Source: Brevibacillus laterosporus LMG 15441
GTDB taxonomy: Bacteria > Bacillota > Bacilli > Brevibacillales > Brevibacillaceae
Reading direction: 5' to 3'
Assembly: GCF_000219535.2 (NCBI RefSeq)
Contig: NZ_CP007806.1
Span: forward strand, 1,238,501 to 1,302,500
Length of the DNA stretch: 64,000 nucleotides
Shown here: positions 1 through 64,000 of the stretch, piece by piece
How the letters are laid out: each line of letters opens with the position of its first letter
Numbering within the stretch: position 1 is the first letter of the stretch
The notes under the pieces: generated by a model
The model's input: only the letters and a program-made list of their open reading frames with translations
Told to the model about the DNA's origin: nothing
Databases searched by the model: none
Translations under genes and position numbers: made by a program

Positions 1-1
1 A

Positions 2-202
2 GATATTTGCTTACGAGAGTGTTGCCGCTTCGGAAATATGGTTTTTTCCTTCCAATCTTTACCCACTCCTGCATGGCAATTAAGCAAGCATGAAATAGGG
101 GTTCCCATTCTTGATTTGCGAAAAACAGTAGCTATTTATGCTACACAGGAGCACGAGTCAATCAAAAATTTATTTCCATCCATCCCTTATATCATCATGT
201 AA
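2..202 (+). CDS. C-terminal fragment of an unrecognised protein
   Basis: An open frame enters from the left edge and stops at a TAA at 200-202, giving about 66 residues that end in FPSIPYIIM. The stretch has protein-like composition (for example VPILDLRKTVAIYAT), so it probably is the end of a real gene whose start lies outside the window. I cannot assign a family. It is separated from efeO by about 150 bases that contain a Fur box, so it is not part of the efe operon. The alternative is a chance open frame, which a 66-codon length does not rule out. Confidence 0.45.
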   Translation, partial: DICLRECCRFGNMVFSFQSLPTPAWQLSKHEIGVPILDLRKTVAIYATQEHESIKNLFPSIPYIIM

Positions 203-277
203 TTCTTAGTAAAAGATTGTTATTACTAGGAATTATCGTTTGTCAAGAGACTTTGAAAGTGAGAGCAAAAAAGCTAT

Positions 278-292
278 TGATAATGATTATCA
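278..292 (+). promoter_or_regulatory. Fur box upstream of efeO
   Basis: TGATAATGATTATCA is a perfect 7-1-7 inverted repeat, identical to the core Fur operator known from Bacillus subtilis. It lies 60 bases before the efeO start. It implies repression of the efeOBU operon by iron-loaded Fur and induction when iron is scarce. Confidence 0.9.
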
Positions 293-351
293 TTCGTATT
301 ATAATGTGGTACGAACTTATTTCTATTTCTAACAATTAAGGGGAGTACTTC

Positions 352-1227
352 ATGAAAAAGTCTATTTTTACTCTATCAACAATATTTGTAGTAAGTGCAT
401 CACTTCTTGGATGCACGCAGCAATCTCAACCAACACAAGCAGATAATAAGGTTGCTCAAACAGATGCTGCACAAAAGGTAGAAGAGAAAAAAGATGCGAA
501 AGATACTTTAAAAGGTGTAACTGAAGCATATCGAACCTATTCTATTGATCAGATCGATCAATTTGTGGTTTCTACTGAAAAATTCGTAACGGCAGTAAAA
601 ACAGGGGATATGGAAACAGCGAAGAAACTATATGCTCCGTCACGCATGTACTACGAGCGCATTGAGCCAATTGCAGAATCCCTAGGAGATTTGGATCCTA
701 AAATTGACGCTCGTGACGGCGATGTACCAAAAGAAGAATGGGGCGGCTTCCATAAGATAGAGCAAGGTCTATGGGCAAACAAAACAACAAAAGGCTCTGA
801 AAAAGTGGCTGATCAGTTGCTAAATGATGCGAAGCTATTGCGTGCTAAGGTAGAAACAGTAGAAGTGACACCAGAGCTTCTGGTAACAGGCGCGGTTGAT
901 TTGTTAAATGAGGTATCATCCTCTAAGGTAACAGGAGAAGAAGAGCGTTACTCTCACACTGACTTGTATGACTTCGCTGCCAACGTAGAAGGAGCGCAAA
1001 AAATATATGAGCTGTTGCAACCAGCCTTGGTAGCAAAGGATCAGAAGTTATCAGATGAGATCAAAAAACGTTTTGATGATGTATTTGGATTATTGGCACC
1101 TTTCAAAAAAGGGGAAGATTATGCTTCTTATACTGAATTAAAACCAGATCAGGTCAAAAAACTTAGCCAAGCAATTGATGCACTTGCCGAGCCACTGTCT
1201 AAAATTGGTGTTGTGCTGGAGGGATAG
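352..1227 (+). CDS. efeO: EfeO, iron-binding lipoprotein of the EfeUOB system
   Basis: EfeO is the extracytoplasmic component of the EfeUOB elemental iron importer and is thought to bind ferric or ferrous iron and pass it to the EfeU permease. The 291-residue protein begins with a lipoprotein signal peptide whose lipobox (LLGC) puts the lipidated cysteine at residue 21. A charged linker follows, then an imelysin-like M75 domain with the conserved HxxE motif (HKIEQGLW, His134). A good ribosome binding site (AAGGGGAG) precedes the ATG. It is the first gene of an operon with efeB (6-base gap) and efeU, and the Fur box upstream explains its regulation. The family assignment is firm from motif and context; the exact iron species is not readable from sequence. 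Confidence 0.92.
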   Translation: MKKSIFTLSTIFVVSASLLGCTQQSQPTQADNKVAQTDAAQKVEEKKDAKDTLKGVTEAYRTYSIDQIDQFVVSTEKFVTAVKTGDMETAKKLYAPSRMYYERIEPIAESLGDLDPKIDARDGDVPKEEWGGFHKIEQGLWANKTTKGSEKVADQLLNDAKLLRAKVETVEVTPELLVTGAVDLLNEVSSSKVTGEEERYSHTDLYDFAANVEGAQKIYELLQPALVAKDQKLSDEIKKRFDDVFGLLAPFKKGEDYASYTELKPDQVKKLSQAIDALAEPLSKIGVVLEG

Positions 1228-1233
1228 GCATCT

Positions 1234-2550
1234 ATGAAAGAAGAACGTGAAAAAAAACATCACGAGCAACAACAGAACACAACTTCTGATCAAAATGAGA
1301 CAAAGGTTTCGCGTCGAGATATGCTTAAAATGGTTGGGGTTGGAGGACTTGGACTTTTAGTCGGAGCTAGTGGAATGGGCGGTGTCATTGCTGCAGCTAA
1401 CCACTTACAAGGGAAATCAGACAAGACAAAGGATAAATCAGGTCGTATGAAAGCTGATACGGTCCCTTTTTACGGAGAATATCAAGCAGGTATTACTACA
1501 GAAACGCAAAACTTTGTCTATGTAGCAGCTTTTGACTTAACGACAACCAAACGCTCTGATGTAATAGCGCTTTTTAAAGATTGGACCAAAGCTACAGAAA
1601 ATATGACACAGGGCCAGCCAGTGGAGGATACGAAAACAAGTCAGTATCTCCCGCCGGTGGATACGGGGGAAGCAGAAGGACTTTCTGCTTCCCAGCTTAC
1701 CATTACATTTGGTGTTAGCGCTCAGTTTTTTGTCAAGGACGGCATTGATCGTTTTGGGATTAAAGCGAAACGTCCGCAAGCTTTAATCGAGCTACCGCAC
1801 TTTGCACAGGATGCTCTTCAGCCCGAGTGGACGGGAGGAGATATTGTTGTTCAAGTATGTGCAGATGACCAGCAGGTAGCGTTTCATGCCTTGCGCAATC
1901 TGATTAGACGAGCGAGAGGAATCGCGACTATGCGCTGGAATCAAGCCGGCTTCCAACGTACCAAGCAGGCTGATCTAAAGGGTGAAACGGTGCGTAACCT
2001 GTTTGGTTTTAAGGATGGCACAGGTAATCCTAATGTGAAAGACCCGGCACAGCTTAATCAACATGTCTGGGTACAGTCTAGTGATGGGCCAGATTGGATG
2101 GCAGGCGGTTCCTATATGGTTTATCGCCGCATACAGATGCGTCTTGAAGTTTGGGATCGTACGAATTTGAGTGATCAAGAACTGACATTTGGCCGACATC
2201 GAGATAGTGGTGCTCCCCTAGGAGGAACAGACGAGTTCGAACCGCTACAGCCTAAGAAATTACCGGATGTTTCCCATGCCCGAATTGCGCATGGAGATGG
2301 TTCCATCAAAATTTTACGCAGATCCTATTCTTATGCAGATGGTATGGATAGGAAAACGGGAACTCTTAACGCCGGCCTCTTGTTTATATGCTACCAGCGA
2401 GACCCGATTAAGCAATTTATTCCGATGCAACACCGTTTGGCGAAGAATGATAAGTTAAACGAGTATATTGTTCATCGCGGAAGCGGGTTGTTTGCTTGCT
2501 TCCCAGGGGTAAAAAAGGGAAGCTATATAGGTGAGGGCTTGTTCCAGTAG
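1234..2550 (+). CDS. efeB: EfeB, Tat-exported Dyp-type haem peroxidase
   Basis: EfeB is a dye-decolorising-type peroxidase of the EfeUOB iron import system. Proposed roles are oxidation of ferrous iron or release of iron from haem at the cell surface. The 438-residue product has a hydrophilic N-terminus followed by a twin-arginine motif (SRRDMLKM, Arg27-Arg28) and a hydrophobic stretch, so it should be exported folded by Tat. The Dyp fingerprint GxxDG is present as GFKDG (residues 258-262), and the proximal haem ligand is probably His322 in FGRHRDSG. It follows efeO by 6 bases and precedes efeU by 28, so the three are co-transcribed under the Fur box. Length matches the family, and nothing looks broken. 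Confidence 0.93.
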   Translation: MKEEREKKHHEQQQNTTSDQNETKVSRRDMLKMVGVGGLGLLVGASGMGGVIAAANHLQGKSDKTKDKSGRMKADTVPFYGEYQAGITTETQNFVYVAAFDLTTTKRSDVIALFKDWTKATENMTQGQPVEDTKTSQYLPPVDTGEAEGLSASQLTITFGVSAQFFVKDGIDRFGIKAKRPQALIELPHFAQDALQPEWTGGDIVVQVCADDQQVAFHALRNLIRRARGIATMRWNQAGFQRTKQADLKGETVRNLFGFKDGTGNPNVKDPAQLNQHVWVQSSDGPDWMAGGSYMVYRRIQMRLEVWDRTNLSDQELTFGRHRDSGAPLGGTDEFEPLQPKKLPDVSHARIAHGDGSIKILRRSYSYADGMDRKTGTLNAGLLFICYQRDPIKQFIPMQHRLAKNDKLNEYIVHRGSGLFACFPGVKKGSYIGEGLFQ

Positions 2551-2578
2551 TAACATAGATCTATAAGGAGTAGGAGTT

Positions 2579-4351
2579 GTGAGTCCCATGTGGTTTTTAA
2601 AGAGTAAACAGCGTATGTTAGCCATGTTCATGATGGCTACTTTTTTGATGGCTGTAAGTATGCCAGCTTGGGCTACAGAAGCGACAGACCGCCTTTTTGT
2701 CACGATGTCTGATGCCTTCTTGAAGACTAAAGAGCAGGATTGGCCTCATGTAGAAGCGACGATCACTACGTTTGCAGGGGAATGGACGAAAGAGAGAACC
2801 GATATCCCTCAAGCCAAAGAGGTTGACAGTGCAATAGCGCACGTCCAGGCAGAGTTACAGAAAGAAACAAAGGATGATAAGGCCATTTATGCTGGCCTAC
2901 AACAACTGTCCAAAGCCCTGAGAACTTACGAAGAAACAATAGCTCCTCCCAAAAAAGAGGAGAATCAACAGAAACTAAAGGATGTCCTTGCCCAACTGGA
3001 AAAATGGCAAAAGGATGTCAAGCAGCAAAGTCACCCAGAGATGCTTAAGGCCTATCAAGCCTTGGATAGAAATTGGACGAGAGCAGAATTAATTGTCCGC
3101 AATAAAAGCATCATGGCATACGGTGATATTGAGAAACAAATGGCTTTTGTACGTATTGCGTTAAATGCCGAACCGCTGGATATGAAAAAAGTAGCTGAAA
3201 AAATGGACGGACTCCACCAATCTATCCAGGCATTTTTAGATGGAAAAACAAGTGGAGACGCTCCGGCAGAAGGGACTTACTCTGTTCAAAGCTTGTTGGA
3301 TTTGCTTTCGACCACAATCTCTGCAATAGGGGCCAATGATAATGCTACTGCTATTGATACCCTTAACCAATTTTTAACGATTTGGCCACTGGTCGAAGGT
3401 GAAATTATGACGAGGGCACCTAGCTTGTATGCAAAAGTGGAGAATGAAATTCCATTAGCTATTAGTGAACTTAGCTCTAAGGTTCCCAAGACTTCACAGG
3501 CTACTGATCGCTTGACTCAGCTACAGATTGATCTTGCTCCCTATGTATCGAGCGGCTCTTATCATATGTGGGATGCAGCGGTGATTTTATTACGCGAAGG
3601 ATTTGAGGCTTTAATAATCGTAGCAGCCTTACTTTCCTTTCTGAAAAAAACCAACCACGCCCATCAACAGAAATGGATTTGGGCAGGTGTGATTGTCGGA
3701 ATTATATGTAGTGGTTTGTTGGCTGTTGGTATCCAGCTATTCTTTTCTCAAGCAACAGCCGGTGCTAGCCGTGAATACTTAGAAGGTGTATTCGGAATTG
3801 CGGCTGTTATCATGATGGTGCTGGTAGGGAATTGGTTACACAATAAGTCCAACATTCAAAATTGGAATGTTTATCTTAAAGGTCAGGTAGAATCGGCAGT
3901 TGCTAAGGGCGGGCTATGGGCCATGGCAACCGTTAGTTTTCTAGCAATCTTCCGTGAAGGTGCGGAAACCGTTATTTTCTATATTGGTTTAGCTCCATCC
4001 ATTACGATGAAGGAATTGCTAGCAGGGATTGCCCTTGCGTTAGCTATATTGTTGGTTGTCGGATTTGTGCTGATTCGTTACAGTGTAAAACTGCCGATTC
4101 GCTTATTCTTTACGACGGCCACAGTTGTTATTTATGCGCTAGCCTTCAAAATTGTCGGAGTCAGTGTGCATGCATTGCAAATCACTAAATCCTTACCTGT
4201 TCATCCGATTAGCCAACTACCATTGTGGGAAGGAATTGGTTTTTTCCCAACCATGGAAACTATGCTGTCACAGGCTGTTTTATTGATAGTTGTATTAGGG
4301 GTGTTTGCTTGGACTCACAAACGAGCTAAAAACCCCGTAATTCCTGCATAA
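2579..4351 (+). CDS. efeU: EfeU, FTR1-family iron permease with a long extracytoplasmic N-domain
   Basis: This is the membrane permease of the EfeUOB importer, of the FTR1 oxidase-dependent iron transporter family. The start is a GTG with AAGGAG eight bases upstream; an ATG nine bases later is spaced worse. Of 590 residues, the first 35 or so look like a signal peptide, about 300 residues of largely soluble, helical sequence follow, and the C-terminal 250 residues form about seven membrane helices. Two REGxE signature motifs that coordinate iron are intact: REGFEA at Arg339 and REGAET at Arg459. The large N-terminal domain resembles those of other Gram-positive FTR1 proteins, but its function is not known to me. 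It is the last gene of the operon and is followed by a clear terminator. Confidence 0.92.
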   Translation: MSPMWFLKSKQRMLAMFMMATFLMAVSMPAWATEATDRLFVTMSDAFLKTKEQDWPHVEATITTFAGEWTKERTDIPQAKEVDSAIAHVQAELQKETKDDKAIYAGLQQLSKALRTYEETIAPPKKEENQQKLKDVLAQLEKWQKDVKQQSHPEMLKAYQALDRNWTRAELIVRNKSIMAYGDIEKQMAFVRIALNAEPLDMKKVAEKMDGLHQSIQAFLDGKTSGDAPAEGTYSVQSLLDLLSTTISAIGANDNATAIDTLNQFLTIWPLVEGEIMTRAPSLYAKVENEIPLAISELSSKVPKTSQATDRLTQLQIDLAPYVSSGSYHMWDAAVILLREGFEALIIVAALLSFLKKTNHAHQQKWIWAGVIVGIICSGLLAVGIQLFFSQATAGASREYLEGVFGIAAVIMMVLVGNWLHNKSNIQNWNVYLKGQVESAVAKGGLWAMATVSFLAIFREGAETVIFYIGLAPSITMKELLAGIALALAILLVVGFVLIRYSVKLPIRLFFTTATVVIYALAFKIVGVSVHALQITKSLPVHPISQLPLWEGIGFFPTMETMLSQAVLLIVVLGVFAWTHKRAKNPVIPA

Positions 4352-4370
4352 GAGCAATAGGAGAAAAAAG

Positions 4371-4402
4371 AGTCCGATCAAATTGATGATCGGGCTTTTT
4401 TT
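4371..4402 (+). terminator. Intrinsic terminator of efeOBU
   Basis: AGTCCGATCA (4371-4380) pairs with TGATCGGGCT (4387-4396) with one G-T wobble, followed by a run of T. It lies 20 bases after the efeU stop. Confidence 0.88.
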
Positions 4403-4511
4403 CTCTCTTTCCATTTTCCTTGACCTCTCCTGAAAAGAAAGGTACGATCAAAAAAAAGATCAGGAGCGATTGTAATAAACATTTGGTTTATCCTAAGGGA
4501 GGATCGTCAGC

Positions 4512-5345
4512 ATGAAAATAGCCAAGGTTATTAATAACAATGTGATCAGTGTATACAACGATCAAAATAAAGAACTGGTGATAATGGGCAGAGGAATTGC
4601 CTTTCAGAAGCGACCAGGCGATAAGGTAGAAGAAGACAAGATCGAGAAAATTTTCAAATTAGAAAATAAGGATATCTCCGAGAAGTTTAAAACACTGCTT
4701 TATGAAATTCCGATGGAGTATATGGAAATCTCTGAGAATATCATTAACTATGCCAAAATGAGCTTGGGCAAAAAGCTAAATGAAAGCATTTACGTCTCCC
4801 TTACGGATCATATTTATTTTGCCATTCAGCGTAACAAGGACGGATTAGATATTAAAAATGCCTTGCTTTGGGAGATCAAAAGGTTGTATCAAGATGAATT
4901 TTCTGTTGGCCAAAAGGCAATCAAACAGATCAATCAGAAATTAGGAATTACATTGCCAGAAGATGAGGCTGGTTTTATTGCTTTACACATTGTAAATGCC
5001 GAATTAAACGAAGAAATGCCAACGATTGTTACAATAACGAAGGTAATGCAAGAGATTTTAAATATCGTTAAATATCATTTCAATATTGAAGTGGACGAGG
5101 AATCCTTGCATTATTACCGGTTTATTACCCATCTAAAATTTTTCGCTCAACGTTTGTGCAAGGAAACCCATATGGAGAGCAGCGACGATTTCTTATACGA
5201 GATGGTCAAAAGCAAATATAAGGAAGCTTATGAGTGTACGAAGAAAATCAAGCGATACATTCAAAAGGAATATAATCATGAGTTAACAAATGAAGAAGTG
5301 CTTTATCTAACGATTCACATCCATAGAGTAGTAAATAAAAAGTAA
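4512..5345 (+). CDS. licT: BglG/LicT-family transcriptional antiterminator
   Basis: This RNA-binding antiterminator controls the beta-glucoside genes downstream. The 277 residues show the family order: an N-terminal co-antiterminator RNA-binding domain of about 55 residues (MKIAKVINNNVISVYN), then two PTS regulation domains. Conserved phosphorylatable histidines are visible in IALHIVNAEL (PRD1) and near the end in LTIHIHRVV (PRD2). AAGGGAGGA precedes the ATG. Directly downstream are two copies of its likely RNA target (RAT) overlapping terminators, then bglP and bglH. By analogy with LicT, dimers bind RAT when the inducer is transported and the EIIB/HPr phosphorylation state allows it. I chose licT over sacT/sacY because the RAT copies and the neighbouring 6-phospho-beta-glucosidase match the aryl-beta-glucoside branch. 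Confidence 0.9.
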   Translation: MKIAKVINNNVISVYNDQNKELVIMGRGIAFQKRPGDKVEEDKIEKIFKLENKDISEKFKTLLYEIPMEYMEISENIINYAKMSLGKKLNESIYVSLTDHIYFAIQRNKDGLDIKNALLWEIKRLYQDEFSVGQKAIKQINQKLGITLPEDEAGFIALHIVNAELNEEMPTIVTITKVMQEILNIVKYHFNIEVDEESLHYYRFITHLKFFAQRLCKETHMESSDDFLYEMVKSKYKEAYECTKKIKRYIQKEYNHELTNEEVLYLTIHIHRVVNKK

Positions 5346-5348
5346 AAA

Positions 5349-5385
5349 TGAAAGCGTTGACATTATCAAGAGGACATGATATTTT
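5349..5385 (+). promoter_or_regulatory. Promoter of bglPH with an overlapping cre (CcpA) site
   Basis: A perfect -35 TTGACA (5357-5362) stands 17 bases before a -10-like TATTTT (5380-5385). TGAAAGCGTTGACA (5349-5362) matches the catabolite-responsive element consensus at 13 of 14 positions and covers the -35. This suggests CcpA blocks RNA polymerase binding in the presence of glucose. Confidence 0.7.
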
Positions 5386-5419
5386 ATAAGTAACTTAATA
5401 AGACAAGTTCTTATTGATT

Positions 5420-5492
5420 AGGATTGTTACTGGTTAAGCAGGCAAAACCTAAATGGTTGTCTATTTATATGGACAGCGATTTAGGTTTTTTT
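5420..5492 (+). promoter_or_regulatory. First RAT antiterminator overlapping a terminator
   Basis: Positions 5420-5453 (beginning AGGATTGTTACTGGTT, ending GGCAAAACCTAAA) match the ribonucleic antiterminator bound by LicT-type proteins. Its 3' end overlaps the terminator stem AAAACCTAAAT (5444-5454), which pairs perfectly with ATTTAGGTTTT (5479-5489) and runs into T8. The two folds are mutually exclusive, which is the classical antitermination design. Confidence 0.88.
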
Positions 5493-5507
5493 TAATTTCA
5501 TACTACT

Positions 5508-5597
5508 AGGATTGTTACTGGTAAGCAGGCAAAACCTAAATGTTTATTCATGTACAGACATGTTTGTCGATACGTGGGTAGATGTTTGGGTTTTTTT
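5508..5597 (+). promoter_or_regulatory. Second, tandem RAT antiterminator overlapping a second terminator
   Basis: Positions 5508-5540 repeat the RAT (AGGATTGTTACTGGTAAGC, then AGGCAAAACCTAAA), with one base fewer than the first copy in the middle. AAAACCTAAA (5531-5540) pairs with TTTGGGTTTT (5585-5594), with one U-G wobble, and T residues follow. Transcripts toward bglP must therefore pass two LicT-controlled terminators in series. Confidence 0.85.
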
Positions 5598-5690
5598 ATG
5601 AGATGATGCGAAACTTTTGATCAATTGGGCCCATTTGAACAAGTGCATTGCTTTTATCTCAGTCATGTTAGGAAAAGGATGTGTTTTTCT

Positions 5691-7577
5691 ATGGATAAAG
5701 AAAAAGTAGCAAAGGAAATAGTAGCGCTTGTTGGAGGAAAAGAAAATATTGCACACGTTACCCATTGTATGACCAGATTACGCTTTAACTTGCATGACGA
5801 TCAGCTTGCTGATAAAGAGAGTCTGGAGAAGACAAAGGGTGTCATGGGTACCATGAAAAGTGGAGGTCAGTTTCAGGTCATCATTGGAAACGATGTGGCG
5901 CAGGTTTATAAAGAGATAATGAAGAGTAGCGATATAGCTGCAAGCATACAAGGAAAAGAGAAGGGTATACAGAAGAAGCAAAATCCGATAAGTGCGATTT
6001 TTGATGTCATTGCAGGGGTGTTTACACCGATTCTTCCAGCGATAGCTGGGGCAGGGATGATTAAAGGTCTCTTGTCTTTAGCGGCAACGTTTGGCTGGAT
6101 GTCGCCCGATGACAGTACCTATCAGATACTAAATGCGATCGGAGACGGTGCTTTCTACTTCCTACCGCTTATCTTGGCTTTTAGTGCGGCAAATAAATTT
6201 GGAAATAATCCTTTTATTGCTGTTTCTGTAGCAGCCGCCGTTCTCCATCCGCAATTGACAGCCCTGTTAGGTACAGGGCAAAGTACGAGCTTTATGGGGA
6301 TACCGGTAACAGCCGTTACCTATGCTTCATCGGTTATCCCAATCGTCATTACGATCTGGCTGGCATCTTATGTGGAAAAATTCGTAGATAACCTAATTCA
6401 TAAATCAATGAAGCTGATTTTAGTACCCATGCTTACCTTGCTTATTGTAGTACCACTCATGCTTATTGCCATTGGACCAATTGGAACGATTATTGGAAAT
6501 GGACTTGCATCAGGCATTATCGCGTTGTTTGATCATGCAGGATTGTTTGCGGGAGTGCTGCTTGGCGGAACAATGTCTCTTATTATCATTACCGGCATGC
6601 ACTATGCGTTGATACCAATTATGATTGGTTCCGTAGCTCAGCTTGGCTACGATTACATTCTTCCGATTATGTTCGTCGCTAACCTAGCTCAAGCAGGCGC
6701 AGCCTTTGGCGTATTCTTAAAATCACGGAACAAGGAATTTAAATCAATTGCCATGTCTACAAGTATCACAGCAACGATGGGTATTACGGAGCCAGCGATG
6801 TATGGGGTCAATATGAGATTGAAGAAACCGTTCATCGCGGCGTTAATCGGTGGAGCAGTCAGTGGAGCCTTTATCAGCTTATTTAAAACAAAAGCTTATA
6901 TTGTAGGCGGAAATGCAGGATTGCCTGGGTTGCCGATCCTCGTTGGGGAGACGTTCTGGTATGCGATTATTGGTCTTATCATTGCTTTTATTGTTGGAGC
7001 AGTCATGACATATATTCTAGGCTTTATTGATATACCAACCAATGAAGATCAGGAAGAATCGAAAGAAACAGCAGAATTCATCGGATTAGAAAAAGAAGGA
7101 ACAACAGAAAATACGCTTGTTCAAAATGAACAGATTTGCAGCCCAATAGCTGGTGTTGTTCATCCTCTACAGGCAGTCAGTGACCCCACCTTTTCTAGAG
7201 AGATTATGGGAAAAGGATTAGCGATTGAACCCGCAGAGGGACGTGTTGTTTCGCCAGTGAATGGAACTGTCGTCTCCATTTTTAATACGAAGCATGCTAT
7301 AGGGTTAATTAGTGATGCTGGAGCAGAGGTATTGATTCATATTGGAATAGATACCGTTAAATTGGGGGGCAAACACTTTACCGCCCATGTAGAGACAGGT
7401 CAGCAGGTCAAGGTAGGGGAGTTGCTCATTGAATTCGATCTACAGGAGATTAGACAGGCAGGCTTTGAAACGATAACACCTGTGATCATCACGAATACAG
7501 ACCAATATCCAGAGATCAAACCTTCGAGTCTAGCTGAAGTAAAAGAAAAAGAGCTTTTGCTTAACCTGCGAGTCTAA
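5691..7577 (+). CDS. bglP: PTS beta-glucoside transporter, EIIBCA
   Basis: This protein imports and phosphorylates aryl-beta-glucosides (salicin, arbutin type) through the phosphotransferase system. I place the start at the ATG before DKEKVAKEIV, 12 bases after AAAGGAT; the frame is open for 22 more codons upstream, but those would run back toward the second terminator. Of 628 residues, 1-90 are the EIIB domain with phosphocysteine Cys26 (HVTHCMTRLRF), about 105-460 the ten-helix EIIC channel, and about 490-628 the EIIA domain with His550 in HIGIDT. The B-C-A order is that of BglP/BglF. It is followed at 83 bases by bglH and preceded by the tandem RAT leader, so expression should need both LicT activity and relief from CcpA. 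Confidence 0.93.
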   Translation: MDKEKVAKEIVALVGGKENIAHVTHCMTRLRFNLHDDQLADKESLEKTKGVMGTMKSGGQFQVIIGNDVAQVYKEIMKSSDIAASIQGKEKGIQKKQNPISAIFDVIAGVFTPILPAIAGAGMIKGLLSLAATFGWMSPDDSTYQILNAIGDGAFYFLPLILAFSAANKFGNNPFIAVSVAAAVLHPQLTALLGTGQSTSFMGIPVTAVTYASSVIPIVITIWLASYVEKFVDNLIHKSMKLILVPMLTLLIVVPLMLIAIGPIGTIIGNGLASGIIALFDHAGLFAGVLLGGTMSLIIITGMHYALIPIMIGSVAQLGYDYILPIMFVANLAQAGAAFGVFLKSRNKEFKSIAMSTSITATMGITEPAMYGVNMRLKKPFIAALIGGAVSGAFISLFKTKAYIVGGNAGLPGLPILVGETFWYAIIGLIIAFIVGAVMTYILGFIDIPTNEDQEESKETAEFIGLEKEGTTENTLVQNEQICSPIAGVVHPLQAVSDPTFSREIMGKGLAIEPAEGRVVSPVNGTVVSIFNTKHAIGLISDAGAEVLIHIGIDTVKLGGKHFTAHVETGQQVKVGELLIEFDLQEIRQAGFETITPVIITNTDQYPEIKPSSLAEVKEKELLLNLRV

Positions 7578-7657
7578 GGAATCTGAATTGTTGATCCATC
7601 ACCTTGTTTATATCGAAATTTTGCATAGATGCAATTCTACTTATAAGGAGGAAATAA

Positions 7658-9076
<1,419 letters not shown>

Positions 9077-9084
9077 AATGCTAG

Positions 9085-9118
9085 AGGCGCTAGGTTTTTT
9101 ATAACCTTTGCGCCTTTT
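9085..9118 (+). terminator. Terminator of bglPH
   Basis: AGGCGCTAGGTT (9085-9096) pairs with AACCTTTGCGCCT (9103-9115), with a small internal mismatch, ending in a short T run. Confidence 0.75.
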
Positions 9119-9141
9119 CTTATTTTGATAGAAAAGTCATA

Positions 9142-9323
9142 AATAAAAATAAAATATAAAGAGTGGTCTGGAAGTTTCAGTACGCTCTTTTCTACAAACA
9201 AAGCAGTGGATTTTCTTTGCGCCACTAACCGCTTTTATGCTTGCGGTTCTAGGTTTTACTCTAATTGTAAATGCCATGAAGAAGCGATATGAAGAGGCTT
9301 ATAATCGAACGCCTTATGTCTAA
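9142..9323 (+). pseudogene. Possible remnant of a membrane protein gene
   Basis: Between bglH and gerE a plus-strand frame reads, without a credible start codon, into a hydrophobic helix (FFAPLTAFMLAVLGFTLIV) followed by a basic, polar tail ending NRTPYV and a TAA at 9321-9323. A membrane helix with such a tail looks like the C-terminus of a permease whose 5' part has been lost. The first in-frame ATG lies inside the helix, and no ribosome binding site is placed for it. The alternatives are a very small membrane protein using a rare start, or chance. I do not assign a family. Confidence 0.3.
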
Positions 9324-9337
9324 AGAATGAAAAATCC

Positions 9338-9368
9338 CCCCTTCTCTTCAAGGATTTGAAGAAAAGGG
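9338..9368 (-). terminator. Terminator of gerE
   Basis: On the minus strand, downstream of gerE, CCTTTTCTTCAA pairs with TTGAAGAGAAGG, with one mismatch, and is followed by GGGGATTTTT. Confidence 0.7.
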
Positions 9369-9387
9369 AGGCAGTTCACCTGAGCGG

Positions 9388-9609
9388 TCAAATTTTTAAT
9401 TCGCCAAGCCTTACCAATTCTACTACGGCTTGTGACCGCCCTTTCACGCCCAATTTCTGCATGACGTTACTAATGTGATTTCTGACTGTTTTTTCGCTAA
9501 TGAAGAGCTGTCCTGCTATCTCTTTTGTGGTCTTGTCTTGGACCAGGAGTTCAAACACTTCTCTTTCGCGATTAGTTAATAACGGTTTACTTTGGTCGCT
9601 ACTCTTCAA
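9388..9609 (-). CDS. gerE: GerE, late mother-cell sporulation regulator
   Basis: GerE is the LuxR-type DNA-binding protein that, with sigma K, shapes the last wave of mother-cell transcription and controls spore coat genes. The 73-residue protein consists of little more than the helix-turn-helix domain and matches my memory of Bacillus GerE over nearly its whole length (LTNREREVFELLVQDKTTKE, then SEKTVRNHISN and LGVKGRSQAVVEL). There is no receiver domain, so this is not a two-component regulator. The start is TTG, eight bases after AAGGAGGGG on the minus strand. A sigma-K-like promoter lies about 60 bases upstream. It stands alone, with its own terminator. Confidence 0.95.
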   Translation of the reverse strand: MKSSDQSKPLLTNREREVFELLVQDKTTKEIAGQLFISEKTVRNHISNVMQKLGVKGRSQAVVELVRLGELKI

Positions 9610-9667
9610 AACGTGCCACCCCTCCTTGTGGGCTCTACAGGAACAAGGTTGAGGGATACAGTCACCT

Positions 9668-9696
9668 TATCCTATGTCAGGGGGAGTGTGTTGGTG
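9668..9696 (-). promoter_or_regulatory. Sigma-K-like promoter of gerE
   Basis: Reading the minus strand, CACC (9696-9693) is followed after 16 bases by CATAGGATA (9676-9668). This fits the sigma K consensus of an AC-containing -35 and CATAnnnTA -10 at the usual spacing. Transcription would begin about 50 bases before the TTG start of gerE. Confidence 0.6.
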
Positions 9697-9989
9697 CCGA
9701 AGTAGCAGGCTTTTTAGGCTTTTGCCTTACATACTATTCATAGGATAAGTGGGGGGTACCTCGGCCCACTCAATTTCTGCTTTTTCCCTATATCTTGTAA
9801 AAGATCTAGCTTGTTTCAACTGATTTTTCGCTTTTGTTAGATGCAAAGTCATAGAACGTACCATTGAAAAAACAATTATAATGAAGCAAATGACGCTAAT
9901 GACGCTTCAAAGAAGTACTTTGCAAAATAGTAGTAATATGTTATGGTATTATTTGAATTTGTAACATTGAAAACGAAATAAGCATGTAC
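9697..9989. other. Intergenic stretch between gerE and the TPP riboswitch
   Basis: I see no coding potential here beyond short chance frames. A second CATAGGATA occurs on the plus strand at 9739-9747 but lacks a suitable -35. The promoter of the thiT leader should lie in the AT-rich part after about 9880, but no clear -35/-10 pair stands out. Confidence 0.4.
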
Positions 9990-10085
9990 TAAACGGGGGC
10001 CGGGCAAATACGGCTGAGATTGTAACAGAATGCGTTACTGACCGTAGAACCTGAACTGGGTAATGCCAGCGGAGGGAGAGGTAGC
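9990..10085 (+). ncRNA. TPP riboswitch (THI element)
   Basis: The conserved TPP aptamer segments appear in order: CGGGGGCC, CGGCTGAGA, GAACCTGAACTGGGTAATGC and CAGCGGAGGGAG. It is followed by a terminator hairpin and by thiT. Binding of thiamine pyrophosphate should favour the terminator and shut off thiamine uptake. Confidence 0.95.
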
Positions 10086-10147
10086 TGACTTCAAGTGCGA
10101 AAGCTGTAGCTCTATCGTCGAGATAGGGGTGTATCGCCGAGTTGAGA

Positions 10148-10173
10148 ACCATCCGTCTAGGGTGGTTTTTTTG
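10148..10173 (+). terminator. Expression-platform terminator of the TPP riboswitch
   Basis: ACCATCC pairs with GGGTGGT across a five-base loop, followed by seven T residues. It lies 60 bases after the aptamer and 150 before thiT, as expected for a transcription-attenuating riboswitch. Confidence 0.8.
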
Positions 10174-10320
10174 TGTGTAAAACATGAAAAACGCTCTTCA
10201 TAATCAACTGGCTGATACAATTTGCTCTAATTTGTATTTATAGTCTATATAAACTTGAGTTGGACCCTTTCTATTTCTGCTGCTTACATACATACTGCAT
10301 CAGAATGAGGAGGAATTGAA

Positions 10321-10887
10321 ATGTCACGAACACGACTGGTTATCATGATGGAAATAGCTATCATGGCAGCAATAGCTGTTATTTTAAGTAAGGTAAAGCT
10401 GTTTGCCATGCCTCAAGGGGGAAGCGTATCGCTGGTAATGGTACCGATAGCTCTCTTGGCGTTTCGCCGTGGTTGGGTAGCAGGCGTAATCACAGGCGGG
10501 CTAGTAGGCATGGTTAAATTCTTTTTTGGTGGCGAGATGGTCCATCCGATTCAAATGGTGTTAGATTATCCTCTATCCTATGCCGTGCTAGGCTTTGGTG
10601 CGTTCCTGTACGCTAGTAAGACACAAAGCAAAGCAACAAAAATTGCCTCCATCTGGGGAGGATTGCTAGTGGGAATTGCGCTATGCTTGGCTATTCGCAC
10701 GACTTCAGGAGCAGTTTGGTTTGGGAGCTATGCCCCGGAAGGAACACCTGCAACACTTTATTCCTTCAGCTATAATGCAACTTATCTGATACCTGAGTAT
10801 GTGATTACGGCTTTGGTCGTTACATTACTAGCAAATGGGGCACCTCAATTGTTTCAGCAGAATGCGGGCGCTTATCGACGTGCATAA
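10321..10887 (+). CDS. thiT: ThiT, thiamine-specific ECF S component
   Basis: ThiT is the substrate-binding membrane subunit of the energy-coupling-factor thiamine importer; it borrows the shared EcfAA'T module, which is not encoded here. The 188-residue protein has about six hydrophobic segments and family signatures such as MPQGGSVSLVMVPIAL near the N-terminus and the later WFGSYAPEG stretch. AGGAGGAA precedes the ATG. The TPP riboswitch directly upstream supports the substrate. It is a single-gene transcription unit ending in a hairpin at 10901-10945. Confidence 0.93.
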   Translation: MSRTRLVIMMEIAIMAAIAVILSKVKLFAMPQGGSVSLVMVPIALLAFRRGWVAGVITGGLVGMVKFFFGGEMVHPIQMVLDYPLSYAVLGFGAFLYASKTQSKATKIASIWGGLLVGIALCLAIRTTSGAVWFGSYAPEGTPATLYSFSYNATYLIPEYVITALVVTLLANGAPQLFQQNAGAYRRA

Positions 10888-10900
10888 TAAAGTAGTTTAT

Positions 10901-10945
10901 AAAAAAGCGAAGAGAAGGGAGCTACTTCCTCTCTTGGCTTTTTTT
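10901..10945 (+). terminator. Terminator of thiT
   Basis: AAAAAAGC plus AAGAGAAGG pairs with CTTCCTCTCTT plus GGCTTTTTTT, with a mismatch, 14 bases after the thiT stop. Confidence 0.75.
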
Positions 10946-11147
10946 AATATTAGTGAAAATAAAAGCGGTTTGTTACCAAAAAATATTCGTAAGAACGTGA
11001 AAAGGCACGGTTTTTTGTTATGGAAAAAGTTACATAATTGTGAAATTAAGAAAAAACTATCGAAATTTTGCTCTTTCATTCCCAGTTGCTTACTAGAAGT
11101 AAAAACATTACGTTATACTGAGGATTGAAGGCTAGGAGGGATCGTGG

Positions 11148-11720
11148 ATGAAAGAGGAGTTCTGGAAGGCGATAGTAGAATGCGATCCAAATTATGATCA
11201 ACTATTCTTTTATGGCCTTAGCACGACGGGTATCTTTTGCAAGCCGTCATGCAAATCAAGGACACCCAAAAGAGAGCATGTGAAGATTTATTATGCGGCG
11301 TCCGATGCCATTGCTGCAGGTTTTCGTCCTTGCAAGCGTTGTAGACCATCTGAACCAACCTGGAAATCAGCGGAAGAAGATGCGGCGACCCGTTTGCTAG
11401 AGATGATTCACGATTGCTATAACCAACCCGTAACTCTGCGTGAAATGGCGTCACGTCTCTATGTGAGTCCTTTTTATTTGCAGCGTTGTTTTTCTCGTTG
11501 TATGAAGATAACGCCTGGGAAATATTTAACGCGCATCCGAATAGATGAAGCGAAGAAGCAACTACTAGAAACAGATCGAAATGTTTCAATGATTGCAAGC
11601 AGAGTAGGTTTTCGTAATAGTGCCTATTTTGCCGCTGTTTTTCAGAAAGAAACAGGTTGTACACCTACTCAATACCGCTTACAGCAGAAGAAACAGGGAA
11701 AAACAGGGACGACACGCTAA
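11148..11720 (+). CDS. adaA: AdaA-type methylphosphotriester-DNA methyltransferase and AraC regulator
   Basis: This protein repairs methyl phosphotriesters in DNA by transferring the methyl group to one of its own cysteines. In the methylated form it activates the adaptive response to alkylation. The 190 residues comprise an Ada zinc-binding domain with four cysteines in the right spacing (Cys31, Cys35, Cys62, Cys65; Cys31 would be the acceptor) and an AraC-type double helix-turn-helix (about 85-185). It lacks the O6-alkylguanine transferase domain of E. coli Ada. In Bacillus that activity is encoded by the next gene, adaB, but here no adaB follows: a terminator comes 60 bases downstream. AGGAGGG precedes the ATG. 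Confidence 0.9.
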   Translation: MKEEFWKAIVECDPNYDQLFFYGLSTTGIFCKPSCKSRTPKREHVKIYYAASDAIAAGFRPCKRCRPSEPTWKSAEEDAATRLLEMIHDCYNQPVTLREMASRLYVSPFYLQRCFSRCMKITPGKYLTRIRIDEAKKQLLETDRNVSMIASRVGFRNSAYFAAVFQKETGCTPTQYRLQQKKQGKTGTTR

Positions 11721-11779
11721 GTGCATCTGCTGTAAAACGGGAGAACATACATATAAAAAAGAATGGAAGAACAGTTGAA

Positions 11780-11811
11780 GCGTTTCTGTATACTGTCAGA
11801 AACGCCTTTTT
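11780..11811 (+). terminator. Terminator of adaA
   Basis: GCGTTTCTG (11780-11788) pairs perfectly with CAGAAACGC (11797-11805), then CTTTTT. Confidence 0.85.
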
Positions 11812-11830
11812 GTACGAGGAAAAGACAGAT

Positions 11831-11882
11831 AAAAAGCACCTCCTGTCATGTTGCGAGATTCGCAAACTAAGAGGTGCTTTTT
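11831..11882. terminator. Bidirectional terminator between adaA and the membrane protein gene
   Basis: AAAAAGCACCTC (11831-11842) and GAGGTGCTTTTT (11871-11882) are perfect inverted repeats with A and T tracts on both sides, so the hairpin can end transcription from both strands. It lies just downstream of the minus-strand gene that ends at 11898. Confidence 0.85.
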
Positions 11883-11897
11883 GTCGTGTCTACATTT

Positions 11898-12416
11898 TTA
11901 CCTTCTCTCACCCATGATGCGCTCTAAAAAATAATCGACTGTTACAGCTAATATGCCAACAAATAAGGGAGTTAATGGTGTTAACAAGACACCAGGAATC
12001 CATGTGGTATTCACGAGATAAAAAATGAAGGTCGTTGCTAAAATTTCAGGTATCAATTTCCAATTTCTTGAGATATGTAGTCTTTGCATTATGTATAAAA
12101 GGACTGGTTCAAGAATTAGTTCGTACAGCATTAACATGAAAAAGGAGACGACTGCAAAGGAAACGAGTGTCCAGAAATCAGATTTGTCGACAAACATAGG
12201 AAATAGAGTGCCGACTGTCCAGAGAATCGTAACCAATAAGAACACGACGATAGCGCTTGAGAATAAAACCAGCAAAGTTGCAATAGCGATAGCTAGACCA
12301 TTAATCCAGAATCCGCCTTGCTGTCGATCCCCACTCGTCACAGCGCGTCGAAATAAAAAAAGTCCCGCTGTCGCACACAAGCCCACCAGTATGGCAAAAG
12401 TCATGTGGTTTGTCAT
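11898..12416 (-). CDS. Uncharacterised integral membrane protein
   Basis: I do not recognise this 172-residue protein. It has about five hydrophobic segments: an N-terminal helix (FAILVGLCATAGLFLF), two or three in the middle and two near the C-terminus, which ends DYFLERIMGERR. There is no signal peptide cleavage motif and no catalytic motif. I prefer the ATG of MTNHMTF at 12416, because the two ATGs four codons upstream directly abut the only AGGTG-like ribosome binding site. It is a single gene on the minus strand between adaA (convergent) and a nitroreductase gene on the same strand 107 bases upstream. Its job cannot be inferred from the context. Confidence 0.75.
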   Translation of the reverse strand: MTNHMTFAILVGLCATAGLFLFRRAVTSGDRQQGGFWINGLAIAIATLLVLFSSAIVVFLLVTILWTVGTLFPMFVDKSDFWTLVSFAVVSFFMLMLYELILEPVLLYIMQRLHISRNWKLIPEILATTFIFYLVNTTWIPGVLLTPLTPLFVGILAVTVDYFLERIMGERR

Positions 12417-12523
12417 ATGTATCATCACCTACTATAAAAATAATACGTAGCAGGTGAGGGAAATGTTACAACAAAGCGGGGAAAAATGTAACCTTTTTGT
12501 AACCGTTCGAAATATGCCAAAGT

Positions 12524-13087
12524 TTACTCGACCCAGGTTGTTTTTTGAGTGATAGGCTTTCGAACAGTTCGAGGTGTGGCTTCATCAGTTGGATAGCCAA
12601 TAAATAAGGAACCAATTACTTTTTCTTGATCAGATAGGGACAAGAAGGCTTTGAGACGTTCATCTCTAGCTAAACCTACACCACGTGTACGCCACACAAA
12701 ACCTAGACCTAGCTCAGAAGCCATCAGCCACATCGAATGAATAGCGCAGCTTACAGCATAATCATTATCAAGCGAAGAAGCTTCGTCGCCTTCTATGATT
12801 TGGGATGTAGCGACTATAATGAGAGGGGTGGCCAGAACATTCTTCATGGATTCTTCTACTAAATGAGGTTTGGTAGGAAAGCGTTCAAGCAAGAAATCCT
12901 GAGCTAGCTGGTTAAACCGTTCCTTAGCAGCGCCTTGAATGACATAGAAGTGCCAAGGCTCTCGCAAGCGATCATTGGGTGCTAATATAGCTGCTTCTAG
13001 AAGCTGCTCAATCTTTTCTTTTTCTATAGGGCGACCATCGTAGGCGCGTATAGCTTGACGTTGTAGTAAGGTTTGTAAGAGGGACAT
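12524..13087 (-). CDS. Nitroreductase-family flavoprotein (YdjA-like)
   Basis: This is a predicted FMN-dependent NAD(P)H oxidoreductase of the nitroreductase fold, working as a cytoplasmic homodimer. The 187 residues show the flavin-binding start (RQAIRAYDGRPI), the APNDRLREPWHFYVI segment typical of YdjA-like members and the C-terminal IGSLFIGYP strand. Its physiological substrate is unknown. It is divergent from the cobalamin riboswitch operon. BluB, which makes the lower ligand of B12, belongs to the same superfamily, but the sequence fits YdjA better than BluB, so I do not link it to cobalamin. An AAGG-like site precedes the ATG. Confidence 0.85.
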   Translation of the reverse strand: MSLLQTLLQRQAIRAYDGRPIEKEKIEQLLEAAILAPNDRLREPWHFYVIQGAAKERFNQLAQDFLLERFPTKPHLVEESMKNVLATPLIIVATSQIIEGDEASSLDNDYAVSCAIHSMWLMASELGLGFVWRTRGVGLARDERLKAFLSLSDQEKVIGSLFIGYPTDEATPRTVRKPITQKTTWVE

Positions 13088-13302
13088 GTTTTAACAACCT
13101 TTCTATAATATGTTAATTATGATACTGTATATTCAAATATATTTTCCTCTATGCATAAAAATAGAAGATTTCTAATAGTATGTCAGTATACGATCTTCTT
13201 TCACCTCTTGTCCAGTCCCGTGTGGGCTAGACAGAAAAGTATGGACAATAAAATGCAAATTGGATTATGATAGAACTAATCACATAAGCTTGGGAATAAA
13301 GG

Positions 13303-13540
13303 AATTGTTACATGAGAAACGATTCACATGGGGAAGTTGGTGAAAATCCAACACGGTCCCGCCACTGTAATTGGAGAGCCCGTTTTTGTCACTGGATATT
13401 ATAAATTTTCAGAAGACGAAAAGGAGCAGAATATTCCAAGAGTCAGGCTACCCTCTTTATTCTAACAACACCGTCAGACCTACGGCAGATGGGGAGGTGT
13501 TATGAGAGCAGATTTGCTACAGAAGGGAATATTCCTTTCC
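13303..13540 (+). ncRNA. Cobalamin riboswitch
   Basis: Conserved cobalamin aptamer parts are present in order: GTGAAAATCCAACACGGTCC-like core (ending CGGTCCCGCCACTG) at 13340-13367, CACTGG at 13390, and the B12 box AGTCAGGCTACC at 13441-13452. A peripheral stem region follows to about 13540, and a terminator comes next. It should repress the whole downstream cobalamin operon when adenosylcobalamin is plentiful. The outer boundaries are approximate. Confidence 0.93.
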
Positions 13541-13561
13541 AAAAAATAACAAGCTCATCAT

Positions 13562-13609
13562 AACAGCACTTCTCACGTAAGTCAGACGGGGAAGCGCTGT
13601 TTTTTTTAT
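13562..13609 (+). terminator. Expression-platform terminator of the cobalamin riboswitch
   Basis: AACAGCACTTC pairs with GAAGCGCTGTT, with one mismatch/wobble, followed by T8. It lies between the aptamer and the first cbi gene. Confidence 0.85.
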
Positions 13610-13660
13610 TGTATAAAAATGTAAGGTTGATTGCAAATAAGGATAGGGGGCTTGGAGTAG

Positions 13661-15463
13661 ATGGAGAAAGGAAAAATTCTACTAATTGGCTTTGGACCAG
13701 GACATCATGATCACATTACGCATCGGGCAAAAGAGGCTATCCTAGAATGCGAAGTGATAATTGGCTACAACACTTATGTAGATTTAATTCGAGAGCTTAT
13801 TTCAGACAAAAGTGTCGTGCGTACTGGGATGACAGAAGAGGTTAGCCGTGCTCAAGAAGCGGTAAGATTGGCTGAGTTAGGTCAAGTTGTTGGCGTTATT
13901 TCTAGTGGGGATGCTGGGGTATACGGCATGGCCGGACTAGTTTATGAAGTCCTAGTCGAAAAAGGCTGGACAGAATCTACTGGGGTGAAAGTAGAGGTTG
14001 TACCTGGAATTTCATCCATTCAGTCTTGCGCGTCTTTATTGGGTGCTCCCATTATGCATGACGCTTGCACAATCAGCTTGAGTGACCATCTTACACCGTG
14101 GGAAACGATTGCTAAGCGTGTAGAAGCAGCTGCTTCTGCTGATTTTGTCATTGCGCTGTATAACCCGCGCAGTGGTCGCCGTACACGACAAATTGTAGAA
14201 ACACAACAAATATTATTAAAATATCGTTCTCCTGAAACGCCAGTAGGAATCGTAAAGAGCGCCTATAGAGATCGAGAACATGTTGTAATTACAACACTTG
14301 CAGACATGCTACAACATGACATTGGAATGCTGACAACAGTAATCATCGGGAACTCGACTACCTTTGTTTACGACCAAAAAATTATTACTCCGCGCGGATA
14401 TCAACGTAAATATACGTTAAATCGCATGGATCAACCGTTAAAACCTCATGAACGCTTGCAGGAGAAGGCAGAGCCTTGGGCGCTTCACAGCCAGCCTCAG
14501 GGTGGAAATCCGGTATCTGAGTCATCTTCTGTGCAAGAAGTGGCTGTAGCGACTTCACCGCAGGCTACAATACAAGAAGCTCAGGTTTCTGATTCCGCAC
14601 CATCAGCGGCGATGGAAGCCCTTTCAAATCCCAGGCAATTCTCAAGGGAAGTAGAACAGAATTCTTTTCAGGAAGAGACAGAGAGCTTTCAAGCTCCTAA
14701 ACAAGCGATAAAGGCCTTTCAATTAGCGATGGAAGCGCTTGCGTGCGTTGATGAAAAGACAGCCTTAGAGTTAAATCAGGGTATCACTCCTCCACCTCGC
14801 CCGTTTAGCGGAGTTGTTGATATTTTAGAGCTAGGCGTTTCGCCTGGTGTAGCTCGTAAGAATTTTACCTCGGAACAAATGCGTCTATTGGCCGATTTGA
14901 CCAAGGATGGCGGAGAAATGATGTACAGCATTGAGCATCAAATTATTCTTCGCTTACCGCAGGTAGATCCAGAGCAGGTCACGCAACAATTAAGAGCAGT
15001 TGGCTTTCAATTGTTTCCGATCGGGGCTAGCGCGCAGGTGAAAGCTTGTGATTTTTGTGATTTAGAAAAGGATGAATCGATCCCTGTAGCTGAGGAATTA
15101 GGTAGACGATTAGATGGTCTAGCTGTGCCAAAGGATTTAAAAATTGGCTTTAACGGCTGCGGAATGGCTTGCTATGGTGCAGTTATGGAGGACATTGGTC
15201 TTGTATACCGACGTGGCGCATATGATGTGTTTTTAGGTGGCAAGCGTATCGGACGTAACGCTCATCCTGGACAACGTATAGCTGAGGGAGTTCCAGAAGA
15301 ACAGATTATTGGACTTGTAGAACGGATTGTGGATGAGTATAAGACAAAAGGTCATATCGAGGAACGATTCCATAAATTCTTTAAACGTACAGGGCAGGTA
15401 CTTGAATACCGCTATCAGGAATTCGTAGCTCCATTGCAGATCGAAGAACCGTGTGGAGATTAA
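13661..15463 (+). CDS. cbiH: CbiH60, precorrin-3B C17-methyltransferase fused to a nitrite-reductase-like Fe-S domain
   Basis: CbiH performs the ring-contracting C17 methylation of the anaerobic cobalamin route, giving cobalt-precorrin-4. Residues 1 to about 245 are the SAM methyltransferase (LLIGFGPGHHDHI, SSGDAGVYGMAG, VVPGISSIQSCAS). A Gln/Ser/Glu-rich linker (about 265-350) follows, then a C-terminal domain resembling nitrite/sulphite reductase half-repeats. This domain carries Cys463, Cys466, Cys500 and Cys504, candidates for a 4Fe-4S cluster. The arrangement is the CbiH60 form described in Bacillus megaterium; the long low-complexity linker is the variable part. It is the first gene after the riboswitch, with a GGGGG ribosome binding site, and is followed at once by cbiX. 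Confidence 0.92.
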   Translation: MEKGKILLIGFGPGHHDHITHRAKEAILECEVIIGYNTYVDLIRELISDKSVVRTGMTEEVSRAQEAVRLAELGQVVGVISSGDAGVYGMAGLVYEVLVEKGWTESTGVKVEVVPGISSIQSCASLLGAPIMHDACTISLSDHLTPWETIAKRVEAAASADFVIALYNPRSGRRTRQIVETQQILLKYRSPETPVGIVKSAYRDREHVVITTLADMLQHDIGMLTTVIIGNSTTFVYDQKIITPRGYQRKYTLNRMDQPLKPHERLQEKAEPWALHSQPQGGNPVSESSSVQEVAVATSPQATIQEAQVSDSAPSAAMEALSNPRQFSREVEQNSFQEETESFQAPKQAIKAFQLAMEALACVDEKTALELNQGITPPPRPFSGVVDILELGVSPGVARKNFTSEQMRLLADLTKDGGEMMYSIEHQIILRLPQVDPEQVTQQLRAVGFQLFPIGASAQVKACDFCDLEKDESIPVAEELGRRLDGLAVPKDLKIGFNGCGMACYGAVMEDIGLVYRRGAYDVFLGGKRIGRNAHPGQRIAEGVPEEQIIGLVERIVDEYKTKGHIEERFHKFFKRTGQVLEYRYQEFVAPLQIEEPCGD

Positions 15464-15476
15464 GGGGGGGAATTTT

Positions 15477-16529
15477 TTGAACGGAATACTTTTTATCGGT
15501 CATGGTAGTAGAGATGCCGAGGGAAATGAGCATCTTCTACAGTTTACACAGCGAGTTACTGAATTGTTACAGGAACAAACAGACGTGACACTGTATGAGA
15601 CTTGTTTCTTGGAGTTAACCAGACCAACCATTATGCAGGGTGTGCAAAAAATAGTAGAACGTGGTGCTACCACTGTAGCAATGGTACCTTTAATGCTGTT
15701 TCAAGCAGCCCACGCTAAACTGCACATCCCGCATGAAATAGACGAGGCTAAGGCGAAATATCCCCATGTAGATTTTCGTTATGGGCGCCCCATAGGTGTG
15801 CATGAGGATATGGTGCAAATTTTGCGGGATCGCTTACAAAATACAACTGCCTATACTCCACTAGAACCGGCTAACAAGGATAGTGCCATTCTTTTAGTAG
15901 GTCGTGGTAGCAGTGATTCAGATGCAAACAGCGATCTTTGTAAAATAGCCCGCTTGTTATGGGAGAGCACAGGGGTAGGTAACGTTGAAGTGGCGTACAT
16001 GGGCGTTACCTATCCGACAGTGGAAGAAGGATTAGTCCGTTGTGTAAGACAGGGAGCTAAGCAGATTTATGTCCTTCCTTATTTGTTATTTACGGGTATC
16101 CTGTTAAAGCGTCTAGAAGAAAACTTACAACAGTTTCATCAGGACTTCCCTGATATACATGCCTCGATGAGCGAGGCATTAGGCTTCCATGAACTGCTAG
16201 AACAAATTGTAGTAGATCGTTCTATAGAAGCATTACAGGGACGGGCATTAGCCAACTGCGACCTTTGTCAATTTAGAAAACTTGCTGTATTCGATCACCA
16301 TCACCATCACGACCATGATCACGACCATGATCACGACCATGACCATGATCACCATCATGGCCACCACCATGACCATGATCACGACCATGACCATGATCAC
16401 CATCATGACCATGATCATCACCATGCAAACGGACATAGCCATACCCCTGTAACCCAAGAAGGGCAAACAGCCTGTAGCAAGGAGTCTCAGGCTACAGAAG
16501 CTGACGATAAACGGGGGGTACGTGTATGA
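15477..16529 (+). CDS. cbiX: CbiX, sirohydrochlorin cobaltochelatase with a His/Asp-rich metal-binding tail
   Basis: CbiX inserts cobalt into sirohydrochlorin, the entry step of the anaerobic B12 pathway. I choose the TTG at 15477, reading MNGILFIGHGSRD, because AAGGGGGGG lies just upstream and the chelatase fold begins there. An upstream in-frame ATG overlaps the end of cbiH. The protein (350 residues) has two CbiX repeats with the active-site His in GHGSRD and further His residues in AAHAKLHIPHE. A CDLC motif near residue 262, like the MxCxxC Fe-S site known in Bacillus megaterium CbiX, comes next. Then follow about 50 residues made almost only of His and Asp, which probably bind or store cobalt. 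It overlaps cbiJ by four bases. Confidence 0.93.
   Translation: MNGILFIGHGSRDAEGNEHLLQFTQRVTELLQEQTDVTLYETCFLELTRPTIMQGVQKIVERGATTVAMVPLMLFQAAHAKLHIPHEIDEAKAKYPHVDFRYGRPIGVHEDMVQILRDRLQNTTAYTPLEPANKDSAILLVGRGSSDSDANSDLCKIARLLWESTGVGNVEVAYMGVTYPTVEEGLVRCVRQGAKQIYVLPYLLFTGILLKRLEENLQQFHQDFPDIHASMSEALGFHELLEQIVVDRSIEALQGRALANCDLCQFRKLAVFDHHHHHDHDHDHDHDHDHDHHHGHHHDHDHDHDHDHHHDHDHHHANGHSHTPVTQEGQTACSKESQATEADDKRGVRV
16290..16445 (+). repeat. His/Asp codon repeat in cbiX
   Basis: A run of CAC/CAT and GAC/GAT codons (units such as GACCATGATCAC) encodes the metal-binding tail of CbiX. The reading frame is kept throughout. Such repeats can change length by slippage. Confidence 0.9.
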
Positions 16530-17296
16530 TCCTGTTTTTGGCAGGGACAAGTGATGCACGCGAATTGGCTGTCCTTTTGAAGTCTACTGGTGTTGATCTA
16601 CTGGCAACGGTTGTTACCGATTCTGCCGCTAAAAGCTTGGAGGACGAGGGAATTACGACGCGAGTAGGAAGACTACCACTAGCGGATATGATTGCCTTAG
16701 CCAAGGAACAGAAGGCTACAACCATTGTGGATGCAAGTCATCCTTTTGCAGAAGAAGCATCTAAAAATGCGATGGCTTGCGCAGAAGAATTACAGCTTCC
16801 TTACATCCGGTATGAGAGGGAGACCCGTAATTATGTTGACCATCCTAATGTGCTCATAGTGGAAAATTATGAACAAGCAGCATTGGAAGCAAAACAAAGA
16901 AAAGGCGTAGTGATGCTAACTACAGGAAGCAAAACGCTTGGGACGTTTACGAAGCATTTGCTAGGTGATCCCGAGATTCGTTTGATTGCACGAATGCTGC
17001 CACGTAAAGACAATATGGAAAAATGTGAAGAGTTAGGCGTAGAGCAAAAAAATATTATTGCCATGCAAGGTCCTTTCTCTAAAGAATTGAATGCCGCTTT
17101 GTATACACAATATGGTGTTACTACAATGATTACAAAAGAAAGCGGTAAGGTAGGCGCTGTAGACGAGAAGCTGGCGGCAGCCCTAGAGCTTGGCATCTAT
17201 ACCATTATGATCGACAGACCGAAACTCGTGTATGGAGAGACGCATCACACATTTGATAGCGTTTTGAAAGCGTTACGAACACAGGCTACGGTCTAA
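16526..17296 (+). CDS. cbiJ: CbiJ, cobalt-precorrin-6A reductase
   Basis: This NAD(P)H-dependent reductase converts cobalt-precorrin-6A to 6B in the corrin pathway (CobK in the aerobic nomenclature). The 256 residues show the family start (MILFLAGTSDARELAVLL), the VDASHPFAEEASKNAM motif and the TTGSKTLGTF segment. The ATG overlaps the TGA of cbiX, indicating translational coupling. Length is normal. It sits between the chelatase and cbiC in the riboswitch-controlled operon. Confidence 0.93.
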   Translation: MILFLAGTSDARELAVLLKSTGVDLLATVVTDSAAKSLEDEGITTRVGRLPLADMIALAKEQKATTIVDASHPFAEEASKNAMACAEELQLPYIRYERETRNYVDHPNVLIVENYEQAALEAKQRKGVVMLTTGSKTLGTFTKHLLGDPEIRLIARMLPRKDNMEKCEELGVEQKNIIAMQGPFSKELNAALYTQYGVTTMITKESGKVGAVDEKLAAALELGIYTIMIDRPKLVYGETHHTFDSVLKALRTQATV

Positions 17297-17328
17297 AAAA
17301 TAACGGAACCAAAGAGGGGAGAAATCAT

Positions 17329-17994
17329 ATGTCATCGCAATTTCATACGGAGTTTAAACCAATCACGATTCAACCACAAGAAATTGAATCAAAAAGTTTT
17401 GAAATGATTACAGAGGAGCTAGGTCCACATCCTTTTACGGATGATCAGTATCGTGTGGTGCAACGCGTCATCCACGCAACAGCCGACTTTGATTTAGGGC
17501 GTAGCATGAAGTTTCATCCTGATGCAGTAGAAGCGGGCATTCGAGCTATTCAAGCCGGTGAACCAATTATTGCAGATGTTCAAATGGTTCAAGTAGGCAT
17601 CAGTAAGCCGCGTCTAAAGGCGTTTGGTGGAGATGTGCATGTTTATATTTCTGATGCTGATGTCATGCAAGAAGCGAAAGCCGAGAATACAACTCGTGCT
17701 ATTATCTCTATTCGCAAAGCTACGAGCCAAATTAAAGGTGGTATCTACGCGATTGGGAATGCTCCTACTGCACTGCTTGAATTGATTCGTCTTGTGAAAG
17801 AGGGTAAGGCCAACCCTTCATTGGTTATTGGCGTACCAGTTGGATTTGTATCTGCGGCTGAATCCAAAGAGGAATTAGCGAAGTTAGATATTCCATTTAT
17901 CACGAACTTGGATCGCAAAGGTGGTAGCCCAGTTGCTGTTGCCGCGGTTAATGCGTTGTCCATTCTAGCAACAGAACGGAGCGAGCGTGCATGA
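17329..17994 (+). CDS. cbiC: CbiC, cobalt-precorrin-8 methylmutase
   Basis: CbiC moves a methyl group from C11 to C12, turning cobalt-precorrin-8 into cobyrinic acid. The 221 residues contain the CbiC/CobH signatures IIADVQMVQVGI and TRAIISIRKA, with the catalytic histidine probably His63 (SMKFHPDAVEAG). GAGGGGAGAAAT precedes the ATG. The stop overlaps the start of cbiD. It completes the ring chemistry that starts with CbiX and ends with the substrate of CbiA. Confidence 0.93.
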   Translation: MSSQFHTEFKPITIQPQEIESKSFEMITEELGPHPFTDDQYRVVQRVIHATADFDLGRSMKFHPDAVEAGIRAIQAGEPIIADVQMVQVGISKPRLKAFGGDVHVYISDADVMQEAKAENTTRAIISIRKATSQIKGGIYAIGNAPTALLELIRLVKEGKANPSLVIGVPVGFVSAAESKEELAKLDIPFITNLDRKGGSPVAVAAVNALSILATERSERA

Positions 17995-19133
17995 CTAATG
18001 CAAAGGTAGCGGAGGCAGAAAATGAGAAGCCACTTCGTCACGGATATACAACAGGTTCCAACGCTACCGCCGCCACGAAAGCTTCCCTGCTAGCCTTACT
18101 TAGCGGGGAAGAAGTTTCGGAGGTGGAAATTCTTTTGCCTAATAAGGATCGGGTCACGTTTCAAATGGTATCTCAGGAACGAGGAGAAAATTGGGTGGAG
18201 ACTGGTATCATCAAGGATGGTGGAGATGATCCAGATGCCACCCATAAGGCCCTGATTTTGTCACGTGTTTCTTGGCATGCAGATAGCGGTATTCATTTGG
18301 ATGGCGGAATAGGTGTCGGTAGAGTTACAAAGCCCGGATTGCCGATTCCGGTAGGTGAAGCAGCTATTAATCCTGTTCCACGAAAAATGATTAAGGGCGT
18401 TGTCCAAGAGCTTTTAGAAGAATATGAAATAGAAGATCGTGGAGTCAGCGTTGTCATTTCAGTGCCGAATGGAGAAGAGATTGCTAAGAAAACGCTGAAT
18501 GGACGGTTAGGAATTGTTGGAGGTATCTCCATTTTGGGGACCCGAGGAACGGTCGTACCATTTTCAACGGCTGCTTACAAAGCATCGGTAGCTCAAGCTA
18601 TTCAAGTAGCGAAGGCAAGCAACTGCCAGTCTATTGCCATTACAACAGGTGGGCGCAGCGAAAAAACAGCGATGGAACAGTATCCGGATTGGCCAGAAGA
18701 ATCGTTTATTCAAATGGGAGATTTCGTGGGCTTTAGTGCCCTTATTGGTAAGAAGCAAGGATTTACCCACATTTCCATGGTTGGAATGATGGGAAAACTG
18801 TCTAAGGTTGCTCAGGGAGCAATGATGGTGCATTCCAAGGGATCTTCTGTTGATTTTGAATTTTTGGCGGAGGTAGCCAGAGAAGTCGGTGCAAGTGAAG
18901 AACATATTGCAGAAATACAGAGAGCCAACACGGCCATGCAGGTGGGCGAACTCATGAGCCAAGCGGGAAACTCCGCTTTTTTTAACTTATTGGCATACAA
19001 ATGCTCCGAACAAATCAATAAGCACGTCGGCGGAGGCATGGTTATAGAAACGGTGCTCACCACATTGAAAGGCGAACTGTTGGGAAAGGCGGTAGTAGAT
19101 GACACAGGTAACGATAATCGGGATCGGGGATGA
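17991..19133 (+). CDS. cbiD: CbiD, cobalt-precorrin-5B C1-methyltransferase
   Basis: CbiD methylates C1 of cobalt-precorrin-5B with SAM, a step specific to the anaerobic route. The 380 residues carry family hallmarks: the N-terminal RHGYTTGSNATAATKA, the GDDPDATH motif and GTRGTVVPFS in the middle. It overlaps cbiC by four bases and cbiE/T by 35, consistent with coupled translation. No defects are visible. Confidence 0.94.
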   Translation: MTNAKVAEAENEKPLRHGYTTGSNATAATKASLLALLSGEEVSEVEILLPNKDRVTFQMVSQERGENWVETGIIKDGGDDPDATHKALILSRVSWHADSGIHLDGGIGVGRVTKPGLPIPVGEAAINPVPRKMIKGVVQELLEEYEIEDRGVSVVISVPNGEEIAKKTLNGRLGIVGGISILGTRGTVVPFSTAAYKASVAQAIQVAKASNCQSIAITTGGRSEKTAMEQYPDWPEESFIQMGDFVGFSALIGKKQGFTHISMVGMMGKLSKVAQGAMMVHSKGSSVDFEFLAEVAREVGASEEHIAEIQRANTAMQVGELMSQAGNSAFFNLLAYKCSEQINKHVGGGMVIETVLTTLKGELLGKAVVDDTGNDNRDRG

Positions 19134-20352
19134 CGGTGCTCAAGGTTTATTTCCCCAAGCTATTGAACTGATCAAACAAGCGCAATTGCTGGTAGGGGGA
19201 GAGCGACATTTAGCCTTTTTCCCAGATCTTGACTGTGAACGCTTTGCTTTGAAAAGTGGGGTGCTAGCGGCAATTGGCGAAATAAAACAAGCGGTAGCAG
19301 CAGGTAAAGAGGTTGTCGTGCTTGCTTCTGGAGACCCATTGTTTTATGGGATTGGAGGTTTGCTTACCCGCAAACTCGGTCGTGATGTCGTGCAAGTGGT
19401 ACCGCATTTGAGTAGCTTACAGCTTGCTTTTAGCAAAATGAAGGAAGCTTGGCAAGATGCTCATATTGACAGTGTACACGGTCGTCCAATGCTTGGATTA
19501 GCACAACGTGTGAATGGCAAGTCTAAGGTGGCTCTATTAACGGATAAGGAAAATACTCCGGCAAAAGTAGCTCAGTATTTACTGCGTTTTGGTATGGATG
19601 AATATGAAGCGTTTGTAGCGGAGCGGTTAGGAAATAAAGAAGAACGTTGTCGGTGGTTTACGCTTGTGGAATTGGCAGAGACAGAGTGCGACCCTTTAAA
19701 TGTCATGATTCTCAAAAGAAAAGAGAATGCCTCACCTGTGAATTGGACCTTAGGCATTCCTGATGAAGAGTTTGCTCAACGTAAACCAGATAAGGGACTC
19801 ATTACGAAAAAAGAAGTGCGAGTAGCAAGCCTTGCTGAGTTGCAGATAAAACCTGACAGCATCGTCTGGGATATCGGAACAGCGACTGGTTCGGTAGCGA
19901 TCGAAGCAGCGAAGCTAGCCCCTTTGGGAGCTGTGTACGCTGTAGAAAAGAATGAGCCAGATTTAGAAAATGCTCGCGCGAATATGCACAAGTTTCGTAC
20001 GGATATCACATTTATCAATGCGAAGGCCCCTGTTGGATTGGATGAATTCCCTGATCCAGATGCGATCTTTGTTGGGGGAAGCGGTGGCGAGCTGACAGAG
20101 CTAGTCCAGTTATTTGCTAAGCGCCTGCGTCCAGGTGGGCGTGTAGTAATCAATGCTGTTACCATCGAAAATTTAGCAGATGCAATGCAGGCATGCAAAG
20201 CGGCGGGGTTTGACGTGTCAGTCACAATGCTGCAGGTGTCGCGTAGTAAACCAATTTTGCATTTGACCCGACTTGAAGGGTTAAATCCTGTCTATATCAT
20301 AACTGCTAAACACAAAGCCAAGGAGGAGAATAAAGATGAGCAACATGACTAA
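19099..20352 (+). CDS. cbiET: CbiE-CbiT fusion, cobalt-precorrin-7 C5-methyltransferase and precorrin-6B C15-methyltransferase/decarboxylase
   Basis: This bifunctional enzyme, equivalent to CobL, methylates C5 and C15 and removes the acetate carboxyl at C12. The N-terminal half (about 1-205) is the CbiE-type tetrapyrrole methyltransferase (VLASGDPLFYGIGG). The C-terminal half (about 225-417) is a Rossmann methyltransferase of the CbiT type (VWDIGTATGSVAIEAA). The ATG lies inside the end of cbiD, preceded by AAAGGCGG, and the start matches the family's first strand (TIIGIGDDGAQG). Fusion of cbiE and cbiT is common in Firmicutes. Confidence 0.93.
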   Translation: MTQVTIIGIGDDGAQGLFPQAIELIKQAQLLVGGERHLAFFPDLDCERFALKSGVLAAIGEIKQAVAAGKEVVVLASGDPLFYGIGGLLTRKLGRDVVQVVPHLSSLQLAFSKMKEAWQDAHIDSVHGRPMLGLAQRVNGKSKVALLTDKENTPAKVAQYLLRFGMDEYEAFVAERLGNKEERCRWFTLVELAETECDPLNVMILKRKENASPVNWTLGIPDEEFAQRKPDKGLITKKEVRVASLAELQIKPDSIVWDIGTATGSVAIEAAKLAPLGAVYAVEKNEPDLENARANMHKFRTDITFINAKAPVGLDEFPDPDAIFVGGSGGELTELVQLFAKRLRPGGRVVINAVTIENLADAMQACKAAGFDVSVTMLQVSRSKPILHLTRLEGLNPVYIITAKHKAKEENKDEQHD

Positions 20353-21112
20353 TACAACTCTTGAAAATCATGAAAATACACTGACAAATAATCCGGTGAA
20401 TACCTCTGTTGGGACTTTATATGGAATTGGAATTGGACCTGGGGACCCTGAGCTTATCACAGTCAAAGCGTTTCGTCTGATGAAGGAAGCGGATGTTATC
20501 GCGTATCCTAAAAAGCGTAAAGGCGGCAAAAGCTATGCACTAACAATCGTGGAGCAGTATACGGATGGTCTTGCAAAAGATCTGTTAGGATTAGTGTTCC
20601 CGATGACGAAAGAGGAAAACGTTCTAAAGAAACAATGGGCTCAGACAGTAGCTCAGGTTTGGGAGAAGCTTTCTCAAGGTAAAAATGTTGTATTTGTAAC
20701 AGAGGGAGATCCAAATTTATATAGTACGTTTATTCATATGGCTCGTCTAATGAATCAATTGCATCCAGAAGTGCCAGTGGTATCAGTTCCAGGTATTTCC
20801 TCAGTGCTGGGAGCGGCTGCCCAATTAAACATTCCATTGGCTGATGGAGATGAGCAGGTTGGTATCATACCGGCAACGGAAGATCGAGAATCTATGCGTA
20901 GAGTTTTGGAGAATCATGATACTGTCATTTTCTTGAAAGTAGCTAAGGTGTTAGATATGATGATTGGCTTGCTAGAGGAGCTAGGTATGGCAGACTGTGC
21001 GTCTGTAATTACCAAGGTGACATCTGGTGAAGAGACGATCTGGAAGGACGTTCGCCAGTTAAAAGGGAAAGAGCTTGAGTATCTTACACTAATGGTAGTA
21101 CGGAAGGGATGA
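20336..21112 (+). CDS. cbiL: CbiL, cobalt-precorrin-2 C20-methyltransferase
   Basis: CbiL adds the C20 methyl group to cobalt-factor II/precorrin-2. After a polar 25-residue N-terminal extension, the 258-residue protein shows GIGIGPGDPELITVKA, FVTEGDPNLYSTF and SVPGISSVLGAA, the signature motifs of the tetrapyrrole methyltransferase family. The PKKRKGGKSYAL segment is specific to CobI/CbiL. The start lies within the end of cbiE/T after AAGGAGG, and the stop overlaps cbiF. Confidence 0.93.
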   Translation: MSNMTNTTLENHENTLTNNPVNTSVGTLYGIGIGPGDPELITVKAFRLMKEADVIAYPKKRKGGKSYALTIVEQYTDGLAKDLLGLVFPMTKEENVLKKQWAQTVAQVWEKLSQGKNVVFVTEGDPNLYSTFIHMARLMNQLHPEVPVVSVPGISSVLGAAAQLNIPLADGDEQVGIIPATEDRESMRRVLENHDTVIFLKVAKVLDMMIGLLEELGMADCASVITKVTSGEETIWKDVRQLKGKELEYLTLMVVRKG

Positions 21113-21939
21113 ATGACATGAACAAACCTAGCGAACAAATGACAAATACAGGGCTTGAGCCTATGGTTTATATTGTAGGAGCTGGACCAGGCGATCCAGA
21201 CCTAATCACTGTAAAAGGCTTAAATATTCTTCAAAAGGCAGATGTAGTAATTTATACCGACTCTTTAGTAAACGATGAATTAATTGCTCGTGCTAAACCC
21301 GAAGCAGAAGTAATCAAAAGCGCGGGACTTGCGCTTGATGAAATGGTAGAAATCATGATTGAGCGAGTTCGGGCAGGAAAAAGCGTTGCTCGCGTTCATA
21401 CAGGTGATCCAGCAGTGTATGGAGCCATTTTGGAGCAAATGGTGATCATGAAAAAGGCAGAGGTTTCCTTTACCATCGTTCCGGGAGTAAGTTCTGTATT
21501 TGCAGCGGCGGCAGCACTACAAGCAGAGCTAACCGTTCCTGAATTAACACAAACACTGATTTTAACACGAGCAGAGGGACGCACACCTGTACCAGATCGA
21601 GAGCAACTTAAGGATTTAGCTAGTCACCACTGTACAATTGCACTATATTTAAGTGCTACGCTGACCAAAAAGGTTGTTCGTGAGCTGGTTGAAGCTGGCT
21701 GGAGCGAACAAACCCCTGTAGCGGTTGTGCAAAGAGCATCATGGCCGGATCAAAAAATTGTTCGTACAACGCTTGAGCATTTGGACAAAGATATGGCGGC
21801 TAATGGAATTCGTAGTCATGCCATGATTTTAGCTGGCTGGGCACTTGATCCAATGCTTCATGATTCCTCTGAACATCGCTCCAAGCTATATGATAAGACC
21901 TTTACGCATCGATTCCGTAAAGGAGTGACTAACGGATGA
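21109..21939 (+). CDS. cbiF: CbiF, cobalt-precorrin-4 C11-methyltransferase
   Basis: CbiF methylates C11 of cobalt-precorrin-4. The 276 residues include [17 protein letters not shown], the RVHTGDPAVYGAILEQM segment and VVQRASWPDQ, which together single out CobM/CbiF within the methyltransferase family. The ATGA overlap with cbiL and the ATGA overlap with cbiG show tight coupling. About 12 polar residues before the first strand are a harmless extension. Confidence 0.94.
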   Translation: MNDMNKPSEQMTNTGLEPMVYIVGAGPGDPDLITVKGLNILQKADVVIYTDSLVNDELIARAKPEAEVIKSAGLALDEMVEIMIERVRAGKSVARVHTGDPAVYGAILEQMVIMKKAEVSFTIVPGVSSVFAAAAALQAELTVPELTQTLILTRAEGRTPVPDREQLKDLASHHCTIALYLSATLTKKVVRELVEAGWSEQTPVAVVQRASWPDQKIVRTTLEHLDKDMAANGIRSHAMILAGWALDPMLHDSSEHRSKLYDKTFTHRFRKGVTNG

Positions 21940-23141
21940 GTGAGGGTACAGGAGTAGGAAGGCAGACAGGAGTCGAGGTAAATACCCCCGTACCTGCTGG
22001 ACGTACCCCAAGCGAGATCGTGCAAAATCCGGAGCAACTACCATACGCCATAGTTGCGATTACCAAGCATGGGGTAGAGAAAGCTCGTCACTTGCATCAG
22101 GTATTACCTGGTTCACATTTATACTACATGGAAAAATTCATGGTAGGAGATGAGCAAGAGCGAGATATTCGTACGTTTACAGGCTCTGTACGTCTATTGT
22201 TTGCTGACTTTTTTAAGAAATATAACGGTCTCATCTTTTTCATCTCGCTCGGTGCTGTTGTCCGAATGATGGCTCCGGTATTGCAGGATAAAAAAGTAGA
22301 TCCAGGTGTTGTAGTCGTAGATGACCGAGGAGAGAATGTCATCAGCGTATTATCAGGACACCTTGGCGGAGCGAATGAGCTAACTCGTGAGATTGCGAGA
22401 TTACTAGATGCCAATCCAGTGATTACTACGGCATCAGATGTGCAAAAAACGATTCCTGTAGATTTGTTTGGACGTGGCTTTGGCTGGGAGTTAGATAGCT
22501 TTGAAAAGGTTACTCCCGTAAGTGCTAGTGTGGTCAATGAAGAAAAGGTAGCTATTATTCAAGAAGCAGGGGAAAGCGGCTGGTGGCCTTACCCAGATAA
22601 GCCACTGCCGGGGCATTTTCAAGTGTATCATTCCATGGCTGAGGCTTGGAATGATACCTTTCAGGCAGCTTTGGTCATTACGCCACGTGTATTAACAGCA
22701 GAAGAGCAGACCCGCTTTTTAGAAAATGGAGTTGTCTATCGTCCAAAAACTATTGTACTTGGCATTGGTTGCAATCGTGGGACATCTGCGGAGGAAATCG
22801 AACAAGTCATTTTACAAACCTTAGAGCAACAGGGTCTTTCGGTTAAAAGCGTACGCAATATCGCAACCATTACATTAAAGCAGGACGAAGAAGGACTTTT
22901 AGCTGTTTGTCAAAAATATGGCTGGGAGTTAATCGCCTATACACCAGAGCAATTAAACGAGATGCCAATGACAGAACGATCGGAAACAGTGTATAAATTT
23001 ACGGGTGCCTATGGTGTCAGTGAGCCTGCCGCATTACGCTCCGCTAAGGCAGAGGCTCCCCACTTAGCGAAACAAAAAAGCGGAAATGTAACCTTGTCCA
23101 TCGCTTTGGTTAACGGAGGAGGCATTTTACATGGAGAGTAA
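21936..23141 (+). CDS. cbiG: CbiG, cobalt-precorrin-5A hydrolase
   Basis: CbiG opens the delta-lactone of cobalt-precorrin-5A and releases acetaldehyde. The 401-residue protein starts with about 30 weakly conserved residues and continues with the N-terminal CbiG domain (YAIVAITKHGVEKAR). The central SLGAVVRMMAP and LSGHLGGANELTREIA motifs follow, then the C-terminal domain (LGIGCNRGTSAEEIEQ). All three parts of a full-length CbiG are present. It overlaps its neighbours by 4 and 11 bases. Confidence 0.94.
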   Translation: MSEGTGVGRQTGVEVNTPVPAGRTPSEIVQNPEQLPYAIVAITKHGVEKARHLHQVLPGSHLYYMEKFMVGDEQERDIRTFTGSVRLLFADFFKKYNGLIFFISLGAVVRMMAPVLQDKKVDPGVVVVDDRGENVISVLSGHLGGANELTREIARLLDANPVITTASDVQKTIPVDLFGRGFGWELDSFEKVTPVSASVVNEEKVAIIQEAGESGWWPYPDKPLPGHFQVYHSMAEAWNDTFQAALVITPRVLTAEEQTRFLENGVVYRPKTIVLGIGCNRGTSAEEIEQVILQTLEQQGLSVKSVRNIATITLKQDEEGLLAVCQKYGWELIAYTPEQLNEMPMTERSETVYKFTGAYGVSEPAALRSAKAEAPHLAKQKSGNVTLSIALVNGGGILHGE

Positions 23142-24567
23142 GGAACAGACTTATCAATGTCCACGAATCGTATTGGGAGGAACCAGTAGCGGCGCAGGGA
23201 AAACAACATTATCGATCGGATTAATGGCGGCCTTGCGCAAGCGCGGGCTCCAGGCCCAAGGATTTAAGGTTGGTCCTGACTACATTGACCCTACGTACCA
23301 TACGGCTGCAACTGGCAGAATATCTCGTAATCTCGATACATGGATGATGCCGCCGCAGGTCATGCATGAGGTGTTTCTGCGTGGCAGCCAGTCAGCGGAT
23401 ATCAGCTTGATTGAAGGGGTCATGGGTTTTTACGACGGTAAAGATCCACTTAGCAATCAAGGAAGTACAGCCGAAATAAGTCTATTATTACAGGCTCCGG
23501 TCATCCTTGTTCTTGATGTTAAAGCTATGGCTCGTAGTGCGGCGGCGATTGTCAAAGGGTTTCAAGAATTGGAACCATCTGTAAAAATCGTCGGTGTCAT
23601 TGCAAACCGATGTGGTAGCGCGAATCATTTTAAGCTAGTAAAAGCGGCTGTTGAGCAAATGTGCAAGGTACCCGTTATTGGATATTTACCTAACGATCCG
23701 TCCTTGAAGGTGCCTGAACGACATCTCGGGCTAATTCCAGCGATTGAGCGCGGGGAGATGGAACCTTGGTTTGATCTGTTAGCCGAGAAAATCGAAGCGA
23801 CAGTTGATTTAGATCTATTACTGGCACTGGCAAATGGCGCACCAGCTCTAGCAGAGCCTACAGAAAAATTGTTAGCTGGTCCATCTCCTACATCATCTGA
23901 TCTATCCCCAGTTAAATTAGCTGTGGCAAAGGATGAAGCGTTTAACTTTTATTATCAGGAAAATTTAGAGCTACTAGAAGCGTATGGAGCCGAGCTCTGT
24001 TATTTTAGTCCGTTACATGGGGAGATTCCCCCTATGGATGCTGATGGCCTGTATATTGGTGGCGGCTTTCCAGAAGAATTTGCTGAACGCTTGTCGCAAT
24101 GGGCGAAAGAACGGCAAACCTTGCATGGCATGATAGAAGCTGGATTACCTACTTTTGCAGAATGTGGCGGGTTCATGTATCTATGCCAGTCGATCACAGA
24201 TCGTGCAGGACAACAGCATGAGATGGTAGGCGCCATCCCTTATCAAGTAGAGATGCAACAGAAGTTGGCTGCACTGGGTTATCGAGAAGCGCTAGCCGAA
24301 CGGGATTCTCTGTTACTTTTAGCAGGTGAAACTGCTCGCGGGCATGAGTTCCACTACTCCAAAATAACGGAGGAGACTACTGAGAATCATGCTTATCAGG
24401 TAAAAGGAATGCGAGGCGTGAAAAAGGAAGGCTACGCCAAAGGTAACTTGTTGGCCGGCTATACACACTTGCATTTTGCTTCTCATCCGGGAATGATTAA
24501 GCGTTGGCTAGATTCATGCAGGGAGTATGCAGTGCATAGATCAGCAGTGAACAAAGCTTTTCATTAA
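23131..24567 (+). CDS. cbiA: CbiA, cobyrinate a,c-diamide synthase
   Basis: CbiA amidates the a and c side chains of cobyrinic acid using glutamine and ATP. The 478 residues contain the P-loop-like GGTSSGAGKTTLSIGL, the ATPase segment VGPDYIDPTYH, and a C-terminal class I glutamine amidotransferase domain with the nucleophilic cysteine in FAECGGFMYL. GGAGGAGG lies in the end of cbiG, nine bases before the ATG. It is followed by a 76-base gap, the largest within this part of the operon. Confidence 0.94.
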   Translation: MESKEQTYQCPRIVLGGTSSGAGKTTLSIGLMAALRKRGLQAQGFKVGPDYIDPTYHTAATGRISRNLDTWMMPPQVMHEVFLRGSQSADISLIEGVMGFYDGKDPLSNQGSTAEISLLLQAPVILVLDVKAMARSAAAIVKGFQELEPSVKIVGVIANRCGSANHFKLVKAAVEQMCKVPVIGYLPNDPSLKVPERHLGLIPAIERGEMEPWFDLLAEKIEATVDLDLLLALANGAPALAEPTEKLLAGPSPTSSDLSPVKLAVAKDEAFNFYYQENLELLEAYGAELCYFSPLHGEIPPMDADGLYIGGGFPEEFAERLSQWAKERQTLHGMIEAGLPTFAECGGFMYLCQSITDRAGQQHEMVGAIPYQVEMQQKLAALGYREALAERDSLLLLAGETARGHEFHYSKITEETTENHAYQVKGMRGVKKEGYAKGNLLAGYTHLHFASHPGMIKRWLDSCREYAVHRSAVNKAFH

Positions 24568-24643
24568 GTCAGTCTTATTACATTGTAAAGGACTTGCCTA
24601 CTGTACAAAGGTTAAAAGTGAATCATCAGGAGGGAAGCAAAGC

Positions 24644-25309
24644 ATGTCACATCGAAATGACGTGAATCAAGGACAGGCACACAGCCAAGAGCAAAATGAA
24701 AATGGATCTACTGTAGCGGTTCCAGTGGAATCTCTTGATGAATTACAACAAAAGGACAGTCCAAAAGAAAGAGCCGAGCGACGTGGTTTGTTGTTAATAT
24801 ATACCGGTGATGGTAAAGGGAAAACAACAGCGGCTTTGGGTGTTAGTCTGCGTGCCTTGGGACGGGGGATGAAAGTGACGTTTTTACAATTTATCAAGTC
24901 CCCACAGCGATCCTATGGTGAGTCATTATCCATGCGTAAATTAGGAATGGAGATGCAACAGCTAGGAATCGGATTTACTTGGACCAAAACCCCAGAAGAG
25001 CATCGTGAGGCTTTAAAAAAAGCATGGTCATTGACGAAAGAGAAACTAAGCGACCCAACTATTGATTTATTAGTATTAGATGAATTAAATAATGCGTTAG
25101 CAATTTCTACATTTCCGATTGAAGATGTTCTCCCACTAGCAGAGATAGTAGAAGCGATCAAAAATCGCCCAACCAATATGCATTTGGTAATCACAGGTCG
25201 CAGTGCGAAAACGGAACTGATCGAGCTAGCAGATTTGGTCTCTACCATTGAGCCGTCTAAGCACTATTATAATGAAGGAATTCCGGCAGTAAAAGGTTTG
25301 GAATTTTAG
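24644..25309 (+). CDS. cobO: CobO/BtuR, corrinoid adenosyltransferase
   Basis: This enzyme attaches the 5'-deoxyadenosyl group to cob(I)yrinic acid a,c-diamide or later corrinoids. It belongs to the CobA/CobO P-loop family: YTGDGKGKTTAALG is the nucleotide-binding loop, and the LDELNNALAI segment follows about 85 residues later. The first 45 residues are polar and weakly conserved. AGGAGGG is placed before the ATG. Its place between cbiA and cbiP fits the order of reactions. Confidence 0.92.
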   Translation: MSHRNDVNQGQAHSQEQNENGSTVAVPVESLDELQQKDSPKERAERRGLLLIYTGDGKGKTTAALGVSLRALGRGMKVTFLQFIKSPQRSYGESLSMRKLGMEMQQLGIGFTWTKTPEEHREALKKAWSLTKEKLSDPTIDLLVLDELNNALAISTFPIEDVLPLAEIVEAIKNRPTNMHLVITGRSAKTELIELADLVSTIEPSKHYYNEGIPAVKGLEF

Positions 25310-25324
25310 AGAGGAAGTGCTTAC

Positions 25325-26923
25325 ATGCAAGGAAAAGCCATCATGGTAGTCGGCACAGCCTCAGATGTAGGGAAAAGTTTAATTTGTACAGCTTTGTGCC
25401 GTATCTTTGCCAATCGAGGATATCGGGTAGCACCGTTTAAATCACAGAATATGGCGCTTAATTCCTATGTAACAAAAGATGGGAAGGAAATCGGACGTGC
25501 TCAGGGCGTACAGGCAGAAGCAGCACGAACAATAGCCACTACAGACATGAATCCTATTCTGTTAAAACCAAAGCAGGATATGGTTGCCGAAATCATTGTA
25601 CATGGAAAGCGTTACGCTGATATGGATGCAAGAGAGTATCGAGAAAGTTATGTAGAACAAGCCATGCCAATTGTAAAGGAAGCCTTAGAACGTCTACAAA
25701 ATGAGTACGATGTTCTCATTTTAGAGGGCGCGGGAAGTCCAGCAGAGATAAATCTGAAAGATCGAGATATTGCTAACATGCGGATGGCTCATTTAGCGGA
25801 TGCCGATGTAATTTTAGTGGCAGATATTGAACGCGGTGGAGTATTTGCCTCTATTATAGGGACACTGGAGCTACTCGATGATGAAGAACGGGCAAGAATT
25901 AAGGGATTTATCATTAATAAATTCAGAGGAAGACGCGATTTGTTAGACGATGGAGTGGAATGGCTGGAAAAAAGAACGGGAATACCTGTTTTGGCTGTTT
26001 TGCCCTATATGGCTGTTGAAATTGAGGCGGAGGATTCGCTAGCACTGTCATCACTTCGCTTTAAACAACCTCAATTAGCTGAATTCCCTATTGATATTGC
26101 AATTCTTCGTTTGCCACGTATTTCGAACTTTACTGATTTTGATCCGTTGTTTGATGAACCAGAAACAGGCGTGCGATATGTACGTAACCGACATGAGCTA
26201 GGAAACCCTGATCTGGTTATTATTCCAGGTACAAAAAATACCTTGGACGACCTGGCATGGCTTGAACAGGAAGGGCTTGTAGATGCCCTGCGCCAGTTGC
26301 ATCGCTCAGGTACAAGATTGTTTGGCATTTGTGGAGGCTTTCAAATGCTGGGCGAGAAGTTACTCGACCCTGACGGTGTAGAAGGAGACGGAACAGTACA
26401 AGAGCGTGCTGGGCTAGGCTTTCTACCTGTTGAAACGACATTTTGTCAGGAGAAACGAACTGTGCAGGTCACAGGAGAGCTACATCCAAAGGCGCAGGAA
26501 ATGCTGGGATTGTCGAGTGAGAAAGCAGGCCAGCAGCAAGAGTACACTATGGAACCAACAAAGGACAATCAGAATTCGTTGACAGAGGTAACAGGATATG
26601 AAATCCATCTAGGAGAGACCTGTATGACTGATCACTCCGGTTCTCCTTTCATTATCTTACAGGATGGAAAACAGGATGGTGCCATTTCGAAAGATGGAAG
26701 AGCTAGTGGAACGTACCTGCATGGTATTTTCCACAATCGACATCTTACCAGACAGCTTATTAATCTGTTGCGTCAGGAAAAAGGGTTACCGATCTTTACA
26801 GAAGAGGTAGTCACCGAGCAGATGAGACGCGAAAAAGCTTATGATCAATTAGCACATCACGTGGAAAGTCACTTAAATATTAGTCATCTTGAAGCATGGT
26901 TTCAAAAGAAGGATACTAATTAA
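25325..26923 (+). CDS. cbiP: CbiP, adenosylcobyric acid synthase
   Basis: CbiP amidates the b, d, e and g side chains to give adenosylcobyric acid. The 532 residues have the synthetase domain ([30 protein letters not shown]) and a C-terminal glutamine amidotransferase domain with the catalytic cysteine in [11 protein letters not shown]. About 30 residues near position 400 (after [10 protein letters not shown]) look like a species-specific insertion. It is the last corrin-ring enzyme of the operon. The next genes encode cobalt transport, and the nucleotide-loop assembly genes are not in this window. Confidence 0.94.
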
Positions 26924-26942
26924 TTTCCAAAGGATGATGAAA

Positions 26943-27710
26943 ATGAATCGAAAATGGGTTGCAAGTAGTCGTTTGTTATGGTTACTTCCTGTGTTTGCTG
27001 TGTATTTTCTAGTGAACTCGCCCGAAAGTGCCTACGCGATGCATATTGCAGAAGGTTTTTTACCTTTCGGCTGGGCGATCTTTTGGTGGGTAGTGTTTGT
27101 ACCATTCTTTGTCTGGGGACTTCGCTCGTTAATACGTTTGACGAATGATAAACCACAATTGAAGCTGTTACTAGCGTTAGCTGGTGCGTTCAGCTTTGTA
27201 TTGTCGGCGCTTAAAATTCCGTCTGTTACAGGTAGTAGCTCGCATCCTACAGGTACAGGACTTGGAGCAGTGCTATTCGGACCACAAATTATGAGTGTGT
27301 TAGGTAGTATTGTCCTTTTATTTCAAGCGATTTTACTTGCCCATGGAGGATTAACCACACTCGGAGCCAATGCTTTTTCTATGGCAGTTGTAGGGCCGTT
27401 TGTAGGCTATGGGATTTATCGCCTTTTAAGCGGTATGCAGGTAAAGCAAGGAGTCAGCATTTTCTTCGCTGCTGCTTTGGCTGATTTAGCTACTTATATC
27501 ACGACATCTGTTCAATTAGCATTAGCTTTTCCAGCGGCCTCCGGTGGTTTTGCTGCTGCGTTCATGAAGTTTGGAACCATTTTTGCAGTCACTCAGATTC
27601 CGTTAGCTATTTGTGAGGGTTTACTTACTGTAGTTGTTTGGAACTGGATTAGCGCGTATAACCGTCAAGAATTGCAGATGTTGCTTAGCTTGCGGGGAGG
27701 TGCCAAATAA
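26943..27710 (+). CDS. cbiM: CbiM, cobalt ECF transporter substrate-binding membrane subunit
   Basis: CbiM is the metal-capturing membrane component of the CbiMNQO cobalt importer. I take the ATG of MNRKWVASS, eight bases after AAAGGA; the frame is open further upstream inside cbiP. A cleavable signal sequence ([13 protein letters not shown], then ESAYA) exposes an N-terminal MHIAEGFLP, whose histidine is known in the family to coordinate the metal. About six membrane helices follow, with [16 protein letters not shown] as a typical conserved stretch. It touches cbiN at its stop codon. Confidence 0.93.
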
Positions 27711-28018
27711 TGAAAAGAGTAGCCAAATGGAAAAACTTGTTGTTACTTGCCCTTGTGGTAGTGATCGCGGTCATTCCACTGATGTTGATCAAGGACTCTG
27801 AATTTGGTGGAGCAGATGGCCAAGCGGAAGAAGCAATCCAGGAGCTGGCCCCAGAATATGAACCATGGTTTCAGCCGTTAATGGAAGTGCCAGGCTCTGA
27901 AACAGAGAGCTTGTTGTTCGCAGTTCAGGCAGCTTTGGGAGCGGGTGTGATTGGTTACGCAATTGGATTTTTTAAAGGTCGCAAAAAAAATGAAACGACA
28001 CACGAAGTACAAGAATGA
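27710..28018 (+). CDS. cbiN: CbiN, cobalt transport accessory protein
   Basis: CbiN is the small accessory subunit that activates cobalt uptake by CbiM. The 102 residues have one membrane helix near each end and a short extracytoplasmic loop containing EFGGADGQAEEAI and YEPWF, as in other CbiN proteins. The start codon overlaps the cbiM stop by one base (TAATG). Confidence 0.92.
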   Translation: MKRVAKWKNLLLLALVVVIAVIPLMLIKDSEFGGADGQAEEAIQELAPEYEPWFQPLMEVPGSETESLLFAVQAALGAGVIGYAIGFFKGRKKNETTHEVQE

Positions 28019-28815
28019 ATCTTTGGATAGACCGAATAGCGTATCAAAATCGACTGCGTGATGTATCTGCTCGCTTCAAAGCTGGTTTTGCGGCAGGAAT
28101 GCTTGTTCTTGCCTTATGTGCAGATATGGAAATCCAAATTGGCATTTTTATTTGGATGAGTATCTGGATTGTAGGGTATGCTAGTGTTCCCTTGCGTAGC
28201 TATCTTATTTTTATCGGGGTAGCCTGCTTGTTTTTCATTAGCAGTACACCTGCCCTGCTAATCGACGTACAGCGCTTGTCAGGTTCAGTCAGCATCGGGC
28301 TAGAATCGAGCTGGCATTTACTTACCATAGGTGATTGGTATGTCTATATTGATCAACGTAATTTGTTTGTGATCGGTAAGCTGTTTACCCGCACATTGGG
28401 TGCTAGTGCTTGTTTTGCTTTTTTGCTGCTAACGACCCCTTTAGTTCAATTGCTTGACGTATTACGCGCATTACGAGTGCCTCCCATCATTGTTGAACTT
28501 ATTATGTTGATGTATCGATTTTTATTTGTATTTTTCCAAACGGCACATGATTTATGGATTGCGCAAAAAGCACGCGGTGGGCATGGAAGTTTTTCAGCCC
28601 AATTGAAGGACATGGGCCGACTAGTCAGCTTGTTGTTTGCTAAAAGTATGCAAAGGTATCAGCAATTAAACCATGGTTTACTAGCGCGTGGATTCGATGG
28701 AGATCTGCAAGTGGTTACCATGGAAAAAGAGAGATATATAAAGCGTTATCTCATCGAAGCTGCGATGGGGGGAGCTTGCTGTGCAGCACTGATCTTTTGG
28801 CACTCCCTTTTATAA
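28015..28815 (+). CDS. cbiQ: CbiQ, cobalt ECF transporter T component
   Basis: CbiQ is the transmembrane coupling subunit that links CbiM to the CbiO ATPase. The 266-residue protein has about five membrane helices and, between them, the EcfT signature with Ala-Arg-Gly motifs: AQKARGGHG and LLARGFDGDL. It overlaps cbiN by four bases. CbiO starts 75 bases downstream. Confidence 0.92.
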   Translation: MNLWIDRIAYQNRLRDVSARFKAGFAAGMLVLALCADMEIQIGIFIWMSIWIVGYASVPLRSYLIFIGVACLFFISSTPALLIDVQRLSGSVSIGLESSWHLLTIGDWYVYIDQRNLFVIGKLFTRTLGASACFAFLLLTTPLVQLLDVLRALRVPPIIVELIMLMYRFLFVFFQTAHDLWIAQKARGGHGSFSAQLKDMGRLVSLLFAKSMQRYQQLNHGLLARGFDGDLQVVTMEKERYIKRYLIEAAMGGACCAALIFWHSLL

Positions 28816-28890
28816 GAGATAAGAACCGATAACCTGAGAGACTTGGCAATCGCCAAGTTTCTTTACTACCAGGAAGGGGGCGTGGCTCTT

Positions 28891-29775
28891 GTGGAAACCT
28901 TGATCAGTCTAGAAAAAGTAAGTTACGCCTATGAACACAAGACAAATAGCCTCGCTCTAAAGGAAATCAATTTACGTATCCCAAAAGGTAAAAAGATCGT
29001 ACTTCTCGGCCATAATGGCTCGGGGAAATCTACGTTGTTTTTGCAGGCAAATGGTATTTACCGCCCAACAGAAGGAAAGTTGTACTACAAGGGAGAACCA
29101 TACCGCTATGATCGCCGATTTTTACAAGAGCTACGCAGTAAAGTAGGATTGGTGATGCAAGACCCAGAGCATCAATTATTGGCGGCTACGGTGGCAGAGG
29201 ATCTCTCCTATGGCTTATGTAATCAAGGTCTATCTACTGATCAGGTTCGTGAGCGTGTATTGGCCACAGCAGAAGCTTTTCAAATAAAAGAGTGGTTACA
29301 TCTACCATTACACCAGTTAAGCTTAGGACAAAAAAAGCTAGTCACCTTAGCTGGAGTTGTTGTATTGCAACCGGAATTACTCCTGCTTGATGAGCCAACA
29401 GCTTATCTGGATAGCTATCATACACAGCTATTTCTGACGCAGTTGGAACAAATTTATCAGCAGGGTACGACCGTTGTTATGTCTACACATGATTTGGAGC
29501 TTGCTTATGCTTGGGCCGATTGGGTCTTCATTATGCATAGAGGTTCACTTCTTTTAGAAGGAACTCCTCAAGAGGTTTTTTGTCAAAGAGAGCTTTTAAG
29601 CCGAGTGCAGCTTGGGGTTCCTCTGCTCTATAGCGTCTGGGAAAGTATCCAGCCACTTTTAAATGAGGAGCAGCGTGCAACGTGGACAGCGCCTAGAACC
29701 GTACAAGAATGGTGTGGCTATGCAGAACGAATAGGTATCAAGGAAAAGGAACTACTGCTCGTAACGAAAAATTAA
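28891..29775 (+). CDS. cbiO: CbiO, cobalt transporter ATPase
   Basis: CbiO is the ABC ATPase that drives CbiMNQ. I choose the GTG at 28891, about ten bases after AGGAAGGGGG. An in-frame GTG nine bases earlier abuts this site, and a TTG at 28843 has none. The 294 residues contain Walker A (GHNGSGKST), the Q-loop (VMQDPEHQL), a signature LSLGQKK and Walker B (LLLDEPTAYLD). It is the last gene of the cobalamin operon. A bidirectional terminator stands between it and the convergent hbs gene. Confidence 0.92.
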   Translation: METLISLEKVSYAYEHKTNSLALKEINLRIPKGKKIVLLGHNGSGKSTLFLQANGIYRPTEGKLYYKGEPYRYDRRFLQELRSKVGLVMQDPEHQLLAATVAEDLSYGLCNQGLSTDQVRERVLATAEAFQIKEWLHLPLHQLSLGQKKLVTLAGVVVLQPELLLLDEPTAYLDSYHTQLFLTQLEQIYQQGTTVVMSTHDLELAYAWADWVFIMHRGSLLLEGTPQEVFCQRELLSRVQLGVPLLYSVWESIQPLLNEEQRATWTAPRTVQEWCGYAERIGIKEKELLLVTKN

Positions 29776-29854
29776 CGGGCAAAGAACATAGAGGATAGCG
29801 TGCAGATGGGCATTTCATCGGCAGGGAGCCATTTAATTGTTATTTCATTAGAAA

Positions 29855-29891
29855 AAGGCTAGCAAACAACCTTTGGTCATTTGCTAGCCTT
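29855..29891. terminator. Bidirectional terminator between the cobalamin operon and hbs
   Basis: AAGGCTAGCAAA (29855-29866) and TTTGCTAGCCTT (29880-29891) are perfect inverted repeats flanked by A and T tracts. The hairpin can end both the cob operon and hbs. Confidence 0.85.
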
Positions 29892-29920
29892 ATTTGTCTC
29901 TTCTTATGTAGGAAGAATGA

Positions 29921-30193
29921 TTACTTAACAGCTTCTTTTAGTTCTTTACCTGCTTTGAAAGCTGGTAGCTTGCTTGCTGGGATTTCGATTTCTTCGCCAG
30001 ATTGAGGATTGCGTCCTTTACGAGCAGCGCGTTCGCGTACTTCGAAAGTACCAAAGCCCATCAATTGAACTTTTTCTCCACCTTTTAGTGCGCCAGTGAT
30101 TGCTTCGAATACGGCGTCAACCACTTGTCCAGCATCTTTTTTTGTTAATTCAGCTGTTTCAGCTACTTTTGCAATCAATTCTGTCTTGTTCAT
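29921..30193 (-). CDS. hbs: HU, histone-like DNA-binding protein
   Basis: HU bends and compacts DNA as a dimer and is usually very abundant. I use the ATG of [12 protein letters not shown] (90 residues), the exact family length. The frame continues upstream, but AGAGGT is placed before this ATG. The beta-arm sequence [15 protein letters not shown] and [18 protein letters not shown] are fully typical. It is monocistronic on the minus strand, convergent with cbiO. Confidence 0.96.
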
Positions 30194-30678
30194 TTTCTTA
30201 CCTCTTTTCTTTAAAAAACTACTACTCATCATACCAAAAAATCCTTTATTAGAACAGTAAAAAAGCAGAGAAACCCTTAAAAAATCACCTTTTTTTTCGA
30301 AAAGGGACAAAACAAAGGATAAAATTTTTTGTTTGCTCCTATATTTGCCAAATTTTACTTTTTCCAAACCTAAAAATCAACGAAAAGAAAACCAATTCAG
30401 GAGAAAAGAACGATAGAAAACAATACGGAAGAGCTTGCCCACTCTACAAAGAATCATGTTAGATTCCAGATATCTATCTCTATTTTACGCGAATAAAATG
30501 AAAGATGGTAAAAGAGCAAGCGGGTCATCCTCACTCGCATGCTCTTTTTGCATACTTGGCAGAATCATCCCCATATTACCGGTTATTTTGAATATGTCAT
30601 ATATTTCTCATGCATTTGATATGTTTTTCTCAAGGACTGGGGAGTATTATCATAGACAGTAGAGTACAGCCATACAGC
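30194..30678. other. Intergenic region between hbs and sodF
   Basis: This 485-base AT-rich stretch holds the hbs leader and promoter region on the minus strand, though I could not fix a -35/-10 pair. A hairpin, AAAAGAGCA (30510-30518) with TGCTCTTTT (30540-30548), is flanked by A and T tracts and probably terminates sodF. I found no further gene. Confidence 0.5.
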
Positions 30679-31704
30679 TTAGAATGGTTTCCAGCGTAAA
30701 CGGCTTGCTTGACGGAAGCGATTTTCTACCTCTTCCCAGTTGACAATGTTCCACCATGCTTTGATATAATCGGCTCTTTGGCTGCGGTAGGAGAGGAAGT
30801 AGGCATGCTCCCATACATCTAAGGCTAGTAATGGAACTACATCCCACTGCGATAAATTTTGGTGTTTTTCCGCTTGTAAAATTTCTAAGCGGTGAGAGCG
30901 CGGAGACCAAACAAGAATAGCCCAGCCGCCGCCTTCTACTTTTTCAGCAGCTTGTGAGAAATGTTGCTTAAATTTATCAAAGGAACCGAAATAGCTATTA
31001 ATATGGGAAGCTAGTTCTCCGGTTGGCATACCGCCACCATCTGGACGCATAACAAACCAAAAAATGGTATGCAGGTAGTGCCCTGCACCATTAAAGGCTG
31101 CCTCTCCTTCCCAGAACTTAATCAGATCAAAATTTCCTGTTTCGCGAGCTTGAGCCATCATTTTTTCAGCTTTGTTTAAGTTGTTCACATAATTGCGATG
31201 TAGTATATCATGGTGAATGCGCATTGTTTCTTCATCAATGTATGGTTCTAAGGCATCATAAGAATAGGGAAGGGGTGGAAGGGTATGACCACCAATCGGA
31301 ACGGCTGTATTAGAAAAATTTGCTTCTGACACCACCGGAACGATAGCTGGTGGCGAGGGTTGCTCTACTCTAGGATGCCGTTGAAAACGACCTCTTTTGT
31401 TCGAGTTGGCTTGCTTTTCTTCCTCTTTGTTCTCTTCCTCTGTTTTTCGATTTTGGACGAGACGGAGTAGGTCATGGAAGTGCCGCTGAATGTCTTCAGC
31501 TTGGGAGGCTAATTTCGAAATTTGTTCCTCGCGATCCTCTTTATCCTGGTAATAGTTGGCTTTGCGCCCTACTTCACTAAAGGCCACATGGAATTTGTGC
31601 AAATCCCGCTTCATCTCAGCACAATGAGGATTTTGACGCAGGTAATCGACCCATTGCCGACCCCATTCGCTCCAATCTAGGAGATGCTGTATTTGGTGGT
31701 TCAA
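30679..31704 (-). CDS. sodF: SodF-like superoxide dismutase (Fe/Mn) with an N-terminal helical extension
   Basis: This is a superoxide dismutase of the iron/manganese family, with the extended form known from Bacillus SodF. I choose the TTG at 31704, giving MNHQIQHLLDW, because AAGGAGG stands seven bases upstream. An ATG 27 codons earlier abuts its only purine-rich site. Of 341 residues, the first 130 are charged and helical with a low-complexity joint (KTEEENKEEEKQA). The SOD domain follows, with metal ligands in MRIHHDILHRNYV, AGHYLHTIFW and LDVWEHAYF. The GGGWAILVW motif is intact. It is divergent from racE. What the extension does is unknown. Confidence 0.9.
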   Translation of the reverse strand: MNHQIQHLLDWSEWGRQWVDYLRQNPHCAEMKRDLHKFHVAFSEVGRKANYYQDKEDREEQISKLASQAEDIQRHFHDLLRLVQNRKTEEENKEEEKQANSNKRGRFQRHPRVEQPSPPAIVPVVSEANFSNTAVPIGGHTLPPLPYSYDALEPYIDEETMRIHHDILHRNYVNNLNKAEKMMAQARETGNFDLIKFWEGEAAFNGAGHYLHTIFWFVMRPDGGGMPTGELASHINSYFGSFDKFKQHFSQAAEKVEGGGWAILVWSPRSHRLEILQAEKHQNLSQWDVVPLLALDVWEHAYFLSYRSQRADYIKAWWNIVNWEEVENRFRQASRLRWKPF

Positions 31705-31861
31705 GGTAATTCCTCCTTCAACTTTCCTGCTGTATACTTTATGATGATAAATGCCTACAGGTTCAAAATTTTTTAGCTGGTTCATCCTCTTTGTCTTTAC
31801 ATAGGATCAGGGAACAGCATATGGTAGAAAAGGGACTCTGACTTCAAAGGAGCTAACATCA

Positions 31862-32686
31862 ATGAATGGAAAAGAAACCATCGGGATTATAGATTCAGGA
31901 GTGGGTGGATTGACCGTAGTAAAAGAAGTAATGCGGCAATTACCGCGTGAAAAGATTGTCTATTTTGGTGACAATGCCCGTTGTCCATATGGTTCACGCG
32001 ATTCCGAAGAAATTCGCACATATACGAATCAAATGATTCAATTTGTTTCTCAATTTCAACTAAAGGCGCTGGTAATCGCTTGTAATACGGCTGCATCGGT
32101 GGTGTTGCATGAAGCGAAGGAACGAATGAATTCGCCCGTTATCGGTGTAATTGAACCAGGAGCACGTGCTGCCATTTCGGCATCTCGTACGGGGCGTATT
32201 GGAGTTATTGGTACAGAAATGACGATTCGTACAGGGGCTTACTTACAAGCGATGCGTCGTATTAATCCAGAGCTGTACACAGTGGGCATGGCATGTCCGG
32301 CGTTTGTTCCATTAGTTGAACAACAGCGCCTACATACAGAAGAAGCCCGACAAATCGTAACCAAGACCTTAGAGCCTTTCCGTCATGAAGAACTGGATAC
32401 ATTGATTTTGGGTTGTACCCATTATCCTTTGCTTGCTCCACTCATTCAGGAGGCACTGGGAGATAGCATTACCTTGATTAATTCTGCAGAAGAAACGGCG
32501 CGTGAGCTCAGTGCAATGCTGTCTATGCAGGGGCTATTGAATGAGCAACAAGAAATCGAGCCCAAGCATCATTTGTTTTATACAAGTGGCAGTAAACAGG
32601 TATTCCAGCAAATTGGCGAAGAGTGGCTAGAGTGCCCGTTGAATGTACAGCAGCAGGTGCTTGAGCATGTGGCCCCATTATTTTAG
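31862..32686 (+). CDS. racE: Glutamate racemase
   Basis: Glutamate racemase makes D-glutamate for peptidoglycan by a two-cysteine, cofactor-free mechanism. The 274 residues contain IDSGVGGLTVVKE with the catalytic aspartate, the first catalytic cysteine in VIACNTAASVV and the second in LGCTHYPLLAP. Length is normal. AAAGGAGC precedes the ATG. In Bacillus this gene stands at the head of the racE-gerM-rph-rdgB-ysnB cluster. Here a MerR/MFS pair is inserted before gerM. Confidence 0.95.
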   Translation: MNGKETIGIIDSGVGGLTVVKEVMRQLPREKIVYFGDNARCPYGSRDSEEIRTYTNQMIQFVSQFQLKALVIACNTAASVVLHEAKERMNSPVIGVIEPGARAAISASRTGRIGVIGTEMTIRTGAYLQAMRRINPELYTVGMACPAFVPLVEQQRLHTEEARQIVTKTLEPFRHEELDTLILGCTHYPLLAPLIQEALGDSITLINSAEETARELSAMLSMQGLLNEQQEIEPKHHLFYTSGSKQVFQQIGEEWLECPLNVQQQVLEHVAPLF

Positions 32687-32722
32687 AAATTCTGAATAGG
32701 CGATAATTAAGTGCGTGTAACG

Positions 32723-32756
32723 AGTCAGTTCTTGAAATACAGAGAACTGACTTTTT
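32723..32756 (+). terminator. Terminator of racE
   Basis: AGTCAGTTCT (32723-32732) pairs perfectly with AGAACTGACT (32743-32752), followed by TTTTT-like sequence. Confidence 0.85.
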
Positions 32757-32792
32757 ATGTTATCGGTATTTTTTAAAAAAGTTCTGTCTCTC

Positions 32793-32821
32793 TTGACAAA
32801 AAGCTTACGTTAACGTAAATT
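32793..32821 (+). promoter_or_regulatory. MerR-type promoter and operator
   Basis: A -35 TTGACA (32793-32798) is followed by a perfect 14-base palindrome, TTACGTTAACGTAA (32805-32818), that lies between it and a -10-like TAAATT (32816-32821, 17-base spacing). An operator between the -35 and -10 is typical for MerR regulators, here probably controlling merR itself and the MFS gene. Confidence 0.6.
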
Positions 32822-32872
32822 GTTACTTGTTCATATAGTTGTATATCAAACTATTTGAGGGGAGGAGATACC

Positions 32873-33280
32873 ATGACGTTCTTTAAAATTGATGAGGTAA
32901 CCAAGCAGATTGGAGTAACGAAACGAACATTACGTTATTACGAGGAAATAGGTTTAATTAAACCTCCCATTCGTACAGAAGGTAAAATTCGGCTGTATTC
33001 CTCTGACGATATACGTGATATCAAAAAAATTTTGGAAGCACGTGAGGTACTCGGCTTTTCTTTAACAGAGCTTCAACATTTTATCAGTTTAAAGGAAGAG
33101 ATGGAGCGAGCGTATGAAAATGAAGATGTGCAAGCATCAGTCCATGCTGATCGACTCCACACACTACTAGAGGCGCAGGTGGATATGTTAACGGAAAAGT
33201 TGAAACGTATGGAGTCTTTTCGTCAAGACCTTCAGCACATGCTTCTCAAAATAGAGAAGCTCCGGCAGAAAGACAAGTAG
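32873..33280 (+). CDS. MerR-family transcriptional regulator
   Basis: A 135-residue regulator that probably controls its own gene and the adjacent exporter. I choose the ATG of MTFFKIDEV, following GGGGAGGAG; an upstream in-frame start would include the ribosome binding site. The N-terminal 70 residues are a MerR winged helix-turn-helix (VTKQIGVTKRTLRYYEEIGL). The rest is a coiled-coil dimerisation helix without the cysteines of metal-sensing MerR proteins, so the inducer is probably an organic compound. The effector is unknown. Confidence 0.88.
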   Translation: MTFFKIDEVTKQIGVTKRTLRYYEEIGLIKPPIRTEGKIRLYSSDDIRDIKKILEAREVLGFSLTELQHFISLKEEMERAYENEDVQASVHADRLHTLLEAQVDMLTEKLKRMESFRQDLQHMLLKIEKLRQKDK

Positions 33281-33358
33281 ATAACATAAATTCCACGAAA
33301 GGTGTATATGCAACTAATTCAGGAACAAGGATTAAAAAAATAGGGGTGTATGGTAAAG

Positions 33359-34516
33359 ATGCAGCTTAAACCAATTAATCGAAAACGTGCACGGATCATT
33401 ACGGTGCTAGCCACTTTTTTTGCGTTTATGGGAATAGGAGTAGTTGATCCTATACTTCCAGTCATTGCTGAACAAATCCATGCGACACATTGGCAAGTAG
33501 AGATGTTATTTACTGCTTATATATTTACCATGGCGATTATGATGCTGCCATCCGGTATTTTAGCGGTGCGTTTAGGGGATAAAAAATTAATGACGATCGG
33601 GCTAGCGATAGTTACTGTTTTTTCATTGTTATGCGCTATGTCCTCATCTATTGTAGGATTATCTTGGTTTCGCGCAGGATGGGGATTGGGAAACTCCATG
33701 TTTTTTGCCACAGCGATGACGTTATTGATTGCCCTATCTGATGAGGTTAGTGGCGCAGTTGGAATGTATGAAGCGGCCATTGGGCTAGGTATGGCAGGAG
33801 GTCCCTTAGTAGGTGGACTTTTAGGTGGATTTGCATGGAATTATCCTTTTTTCGCTACTTCTTTCTTTATTTTTTGTGCATTGCTTCTTGTCATTTTCTT
33901 TGTTCATGAACCATCCAAAAAACAAGAACGCCAAACAGCGGGTCTAAAAGAACTTCTCAGTCTCTTAACCTACAAACCATTTATGCAAGGTGCTTTGTCT
34001 GGCATGTTGTATTATTATTGTTTCTTTGTTATTTTGGCATACTCGCCACTCGTCTTACACTTAACTGCTATCCAATTAGGTTTTGTGTTCTTTGGATGGG
34101 GATTAATGCTGGCGTATGGATCGGCGGTTCTTTCCCATAAGCTAGAAGCGCGACTTCCTTATAAAGTGTTGATACGCTATGGATTACTTGCTTTAGTGGT
34201 TATTTTACTCGGTTTATTTGCTATTCCTAGCAGTACGGCTAAAATAATACTGATTATCGTCTCAGGCTTAGTACTTGGGTTAAATAATGCTCTATATTCA
34301 AGCTATGTTATGGAAATTTCTCCATATGAACGAGCAATTACTTCTGGCGTGTATAACTTTGTACGCTGGCTAGGAGCAGCGCTAGCTCCCTTATTATCAG
34401 GAGTAATTGGTCACGCGATTGCTCCACAAGCTCCATTTGCAGTGGCTGTTATCCTGTCACTTGCTGCTATTATTATCATGAGTATAAACATGGCTTCTAA
34501 AGAGAGGACAGTCTAA
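33359..34516 (+). CDS. MFS transporter, DHA1-like exporter
   Basis: A 385-residue major facilitator with 12 predicted membrane helices, probably a proton-coupled exporter of small molecules. I prefer the ATG of MQLKPINRKRARI, ten bases after AGGGGTG; the ATG three codons earlier is almost on top of it. The first helix (FFAFMGIGVVDPILPVI) and the LGDKKLMTIGL loop match drug:proton antiporters of the DHA1 branch. The neighbouring MerR-type gene and the shared strand suggest an inducible efflux pair. The substrate cannot be read from sequence. Confidence 0.88.
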   Translation: MQLKPINRKRARIITVLATFFAFMGIGVVDPILPVIAEQIHATHWQVEMLFTAYIFTMAIMMLPSGILAVRLGDKKLMTIGLAIVTVFSLLCAMSSSIVGLSWFRAGWGLGNSMFFATAMTLLIALSDEVSGAVGMYEAAIGLGMAGGPLVGGLLGGFAWNYPFFATSFFIFCALLLVIFFVHEPSKKQERQTAGLKELLSLLTYKPFMQGALSGMLYYYCFFVILAYSPLVLHLTAIQLGFVFFGWGLMLAYGSAVLSHKLEARLPYKVLIRYGLLALVVILLGLFAIPSSTAKIILIIVSGLVLGLNNALYSSYVMEISPYERAITSGVYNFVRWLGAALAPLLSGVIGHAIAPQAPFAVAVILSLAAIIIMSINMASKERTV

Positions 34517-34611
34517 GACAGCTTGCTGGAGATTTCTTTTACTCTAGAGGAATAAACCCAAGCCCTGCTCGTATACATGGTAGTACAAAGTGTCAACGAG
34601 GAGGATATGGG

Positions 34612-35670
34612 ATGAAAAAAAGACCTATCGGTAAAATGACAGCGGTTGTTGGGCTAAGTGCGATACTCATGACAGGATGTGGGCTGTTTGGTCCATCAAA
34701 AGAAACGAGTGTCCCTATACAGACTCCATCCATTACAGGTGCAGATCCTAATCCATTACAGATAACGGAAGAACAGACGGGAGAAGAGACGCAGGGAGCG
34801 GTTACCCAAACGACAAAGCGTACTGTTTATCTGCAAGATACCAATGGTTTTGTCGTCCCAGTCTCCTTGATTTTACCCAAAGCAGAAGGACCCGCTAAAC
34901 AAGTGCTAAGCTATATGGTAAAGGGAGGTCCTGTGGAGACGCTGAAGCCGCAGGGATTTGAGGCTCTGTTACCCGAAGGCACGAAAATTCTGGGGATGTC
35001 TATTAAAGAAGGAAAAGCAACAATAGAATTCTCATCTGAGTTTAAAAATTATAAAGCGGTCGACGAACAAAAAATTCTCGATGCAATTACTCGTTCTATG
35101 ACAGAATTTGATACGGTGAAGGACATTGCGATTTGGGTAAACGGGCAACCGTTAAGCGAGATGCCGGCAAACGGTACACCAATCTCATTGTTAAACCGTC
35201 AACAGGGCATTAATACGGAACTGGTTGAAGGGGCGCATCCTGGCAGAACTTCTGCGGTAACGATTTATTTTCAAAGTCAGCTAGATGATAAACGAACCTA
35301 TTTTGTACCGGTGACACGCTTGATTCCAGAGACGCAGGATATGTCGAAAGCGGTTGTGGAAGAGCTGATAAAAGGGCCGAAAGAAGGCTCACCATTATTT
35401 AGCTCCTTACTGCGAACTACAAAGGTACTTGGCGTTGAGCAACAAAAAGATACGGTGGTTGTTAATTTAAGCAACGATATTTTAAAGTATGATAAGGGAA
35501 AGGAAGCAAACCCTGAAGCGATGGAATCACTCGTGCTGTCCTTAACAGAGAATACTGGTATAAAGAAGGTGCAGGTTCAGGTAGAGGGAAAACCGTTAAC
35601 GCAAGCAGGTTCAATGAAATTTGACCAGCCTGTGTCAAGACCGCTTCAAATTAATGCCTTTGAATTGTAA
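34612..35670 (+). CDS. gerM: GerM, sporulation and germination lipoprotein
   Basis: GerM is a sporulation lipoprotein needed for engulfment and normal germination; in Bacillus it helps join the mother-cell and forespore membranes. The 352 residues have a lipoprotein signal (LMTGC, with cysteine at residue 23) and two GerMN domains, about 80-185 and 215-340, starting with VYLQDTNGFVVPVSL and VTIYFQSQLDDKRTYFVPV. AGGAGGATAT precedes the ATG. It stands just before rph as in Bacillus, ending in its own terminator. Confidence 0.94.
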   Translation: MKKRPIGKMTAVVGLSAILMTGCGLFGPSKETSVPIQTPSITGADPNPLQITEEQTGEETQGAVTQTTKRTVYLQDTNGFVVPVSLILPKAEGPAKQVLSYMVKGGPVETLKPQGFEALLPEGTKILGMSIKEGKATIEFSSEFKNYKAVDEQKILDAITRSMTEFDTVKDIAIWVNGQPLSEMPANGTPISLLNRQQGINTELVEGAHPGRTSAVTIYFQSQLDDKRTYFVPVTRLIPETQDMSKAVVEELIKGPKEGSPLFSSLLRTTKVLGVEQQKDTVVVNLSNDILKYDKGKEANPEAMESLVLSLTENTGIKKVQVQVEGKPLTQAGSMKFDQPVSRPLQINAFEL

Positions 35671-35673
35671 GCT

Positions 35674-35706
35674 AACATCCACGTCTAGGGGCGTGGATGT
35701 TTATTT
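35674..35706 (+). terminator. Terminator of gerM
   Basis: AACATCCACG (35674-35683) pairs perfectly with CGTGGATGTT (35692-35701), followed by a T-rich tail. It starts four bases after the gerM stop. Confidence 0.85.
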
Positions 35707-35940
35707 ATAGTACATGTCTATATGGTCTACAGCCTTCAGAGGTGGTTATTTAGTATGATTCGCGGTGTTTTCTGATAAAATGAACACGTCCTTGCAAGAA
35801 TCAGGTTGAAAAACTAGCAGTTCATGGTGTGCCTTGGTATACTAGTTGAAGGCTTTGTGATTAAACGTTACCATTCCACAGACAATAGTAAACAAGCACA
35901 GCGACATAATAACGAATTTGAAATATGTAGGAGGTCTTTT

Positions 35941-36678
35941 ATGAGATTGGATGGACGTTCTAGCGATCAATTGCGTCCCGTTAAAATTACCCGCAATTAC
36001 ATTAAGCATGCAGAGGGTTCTTGCTTGATTGAGGTAGGCGATACCAAGGTAATTTGTACAGCGACGTTAGAAGAAAAAGTACCTCCGTTTATGCGGAACG
36101 GTGGAAAAGGCTGGATTACAGCTGAATACTCTATGCTACCGCGTGCCACAGAAACACGAAATGCCCGGGAATCCTCCAGAGGCAAGGTCGGAGGACGTAC
36201 GATGGAGATTCAACGTCTGATTGGCCGCGCCCTACGCTCGGTTGTAAAATTAGAGGCGATGGGAGAGCGCACAATTTGGTTGGATTGTGACGTTATTCAA
36301 GCAGATGGAGGTACGCGTACTGCGTCTATTACGGGAGCATTCGTAGCGATGGTGGATGCTATGAATACATTAGTAACGGCTGGTACTTGGAAGGAATTAC
36401 CGATCACGGATTTCTTAGCTGCTACTTCCGTAGGTGTAGTAGAGGGAGTACCAGTATTGGACCTGAATTATAAAGAGGATTCTTCCGCAATTGTTGATAT
36501 GAATGTTATTATGACAGGCGCCGGTAAATATGTAGAGCTGCAAGGAACGGGGGAAGAATCTCCTTTCAGCACGGAGGAGCTAATGCAATTACTGGCATTG
36601 GGACAAAAAGGGATTCAAGACCTCATCGAACTACAAAAAGAAGTGCTAGGAGAAGTGAAGCTTCATAGTAAAGCGTAA
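35941..36678 (+). CDS. rph: Ribonuclease PH
   Basis: RNase PH trims the 3' ends of tRNA precursors by phosphorolysis, working as a hexamer. I set the start at the ATG of [14 protein letters not shown], which follows TAGGAGGTC. The open frame extends 39 codons further upstream but without family similarity. The 245 residues have the conserved [14 protein letters not shown] and [20 protein letters not shown] motifs, including the catalytic aspartates. A hairpin at 36712-36756 follows. Confidence 0.95.
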
Positions 36679-36711
36679 CTTTCTAGCTCTCAATAGGCCT
36701 ACATAGGTGGT

Positions 36712-36756
36712 AAAACCCGAAAGCGGACATCTTCACATGTCTGTTATTCGGGTTTT
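36712..36756 (+). terminator. Stem-loop downstream of rph
   Basis: AAAACCCGAA (36712-36721) and TTCGGGTTTT (36747-36756) are perfect inverted repeats around a 25-base loop that forms a further imperfect stem. It is probably the rph terminator, although the T tract is short. Confidence 0.65.
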
Positions 36757-36943
36757 ATCATGATATGTACGTAAAAATACGGCATGGATGAAACATCAAA
36801 CAGGATAACTGCGTCTAAGATTTACCAGGGTTACATAGGAAAGGTGAATTTTTACAATGCTTGCGTTATAATGTGGGGTAATACATAAGCAATACAGAAA
36901 TTGGATTGTAAAGTAGCTTTTATCACGAAAGCGAGGGACAAGC

Positions 36944-37552
36944 ATGAGTGAACAAACAGCAAAGAAAAAAGTGGTATTAGCCACTAGAAATCAAGGAAAA
37001 GTTCGCGAATTCAATAAATTGTTTGAGGTATTGAATCTGGAGGCAGTCAGTGTTTCTGAATTTCCAGATGCACCCGAAGTGGAAGAAGATGGAGAAACCT
37101 TTGAAGCCAATGCACTCAAAAAAGCAAAAACAATCTCAGAGGTGTTAGGACTACCGGCAATCGGCGATGACTCTGGTTTAGAGGTGGATGCTTTACATGG
37201 TGCTCCAGGAGTTTATTCTGCACGGTTTGCAGGAGAACAGGCTACAGATGAAGAAAACTATCAAAAACTATTAACCAAACTGGCAGATGTTCCGATGAAG
37301 GAGCGAACAGCCCGATTCCGTTGTACACTCGCTTATGTTGAACCGGGACAAGAGCCCGTGATTGCGACAGGGGCTTGCGAAGGTGCTATCGCACACGCTC
37401 CATCTGGTTCCAACGGCTTTGGTTATGATCCAGTCTTTTTTGTACCAAGTCAATTATGCACCATGGCTGAGTTATCTCCAGAACAGAAGAACACGATTAG
37501 TCATCGCGCCATGGCGATGAAGGATTTGCTAGAAAAACTGAAGGGGAGATAG
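36944..37552 (+). CDS. rdgB: RdgB/YsnA, XTP/dITP pyrophosphatase
   Basis: This HAM1-family enzyme hydrolyses non-canonical purine nucleoside triphosphates (XTP, dITP), keeping them out of DNA and RNA. The 202 residues include VVLATRNQGKVREF, which contacts the nucleotide, the metal-binding IGDDSGLEVDALHGAPGV segment and SHRAMAMKDL at the end. GAGGGACA precedes the ATG. It is followed after two bases by ysnB, as in Bacillus. Confidence 0.94.
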   Translation: MSEQTAKKKVVLATRNQGKVREFNKLFEVLNLEAVSVSEFPDAPEVEEDGETFEANALKKAKTISEVLGLPAIGDDSGLEVDALHGAPGVYSARFAGEQATDEENYQKLLTKLADVPMKERTARFRCTLAYVEPGQEPVIATGACEGAIAHAPSGSNGFGYDPVFFVPSQLCTMAELSPEQKNTISHRAMAMKDLLEKLKGR

Positions 37553-37554
37553 GC

Positions 37555-38076
37555 GTGAGCATTCTCATCATCAGCGATACACATGGGCAAATCAAAGAGG
37601 TACAAGAAGTAGTGGATCGTCACCCAGCAGATTTCATTTTGCATTGTGGAGACTTCTGTGTCGACCAGAAGCAAGCGCCATTTTCAAAAATGCAACTCGT
37701 ACAAGGAAACTGTGATTTTGAGCCAGTTGCTAAAGATCGGGTTACACGCTGGAAAGATTTAATCATTTACCAAACACATGGACATTTGTACGATGTTAAA
37801 AGCTCACTTATGAAGTTGCACTATCGTGCCGAAGAAGTTGGAGCGAACGTTGTGTTGTTTGGACATTCTCATTTTCCAGTATGTGAAGTCGAGAGAGATA
37901 TTTTGTTCATTAACCCGGGCAGTTTGATGATGCCGCGCGGTTTTAGAACTCCTACATACGCTGTTCTGGAACAAATAGGTACTGATGATTTCCATATTAA
38001 GGTACAGGTGCGCTTCTACGATCGACAAGGACAAGAAATTTCTGAACGTGGTGGTCAATTTTTGGTACGACGGTGA
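37555..38076 (+). CDS. ysnB: YsnB/YfcE-family metallophosphoesterase
   Basis: A small metal-dependent phosphodiesterase of the YfcE/MJ0936 group; the physiological substrate is unknown. The start is a GTG after AGGGGAGAT at the end of rdgB. The 173 residues contain the metal-binding motifs ISDTHGQ, LHCGDFC, QGNCD, TNGHLY-like THGHLYDV and FGHSHFP. It is co-transcribed with rdgB. Confidence 0.9.
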   Translation: MSILIISDTHGQIKEVQEVVDRHPADFILHCGDFCVDQKQAPFSKMQLVQGNCDFEPVAKDRVTRWKDLIIYQTHGHLYDVKSSLMKLHYRAEEVGANVVLFGHSHFPVCEVERDILFINPGSLMMPRGFRTPTYAVLEQIGTDDFHIKVQVRFYDRQGQEISERGGQFLVRR

Positions 38077-38210
38077 TTTCTTGAAATTTATTTGTTATGT
38101 GATATACTGAAATGGTTATAATGGCAGGTAAATTGCTTCTTAATGACATAGATTGTTTCTGTGTGGGTGAGGCAATGTTTTCTGGATTTAATCTAGGAGG
38201 GGAAGTTTAA

Positions 38211-39494
38211 GTGGTAGCAAAATGGGAAAAGTTAGAGAATAACCAGGGGGTTTTGACGGTAGAGGTTGATGCCGATCAAGTAAACCTTGCTCTGGATGAA
38301 GCATTTAAAAAGGTAGTAAAAAAAGTAAACGTACCTGGATTCCGTAAAGGTAAAGTGCCTCGCAAAATGTTCGAAAATCGCTTCGGCGTTGAGTCTTTGT
38401 ACCAAGATGCATTGGACATCATTCTTCCACAGGCATACGGACAAGCTGTTCGTGAAACAGGTATCGAGCCTGTTGATCGTCCAGAAGTTGACGTAGAACA
38501 AATGGAAGCTGGTCAAAAATTGGTGTTCAAAGCAACTGTTACTGTAAAGCCTGAAGTAAAACTAGGCGATTACAAAGGTCTTTCTGTAGAAGAGAAAGAT
38601 TTTACTGTAGGCGAAGAACAAGTAGCAGAAGAACTAAAAGGTATGCAAACTCGTCACGCTGAATTGGTAACAGTTGAAGAAGGCCCAGCTGAAAACGGCG
38701 ACTCTGCAAACATCGATTTCGAAGGATTCCAAGATGGAGTTGCATTCGAAGGCGGTAAAGCAGAAGACTACGCTTTGGAACTTGGAACTGGTACATTCAT
38801 CGCTGGTTTTGAAGAGCAAGTAGTAGGTATGAAAATCGGGGAAGAAAAAGAAATCACGGTTACTTTCCCTGAAGAATACCACTCTCCAAACCTTGCAGGT
38901 AAAGAAGCTATGTTCAAAGTGAAATTGAACAGCTTAAAACGTAAAAACCTACCTGAGTTGGATGATGAGTTCGCAAAAGATGTAAGCGAATTTGACACTT
39001 TGGAAGAATACAAAGCTGATCTAAAAGCTAAATTAGAAGAAAAAGCTGAAGCGGAAAAGAAAAACTACATCCGCGAGCAATTGGTTCTAAAAGCTACGGA
39101 GAACGCTGAGATCGATATTCCAGATGTTATGGTAGAGTCAGAGCTTGATCAAATGGTAAAAGAATTTGAGCAACGCCTACAAATGCAAGGTATGAACCTA
39201 GAATTGTACTACCAATTCTCTGGTACAGACGAATCTGCTCTTCGCGATCAAATGCGTAAAGATGCAGTGCTGCGTGTTCGCACAGCATTGGTTCTTGAAG
39301 CGATTGCGAAAACAGAAAACCTTGAAACAAAAGAAGAAGATGTGGATCAAGAGCTTGAGCAATATGCGAAGATGTATGGTCGTCCTGCTGACGAGCTTAA
39401 GAAAATCTTTGCTGCACAAGACGGGCTTGCTGGTTTGTTCCGCGAAATCTTGACTCGTAAAGTTGTAGATTTGTTGGTTGCAGAAAGCAAATAA
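38211..39494 (+). CDS. tig: Trigger factor
   Basis: Trigger factor is the ribosome-bound chaperone and prolyl isomerase that receives nascent chains. The GTG start follows AGGAGGGG. Of 427 residues, 1-115 are the ribosome-binding domain with the docking loop GFRKGKVPR. About 150-245 is an FKBP-type isomerase domain ([16 protein letters not shown]), and the C-terminal 180 residues form the helical substrate-binding arms. Codon use looks like a highly expressed gene. It precedes clpP and clpX, a common quality-control cluster. Confidence 0.96.
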
Positions 39495-39518
39495 ACTGCA
39501 TAACCTTAGATATGGGCG

Positions 39519-39551
39519 CAAGGCACGAACGTTTTTTCGTGCCTTGTTTTC
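39519..39551 (+). terminator. Terminator of tig
   Basis: CAAGGCACGAA (39519-39529) pairs perfectly with TTCGTGCCTTG (39536-39546), followed by TTTT. It separates tig from clpP. Confidence 0.85.
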
Positions 39552-39593
39552 TCAGATAAAGAGAGCAGAAATTAGTGAAGGAGGCCATCCCTT

Positions 39594-40172
39594 ATGCTGA
39601 TCCCTATGGTCGTAGAGCAAACTAACCGCGGAGAACGTGCGTACGATATTTATTCTCGTCTGTTAAAAGACCGTATCATATTTCTGGGCAGTGAGATTGA
39701 TGATGAAATAGCAAATGCAGTAGTAGCGCAATTGTTATTCCTTGAATCTGAAGAACCAGGAAAAGACATTAGCCTATACATAAATTCTCCAGGCGGTTCT
39801 GTAACCGCAGGCATGGCGATTTATGACACCATGCAATTTATCAAATCGGACGTTTCCACGATTTGCATCGGCATGGCGGCCAGCATGGGTGCGGTACTTT
39901 TGGCTGCAGGCGCGAAAGGTAAGCGTTTTGCATTACCAAACAGTGAAGTGATGATTCATCAACCGCTGGGTGGTGTTCGTGGTCAAGCGGAGGATATTCG
40001 TATTCACGCTGACTGGATTATCAAAACAAAGCGTCAATTAAATGAGATTTTGGCAGAAAGAACAGGTCAACCTTATGAAGTGATTGACCGCGATACAGAT
40101 CGCGATAACTTCATGTCTGCTGAGGAAGCGAAAAACTACGGGTTAATTGACAGTGTGATCGAACGCCGTTAA
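39594..40172 (+). CDS. clpP: ClpP, ATP-dependent protease subunit
   Basis: ClpP is the tetradecameric serine protease that degrades proteins unfolded by ClpX or ClpC. AAGGAGGCC precedes the ATG. The 192 residues carry the catalytic triad: Ser in [11 protein letters not shown], His in [10 protein letters not shown] and Asp in [10 protein letters not shown]. The [20 protein letters not shown] start is typical. It lies directly before clpX, unlike in Bacillus subtilis where clpP is elsewhere. I saw no CtsR operator in front, so heat-shock control is not evident. Confidence 0.96.
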
Positions 40173-40222
40173 GGGGCCATCCTGTGCTTGGCTGAAAAAA
40201 TCATCGACGTGAGGTGAAAAAC

Positions 40223-41482
40223 ATGTTCAAGTTTAATGACGATAAAGGTCAATTAAAGTGCTCTTTCTGCGGAAAGTCTCAAGAGCAGGTTCGCAAGCTT
40301 GTAGCTGGTCCAGGTGTTTACATTTGTGATGAGTGCATTGAGCTTTGCAATGAGATCGTACAAGAAGAACTAGGGACCGATGAAGATATCGATATGAAGG
40401 AAATTCCAAAACCATTGGAAATCCGTAATATCCTAGATGATTATGTTATTGGACAAAATCAAGCTAAGAAATCCTTGGCTGTTGCTGTATATAATCATTA
40501 CAAACGAATCAATTCAGGTGCGAAGATTGAGGATGTTGAATTATCCAAATCCAATATCGTACTAATTGGACCAACAGGTAGCGGTAAAACGTTGTTAGCT
40601 CAAACGCTAGCCCGCATCCTAAATGTACCGTTTGCGATCGCTGATGCTACATCGCTAACGGAAGCTGGATATGTTGGGGAAGATGTTGAAAATATCTTGC
40701 TGAAGCTTATCCAAGCTGCTGATTATGATGTAGAAAAAGCGGAGAAGGGGATTATCTATATTGACGAGATTGATAAAGTTGCTCGTAAATCTGAGAATCC
40801 TTCTATCACACGCGATGTATCAGGTGAGGGTGTACAACAAGCATTGTTGAAAATTCTAGAGGGTACAGTAGCGAGTGTGCCACCTCAAGGTGGACGCAAG
40901 CATCCTCATCAGGAATTTATCCAAATCGATACCTCCAATATCTTGTTCATTTGCGGTGGTGCATTTGACGGCATCGAGCAAATTATCAAGCGCCGTATTG
41001 GTAAAAAAGTAATCGGTTTTGGTTCTGAAATGGTGGAAGGTGTTAAATCCGACTTAAAACAAGGCGAATACCTAAAATACGTATTGCCTGAGGACCTGCT
41101 CAAATTCGGTTTGATACCGGAATTTGTAGGTCGATTGCCGGTACATGCAACACTTGAGCCATTAGACGAAGAGACATTGGTACGAATTTTGACAGAGCCA
41201 AAAAATGCTTTGATCAAACAATACCAAAAGCTACTTAGTCTAGATGGAGTAGAGCTTGAGTTTACAGAAGGCGCTTTGACTCAAATTGCAAAAGAAGCAA
41301 TTAAGCGTAACACTGGTGCTCGTGGTCTACGTGCAATTATTGAACAAATCATGCTGGATATGATGTATGAGCTTCCTTCGCGTGAGGACGTGGAGAAGTG
41401 CCTAATTACGGAGGAAGTGGTTACCGAAAAGGTAAAGCCACAACTAAAGAATAAAGAAGGCGACATCATCCAATCAGCGTAA
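40223..41482 (+). CDS. clpX: ClpX, ATPase subunit of Clp protease
   Basis: ClpX is the hexameric AAA+ unfoldase that feeds ClpP. I use the ATG of [10 protein letters not shown] after GAGGTG, which is the conserved start; a GTG three codons upstream lies in that binding site. The 419 residues have the N-terminal zinc-binding domain (CSFCGK and CDECIELC), Walker [13 protein letters not shown], Walker [10 protein letters not shown] and the C-terminal [11 protein letters not shown] terminator follows. Confidence 0.96.
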
Positions 41483-41529
41483 AAACTCTCGATCAAGCAG
41501 GCTAACACCTGTTTGGTGAAAATGATAAG

Positions 41530-41568
41530 AAAAAGGTGCTTCGTTCTTTGGAACAAGCGCCTTTTTTT
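41530..41568 (+). terminator. Terminator of clpPX
   Basis: AAAAAGGTGCTTCGTTC (41530-41546) pairs with GAACAAGCGCCTTTTTTT (41551-41568), with a mismatch and a G-T pair. The rest of the 313-base gap to lonB shows no gene. Confidence 0.8.
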
Positions 41569-41795
41569 GTGTCAAAGAATAAGTGTACTCTATGCTAAGG
41601 GCTGGTAGTGATCCAGATTTCGAAGGATGTAGGGATGTAAGGATGTAGATGGAAAATTGAGGTGCTCGATCCATAAGAGCTTACATGATACCCAAAAGGT
41701 TGTGTAATGATCCTGTTTACTCTCCCATGCACTAGGTAATACTACTTTTATATCGTTTTGGAGGTATTACCAGCATTACTTGGGAGGGTATAGAA

Positions 41796-43523
41796 TTGGA
41801 ATATACAACGGTCATAGTAGGGGCTATTGAGCTTGTCGTTGGGATCATTATAGGCATCTACTTTTTTAATCTGTTAAAGATGCAAAGAACAACAAAGGTT
41901 TCAACGGAAAAAGAATCCCGTAAAGAGGTAGATCATTTACGTAAAATGAAAATGGTCGCATTGACTGAGCCATTATCTGAGAAAACACGACCTAGTAAGC
42001 TAGAAGATATCGTTGGACAGCAGGACGGGTTAAAAGCATTACGAGCAGCGTTATGTGGGCCTAACCCGCAGCATGTTATTATTTATGGACCCCCAGGGGT
42101 AGGGAAGACAGCTGCTGCCCGTGTCGTGCTGGAAGCTGCCAAAAAAAGCTCGCTTTCCCCCTTTAAACAGGACGCTAAATTTGTGGAAATTGATGCAACT
42201 ATTGCTAGGTTTGATGAACGCGGCATTGCTGATCCGCTAATTGGTTCCGTGCATGATCCAATTTATCAAGGAGCGGGCTCTATGGGGCAAGCTGGTATCC
42301 CACAACCCAAGCCAGGTGCCGTTACCAAGGCACATGGAGGGATTTTATTTCTAGATGAAATAGGCGAGCTACATACAGTACAGATGAATAAACTGCTAAA
42401 AGTGTTGGAAGACCGAAAAGTAATGCTGGAGAGCGCTTATTACAGCGAAGAGAACACTCAGATACCTGCCCATATCCATGAGATTTTTCAATATGGACTC
42501 CCGGCTGATTTTCGTTTAGTCGGAGCTACAACACGTACACCAGAAGAAATTCCCCCCGCCTTGCGCTCGCGGTGTTTAGAGATATTTTTCCGGCCTCTAC
42601 AGCCTAATGAGATTGGAAGTATTGTTTCTAAGGCCATGAAAAAAATGCAAATTCAGGTGGAGAATGACGCGATTGCAGTGATAGAGCGTTATGCAACCAA
42701 TGGACGTGAAGCCATTAATACATTACAGATAGCTGCAGGAATATGTATGACAGAAGGACGTGAGATCGTAACCACTCAGGACGTGGAATGGGTGGTACAT
42801 AGCAGTCAAAAATCGCCTCGTCAAGAAAAACAAGTACATGAGCAAGCTCAAATTGGTGTCATCAACGGGCTGGCTGTTTATGGTCCTAACATGGGAACCG
42901 TGATGGAAGTGGAGGTAACCGCCTCATTAGCCCCTATTAAAGGTGCAGGCAAACTTACTCTGACTGGTTTAGTGGAGGAAGAGGAGTTAGGGGGTCCGAG
43001 CCGAACCATTCGCCGTAAATCTATGGCGAAAGGCTCCATTGATAATGTATTAACTGTTCTTCACCGCCTAGGCATTCAGCCATATGACTATGATTTACAC
43101 ATTAATTTTCCCGGTGGTGTGCCTGTGGATGGCCCTTCCGCAGGCTTAACAATTGCAATCGCAATCTATTCGGCTATCAAAGAAAGACTTATTGATAATT
43201 TATTGGCCGTTACAGGCGAGGTTAGTATCCATGGTAAGGTAAAGCCAGTTGGCGGAGTGGTTGCTAAAGTAGAAGCAGCTCGTCAAGCAGGGGCTAAACG
43301 TGTTTTCATTCCAGCAGAGAATTGGCAGACGATCTTTGCGGATATAGAAGGTATTGAAGTAATCGCAATCCATTATGTAGAGGAAGCAATCCAAATGGCA
43401 TTTGTAGACCAAGGTGCTTTAACTCAAATTGACGAAACAGACCAGACCGAAGAAACGTACTTGCCGCCGTTTAGTGTACCTGTACAAGTGGAGGGCATTC
43501 AGCCAGGCACTTTACCGTTATAG
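41796..43523 (+). CDS. lonB: LonB, membrane-anchored Lon-type protease
   Basis: LonB is the second Lon protease of spore formers; in Bacillus it is made in the forespore and helps degrade sigma factors. The start is TTG after GGGAGG. The 575 residues have one N-terminal membrane helix (VIVGAIELVVGIIIGIYFF), an AAA+ domain with Walker A ([13 protein letters not shown]) and Walker B (ILFLDEIGEL), and a Lon protease domain. The catalytic Ser is in DGPSAGLT and the Lys in VKPVGGVVAKVEAA. It has its own upstream region between clpX and lonA, as in Bacillus. Forespore expression is inferred from the orthologue. Confidence 0.93.
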   Translation: MEYTTVIVGAIELVVGIIIGIYFFNLLKMQRTTKVSTEKESRKEVDHLRKMKMVALTEPLSEKTRPSKLEDIVGQQDGLKALRAALCGPNPQHVIIYGPPGVGKTAAARVVLEAAKKSSLSPFKQDAKFVEIDATIARFDERGIADPLIGSVHDPIYQGAGSMGQAGIPQPKPGAVTKAHGGILFLDEIGELHTVQMNKLLKVLEDRKVMLESAYYSEENTQIPAHIHEIFQYGLPADFRLVGATTRTPEEIPPALRSRCLEIFFRPLQPNEIGSIVSKAMKKMQIQVENDAIAVIERYATNGREAINTLQIAAGICMTEGREIVTTQDVEWVVHSSQKSPRQEKQVHEQAQIGVINGLAVYGPNMGTVMEVEVTASLAPIKGAGKLTLTGLVEEEELGGPSRTIRRKSMAKGSIDNVLTVLHRLGIQPYDYDLHINFPGGVPVDGPSAGLTIAIAIYSAIKERLIDNLLAVTGEVSIHGKVKPVGGVVAKVEAARQAGAKRVFIPAENWQTIFADIEGIEVIAIHYVEEAIQMAFVDQGALTQIDETDQTEETYLPPFSVPVQVEGIQPGTLPL

Positions 43524-43845
43524 CATAAGAGGATAGATTCATTTGTTTTACACATAGGCTCCGTTCCTATATGGCTAGGCGGGGCCTATCTCTATCCCAT
43601 ATTTTTTTAATCAAAGTGTACGAAGAAGCAGAAGCTTCTATGAAAGATTAGGAATTTTTGGGTATAATAAAAACGGCTTCATCATCGTATGTGTGTTACA
43701 AATGTCGAAATGAAGGCATGTAATATAAGCAAATGCATGTGGTCATTAGACATTGGGTATCATTTTGCGATACAATGAGACGATACCGTCTTTCAGACAT
43801 TATAAAAGAGAGATATCGTGGCCTTAGAATGGGAGGTGCTTGGTC
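43524..43845 (+). other. Intergenic region between lonB and lonA
   Basis: This 322-base gap has a stem-loop, ATAGGCTCCG (43554-43563) with CGGGGCCTAT (43580-43589), whose T tract lies 12 bases away, so it is a doubtful terminator of lonB. A TATAAT at 43663-43668 could be the -10 of a lonA promoter but has only a weak -35. No gene and no clear CtsR or CIRCE operator are visible. Confidence 0.45.
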
Positions 43846-46185
43846 ATGAGTGAACATACAGGATCCCGTGAAATACCACTGCTTCCGCTTCGTGGTTTAT
43901 TGGTTTACCCAAGCATGGTGTTGCATTTGGATGTAGGACGTGAGAAATCCGTAAGGGCTCTTGAAAGAGCGATGGTAGATGATAATTATATTCTGCTATC
44001 AACGCAAGAGGATGTGCAGGTGGAGGAACCGGATGCAGAACAAATTTATTCGGTAGGTACAGTTGCACGAGTGAAGCAGATGTTAAAGCTACCTAATGGA
44101 ACAATTCGTGTACTAGTGGAAGGCTTAGAGCGTGCCTCTATTAACGAATATCTGCAAAAAGATGATTATTACTACGTTTCGATTACATATTTACCGGAAA
44201 CCGTGGAAAATGAAAATGAAATCGAAGCTATGGTGCGAACTGTTTTACAGCAGTTCGAGCAATATATCAAAATTTCTAAGAAAGTATCCCCTGAGACGCT
44301 AAGCTCAGTTAGTGATATTGACGAAGCGGGGCGCATGGCGGATGTCATTGCATCCCATCTACCGCTTAAAATAAAGGATAAGCAAGACGTATTAGAAGCA
44401 GTAGATGTGCATCGTCGTCTAGAAATCTTACTTAATATCTTAAATAACGAACGAGAAGTACTGGAACTAGAACGACGTATTGGTCAGCGCGTTAAAAAGC
44501 AAATGGAAAAAACGCAAAAAGAATATTACCTGCGCGAACAGATGAAGGCCATACAAAAGGAGCTAGGTGATCGTGACGGGCGAAATGGGGAAATGGATGA
44601 TTTACGTGAGCAATTGCTCCAATCCGACGCCCCAGAGCGTATCAAGGTTAAGCTGGAGAAAGAACTTGATCGCCTAGATAAGATGCCAGCTACTTCTGCA
44701 GAAAGCAGTGTGGTTCGCACTTATATTGATACATTACTCTCCTTGCCATGGACGAAAAAGACAGAGGATAATCTAGATATTGCCCATGCAGAATCGATTT
44801 TAAATGAAGACCACTATGGCCTTGAAAAACCAAAAGAGCGCATTCTAGAGTATCTTGCTGTACAAAAATTAGTAAGTGATTTAAAAGGACCGATTCTATG
44901 CCTTGTAGGCCCTCCAGGTGTAGGTAAAACCTCCTTGGGTAGATCTATTGCAAGAGCGATGGGCCGGAAATTTATCCGTATCTCGCTTGGTGGTGTGCGT
45001 GATGAAGCAGAAATTCGTGGACATCGTCGCACCTATGTAGGAGCGATGCCAGGCCGAATCATTCAATCCATGCGCCAAGCAGGTACTGTTAATCCTGTTA
45101 TTCTGCTTGATGAGATCGATAAGCTTGCGAGTGATTTCCGCGGAGATCCAGCGTCAGCCTTATTAGAAGTGCTTGATCCAAATCAGAACGAAAAATTTAG
45201 TGATCATTATGTAGAAGAAGTTTATGATTTGTCCAACGTTATCTTCTTAACAACGGCAAATACGCTTCATACCATACCAAGACCATTGCTTGATCGGATG
45301 GAGACGATCGAAATTTCCGGCTATACCGAGCTAGAGAAATTCCATATTATGCAGGATTATCTCCTTCCTAAAAATATAAAGTCCCATGGTATCACAAAAG
45401 AGAAGCTCCAAGTGGCCGATGAAGCCATGATGAAGGTGATTCGTCAGTATACACGAGAAGCAGGGGTACGTAACCTGAACCGTGAAGCAGCGAATCTGTG
45501 CCGTAAAGCTGCAAAAATCATTGTCAGTGGAGAAAAGAAACGCGTAGTTGTGACACCTAAGACCTTGGAGAACCTGCTAGGTAAACCGCGATTCCGCTAT
45601 GGTCTAGCAGAGAAAGAAGACCAGGTGGGTTCTGTTACTGGATTAGCATGGACTCAGGTGGGGGGAGATACCTTAAATGTTGAAGTAAGTGTTTATCCTG
45701 GTAAAGGTACTCTCACATTAACTGGTCAACTAGGTGACGTGATGAAGGAGTCAGCTCAAGCTGCTCTCAGCTATATTCGTTCTCGTGCTGGTCAATGGGA
45801 TATTACTCAGGAATTCCTAGAGAAAAATGATATTCATATTCACGTGCCAGAAGGAGCAATTCCAAAGGATGGTCCTTCCGCAGGAATTACAATGGCAACG
45901 GCCTTGTTATCTGCTTTGACAAATATTCCTGTGCGTAAAGAAGTGGGTATGACGGGTGAGATTACATTACGTGGTCGTGTATTGCCGATTGGCGGTTTGA
46001 AGGAAAAGGTACTGTCTGCCCATCGTGCCGGCCTAACTACCATTATCTTGCCAATTGAAAACGAGAAAGACTTAGAAGATATTCCAGAAAGTGTGAAAAA
46101 TGATATGACGTTCCATCCGGTAGAACAGATGGATGACGTGATTAAATATGCTTTTGTGCAAGGGAAAATGGTGAAAAAGAAATGA
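43846..46185 (+). CDS. lonA: LonA, ATP-dependent protease
   Basis: LonA is the main cytoplasmic Lon protease for damaged proteins. The ATG of [10 protein letters not shown] follows GGGAGGTG by nine bases; a TTG two codons upstream is worse placed. The 779 residues comprise the Lon N-domain ([18 protein letters not shown]), the AAA+ module ([20 protein letters not shown]) and the protease domain. The catalytic Ser is in KDGPSAGI and the Lys in [14 protein letters not shown]. It overlaps engB by four bases. Confidence 0.96.
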
Positions 46186-46817
46186 AGATTACTTCAGCAG
46201 AATTTATTATTAGTGCCGTAGGGCCTCAACAATACCCAAAGGATCGCCTGCCAGAGATTGCTCTGGTGGGTCGTTCCAATGTGGGGAAATCATCTTTAAT
46301 CAATAAAATGTTAAGTCGTAAAGCAATTGCTCGGACAAGCTCGCGTCCCGGAAAAACGCAAACACTTAACTATTTTAAAGTGAATAATCAAATGTACTTT
46401 GTGGATTTTCCAGGCTATGGATATGCGAAGGTTTCCAAGTCCATTAAGTCGACCTGGGGCGGTATGATAGATGCTTACCTGAGCAAGCGAGAAGAGCTTA
46501 GATTTGTTGTTCAGCTAGTAGATATTCGCCATGCTCCCTCCAAAGAGGACGTTAGCATGTATGAATATTGCAAGGAGCTTGGAATCCCTACTATCGTGGT
46601 AGCAACGAAAGGCGATAAGATTTCTCGCGGAAGATGGCTACAGCATTTAAAAGTTATTCGTCAAACTTTGAATTTCCAGTCAACAGATGCTCTCATTGTT
46701 TTCTCTACAGAAATGGGACAAGGCAGAGATGAATTATGGGGAGAAATTTTACGCAGGTTAAAAGGCAAGCAGGAATCACCCGAAGAATCTGCTCATATAC
46801 TGGAAGGTAACGAGTAA
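46182..46817 (+). CDS. engB: EngB/YsxC, ribosome biogenesis GTPase
   Basis: EngB is an essential GTPase needed for assembly of the 50S ribosomal subunit. The 211 residues show the G motifs in order: [13 protein letters not shown] (G1), [10 protein letters not shown] (G3) and ATKGDKIS (G4). The ATG overlaps the lonA stop (ATGA), indicating coupled translation, exactly as in Bacillus. The C-terminal 20 residues are acidic and non-conserved. Confidence 0.95.
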
Positions 46818-46887
46818 CTAAATCAGGCTACGTTAGAAAGACACCAGCAGCTTAGATAGACAAACAGCTTCCCGAGGAGGAGAAAGG

Positions 46888-48258
46888 ATGTCTTCACAAG
46901 GATTTGCATTACGGGGACTTATTGAAGGATTTTACGGTAAGCCGTGGTCGCATGAGGATCGGATTGATATGCTGCACTTTATCAGTCAGCATGGCTTTAA
47001 TGCCTATTTTTATGCGCCCAAAGATGATGCGATCCTGCGAGATGATTGGCAGATGCATCATTCTCCCGCCCAAATGCGTCTCATTTCGGAGCTGATTTCA
47101 GAGGCACATTCGGTGGGATGTGCCTTTTATTATTGTCTCAGTCCGGGAATGAGCATGCAGTATGCCAACTCGAAGCACGTAGATAGATTGATAGAAAAGT
47201 ACGAGAATCTCCTTGCCTGCGGTGTGACGAAATTTGCTCTGTTGTTTGATGATATTCCACAGGAATTAATGCACAAAAGTGATCAAGAGGCATTCATTCA
47301 TTTAGCAGAGGCGCATGTGCAGGTTACTCTTTTGGTCTGGAACAAGCTAAAAGAGACTAGTAAGGATGACATCCATCTCGTGGTATGCCCTACGGTTTAT
47401 CATGGTAGAGGTGATGAGGCGTATATTACCTATCTGGGACAGCATTTACCAACAGAAATCGATCTGTTTTGGACGGGGAGGTTTGTCTGTTCTCCTTATC
47501 TAACGGAAGCAGACTCCCAATACTTTTTTGAACAAACACGACACTTCCCGCTTTATTGGGATAATTATCCGGTGAATGATCTGGTGATGTCGAGTGAGCT
47601 GCACATTGGTCCTTTGCAAAATAGGGATGCTACTCTCTTCCGTTTTGCTACGGGGTATGTAGCTAATGCAATGGAATATCCGGAAAGCTCCAAAATTCCT
47701 ATCATGACGATCGGCGAATATTTAACCCATCCTGATTCCTATGATCCGGAAGAAGCCTTCCAACGTGCAGTGAAAGAGATAGCGGGGTCTCAAGATTTTG
47801 ATGCCTTTCTTTTGTTTGCCGATCATGTGCGCGCATCGTTTTTGTGTGACGAGGAAGCGCCGCAGCTACTGGAAAAATTACATCAATTTCGCTACCACTT
47901 TTTTCACGGCGATCAACAGAAGGCTGTGGAAATCCTAGAGCATACCTTTTCCGAAATGGAGAGCTCTGCAAGGCACCTATTGAACGGTATGCAAAATGAA
48001 AGGTTATATAAAGAAATAAAAGGCTGGCTGAAAAAGTATGCATACTGGGCTAAATTAGGCAAAACGGCAACACGTTTAATTGATGCTGGTCGGAAGGGAC
48101 AAACGCTTCGGGCAATCTTCTACTTTTTACGAATGAGGCGAAGATTACGGCAAGCGGAAAAGCTTCCTGAGAAGGTAAGTAGCAATGTCATGCGGTTAAT
48201 GGTAGAGGCGCTTAGCTTGGAAGTGCGAAATTATCGAACTTGGAAACGTCGTGTATAA
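46888..48258 (+). CDS. GH84 beta-N-acetylglucosaminidase (O-GlcNAcase/hyaluronidase-like), apparently cytoplasmic
   Basis: This enzyme should cleave beta-linked N-acetylglucosamine by substrate-assisted catalysis. The first 300 of 456 residues match the GH84 catalytic barrel: RGLIEGFYGKPWSHEDR at the start, YAPKDDAILRDDW and the catalytic aspartate pair Asp121-Asp122 in LLFDDIP. A helical C-terminal region follows. Unlike secreted GH84 toxins of clostridia, it has no signal peptide and no cell-wall or sugar-binding modules. It therefore probably acts in the cytoplasm on a GlcNAc-modified protein, cell-wall fragment or metabolite. GAGGAGGAG precedes the ATG. It lies between engB and a convergent transporter, a place that has no such gene in Bacillus. 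Confidence 0.88.
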   Translation: MSSQGFALRGLIEGFYGKPWSHEDRIDMLHFISQHGFNAYFYAPKDDAILRDDWQMHHSPAQMRLISELISEAHSVGCAFYYCLSPGMSMQYANSKHVDRLIEKYENLLACGVTKFALLFDDIPQELMHKSDQEAFIHLAEAHVQVTLLVWNKLKETSKDDIHLVVCPTVYHGRGDEAYITYLGQHLPTEIDLFWTGRFVCSPYLTEADSQYFFEQTRHFPLYWDNYPVNDLVMSSELHIGPLQNRDATLFRFATGYVANAMEYPESSKIPIMTIGEYLTHPDSYDPEEAFQRAVKEIAGSQDFDAFLLFADHVRASFLCDEEAPQLLEKLHQFRYHFFHGDQQKAVEILEHTFSEMESSARHLLNGMQNERLYKEIKGWLKKYAYWAKLGKTATRLIDAGRKGQTLRAIFYFLRMRRRLRQAEKLPEKVSSNVMRLMVEALSLEVRNYRTWKRRV

Positions 48259-48270
48259 GATTGAAAGCAA

Positions 48271-48324
48271 AATCAAACAGGCACCTTTCTATTCGCAAGA
48301 AGGAAGATGTCTGTTTGATTTTTT
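48271..48324. terminator. Terminator between the GH84 gene and the EamA transporter gene
   Basis: AATCAAACAG (48271-48280) pairs with CTGTTTGATT (48311-48320), with partial pairing inside, followed by T6. It can serve both convergent genes. Confidence 0.75.
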
Positions 48325-48365
48325 ACGTACAAAAGCTAACTCTATAGAGATAAGACTGTAGAAGG

Positions 48366-49283
48366 CTAAGCAGATATTTTGGCTTTTAGATTGCGTAGCC
48401 AGAATAGAATAGGCAGTTCTGAAAACAGCATACCACTTAGGATAAAAGCACAGCCGATCAATTGTTTCATCGTCAACAGCTCGTGAATCCATAGATAGGA
48501 GGTGAAGGCTGCAAAGACTGGTTCTAAGGCAAAGATCAGTGCCACATGCGTTGGAGAGGTGTCCTTTTGAAAAGAGGTTTGCACTAAGAATGCAAGGGCA
48601 GTAGCTGGAATTGCCGTGATAAATAGCGCCCATAGAACCTCAGGGTGTCCTATGATGAAAGGGTTATATATCGCTTGCCAATCCTCTAAAAGAAGGGCGT
48701 AGCACATACTGAAAAAAGAGACAGTGAACAATTGAATGATTACTAAGGGCATCGTAGGAAACCGAGGAGAATATCGACCGGTCAACACAATCTGCATGGC
48801 AAAGCAAATCGCACAGCAAAGCACTAAAAAATCGCCAAATGTAAGAGAAAGAGTTCCATTCATTGTTAATAAGTAAAGTCCAATTACGGCCATGCAGACG
48901 CCGATAAAGGTAGAGGCTTTCACTTTATGCGTAAGTACAACAATCGAGAGTAAGGGCACAAGCACAACCGACAGACCTGTAATAAATCCTGCCTTTGATG
49001 GTGAGGTATACAAGAGTCCTACTGTTTGAGTTGCATAACTGACAAACAGCCAAAAGCCTAGAAATACACCGCTGCGTACCAAAGAAAAGTTACAGGTTTG
49101 CCAAGCCCTTGGATTTCGAATAAAGTAGATAAGGGACAAGAATAACGAAGCGCTAAAAAAACGGATCGCATTAAACGTATTGGGAGGAAGCATGTGAACC
49201 GCATTCTGAACGACCACAAAGGTTGCTCCCCAGATAAAAACGATACATAACAATAAACAGTCAACCATCAATGCTTTTTTCAC
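48366..49283 (-). CDS. EamA/DMT-family transporter
   Basis: A 305-residue member of the drug/metabolite transporter superfamily, with ten hydrophobic segments arranged as two EamA repeats: about 8-140 (LLCIVFIWGATFVVVQNAV start) and about 155-295. Members export amino acids or other metabolites. The substrate here is unknown. It is a single gene on the minus strand, convergent with the GH84 gene and divergent from hemA. Confidence 0.88.
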   Translation of the reverse strand: MKKALMVDCLLLCIVFIWGATFVVVQNAVHMLPPNTFNAIRFFSASLFLSLIYFIRNPRAWQTCNFSLVRSGVFLGFWLFVSYATQTVGLLYTSPSKAGFITGLSVVLVPLLSIVVLTHKVKASTFIGVCMAVIGLYLLTMNGTLSLTFGDFLVLCCAICFAMQIVLTGRYSPRFPTMPLVIIQLFTVSFFSMCYALLLEDWQAIYNPFIIGHPEVLWALFITAIPATALAFLVQTSFQKDTSPTHVALIFALEPVFAAFTSYLWIHELLTMKQLIGCAFILSGMLFSELPILFWLRNLKAKISA

Positions 49284-49643
49284 CCTACTACCTCGTTTCT
49301 AGAAAATATGTTGGCTGATTTCGAGCTATAGTACTCATTATAAGAGTAGATAAACAGGGAAGGAAGGAGTTTTTTGATAGTTCCGAAAGAAGCATGAATA
49401 AGTAAAAACGAGACAAACTAAGATAGTGAAAATCTGGATAAAATTAACAAGATGAACGAATGTTAATTTGTGGAAAAAGATGTGAAATCCTGAAAGTAAT
49501 TTGTCGAACCAGTGAATAGCACATTTGACAAGGTTTTTTGGATAACTTTAATGAAAATTTCACATTTTAAACTACTTGCTTACGGACATAATGTTATAAT
49601 AAAGAAGCTAAAATCCGTATTTGAATGACACGGGAGGAAGGCT
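49284..49643 (+). promoter_or_regulatory. Upstream region of the hem operon
   Basis: This 360-base gap between divergent genes holds the hemA promoter. Two candidates can be seen. An extended -10, TGTTATAAT (49592-49600), stands 44 bases before hemA. A TTGACA (49525-49530) is followed after 16 bases by TTTAAT (49547-49552). I see no riboswitch, no clear Fur or PerR box (only one TTATAAT half) and no coding sequence. Confidence 0.5.
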
Positions 49644-51011
49644 ATGGAAATCTTACTGCTCGGCCTAAACTATAAGACAGCGCCTGTCGAAATTCGTGAA
49701 AAATTCACGTTTAATGACGACAGCACGCCGAGAGCACTTCATATTCTATCTCATACCAAAAGCATTCTAGAATGTATCATTGTAGGAACCTGTAACCGTA
49801 CTGAAATCTATGTGGTTTGCGATCAGTTGCATACCGGTAGATTTTATACACGGAATTTTCTTGCAGAATGGTTTGGCGTAGAGAAAGAGTCGCTTCTCGA
49901 TTATATGTACGTAAAGGAAAATGACGAAGCGATTGAGCACTTATACCGTGTAACCTGTGGACTCGATTCCATGGTAATGGGCGAGACACAGATTATTGGT
50001 CAAATTCGCAACGCTTTTCTCCTAGCACAACAACATGAGACTACTGGAACCATTTTTAATACACTGTTTAAACAGGCTGTAACCCTTGCAAAACGGGCTC
50101 ATACAGAGACTTCTGTAGGCCAAAATGCTGTATCTATCAGCTATGCCGCGATTGAGCTTGGCAAAAAGATTTTTGGAAGCTTTGCTGATAAGCATGTACT
50201 GATCTTAGGTGCAGGTAAAATGAGCTTGTTAACAGCTAAGCATTTGCACGCAAACGGAGTAGCGCATGTGACAGTAGCAAACCGTACTCTGGAACGTGCA
50301 CAGACCTTAGCGGAACAGTTCCGCGGTGAAGCCTGTACCATGGAGGATCTGCCCCAGAAGCTGGCTAAAGCAGACATCGTCATCAGTTCGACGGGAGCAA
50401 CCGGTTTTGTGTTAACAAAAGCACAATTAAAGCCGATTATGAAGCAGCGTCCTCATAAGCCATTGTTTATGATTGATATCGCCGTGCCGCGTGATCTTGA
50501 TCCTGATATTCATGGGCTAGAAAATGTATTCCTGTATGACATAGATGATCTGGAGGGCATTGTTCAGAGCAATCTAGCTGAACGCTCCAAAGAAGCAGAG
50601 CGTATTGAACTTATGATTGAGGAAGAAAAGCAGGAGTTCATTAACTGGAAACAGACGCTGGGCGTTGTGCCTTTGATTGCGGCATTGCGTGAAAAAGCAT
50701 TTTCCATTCATGGAGAAGCAATCCGCAAAATTGAAAACAAGTTGCCTCATTTAAATGAGAAGGAAATGCATATTATCCGCAAGCATACACGTGGAATTAT
50801 TTCTCAATTGCTGCATGATCCAATCGTACAACTCAAGGAGTTGACCGTCCAAAAGAAAGGAGAAGAGGTACTCGATATCTTTTCTACAATTTTTGCTTTG
50901 GATGAAAGATTGGAAGGTAAAAAACAGGAAGCATTATGGGAGCAACAAAAGCGTGAGAGCTTAAGACGTGAAAAAGCTGTTTCATTACAATCACGTGAAC
51001 AGCGTTTCTAG
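49644..51011 (+). CDS. hemA: Glutamyl-tRNA reductase
   Basis: HemA reduces glutamyl-tRNA to glutamate-1-semialdehyde, the first committed step of tetrapyrrole synthesis. The 455 residues have the catalytic domain (GLNYKTAPVEIREKF, nucleophilic Cys in IVGTCNRTEIYV), the NADPH-binding domain (ILGAGKMSLLTAKHL) and the C-terminal dimerisation helices. A basic, polar tail of about 25 residues is extra. GGGAGGAAGG precedes the ATG. It is the first gene of hemA-hemX-sirC-hemC-cobA/hemD-hemB-ahbAB. Confidence 0.96.
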   Translation: MEILLLGLNYKTAPVEIREKFTFNDDSTPRALHILSHTKSILECIIVGTCNRTEIYVVCDQLHTGRFYTRNFLAEWFGVEKESLLDYMYVKENDEAIEHLYRVTCGLDSMVMGETQIIGQIRNAFLLAQQHETTGTIFNTLFKQAVTLAKRAHTETSVGQNAVSISYAAIELGKKIFGSFADKHVLILGAGKMSLLTAKHLHANGVAHVTVANRTLERAQTLAEQFRGEACTMEDLPQKLAKADIVISSTGATGFVLTKAQLKPIMKQRPHKPLFMIDIAVPRDLDPDIHGLENVFLYDIDDLEGIVQSNLAERSKEAERIELMIEEEKQEFINWKQTLGVVPLIAALREKAFSIHGEAIRKIENKLPHLNEKEMHIIRKHTRGIISQLLHDPIVQLKELTVQKKGEEVLDIFSTIFALDERLEGKKQEALWEQQKRESLRREKAVSLQSREQRF

Positions 51012-51111
51012 CAAGAGACGAGGAAGAAATGGATTTCTTCCTGCTCCGCCTGTTTTCACAGGCAATTGAGAAAATGGGCGTGATCTAGATAGTAGGGAAA
51101 GGTGAGCGTGT

Positions 51112-51930
51112 ATGGCAAATGCAAGGTGGCTCTATGACTTGACCATCTTTCTCTATGCAGCGGGTGTACTTTGTTACTTCAATGATTTTTTGCAGAGTAA
51201 CCGGCGAATGAAGCAAATTGCGCTAGGACTACTCTCGATTGTCTGGTTGTTACAAACCATCTTTTTTGTTTACCAAATGATCGTAAAGTCATATTTGCCC
51301 GTTGTTACCTTTTTTGAAACCTTAGTTTTTTATTCTTGGGTATTGGTGACCCTTTCTCTGATCATACATGCTGTAGCTCGCATTGATTTCTTACTATTTT
51401 TTACTAATGTAATCGGGTTTGGAGTTCTCACCTTATCCATGTTCTTTTCAGAGCCAGCAACTCCGCAACACAGCGGAGTTATCTCTGATTTTATTTTTAT
51501 TCATGTGACAATTGCTATCATTAGTTACGCATTACTGGCCGTGTCCATGATATTCTCAGGTATGTATCTAGTGAATCTACATATGCTGAAGCAAAAAAAA
51601 TGGACACCACTGTGGCAACGGCTCCCAAGTTTGGAGAAATTGGATGCGTTTTCTTTTAAACTAAACATTTTTGGTGTGCCGCTACTTTTGTTGTCAGTCA
51701 TTTTAGGCAGTATTTGGGCACAATTGATTTTTTCACATGGATTTTGGATGGACGCGAAAGTGTGTATGTCGATCGTCGTTCTGATTTTATATAGTATGCT
51801 GTTGTATCAAAGGGTTCGGAATCAATGGTTGGGAAAAGTGGCAGCATGGATAAACATCATTGCATTTGTATGTTTATTGCTTAATTTTTTGCTGATTGAT
51901 CCCTACTCACAATTTCATCAATGGTCGTAG
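51112..51930 (+). CDS. hemX: HemX, CcsA-like membrane protein
   Basis: HemX is a polytopic membrane protein that in Bacillus lowers the amount of HemA. It belongs to the cytochrome c assembly (CcsA) superfamily. The 272 residues have about eight membrane helices. The CcsA-type region with conserved histidines is around FIFIHVTIAIISYALL, and IWAQLIFSHGFW lies near the end. Its position directly after hemA supports the HemX role rather than cytochrome c maturation. It slightly overlaps the open frame of sirC. Confidence 0.88.
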   Translation: MANARWLYDLTIFLYAAGVLCYFNDFLQSNRRMKQIALGLLSIVWLLQTIFFVYQMIVKSYLPVVTFFETLVFYSWVLVTLSLIIHAVARIDFLLFFTNVIGFGVLTLSMFFSEPATPQHSGVISDFIFIHVTIAIISYALLAVSMIFSGMYLVNLHMLKQKKWTPLWQRLPSLEKLDAFSFKLNIFGVPLLLLSVILGSIWAQLIFSHGFWMDAKVCMSIVVLILYSMLLYQRVRNQWLGKVAAWINIIAFVCLLLNFLLIDPYSQFHQWS

Positions 51931-51943
51931 AGAGGTGGGGCAG

Positions 51944-52585
51944 ATGAATCCGCATTATCCAATTCATGTTAAAATGGAGGGAATGCTCTGTGCAGTTATT
52001 GGTGGTGGAGAAGTAGCTCAACGTAAGGTAGGTTCTCTACTGGAATGTGGGGCAATTATCACCATTATTTCTCCTGAGATAACGCCATTGTTAGCTGAAT
52101 GGACCGAGCAGGGGAAGATCAATTGGAAACGTGAGCTGTATCAGGGACAGGATTTAAGTCCGTATTTTTTTATCGTAGCTGCGACCAATCATCGGCATGT
52201 CAACTATTCGGTATATGAACAAGCGAAAAGAACCAAGGCTTTTATAAATATTGCAGACCGACCAGACCTATGCAATTATATCGTTCCTTCTACGGTCAAG
52301 CGAGGCAGGCTAGTGATTTCTGTATCTACCTCGGGTGCAAGCCCTAGTTTGGCAAGTAAGCTGCGTAGAAGGCTAGAACGAGAGTTTGGTCAGGAATATG
52401 AGGGCTATGTTGACTTTTTAGCCCAGATGCGTTTAAAGGTTTTACAGGAGATTAAAGATGCGAACGTGCGCAAACAAATCTTTCAAGAGTTGCTTGATGA
52501 TAGATATGTAGAGGCGCCTTCCCTGCAAAGAGAGCAGATGGCAGATGCTTTACTACAACAGGTGAAACAAAGAGAGCAATTATAG
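51944..52585 (+). CDS. sirC: Precorrin-2 dehydrogenase (SirC/YlnF-like)
   Basis: This NAD-dependent enzyme oxidises precorrin-2 to sirohydrochlorin, the branch point for siroheme and B12. I choose the ATG of [13 protein letters not shown] after GAGAGGTGGGG, just downstream of the hemX stop. The 213 residues show the Rossmann motif [13 protein letters not shown], the [10 protein letters not shown] segment and the [15 protein letters not shown] motif of the Met8p/CysG family. There is no C-terminal methyltransferase: that activity is in cobA/hemD two genes later. No ferrochelatase domain is obvious. The product can be taken by CbiX or a siroheme chelatase. Confidence 0.92.
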
Positions 52586-52595
52586 GGAGGCAGAC

Positions 52596-53537
52596 ATGAA
52601 AGAGTGGAAAGTTGGATCGCGTAAAAGCATGCTGGCACTTACCCAAACAAAATGGGTGCTGGCTCGTTTGCGTGAAATAGACCCTGCATCAAGTTTTAGC
52701 ATCACAGAGATTGTTACAAAGGGAGATCGCATTCTGGATGTTACACTTTCCAAAGTGGGCGGTAAAGGTCTGTTTGTTAAAGAAATTGAACAATCCCTGT
52801 TGGAAGAACAAACTGATATGGCTGTCCATAGTTTAAAAGATATGCCTGCTGTCTTACCAGAAGGTTTGACGATCGGTGCCATTCCAAAAAGGGAAGACCC
52901 GAGGGATGTGCTGATTTCCAAGGACGGTAAGACGCTAGATGAGCTAAAACAAGGCGCTGTGGTGGGAACGAGCAGTTTGCGCCGCTCCTCCCAATTGCTA
53001 CATTACCGACCTGATCTCATTATTAAACCGATTCGGGGAAATATTGATACACGAATCCGCAAGCTAGAGGAAGAAGATTTTGATGCAATTATTCTGGCTG
53101 CTGCCGGTCTTAAACGTGTGGAGTGGAAGGGCACGATCACGCAGTATCTTGATCCACAAATCAGTCTCCCTGCGGTGGGGCAGGGGGCGCTTGCTATTGA
53201 GTGCCGTACACATGATGCTGAAATGATGTCACTTTTACAACGGTTTGATCATCTGGAGACCCGTTATGCGGTTGAAGCGGAGCGAGCTTTTCTTCACAAA
53301 ATGGAGGGAAGCTGTCAAGTGCCGATTGGCGCTTATGCAGAAGTACAGCTTGATGCAAATCAAAAGCCTTCCATTAGCATTACAGGGATGGTAGGGTCTC
53401 CTGACGGAAGCCAATTGTTTAAAGCAACATTGACTGGAGACAATCCTCAAGCATTGGGTGAAAATTTGGCAGAAGAGCTGCTCCGTCAGGGGGCGCGAGA
53501 AGTGCTTGCTAAAGTATTGGAGGAGAACCGTCAATGA
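52596..53537 (+). CDS. hemC: Porphobilinogen deaminase (hydroxymethylbilane synthase)
   Basis: HemC polymerises four porphobilinogen units into hydroxymethylbilane. The 313 residues contain the start [15 protein letters not shown], the basic substrate loop [11 protein letters not shown] and the cofactor-attachment cysteine in [19 protein letters not shown] precedes the ATG. It overlaps cobA/hemD by four bases. Confidence 0.96.
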
Positions 53538-55042
53538 ATAAAGGAAAAGTTTTCTTAGTAGGTGCTGGGCCTGGTGACCCTAAGCTAATTACGGTGCGTG
53601 GTTTGGAAACGATTCAAATGGCTGATTGCATCGTGTATGATCGCTTGGCAAGTCCACGATTGCTAGCTCATGCAAAACCGGACGTAGAGTTAATCTATTG
53701 TGGAAAACTACCTGATCGTCATACCCTAACCCAGGAAGAGATCAATCAGGTATTAGTCGATAAAGCATTAGAAGGGAAAGTGGTTACTCGTCTAAAAGGC
53801 GGGGACCCTTCTATCTTTGGGCGTGTTGGAGAAGAAGCTGAAGAATTGGCTAAGCACGATATTTTATTTGAGATTGTACCAGGGATCACTTCAGGGATTG
53901 CTGCTCCGGCGTATGCAGGCATCCCCGTGACCCATCGCGATTTTAATTCCTCGTTAGCAATAGTGACAGGACATGAGCGTCCAGAGAAAACAGAATCAAG
54001 CATTAACTGGGAAAAATTAGCCACGGCTGTTGGCACGATCATCTTTTACATGGGAGTAGGCAATCTCCCCTATATTACGGAACAATTAATGAAGAATGGT
54101 CGCTCTCCACAAACACCGGTAGCTTTGGTGCGTTGGGGGACTTTAGTCGAACAGGAAACCTTGGTCGGCACCTTAGAGGACATTGTAGAGAAGCGTGAGC
54201 AGGCAGGTTTAACAAATCCTTCTATCATTGTGGTTGGAGAAGTGGTTACGCTTCGTGAAAAATTACAATGGTTTGAGAAAAAGCCGTTGTTTGGGAAGCG
54301 TGTACTCGTTACGCGTGCTAGAAGTCAAGCCAGTGAACTATCGAATCAAATCAATGAATTAGGCGGGGAGGCATATGAATTCCCGCTGATAAAGATGGTT
54401 GAGCCACAAGCTTTACCGCAATTGGATACCGCATTGCAACAGCTATCAGCTTTTGACTGGGTCATGTTTACTAGTCCAAATGGGGTTCAATTCTTCTTTA
54501 AACGCTTGCGTGAGTTAAAGATTGACATTCGTACCCTAACTGGTAAGATTGCGGCCGTTGGTCCGAAAACCGCCTCCATGCTAGAAGAAAGAGGCTTGAC
54601 GGTAAATGTCTTACCTGGTGAGTTTCTTGCAGAGGGCTTGGTTGAATCCCTTAAGGATGAGTTACAGCCAGGCTCTAAAGTCTTGCTTCCACGTGCGGAT
54701 ATAGCGCGCGAAACATTGCCACGAGAGCTGAGAACTCTCGGCATGGAAGTGACGGAAGTAGATACCTATGATACAGTTATAGATGCACAGAACATTGGGG
54801 AAACGGTTTCCCTATTGGAAGAAAAGGCGATACAGATCATTACATTTACCAGCTCCTCTACGGTCAAAAACTTTGTGGAAGCGCTGAAGGAATACGATCT
54901 TACCCAATTACTTCAGGGTGTACAGATTGCTTGCATTGGACCGATTACAGCGGATACGGCAAGACAAGCAGGCTTGCAAGTGGATATCATGGCAAGTGAA
55001 TATACAATTGAAGGACTAGTCAATGCACTAATTACCACGTAA
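53534..55042 (+). CDS. cobA-hemD: CobA-HemD fusion, uroporphyrinogen-III methyltransferase and synthase
   Basis: The N-terminal half (about 1-245) is the SAM-dependent methyltransferase that makes precorrin-2 ([47 protein letters not shown]). The C-terminal half (about 255-502) is uroporphyrinogen-III synthase ([35 protein letters not shown]). One chain therefore closes the macrocycle and diverts it to siroheme and B12. Such fusions are known in Firmicutes. It is the only SUMT gene in the window; the cobalamin operon lacks one. It overlaps hemC and is 15 bases from hemB. Confidence 0.95.
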
Positions 55043-55057
55043 AAGGGGAAGTAGATC

Positions 55058-56038
55058 ATGATTAAATTTGACCGTCATCGTCGTTTGCGCCGAAGCCAAG
55101 CGATGCGTAACCTTGTACGAGAAAACCATGTGCGAGTAGAAGATTTGATCTATCCGCTGTTCATAGTAGAAGGGGAAAACATCAAAAATGAAATTTCCTC
55201 TATGCCTGGCGTTTATCATTTTTCCTTGGATCGTCTTCATGAAGAAGTTGAAGAAATCGTTAGTCTAGGCATTCAGGCTGTTCTTTTGTTTGGGGTTCCA
55301 GAGCATAAGGATGCGCTTGGAACAGAAGCTTATGCAGACAATGGGATTGTACAGCAAGCAATTCGTCACATAAAAGCCTCTTTCCCTGAGTTGCTTGTTA
55401 TTGCAGATACATGCCTATGCGAATATACGGATCATGGCCACTGTGGTGTTTTGCATGAATGTGGAGAGCTACTAAATGATGAGTCTCTTGTTTTATTAAG
55501 CCAAGCTGCTGTATCACAGGCTAAAGCTGGCGCTGACATCATTGCGCCATCTAATATGATGGATGGATTTGTTACCGCCATTCGTGAAGCTTTAGATGAA
55601 GCTGGATTTACACATATTCCGATTATGTCTTATGCGGTTAAATATGCTTCTGCATACTACGGCCCGTTCCGTGAAGCAGCTCAATCCGCTCCGAAGTTCG
55701 GTAACCGTAAGTCCTACCAAATGGATTATGCTAATGCGCGTGAAGGTTTGCGCGAAGCAGAATCCGATGTGATGGAAGGGGCCGACTTCTTAATGGTAAA
55801 ACCAGGTCTTGCTTACATGGACATGGTTTTACGCTTACGTCAAAGCTTTGATTTGCCGTTAGTTGTTTACAATATCAGTGGAGAGTATTCCATGGTAAAA
55901 GCAGCTAGTGCAAATGGCTGGATTGACGAGCAAGGCGTTGTTATGGAAACAATGACGGGATTCAAACGCGCAGGTGCTGATTTAATCATTACGTACCATG
56001 CTAAAGATGTTGCCAAGTGGCTACAAGGAGGTTCATAA
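55058..56038 (+). CDS. hemB: Delta-aminolevulinic acid dehydratase (porphobilinogen synthase)
   Basis: HemB condenses two 5-aminolevulinate molecules to porphobilinogen. The 326 residues carry the zinc-type cysteine cluster ([14 protein letters not shown]) and the two active-site lysines in [14 protein letters not shown] and [10 protein letters not shown]. The sequence is complete and typical. The AAGGAGG for the next gene lies within its last codons, so ahbAB is translationally coupled. Confidence 0.96.
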
Positions 56039-56039
56039 C

Positions 56040-57101
56040 ATGTCGGTTGACTTATTAGATGCGTTAGATAAAGAGATTTTGGATGCCATTCAAAAAGAGA
56101 TTCCATTGGTTCCTGAACCATTTAAGGTTATGGCAAAAAATTTAGGGACAACAGAAGAAGAGTTAATGGCTCGCCTGGAAAAAATGAAAGGTGATTCTAT
56201 CCGTCAAATCTCTGCTATTTGTGATACAAAAGCATTAGGATATAAATCAAGTCTGGTAGCGGCTCGGATTGCTCCTGATAAATTAGATGAAATGGCTGTA
56301 AAGATTTTTAACTCCCACCCGGGTATTACACATAACTATAAACGCAACCATGACTTTAACCTGTGGTTTACGATTGCTCTACCTCCGAACAGTCGTTTTG
56401 GGTTGGAAAAAACGGTTGAAATCTTAGGAGAATTGTCTAATGTGGAATCGATTCGCATTCTACCTACTCTAAAACTATTTAAAATCGGAGTACAACTAGA
56501 TGTGAAAAAAGAGGCAGAAGCGAATACAAAATCTGCTCCTACTTACACAGAAGAAATGCGCCAGGCAGCGATTGATCTAGGGATCACTGATAAAGATATC
56601 AAGGTGATTATCGAACTACAAAAGGATTTGCCAATTGTTTCGCGTCCATTTGATGAATGGGCAAAAAATGCTGGCATGACAACAGAGGAATTATTGAACC
56701 ACGCGAAAGTATTGGTAGACCGTGGCCAAATGCGTCGTTTCTCTGCGGTACTAAACCACCGCAAAGCTGGATTCCGTGCAAATGGTATGGGTGTATGGAA
56801 CGTACCAGCAGAACAAGCAGAGGAAATTGGAATGAAAATGGGTTCCTTCCGAGCGGTTAGCCATTGCTATTTACGTCCTACTTATCCAGATTGGAAGTAC
56901 AGCATCTTTACGATGGTACATGGTCGTGATAAGGAAGAGTGTGAATCAATCCTACAAGCCATTGAGGATGAAACAGGTATCACTGACCGTATTACATTGT
57001 ACTCTACGAAGGAATACAAGAAAACACGCGTATCCTATTTTACACCTGAGATTTATGAATGGGAAAATGAGATGGCGGCAAAACTGGGATTGGATAAGTA
57101 A
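56040..57101 (+). CDS. ahbAB: Fused AhbA-AhbB-like siroheme decarboxylase (Lrp/AsnC fold)
   Basis: The AhbA/AhbB (NirD/L, NirG/H) family decarboxylates siroheme to didecarboxysiroheme in the alternative haem and haem d1 pathways. This 353-residue protein holds both halves in one chain. Residues 1-155 carry the AhbA-type HNYKRNHDFNLWF (His98-Phe110), and residues about 165-353 the AhbB-type SHCYLRPTYPDWKYSIFTMV (from Ser274). Each half starts with a winged-helix-like region (DKEILDAIQKEIP; DKDIKVIIELQKDLP). ATG follows AAGGAGG inside hemB, one base after its stop. Automated pipelines often call such proteins Lrp/AsnC regulators. The motifs favour a tetrapyrrole-binding role. Whether it is an enzyme or a haem-level sensor is open. 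Confidence 0.85.
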   Translation: MSVDLLDALDKEILDAIQKEIPLVPEPFKVMAKNLGTTEEELMARLEKMKGDSIRQISAICDTKALGYKSSLVAARIAPDKLDEMAVKIFNSHPGITHNYKRNHDFNLWFTIALPPNSRFGLEKTVEILGELSNVESIRILPTLKLFKIGVQLDVKKEAEANTKSAPTYTEEMRQAAIDLGITDKDIKVIIELQKDLPIVSRPFDEWAKNAGMTTEELLNHAKVLVDRGQMRRFSAVLNHRKAGFRANGMGVWNVPAEQAEEIGMKMGSFRAVSHCYLRPTYPDWKYSIFTMVHGRDKEECESILQAIEDETGITDRITLYSTKEYKKTRVSYFTPEIYEWENEMAAKLGLDK

Positions 57102-57133
57102 TCGCGCACAATATCCGATAGCATGGAATGCAT

Positions 57134-57207
57134 GCGCTGTTTCCTGATAAGGAGCATATTGTCATAACAGGAAAACGCTTGTTTGATCACCTTCAAACAA
57201 GCGTTTT
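57134..57207 (+). terminator. Terminator between ahbAB and hemL with a possible antiterminator
   Basis: AAAACGCTTGTTTGA (57172-57186) pairs perfectly with TCAAACAAGCGTTTT (57193-57207), followed by T residues: a strong intrinsic terminator inside the gene cluster. Upstream TTTCCTG (57140-57146) can pair with CAGGAAA (57168-57174), and GCG (57134-57136) with CGC (57176-57178). This alternative hairpin overlaps the terminator stem, so the two exclude each other. hemL is then either attenuated or has its own promoter. Confidence 0.75.
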
Positions 57208-57250
57208 TTCTACCAGTTTCACGATAACAGATTCTAATGGGGTGAGTGGA

Positions 57251-58543
57251 ATGACTCGACAATTCACGAAATCAATTGAACTACATAAAGAAGCGGTACA
57301 ATACATTCCCGGTGGGGTTAATAGTCCTGTGCGTGCATTTAAAAGCGTAGGGGGCAATCCTATTTATATTGAAAAAGGGGAAGGTTCCCGTATTACAGAT
57401 GTTGATGGGCATACTTATATTGATTATATTGGCTCCTGGGGACCTTTGATTTTGGGGCATGCTCATCCAAAAGTATTGCAGGCGATTAGTGAAACTGCTT
57501 TACTAGGTACTAGCTTTGGGGCACCTACAGAACGTGAAACCACAATGGCAAAGCTAGTGTGTGACATTGTTCCTTCAGTAGAAGTTGTGAGAATGGTAAA
57601 TTCAGGGACCGAAGCAACAATGAGTGCGCTTCGTTTGGCGCGTGGGTACACAAAGCGTGATAAAATTATGAAGTTTGAAGGCTGTTATCATGGCCACGCG
57701 GACAGTTTACTGATTAAGGCTGGTTCGGGTGTTGCCACCTTAGGCCTGCCGGATAGCCCTGGTGTGCCTGAAACAACTGCAGTAAATACGATTACGGTAC
57801 CATATAATGACATCGATAGTGTACGCCTTGCCTTTGAAAAATTCGGCTCAGAATTAGCTGCTGTTATTGTAGAACCAATTGGCGGAAACATGGGTGTAGT
57901 ACCACCTCAGCCGGGCTTTCTAGAGGAACTGCGTAGCATTACGGAAAAACATGGTACCGTGTTGATCTTTGATGAAGTAATGACAGGCTTCCGTGTAGCT
58001 CGCGGCGGTGCGCAAGACTTGTATCGTATCACACCTGATTTAACCACGATGGGTAAGGTCATTGGTGGCGGTTTGCCAGTCGGTGCATACGGTGGGAAAC
58101 GTGAAATTATGCAGCATGTAGCTCCAGCGGGAAGTGTGTATCAAGCAGGAACCTTATCAGGGAATCCATTAGCAATGGCAGCGGGTATTGCTACATTAAT
58201 GGAGCTTGGTAAGCCAGGGGTCTACGAACAGCTTGATGCTCGTTCAGCACGACTAGCAGAAGGCTTAGCGGCTAATGCGACTAAATTAGGAATTCCTCAT
58301 ACCGTAAATCGTGTTGGTTCGATGGTATGTTTATTCTTTACAGATACCCCAGTAATCAACTATGAGACAGCTAAAACTGCAGATGTAGATAAATTTTCGC
58401 GTTACTTCCAACAGTTGCTGCAAGAAGGGATCATGATTCCACCTTCCCAATTCGAAGGAATGTTTGTCTCCGTTATGCATACAGATGAAGATATTGAAAA
58501 GACCATTCAAGCAAGCTATAAGGCAATGGCTACCCTAGTCTAG
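57251..58543 (+). CDS. hemL: Glutamate-1-semialdehyde 2,1-aminomutase
   Basis: HemL converts glutamate-1-semialdehyde to 5-aminolevulinate with PLP. I choose the ATG of [15 protein letters not shown], the conserved start, preceded by a weak GGGGTGAG site; the frame is open upstream across the terminator. The 430 residues include [16 protein letters not shown], the aspartate in [13 protein letters not shown] and the PLP lysine in [18 protein letters not shown]. It acts before HemB in the pathway but is last in the cluster and separated from it by a terminator. Confidence 0.95.
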
Positions 58544-58573
58544 ATGAGATGTTTTCAAAGAAGAATATAGATT

Positions 58574-58613
58574 GTGAAGCAGACAGATGAACTTATCTGT
58601 CTGTTTTTTTGTA
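58574..58613 (+). terminator. Terminator of hemL
   Basis: AGCAGACAGATGA pairs imperfectly with TATCTGTCTGTTT, followed by a T run at about 58602-58610, some 30 bases after the hemL stop. Confidence 0.75.
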
Positions 58614-58723
58614 TTCATAAAACTTGCTGAAAAAAGTAAAGTTCACCTACTTTTCCTAGCAAGATGATATAATAAACGAGGGGGTTTATAACAAAAAGAT
58701 AGGGACACCAAGGGAGGAATGAC

Positions 58724-59179
58724 ATGGGAGGAGAGCGATTTACCGCACCAGTCACCGTGCATATTTTTTTGCGAAAAGATAACAACATTTTGCTATTAAG
58801 ACGATATCAGACCGGATACGAAGATGGTAATTACAGTGTTGTAGCCGGTCACCTTGATGGTGGTGAGCAGGTGATAGAAGCTGCGATTCGTGAAGCGCGT
58901 GAAGAAGCAGGCATCATCTTAAAGCCTGATCAAGTAACGATAACGGGCATTATGCATCGCTTGTCAAATGATGAGCGTATCGATTTTTTTGTAACGGCAA
59001 CAGAATGGTCCGGAGAGATTTATAATGCAGAGCCGCATAAATGTGATGAACTAGCATGGTTTTCTATTCATGATCTTCCCCAGAATACCATTTCGTACAT
59101 AAAAAAAGCGATTGAGCTTTCGGTCAGTCAATCTGACATTTGGTTTAATAGCTATGGATTTGACAATAAGGAGGGATAA
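58724..59179 (+). CDS. Nudix hydrolase
   Basis: A 151-residue Nudix-fold pyrophosphohydrolase. The complete Nudix box GX5EX7REUXEEXGU is present as GHLDGGEQVIEAAIREAREEAGI-type sequence (about residues 46-68). Its VHIFLRKDNNILLLRRY start is typical of small housekeeping Nudix proteins that clean up nucleotide derivatives; the substrate is unknown. AGGGAGGAATGAC precedes the ATG. It is probably co-transcribed with the next gene, whose ribosome binding site lies at its stop codon. It separates hemL from spoVID, which are adjacent in Bacillus. Confidence 0.9.
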   Translation: MGGERFTAPVTVHIFLRKDNNILLLRRYQTGYEDGNYSVVAGHLDGGEQVIEAAIREAREEAGIILKPDQVTITGIMHRLSNDERIDFFVTATEWSGEIYNAEPHKCDELAWFSIHDLPQNTISYIKKAIELSVSQSDIWFNSYGFDNKEG

Positions 59180-59180
59180 T

Positions 59181-60095
59181 GTGCAAACAGCGCTTGTTTT
59201 AGGGGGAACTCGTTTTTTTGGAAAAAGGTTGGTTCAGGAGCTTTTGGATAAAGGCATAAAAGTTACCCTTGCAAACCGAGGGATTACCGAAGATCCATTT
59301 GGTAAACAGGTAGAGAGAATTATTGTCGACCGTTATGATGAGGAATCCATGCTGTCTGCATTTGAGGATTATGAATTCGATATGATTTTTGATAATATTT
59401 GCTATTCATCAGAGGATGCTCGGATCGCTATAAAGGTTTTTACCGATAAAGTGTCCCGTTATATTTTTACATCTACGTTATCTGTTTATGACGAGGCAGA
59501 CAGATTTGTAACGGAAGAGGATTTTGATCCTTATCACTACCCTGTTGAATATGTGACGCGACAAGAAACATCCTATAAGGAAGGCAAACGTTTGGCCGAA
59601 GCTGTGTTCTTTCAAGAAGCTCCTTTTCCTGTAGCAGCCATTCGTTTTCCGATCGTTCTGGGGGATGATGATTATACGCGTCGTTTGCATTTTCACGTAG
59701 AGCATGTGATGAAACAATGGACGATCGGGATTCCGAACCTAGATGCAACTATTGGGTTTATTCCAGCTAACCAAGCTGCACGCTTTTTGCTATGGGCTGC
59801 TGAAGAGGAGCTGGAAGGGACCTTTAACGCTTGCTCCCATGGGGGTATTACATTAAAAGGACTTATCAGTCTGATTGAAGATAGTACAGGCAAACAAGCT
59901 ATTATTATGTCAGAAACAGCAGATGAACATATGTCTCCGTTCGGGATAACCCAATCAGTATGGTGCATGAGTAACGAAAAGGCAAAGGAGACAGGCTTTT
60001 TATTCGTTCCTTTACAAGAATGGCTACCATCACTTATTCAGAGAATCACGAAAACATTCGAAAAAGAAGAGAGTTATTTAAGTAATCATGAGTAA
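59181..60095 (+). CDS. NAD-dependent epimerase/dehydratase-family protein
   Basis: A 304-residue short-chain dehydrogenase of the extended (epimerase) type. The GTG of VQTALVLGGTRFFG follows AAGGAGGG by five bases; the open frame extends upstream within the Nudix gene but without a domain there. The N-terminal GGTRFFGKRLV is the nucleotide-binding loop. The central FTSTLSVYDEAD and YKEGKRLAE hold the Ser/Tyr/Lys catalytic residues in somewhat altered context. It resembles isoflavone-reductase-like and sugar-nucleotide epimerases of unknown substrate. It overlaps functionally with no neighbour I can name. Confidence 0.85.
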   Translation: MQTALVLGGTRFFGKRLVQELLDKGIKVTLANRGITEDPFGKQVERIIVDRYDEESMLSAFEDYEFDMIFDNICYSSEDARIAIKVFTDKVSRYIFTSTLSVYDEADRFVTEEDFDPYHYPVEYVTRQETSYKEGKRLAEAVFFQEAPFPVAAIRFPIVLGDDDYTRRLHFHVEHVMKQWTIGIPNLDATIGFIPANQAARFLLWAAEEELEGTFNACSHGGITLKGLISLIEDSTGKQAIIMSETADEHMSPFGITQSVWCMSNEKAKETGFLFVPLQEWLPSLIQRITKTFEKEESYLSNHE

Positions 60096-60140
60096 ATATG
60101 TACGATCATCTAAAAGAGGCTGGTTGTACGTTTTAATGAG

Positions 60141-60181
60141 AAGTCCCGTTTTACCTATCAAGGTAGAGCGGGATTTTTTTG
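60141..60181 (+). terminator. Terminator of the Nudix-epimerase pair
   Basis: AATCCCGCT-type stem: AAGTCCCGTTTTACCT pairs with AGGTAGAGCGGGATTTTTTT, with one bulge, ending in seven T residues. Confidence 0.8.
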
Positions 60182-60295
60182 ATCCGACTAGCTAAGACGT
60201 AACCTTATGCCAAATCATTCTCTTATGTTCTATTTTTGTTGCTCTGTCCATATAGATATAGGGAAATGCTTGTGGAGCTGAAAGGAGGAGCAGGT

Positions 60296-63200
60296 GTGTC
60301 TGTACAAGATGGACTGTTATCGTTTCAAATGAAAGAGACTATATTTCTCTCATCAGATAAACCAGAAATTGAAGAGCTACGGGAACTGGAGTTATTACCC
60401 GATTTAGAGATAAGGGAAAATGATTATGAGATTACGATATGTGGGTCCTTACAACTGCGAGGCAAGTATGTGCCGACCAAGAACGCCAATGCAAATGGCG
60501 GAACGGACACCTTGGTTTCGGCAATGAGATTTACTCCGTTGCAGTTGGAACAAGGAGATGCTAGCGTTTTTTTCTCTGATGAAGAGGCGGAGATCATGCA
60601 TCGTATCCCAATAAGTATCTCTGTTCCTATTTCCAGAACCAAAGAGGTTTCTGATATTCATGGGATTATTGATAGTTTTGATTATGAGATAAAAGGCCCT
60701 AAACAATTACTTATTACCGCTGACCTGATAATAGATGGAATCCAGCTAAAGAATGAACAGGAGATTCGTGCTGAGCAGCAATCGCAAAAATCACCTGATA
60801 CCTGGGAATATATACAAGTAGCTGACGATGAGAGTGAAGAACAGGAATATCAGCATGTCACTATTGATGATCTAGAACGAAAGCTGACCGCTCTAGAGAA
60901 AGAAGTAGAGTCCCAATTGGAACATCAGAACGAAGACGGACAAGAATTGATAGATGAGATTGCGCATGCAGAGTACCAGCAAAATGAACAGTACGAGCAA
61001 TATGGGCAAAATAATCAATATTATCAATACGAGCAAAATGCGCAAAATGATCAATATCATCAATACGAGCATAGTGCGCAAAATGATCAATATCATCAAT
61101 ACGAGCATAGTGCGCAAAATGATCAATATCATCAATACGAACATAGTGCGCAAAATGATCAATATCATCAATACGAGCATAGTGCGCAAAATGATCAATA
61201 TCATCAATACGAGCATAGTGCGCAAGATGATCAATATCATCAAAATGAGCATAGTGCGCAAAATGATCAATATCATCAATACGAGCAAAGTGCGCAAGAT
61301 GATCAATATCATCAAAATGAGCAGTATGCGCAAAATGATCAATATCAACAATACGAGCATAGTGCACAAAATGATCAATATCAACAATACGAGCAATATG
61401 AGCAAATTAATCAAAATAATCCGTTTGATCAATTCGAGAAAACCAACCAATACCAGCCATATCAACCATTTCCGGGTTTTCAGATGCAGTCAGAAGATAT
61501 AGCTCAAAATAACTGGGATCAAGATTCGGCGACACGGTTTCGTTATCAGCATCCACAATATGAGGCATATGAAACAGCAGCTGATGAAGCAGAACGGGAA
61601 GAAATCGATGAAATCCAGCAATCAGGAAATGGACCTTATCAAACATATTCAAATCTACAATCAGATTTCAAAGGACAGCAATCACCTTACGAACATGGAT
61701 TTCACCCAATTTCTAGGCCAGAACCCCCGCAGTATGCACCGCCGTATGGTACACCGCCGTTTTATCAAACAAATTCTTACCAGCAGGGATCAGGACACCA
61801 GGGACCGGGCCGCGGATTAGGTGTAGACTCGAACCCTATTCCTTTTGCCCCACCACCTCCAAATCCATTTCAGCCGATGGCAGGGCCGTTTTATCAACAG
61901 CAGCCACCACAATATCCGTTTGCCCAGATGCCACCATATGCACCACCACAACAAATGTTTTATCAACCACCTCCATTTCCACCTAGCCCAGTCCCTCAAC
62001 CTGTTGCTGGCATGCAGTACCAACCTGAGCATATCGCTAAATCTCTATATCAAGCTTCGTATCAGCCGCCTAATCCTAATGAATATGTGAGGGAGTCAGT
62101 GGAAGATCAGGAGGCAATGACTGATGGAGTGTATGTAGAACCAGTCTCCTATCATGAGCAGGTTGAAACAGAAGTAGATATAGAGGAGAAGGAGAGTAAA
62201 TCTTTTTACGAAGAAGTTACTTTTAAGGAGGAGTCACCTCACCTTGAGCAATCTGCATCATTTGAATTAATTGCAGAGCATCAGGAAACATCGAGAGAGC
62301 CAAAGGAAGCTGTTGCAAAGCACCAAGAAACCGTTCCAGAGCTAAAAGAAGCCGTTGCAAAATCCCAAGAGACAGTTGCCGAACCAAAAGAGGTTGCTGA
62401 AAAACGCCAAGAAACCGTTCCAGAGCCAAAAGAAGCTATTGCAAAATCGCAAGAAATAGCTCCAGAGCTAAAGGAAGCCGTTGCAAAATCCCAAGAGACG
62501 GTTGCCGAACTAAAAGAAGTTGCTGAAAACCGTCAAGAAACCGTTCCAGAGCCAAAAGAAGCTATTGCAAAATCGCAAGAAATAGCTCCAGAGCCAAAGG
62601 AAGCCGTTGCAAAAACCCAAGAGACGGTTGCCGAACTAAAAGAAGTTGCAGAAAAACGCCAAGAAACCGTTCCGGAGCCAAAAGAAGCCGTTGCAAAACC
62701 GCAAGAAATAGCTCCAGAGCTAAAGGAAGCCGTTGCAAAACCGCAAGAGACAGTTGCCGAACCAAAAGAGGTTGCTAAAAAACGCCAAGAAACCGTTCCG
62801 GAGCCAAAAGAGGCCGTTGCAAAACCGCAAGAAATAGCTCCAGAGCCAAAAGAAGCCGTTGCAAAATCTCAAGAGACAGTTGCCGAACCAAAAGAGGTTG
62901 CTGAAAAGCGCCAAGAAACCGTTCCGGAGCCAAAAGAAGCCGTTGCAAAACCGCAAGAAATAGCTCCAGAGCCAAAGGAAGCCGTTGTAAAAACCCAAGA
63001 GACAGTTGCTGAACCAAAAGAAGTTGCTGAAAAACGCCAAGAAACCGTTCCGGAGCCAAAAAAGGCCGTTGCAAAAACCCAAGAGACAGTTGCCGAACCA
63101 AAAGAAGTTGCTGAAAAACGCCAAGAAACTGTTCCGGAGCCAAAAGAAGCCGTTGCAAAACCGCAAGAAATAGCTCCAGAGCCAAAGGAAGCCGTTGCAA

Positions 63201-64000
63201 AAACCCAAGAGACGGTTGCCAAACACCAAGAAGTAGCTCCAAAACCAAAAGAAGCTGCAACGAAACGCCCGGAGGTAACTCCAGAACCAAAAGAAGTTGT
63301 TACGAAACAACATGAAGAGCGGATAGAGAATCATCACTCTCAATCAACAGTGCAATTAGTTGAGGGGAGTGAAGGAGATCAGGTAGATATAACCACAACA
63401 GCAAAAAAAGAAGCAATAACAGAAAGAATAACAGAAAGAATAACAGAAACAGCAACAGAAACTGCCAAAGTACATGTCGAACTAGATGAAAATAAGGTAA
63501 AAGTTCATACAGCAGATTATGATCAGGAGCAACAAGAGCCTACTATCAGGACGGAATTAAGCACAGAAGAAGAGGCAACTGTGCTCATGGCTCAATTGGA
63601 GAAGGAAGAAGCAAAATCGGCAGAGGAAAATACAGCATCCCAAGTTGAACAGGAAAAAGAAATGAAGGTTGCAATTGGCTCAAAAAACAATCATAAAGAG
63701 CAAAATGAAATGATGAACTTCTCCAATATTTTCTCACACTTACATGGAAATGAGAAAAATAAAAATCTGCGTGAGGAGAGTAAACAAGAGGAGGAGCTTT
63801 CAGAGCAAACGAAAGCAAAACGTGATACCAGTAGTTCACGTAAAGATGCATTAGGGAATCTAACTTCATTTGTTCAAGATCGCACAGAAAAATTCAGTAA
63901 ATTGAAAATGTGCATTATCCAAAAAAATGATACCTTAGATTCCATTGCACAGCGGTATGAAATGTCCGTAAGCAAAATTAAAGAAGCAAATCGAATGTCA
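60296..64000 (+). CDS. spoVID: SpoVID, spore coat encasement protein, giant repeat-rich form (incomplete at the window edge)
   Basis: SpoVID is the morphogenetic protein that spreads coat layers around the forespore. The GTG at 60296 follows AAAGGAGGAG. At least 1235 residues are encoded, and the frame is still open at 64000; Bacillus subtilis SpoVID has about 575. The first 170 residues match the SpoVID N-domain (DGLLSFQMKETIFLSSDKPE, LQLRGKYVP). Then come an acidic stretch, ten 12-residue Gln/Tyr/His repeats (residues about 250-369), a Pro/Gln/Tyr-rich region (about 470-600), 21 or more 14-residue Lys/Glu/Pro repeats (about 670-963) and an acidic linker. At the right edge the start of a C-terminal LysM domain appears (CIIQKNDTLDSIAQRYEMS). 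Position after hemL fits Bacillus. Mother-cell sigma E control is inferred. Confidence 0.92.
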   Translation, partial: MSVQDGLLSFQMKETIFLSSDKPEIEELRELELLPDLEIRENDYEITICGSLQLRGKYVPTKNANANGGTDTLVSAMRFTPLQLEQGDASVFFSDEEAEIMHRIPISISVPISRTKEVSDIHGIIDSFDYEIKGPKQLLITADLIIDGIQLKNEQEIRAEQQSQKSPDTWEYIQVADDESEEQEYQHVTIDDLERKLTALEKEVESQLEHQNEDGQELIDEIAHAEYQQNEQYEQYGQNNQYYQYEQNAQNDQYHQYEHSAQNDQYHQYEHSAQNDQYHQYEHSAQNDQYHQYEHSAQNDQYHQYEHSAQDDQYHQNEHSAQNDQYHQYEQSAQDDQYHQNEQYAQNDQYQQYEHSAQNDQYQQYEQYEQINQNNPFDQFEKTNQYQPYQPFPGFQMQSEDIAQNNWDQDSATRFRYQHPQYEAYETAADEAEREEIDEIQQSGNGPYQTYSNLQSDFKGQQSPYEHGFHPISRPEPPQYAPPYGTPPFYQTNSYQQGSGHQGPGRGLGVDSNPIPFAPPPPNPFQPMAGPFYQQQPPQYPFAQMPPYAPPQQMFYQPPPFPPSPVPQPVAGMQYQPEHIAKSLYQASYQPPNPNEYVRESVEDQEAMTDGVYVEPVSYHEQVETEVDIEEKESKSFYEEVTFKEESPHLEQSASFELIAEHQETSREPKEAVAKHQETVPELKEAVAKSQETVAEPKEVAEKRQETVPEPKEAIAKSQEIAPELKEAVAKSQETVAELKEVAENRQETVPEPKEAIAKSQEIAPEPKEAVAKTQETVAELKEVAEKRQETVPEPKEAVAKPQEIAPELKEAVAKPQETVAEPKEVAKKRQETVPEPKEAVAKPQEIAPEPKEAVAKSQETVAEPKEVAEKRQETVPEPKEAVAKPQEIAPEPKEAVVKTQETVAEPKEVAEKRQETVPEPKKAVAKTQETVAEPKEVAEKRQETVPEPKEAVAKPQEIAPEPKEAVAKTQETVAKHQEVAPKPKEAATKRPEVTPEPKEVVTKQHEERIENHHSQSTVQLVEGSEGDQVDITTTAKKEAITERITERITETATETAKVHVELDENKVKVHTADYDQEQQEPTIRTELSTEEEATVLMAQLEKEEAKSAEENTASQVEQEKEMKVAIGSKNNHKEQNEMMNFSNIFSHLHGNEKNKNLREESKQEEELSEQTKAKRDTSSSRKDALGNLTSFVQDRTEKFSKLKMCIIQKNDTLDSIAQRYEMSVSKIKEANRMS
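61043..61402 (+). repeat. Ten tandem 36-base repeats in spoVID (12-residue unit)
   Basis: Ten head-to-tail units of 36 bases encode QNDQYHQYEHSA or close variants (QDDQYHQNEHSA, QNDQYQQYEHSA). The first five are nearly identical at the DNA level, and later ones drift. Unit length is a multiple of three, so copy number can change without breaking the frame. There are no spacers, so it is not a CRISPR array. Confidence 0.95.
62303..63184 (+). repeat. 21 tandem 42-base repeats in spoVID (14-residue unit), with a 126-base higher order
   Basis: Twenty-one units of 14 residues follow one another exactly in phase. Three types alternate: KEAVAKxQETVAEP, KEVAEKRQETVPEP and KEAVAKPQEIAPEP. Together they make a 42-residue (126-base) superunit. 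Two or three degenerate units extend the array to about 63310. Every unit ends in Glu-Pro or Glu-Leu, giving 12-residue charged, probably helical blocks. Confidence 0.95.

Follow-up and report, generated by a model that had tools for sequence, protein, structure and literature searches.

What has made the SpoVID protein of Brevibacillus laterosporus LMG 15441 so long, and what might its extra length do in the spore? The question arises at the very end of the stretch of chromosome analysed here (64,000 nucleotides, hereafter the window), where spoVID had been read from the sequence as still open at the edge. The frame is indeed open at position 64000, but the check run on the chromosome sequence (L002 2797-6546) places its stop 45 bases beyond, and the complete protein could thus be compared with its relatives. 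The features of the locus are collected in Table 1.

Table 1. Features of the spoVID locus (window positions; residues are those of SpoVID)
Feature	Position	Strand	Remarks
hemL	57128..58543	+	upstream neighbour; TIGR00713, 650.1 bits against a cut-off of 527.3
NUDIX gene	58724-59179		between hemL and spoVID
Epimerase-like gene	59181-60095		between hemL and spoVID
Ribosome-binding site AAAGGAGG	directly 5' of the spoVID GTG		seen by eye in the sequence
spoVID	60296..64000	+	GTG start at 60296; gene runs on to 64045; 1249 aa when complete
SPOCS_spoVID-N domain	60296..60745	+	residues 1-150, Pfam match 8-149; conserved in family alignment
Conserved segment VTIDDLERKLTALE	60857..60898	+	residues 188-201, start of linker; from family alignment
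Gln/Tyr/His-rich region	60971..61417	+	residues 226-374; contains the 12-mer array
12-mer array	61028-61387	+	10 fairly clean units; commonest form YEHSAQNDQYHQ
Pro/Gln/Tyr-rich linker	61418..62095	+	residues 375-600; non-periodic
Lys/Glu/Pro/Val-rich 14-mer array	62297..63304	+	24 units (14 residues each), for example EPKEAVAKPQEIAP
Conserved pre-LysM segment KVAIGSK...NFSNIF...NLTSFVQDRTEKFSKLK	63641..63907	+	within residues 1116-1204
LysM domain	63908..64000	+	first 31 residues lie in the window; domain ends at 64042, followed by the stop codon at 64043-64045

The gene is the SpoVID ortholog of B. laterosporus, a known spore-coat organiser. In agreement with the sequence-only reading, both terminal domains exceed their Pfam cut-offs: the SPOCS_spoVID-N domain (PF20918) scores 87.6 bits against 27.1, and LysM (PF01476), located at the C-terminal end (residues 1207-1248 of 1249), 43.6 bits against 20.9. 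Profile searches retrieved SpoVID as the single SPOCS_spoVID-N match in this genome (G000) and one match per genome in all 39 Brevibacillaceae genomes, the order-wide search comprising the same 39 genomes as that of the family. The score with the NCBIfam model TIGR02907 (132.4) is below the cut-off of 169.85; this cut-off serves annotation and does not mark a biological feature, and since two ordinary-length Brevibacillaceae SpoVIDs tested likewise miss it (159.2 and 121.9), it fails to separate the long form from its relatives. A search for solved structures related by sequence to the N-domain gave none at E 0.1. As for the neighbourhood, the gene had been described as following hemL, which does lie upstream but does not adjoin spoVID, as the NUDIX and epimerase-like genes intervene. 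On the other side of the region is valS (1228.8 bits against 612.1), while spoVID itself is followed by a CotS-like and a ysxE-like gene (both below the NCBIfam cut-offs) and then by an ORF devoid of NCBIfam matches. In B. subtilis the neighbours of spoVID are hemL, ysxE and valS. A scan of positions 60000-60400 detected neither a sigma-70 promoter nor a terminator, sigma-E promoters being outside its coverage.

SpoVID of B. subtilis, which is numbered to residue 575 (PMC10659427), connects the basement layer of the spore with the coat-building hubs (PMC6282716) and consists of an N-terminal domain, a possibly extended middle region, and a C-terminal region A plus LysM (PMC6282716, PMC10659427). 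The protein studied here likewise possesses an N-domain, a middle region, and a pre-LysM segment with LysM; judging from position only, the pre-LysM segment probably takes the place of region A. It differs from its B. subtilis counterpart in its length of 1249 aa (2.2-fold, which bears out the earlier estimate of more than twofold), in the two genes between hemL and spoVID, and in its two tandem arrays, which go unmentioned for B. subtilis in the portions of PMC6282716 and PMC10659427 available to us. More generally, no mention of repeats in SpoVID was found in titles and abstract openings, which is no proof of their absence in print.

Both repeat arrays are real and far beyond chance. When compared with the maximum of 200 shuffles over all lags, residue identity reaches 0.78 at lag 12 in the 12-mer region (shuffle maximum 0.31) and 0.79 at lag 42 in the 14-mer region (shuffle maximum 0.22); the intervening Pro/Gln/Tyr region shows no periodicity (0.14 vs 0.16). 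The TRF scores of the two arrays are 665 and 1291. The lag of 42 residues reflects a higher-order repeat of three 14-mer units, or 126 bp, the last two units of the array being divergent. A 7-residue sub-pattern can also be made out by eye in this array. Pro, Glu, Val and Lys together make up 61% of the 14-mer region here and 69% in G003, another genome of the genus. For the 14-mer region, a repeat common to several proteins of this genome was ruled out: a search of the genome matched the region to itself only. A putative internal translation start in the linker (a Met at about 62117 behind AGGAGG, noticed by eye) was also rejected, as this Met is kept neither in G003 nor in G004.

Where, then, does the extra length reside? 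Simple patterns located both the ERKL and the KVAI motif in 12 of the 39 family proteins, failing in the other 27, and the distances between the two motifs rest on these 12: 926 residues in G000, 734 in G003, 533 in G001, and from 156 to 323 in the remaining nine, including G002 with 263. Outside this interval the length is only 314-357 residues in the 11 proteins counted (G026 left out). Consistently, in the alignment of 37 of the 39 proteins (the truncated G004 and G026 were omitted), hardly any protein but that of G000 fills the columns of residues 226-375, and both ends are well occupied and conserved. The extra length thus sits in the middle linker, with ends that are conserved across the Brevibacillaceae, and the 12-mer array, the Pro/Gln/Tyr-rich region and the 14-mer array account for it, as had been proposed from the sequence. 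The SpoVIDs of the 34 Brevibacillaceae outside the genus share the conserved N-domain, pre-LysM segment and LysM; unlike the present protein, they are 470-676 aa long where complete, lack EPKE units and contain 0-4 QY/NY pairs each. In a class-wide draw, the three longest SpoVID-N frames among the matches listed (1280, 1093 and 866, measured stop to stop) all come from this genus and the next longest is 719, the ranking being that of the best 150 matches listed from 190 of 398 genomes. The 14-mer array is found in three of the five genomes of the genus (G000, G003 and G004), at the same place and with similar boundaries, and none of the remaining 36 family proteins contains EPKE units. G003 lacks the clean 12-mer array, and G004, which is a B. 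laterosporus record, has only an irregular Q/Y tract in its place. Arrays identical in all related species, one of the outcomes envisaged beforehand, were accordingly not observed: the arrays differ even between the closest genomes. SpoVID here is a striking lineage-specific variant, the middle section of which has been lengthened by in-frame repeat arrays that occur in this protein and in those of its nearest relatives.

The reading that we favour, with a probability only slightly above one half (about 0.53), is that of an ordinary SpoVID hub provided with an expanded disordered tether. The N-domain appears ordinary, and by analogy with B. subtilis, where this end binds SafA and CotE and drives encasement, it would recruit the coat; a SafA-family match above the cut-off is present in all five genomes of the genus, and CotE in 39 of 39 family genomes. 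SafA, a Pro-rich coat hub that partners SpoVID in one pathway in B. subtilis, resembles the SpoVID described here in combining LysM with a low-complexity tail, but has its LysM at the N-terminus and is 452 aa long in this genome. The C-terminal segment and LysM also look ordinary and, again by analogy, might bind SpoIVA and, in the checkpoint, lipid II. Between these ends the linker has grown to about 926 residues through in-frame expansion of 36-bp and 42/126-bp units, possibly by slippage or unequal recombination. The effect would most likely be mechanical, that of a long tether with one Gln/Tyr/Pro-rich, possibly self-associating half, and another half that may serve as a Lys/Glu/Pro/Val polyampholyte spacer with little net charge. 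The titin PEVK segment and other polyampholyte spacers resemble the 14-mer region in composition only, and we do not claim homology. With such a tether, the N-domain that recruits the coat could lie at a greater distance from the basement layer, or take up more space, than it does in other species. Its predicted disorder is consistent with the charge-hydropathy values, by which each of the seven segments analysed within residues 151-1204 plots on the disordered side, and with the mean pLDDT of 45.6 in an AlphaFold model of the 14-mer region alone (weak evidence, obtained for one sequence and at low confidence). In the same model, helices of low confidence cover roughly residues 1-130 of the 345 and also residues 305-319, which suggests that the 14-mer region may not be plain coil.

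A neutral origin is a serious, if less probable, alternative: slippage and unequal crossing-over may simply expand a linker that accepts nearly any length, leaving the coat unaffected. Linker length and composition do vary among relatives, and the 14-mer region has no other place in the genome. Local linker repeats (identity of at least 0.6) occur in eight of the 39 family proteins, five of which belong to the 34 outside the genus (G008, G026, G030, G032 and G033); there the repeats are small, unrelated to the 12- and 14-mers, with local identities of 0.61-0.86, which favours a tolerant linker. Furthermore, each of the 45 14-mer units of G000 and G003 is nearest to a unit of its own array and never to one of the other, indicating that the arrays are being rewritten; the 14-mer array turns over fast. 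Even very close relatives differ in whether they carry the arrays, and unrelated repeats arise elsewhere, as would be expected if the linker tolerated almost anything; this counts against a tether. Set against neutrality are the three longest of the 150 frames listed, all from one genus, and the shared position and boundaries of the 14-mer array, which imply that three species-level genomes have retained it. The pN/pS ratios among units, 0.37 for the 24 14-mers, 0.28 for the first six 42-mers and 0.39 for the 10 12-mers (with 0.37 for the 21 units of G003), also point to some constraint on the residues of the units. This constraint is about equal to that of the neighbouring linker (0.29 and 0.45 in the Pro/Gln/Tyr region, 0.38 after the arrays), which speaks against the tether reading.

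Alternatively, a long linker might retune the coat-cortex checkpoint, the LysM end reaching lipid II, or being kept from it, independently of the N-domain. In B. subtilis, polymerised SpoIVA masks the C-terminus of SpoVID, which when not so masked sequesters lipid II (PMC10659427), and all 37 aligned proteins have the Thr of the NDTL motif in LysM; however, residues 501-575 alone restored SpoVK placement in B. subtilis, and LysM alone its level (PMC10659427). As short fragments suffice there, tether length need not matter for the checkpoint, and we regard this explanation as improbable. We are equally doubtful of a role for the arrays in attaching or patterning the canoe-shaped parasporal body. 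The restriction of the 14-mer array to three close genomes among the 39, a B. laterosporus record included, would suit such a role; the patchiness of the 12-mer array, clean neither in G003 nor in G004, would not, and the coat/parasporal body complex is reported to contain four other proteins, ExsC, CHRD, CpbA and CpbB (PMC5335551).

It is very unlikely that the spore transglutaminase Tgl cross-links the units through isopeptide bonds. Lys is present in 24 of 24 14-mers and Gln in 23, and the substrates of B. subtilis Tgl include SafA, GerQ and YeeK (PMC6490927), yet profile searches for Tgl (PF20085) gave no match in any of the five genomes of the genus, as opposed to 31 of the 34 other family genomes, and this candidate was rejected. 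Finally, repeats are hard to assemble, the contig of G004 ends inside the 14-mer array with the gene end on another contig, and the count of 24 units is as assembled, with the exact copy number uncertain, but an assembly or frame artefact is scarcely credible, the units being multiples of three bases within 1249 codons free of stops, in frame throughout, and the separately assembled, single-contig G003 having a similar array in the corresponding position.

Returning to the expanded tether, one could go further and picture the SpoVID linker as an evolvable ruler, in which copy number sets the distance from the basement layer to the coat hubs, and the extreme growth of which in the laterosporus clade helps to build a lopsided spore with its canoe-shaped body, perhaps providing cohesion in place of the lost Tgl; this we consider a long shot. 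More immediately, the series of linker lengths within a single genus (263, 533, 734 and 926 residues in G002, G001, G003 and G000, respectively) provides a ready test of tether length against coat geometry. If tether length does set coat geometry, it would offer a genetic handle on how the spores of different species gain their differing outer layers.

The spoVID frame, whose GTG start follows a ribosome-binding site (AAAGGAGG), is open as far as the window edge, and extension past position 64000 recovered the full gene (table). The sequence-only reading had named it SpoVID from its N-domain and the start of a LysM, and this identification holds: residues 8-149 match SPOCS_spoVID-N and residues 1207-1248 a complete LysM, both above the Pfam cut-offs. 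The NCBIfam SpoVID model is the top match of the protein, yet scores below its cut-off (132.4 vs 169.85), as it does for both family members of ordinary length that were tested (159.2 vs 121.9, respectively, for the two). On its 5' side the gene is accompanied by hemL (above cut-off), a NUDIX gene and an epimerase-like gene, and on its 3' side by a CotS-like gene, a ysxE-like gene, an ORF with no NCBIfam match and valS (above cut-off), in a genome (G000) of 5,153,859 bases and three contigs (chromosome 5,114,147).

Features of the spoVID region (positions in the window, or in L002, the chromosome stretch that holds the gene)
Feature	Position	Remarks
spoVID	60296-64045	start GTG 60296; 1249 aa; stop 45 bases past the window edge
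36-bp unit array	60992-61421	11.9 copies (Tandem Repeats Finder)
126-bp unit array	62296-63210	7.3 copies (Tandem Repeats Finder)
Two coat-kinase-like genes	L002:6561-8536	3' of spoVID; first nearest CotS, second nearest YsxE; both below NCBIfam cut-offs
T-box leader (RF00230)	L002:9925-10204	5' of valS

Both internal arrays that had been noticed from the sequence alone are real: protein-level identity is 0.78 at lag 12 and 0.79 at lag 42, where shuffled sequences reach at most 0.31 and 0.22, respectively; the stretch between them displays no periodicity. The 14-mers are grouped in threes, the DNA identity of units being 0.90 at a three-unit offset, 0.72 at one and 0.75 at two. Elsewhere in the window, a tandem repeat (16300-16425) codes for the long His/Asp-rich tail of an ORF (15453-16529) that matches sirohydrochlorin nickelochelatase models below their cut-offs (94.4 vs 120).

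SPOCS_spoVID-N has exactly one match in each of the 39 Brevibacillaceae genomes. The 34 proteins from outside the genus measure 470-676 aa where complete (that of G026 is cut at 649 by the locus end), and those inside it 1249 (G000), 1058 (G003), 855 (G001) and 582 aa (G002), with that of G004 cut at 609 by a contig end. A class-wide draw of 398 genomes gave 190 with a match; among the 150 matches listed, which leave aside the weakest, the longest stop-to-stop frames are 1280 (G000), 1093 (G003) and 866 (G001), followed by 719, with a median of 474. The extra length sits in the linker. For the 12 proteins in which a simple pattern found both flanking motifs, ERKL and KVAI (one was missed in 27/39), the linker spans 926 residues in G000, 734 in G003 and 533 in G001, with a range of 156-323 among the remaining nine; outside the linker the protein measures 314-357 residues (11 proteins, G026 excluded). 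When 37 proteins are aligned (G004 and G026 excluded), the ends are conserved and the columns below the 12-mer array near-empty; those below the 14-mer array contain some residues, which most likely come from an unrelated acidic linker of other species.

The SpoVID of G003, where the gene lies on a single contig, has 21 units in its 14-mer array, whose consensus is unlike that of G000, and lacks the 12-mer array. G004 shows an irregular Gln/Tyr tract and the start of a 14-mer array, and an array end of this kind lies with the C-terminus on another contig; neither array occurs in G001 or G002. The clean 12-mer array is not common to the nearest relatives read. The proteins of G000, G003 and G004 contain EPKE 17, 20 and 2 times (that of G004 being cut off), and the remaining 36 of the family lack it. 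Local repeats (lags 4-42) with an identity of at least 0.6 were detected in 8/39 proteins, namely these three and those of G008, G026, G030, G032 and G033 (loci L020, L009, L044, L045 and L049), where they are short and unrelated, such as the 6-residue QQTHAV repeat of G008. It is therefore the extent of linker repeats, not their presence, that is special to the genus. Just 3' of the 14-mer array position, G001, G003 and G004 share a Y-x-K-Y-W motif, which is missing from the G000 protein (window ~63350-63385), a pattern suggestive of an in-frame deletion.

In a tree built from residues 1-205, G002 and then G001 fall outside G000, G003 and G004 (support values: all five genomes 0.97, the four without G002 0.98, the last three 0.58 and G000+G004 0.78). 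For every one of the 45 14-mer units in G000 and G003, the nearest unit belongs to the same array, and units within G000 share a mean identity of 0.74, barely more than the 0.72 between the two arrays. Given the similar look of the array boundaries in the three genomes G000, G003 and G004, one ancestral 14-mer array was most likely rewritten separately in each line.

Among the units of G000, the 24 14-mers have a pN/pS of 0.37, the 10 12-mers one of 0.39 and the first six 42-mers one of 0.28. When G000 is compared with G003, the ratio is lowest just before the LysM (0.08), within the LysM (0.11) and in the N-domain (0.15), and higher in the Pro/Gln/Tyr linker (0.29), after the array (0.38) and in residues 151-224 (0.44); comparison with G004 gives 0.23 for the N-domain, 0.18 for residues 151-224 and 0.45 for the Pro/Gln/Tyr linker. 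The more distant G001, for which synonymous sites approach saturation (pS 0.67-0.78), gives 0.27 (N-domain), 0.50 (pre-LysM) and 0.32 (LysM). Constraint on the array units is thus about that on the remaining linker, and the domains are more constrained than the linker, clearly against G003 and less clearly against G001.

In B. subtilis, as described in PMC6282716, SafA and CotE are bound by the SpoVID N-domain and SpoIVA by the pre-LysM region, and the middle may be extended; PMC10659427 adds that the C-terminus senses SpoIVA polymerisation and is able to sequester lipid II. As SafA-family and CotE genes are present in G000 and both SpoVID ends are conserved, this hub role has very likely been kept in B. 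laterosporus. The SafA gene of G001 (L056:346-1647) is interrupted in its Pro-rich part and reads as two frames, through either a draft-assembly frameshift or a real break, and the SafA LysM model has 20 matches in G002 vs 8-9 in each of the four remaining genomes of the genus.

The linker is disordered by composition, and AlphaFold modelled the 14-mer region (one sequence) at low confidence, with a mean pLDDT of 45.6 and some weak helix. The expanded linker would most likely serve as a long tether that also fills space, a reading to which we assign a probability of roughly 0.53. A serious rival, tentative but quite possible, is that the arrays are neutral; it gains weight, and the tether loses some, because short unrelated repeats occur in the linkers of five Brevibacillaceae outside the genus. 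A role for the arrays in cross-linking by the spore transglutaminase Tgl (PF20085) is disfavoured, as Tgl has no match in 5/5 genus genomes. It is matched in 31/34 other Brevibacillaceae; the three exceptions (G036, G037 and G038) have SpoVIDs of 540, 474 and 564 aa, so that a long linker is not to be expected from Tgl loss alone. The proposed link of SpoVID to the canoe-shaped parasporal body, drawn from species identity alone, gained no support and is improbable.

The long SpoVID is no new kind of system; it is a genuine variant, specific to its lineage, of a well-known protein, with fast-evolving in-frame linker arrays, and its interest lies in the natural series of linker lengths that the SpoVIDs of the genus provide.
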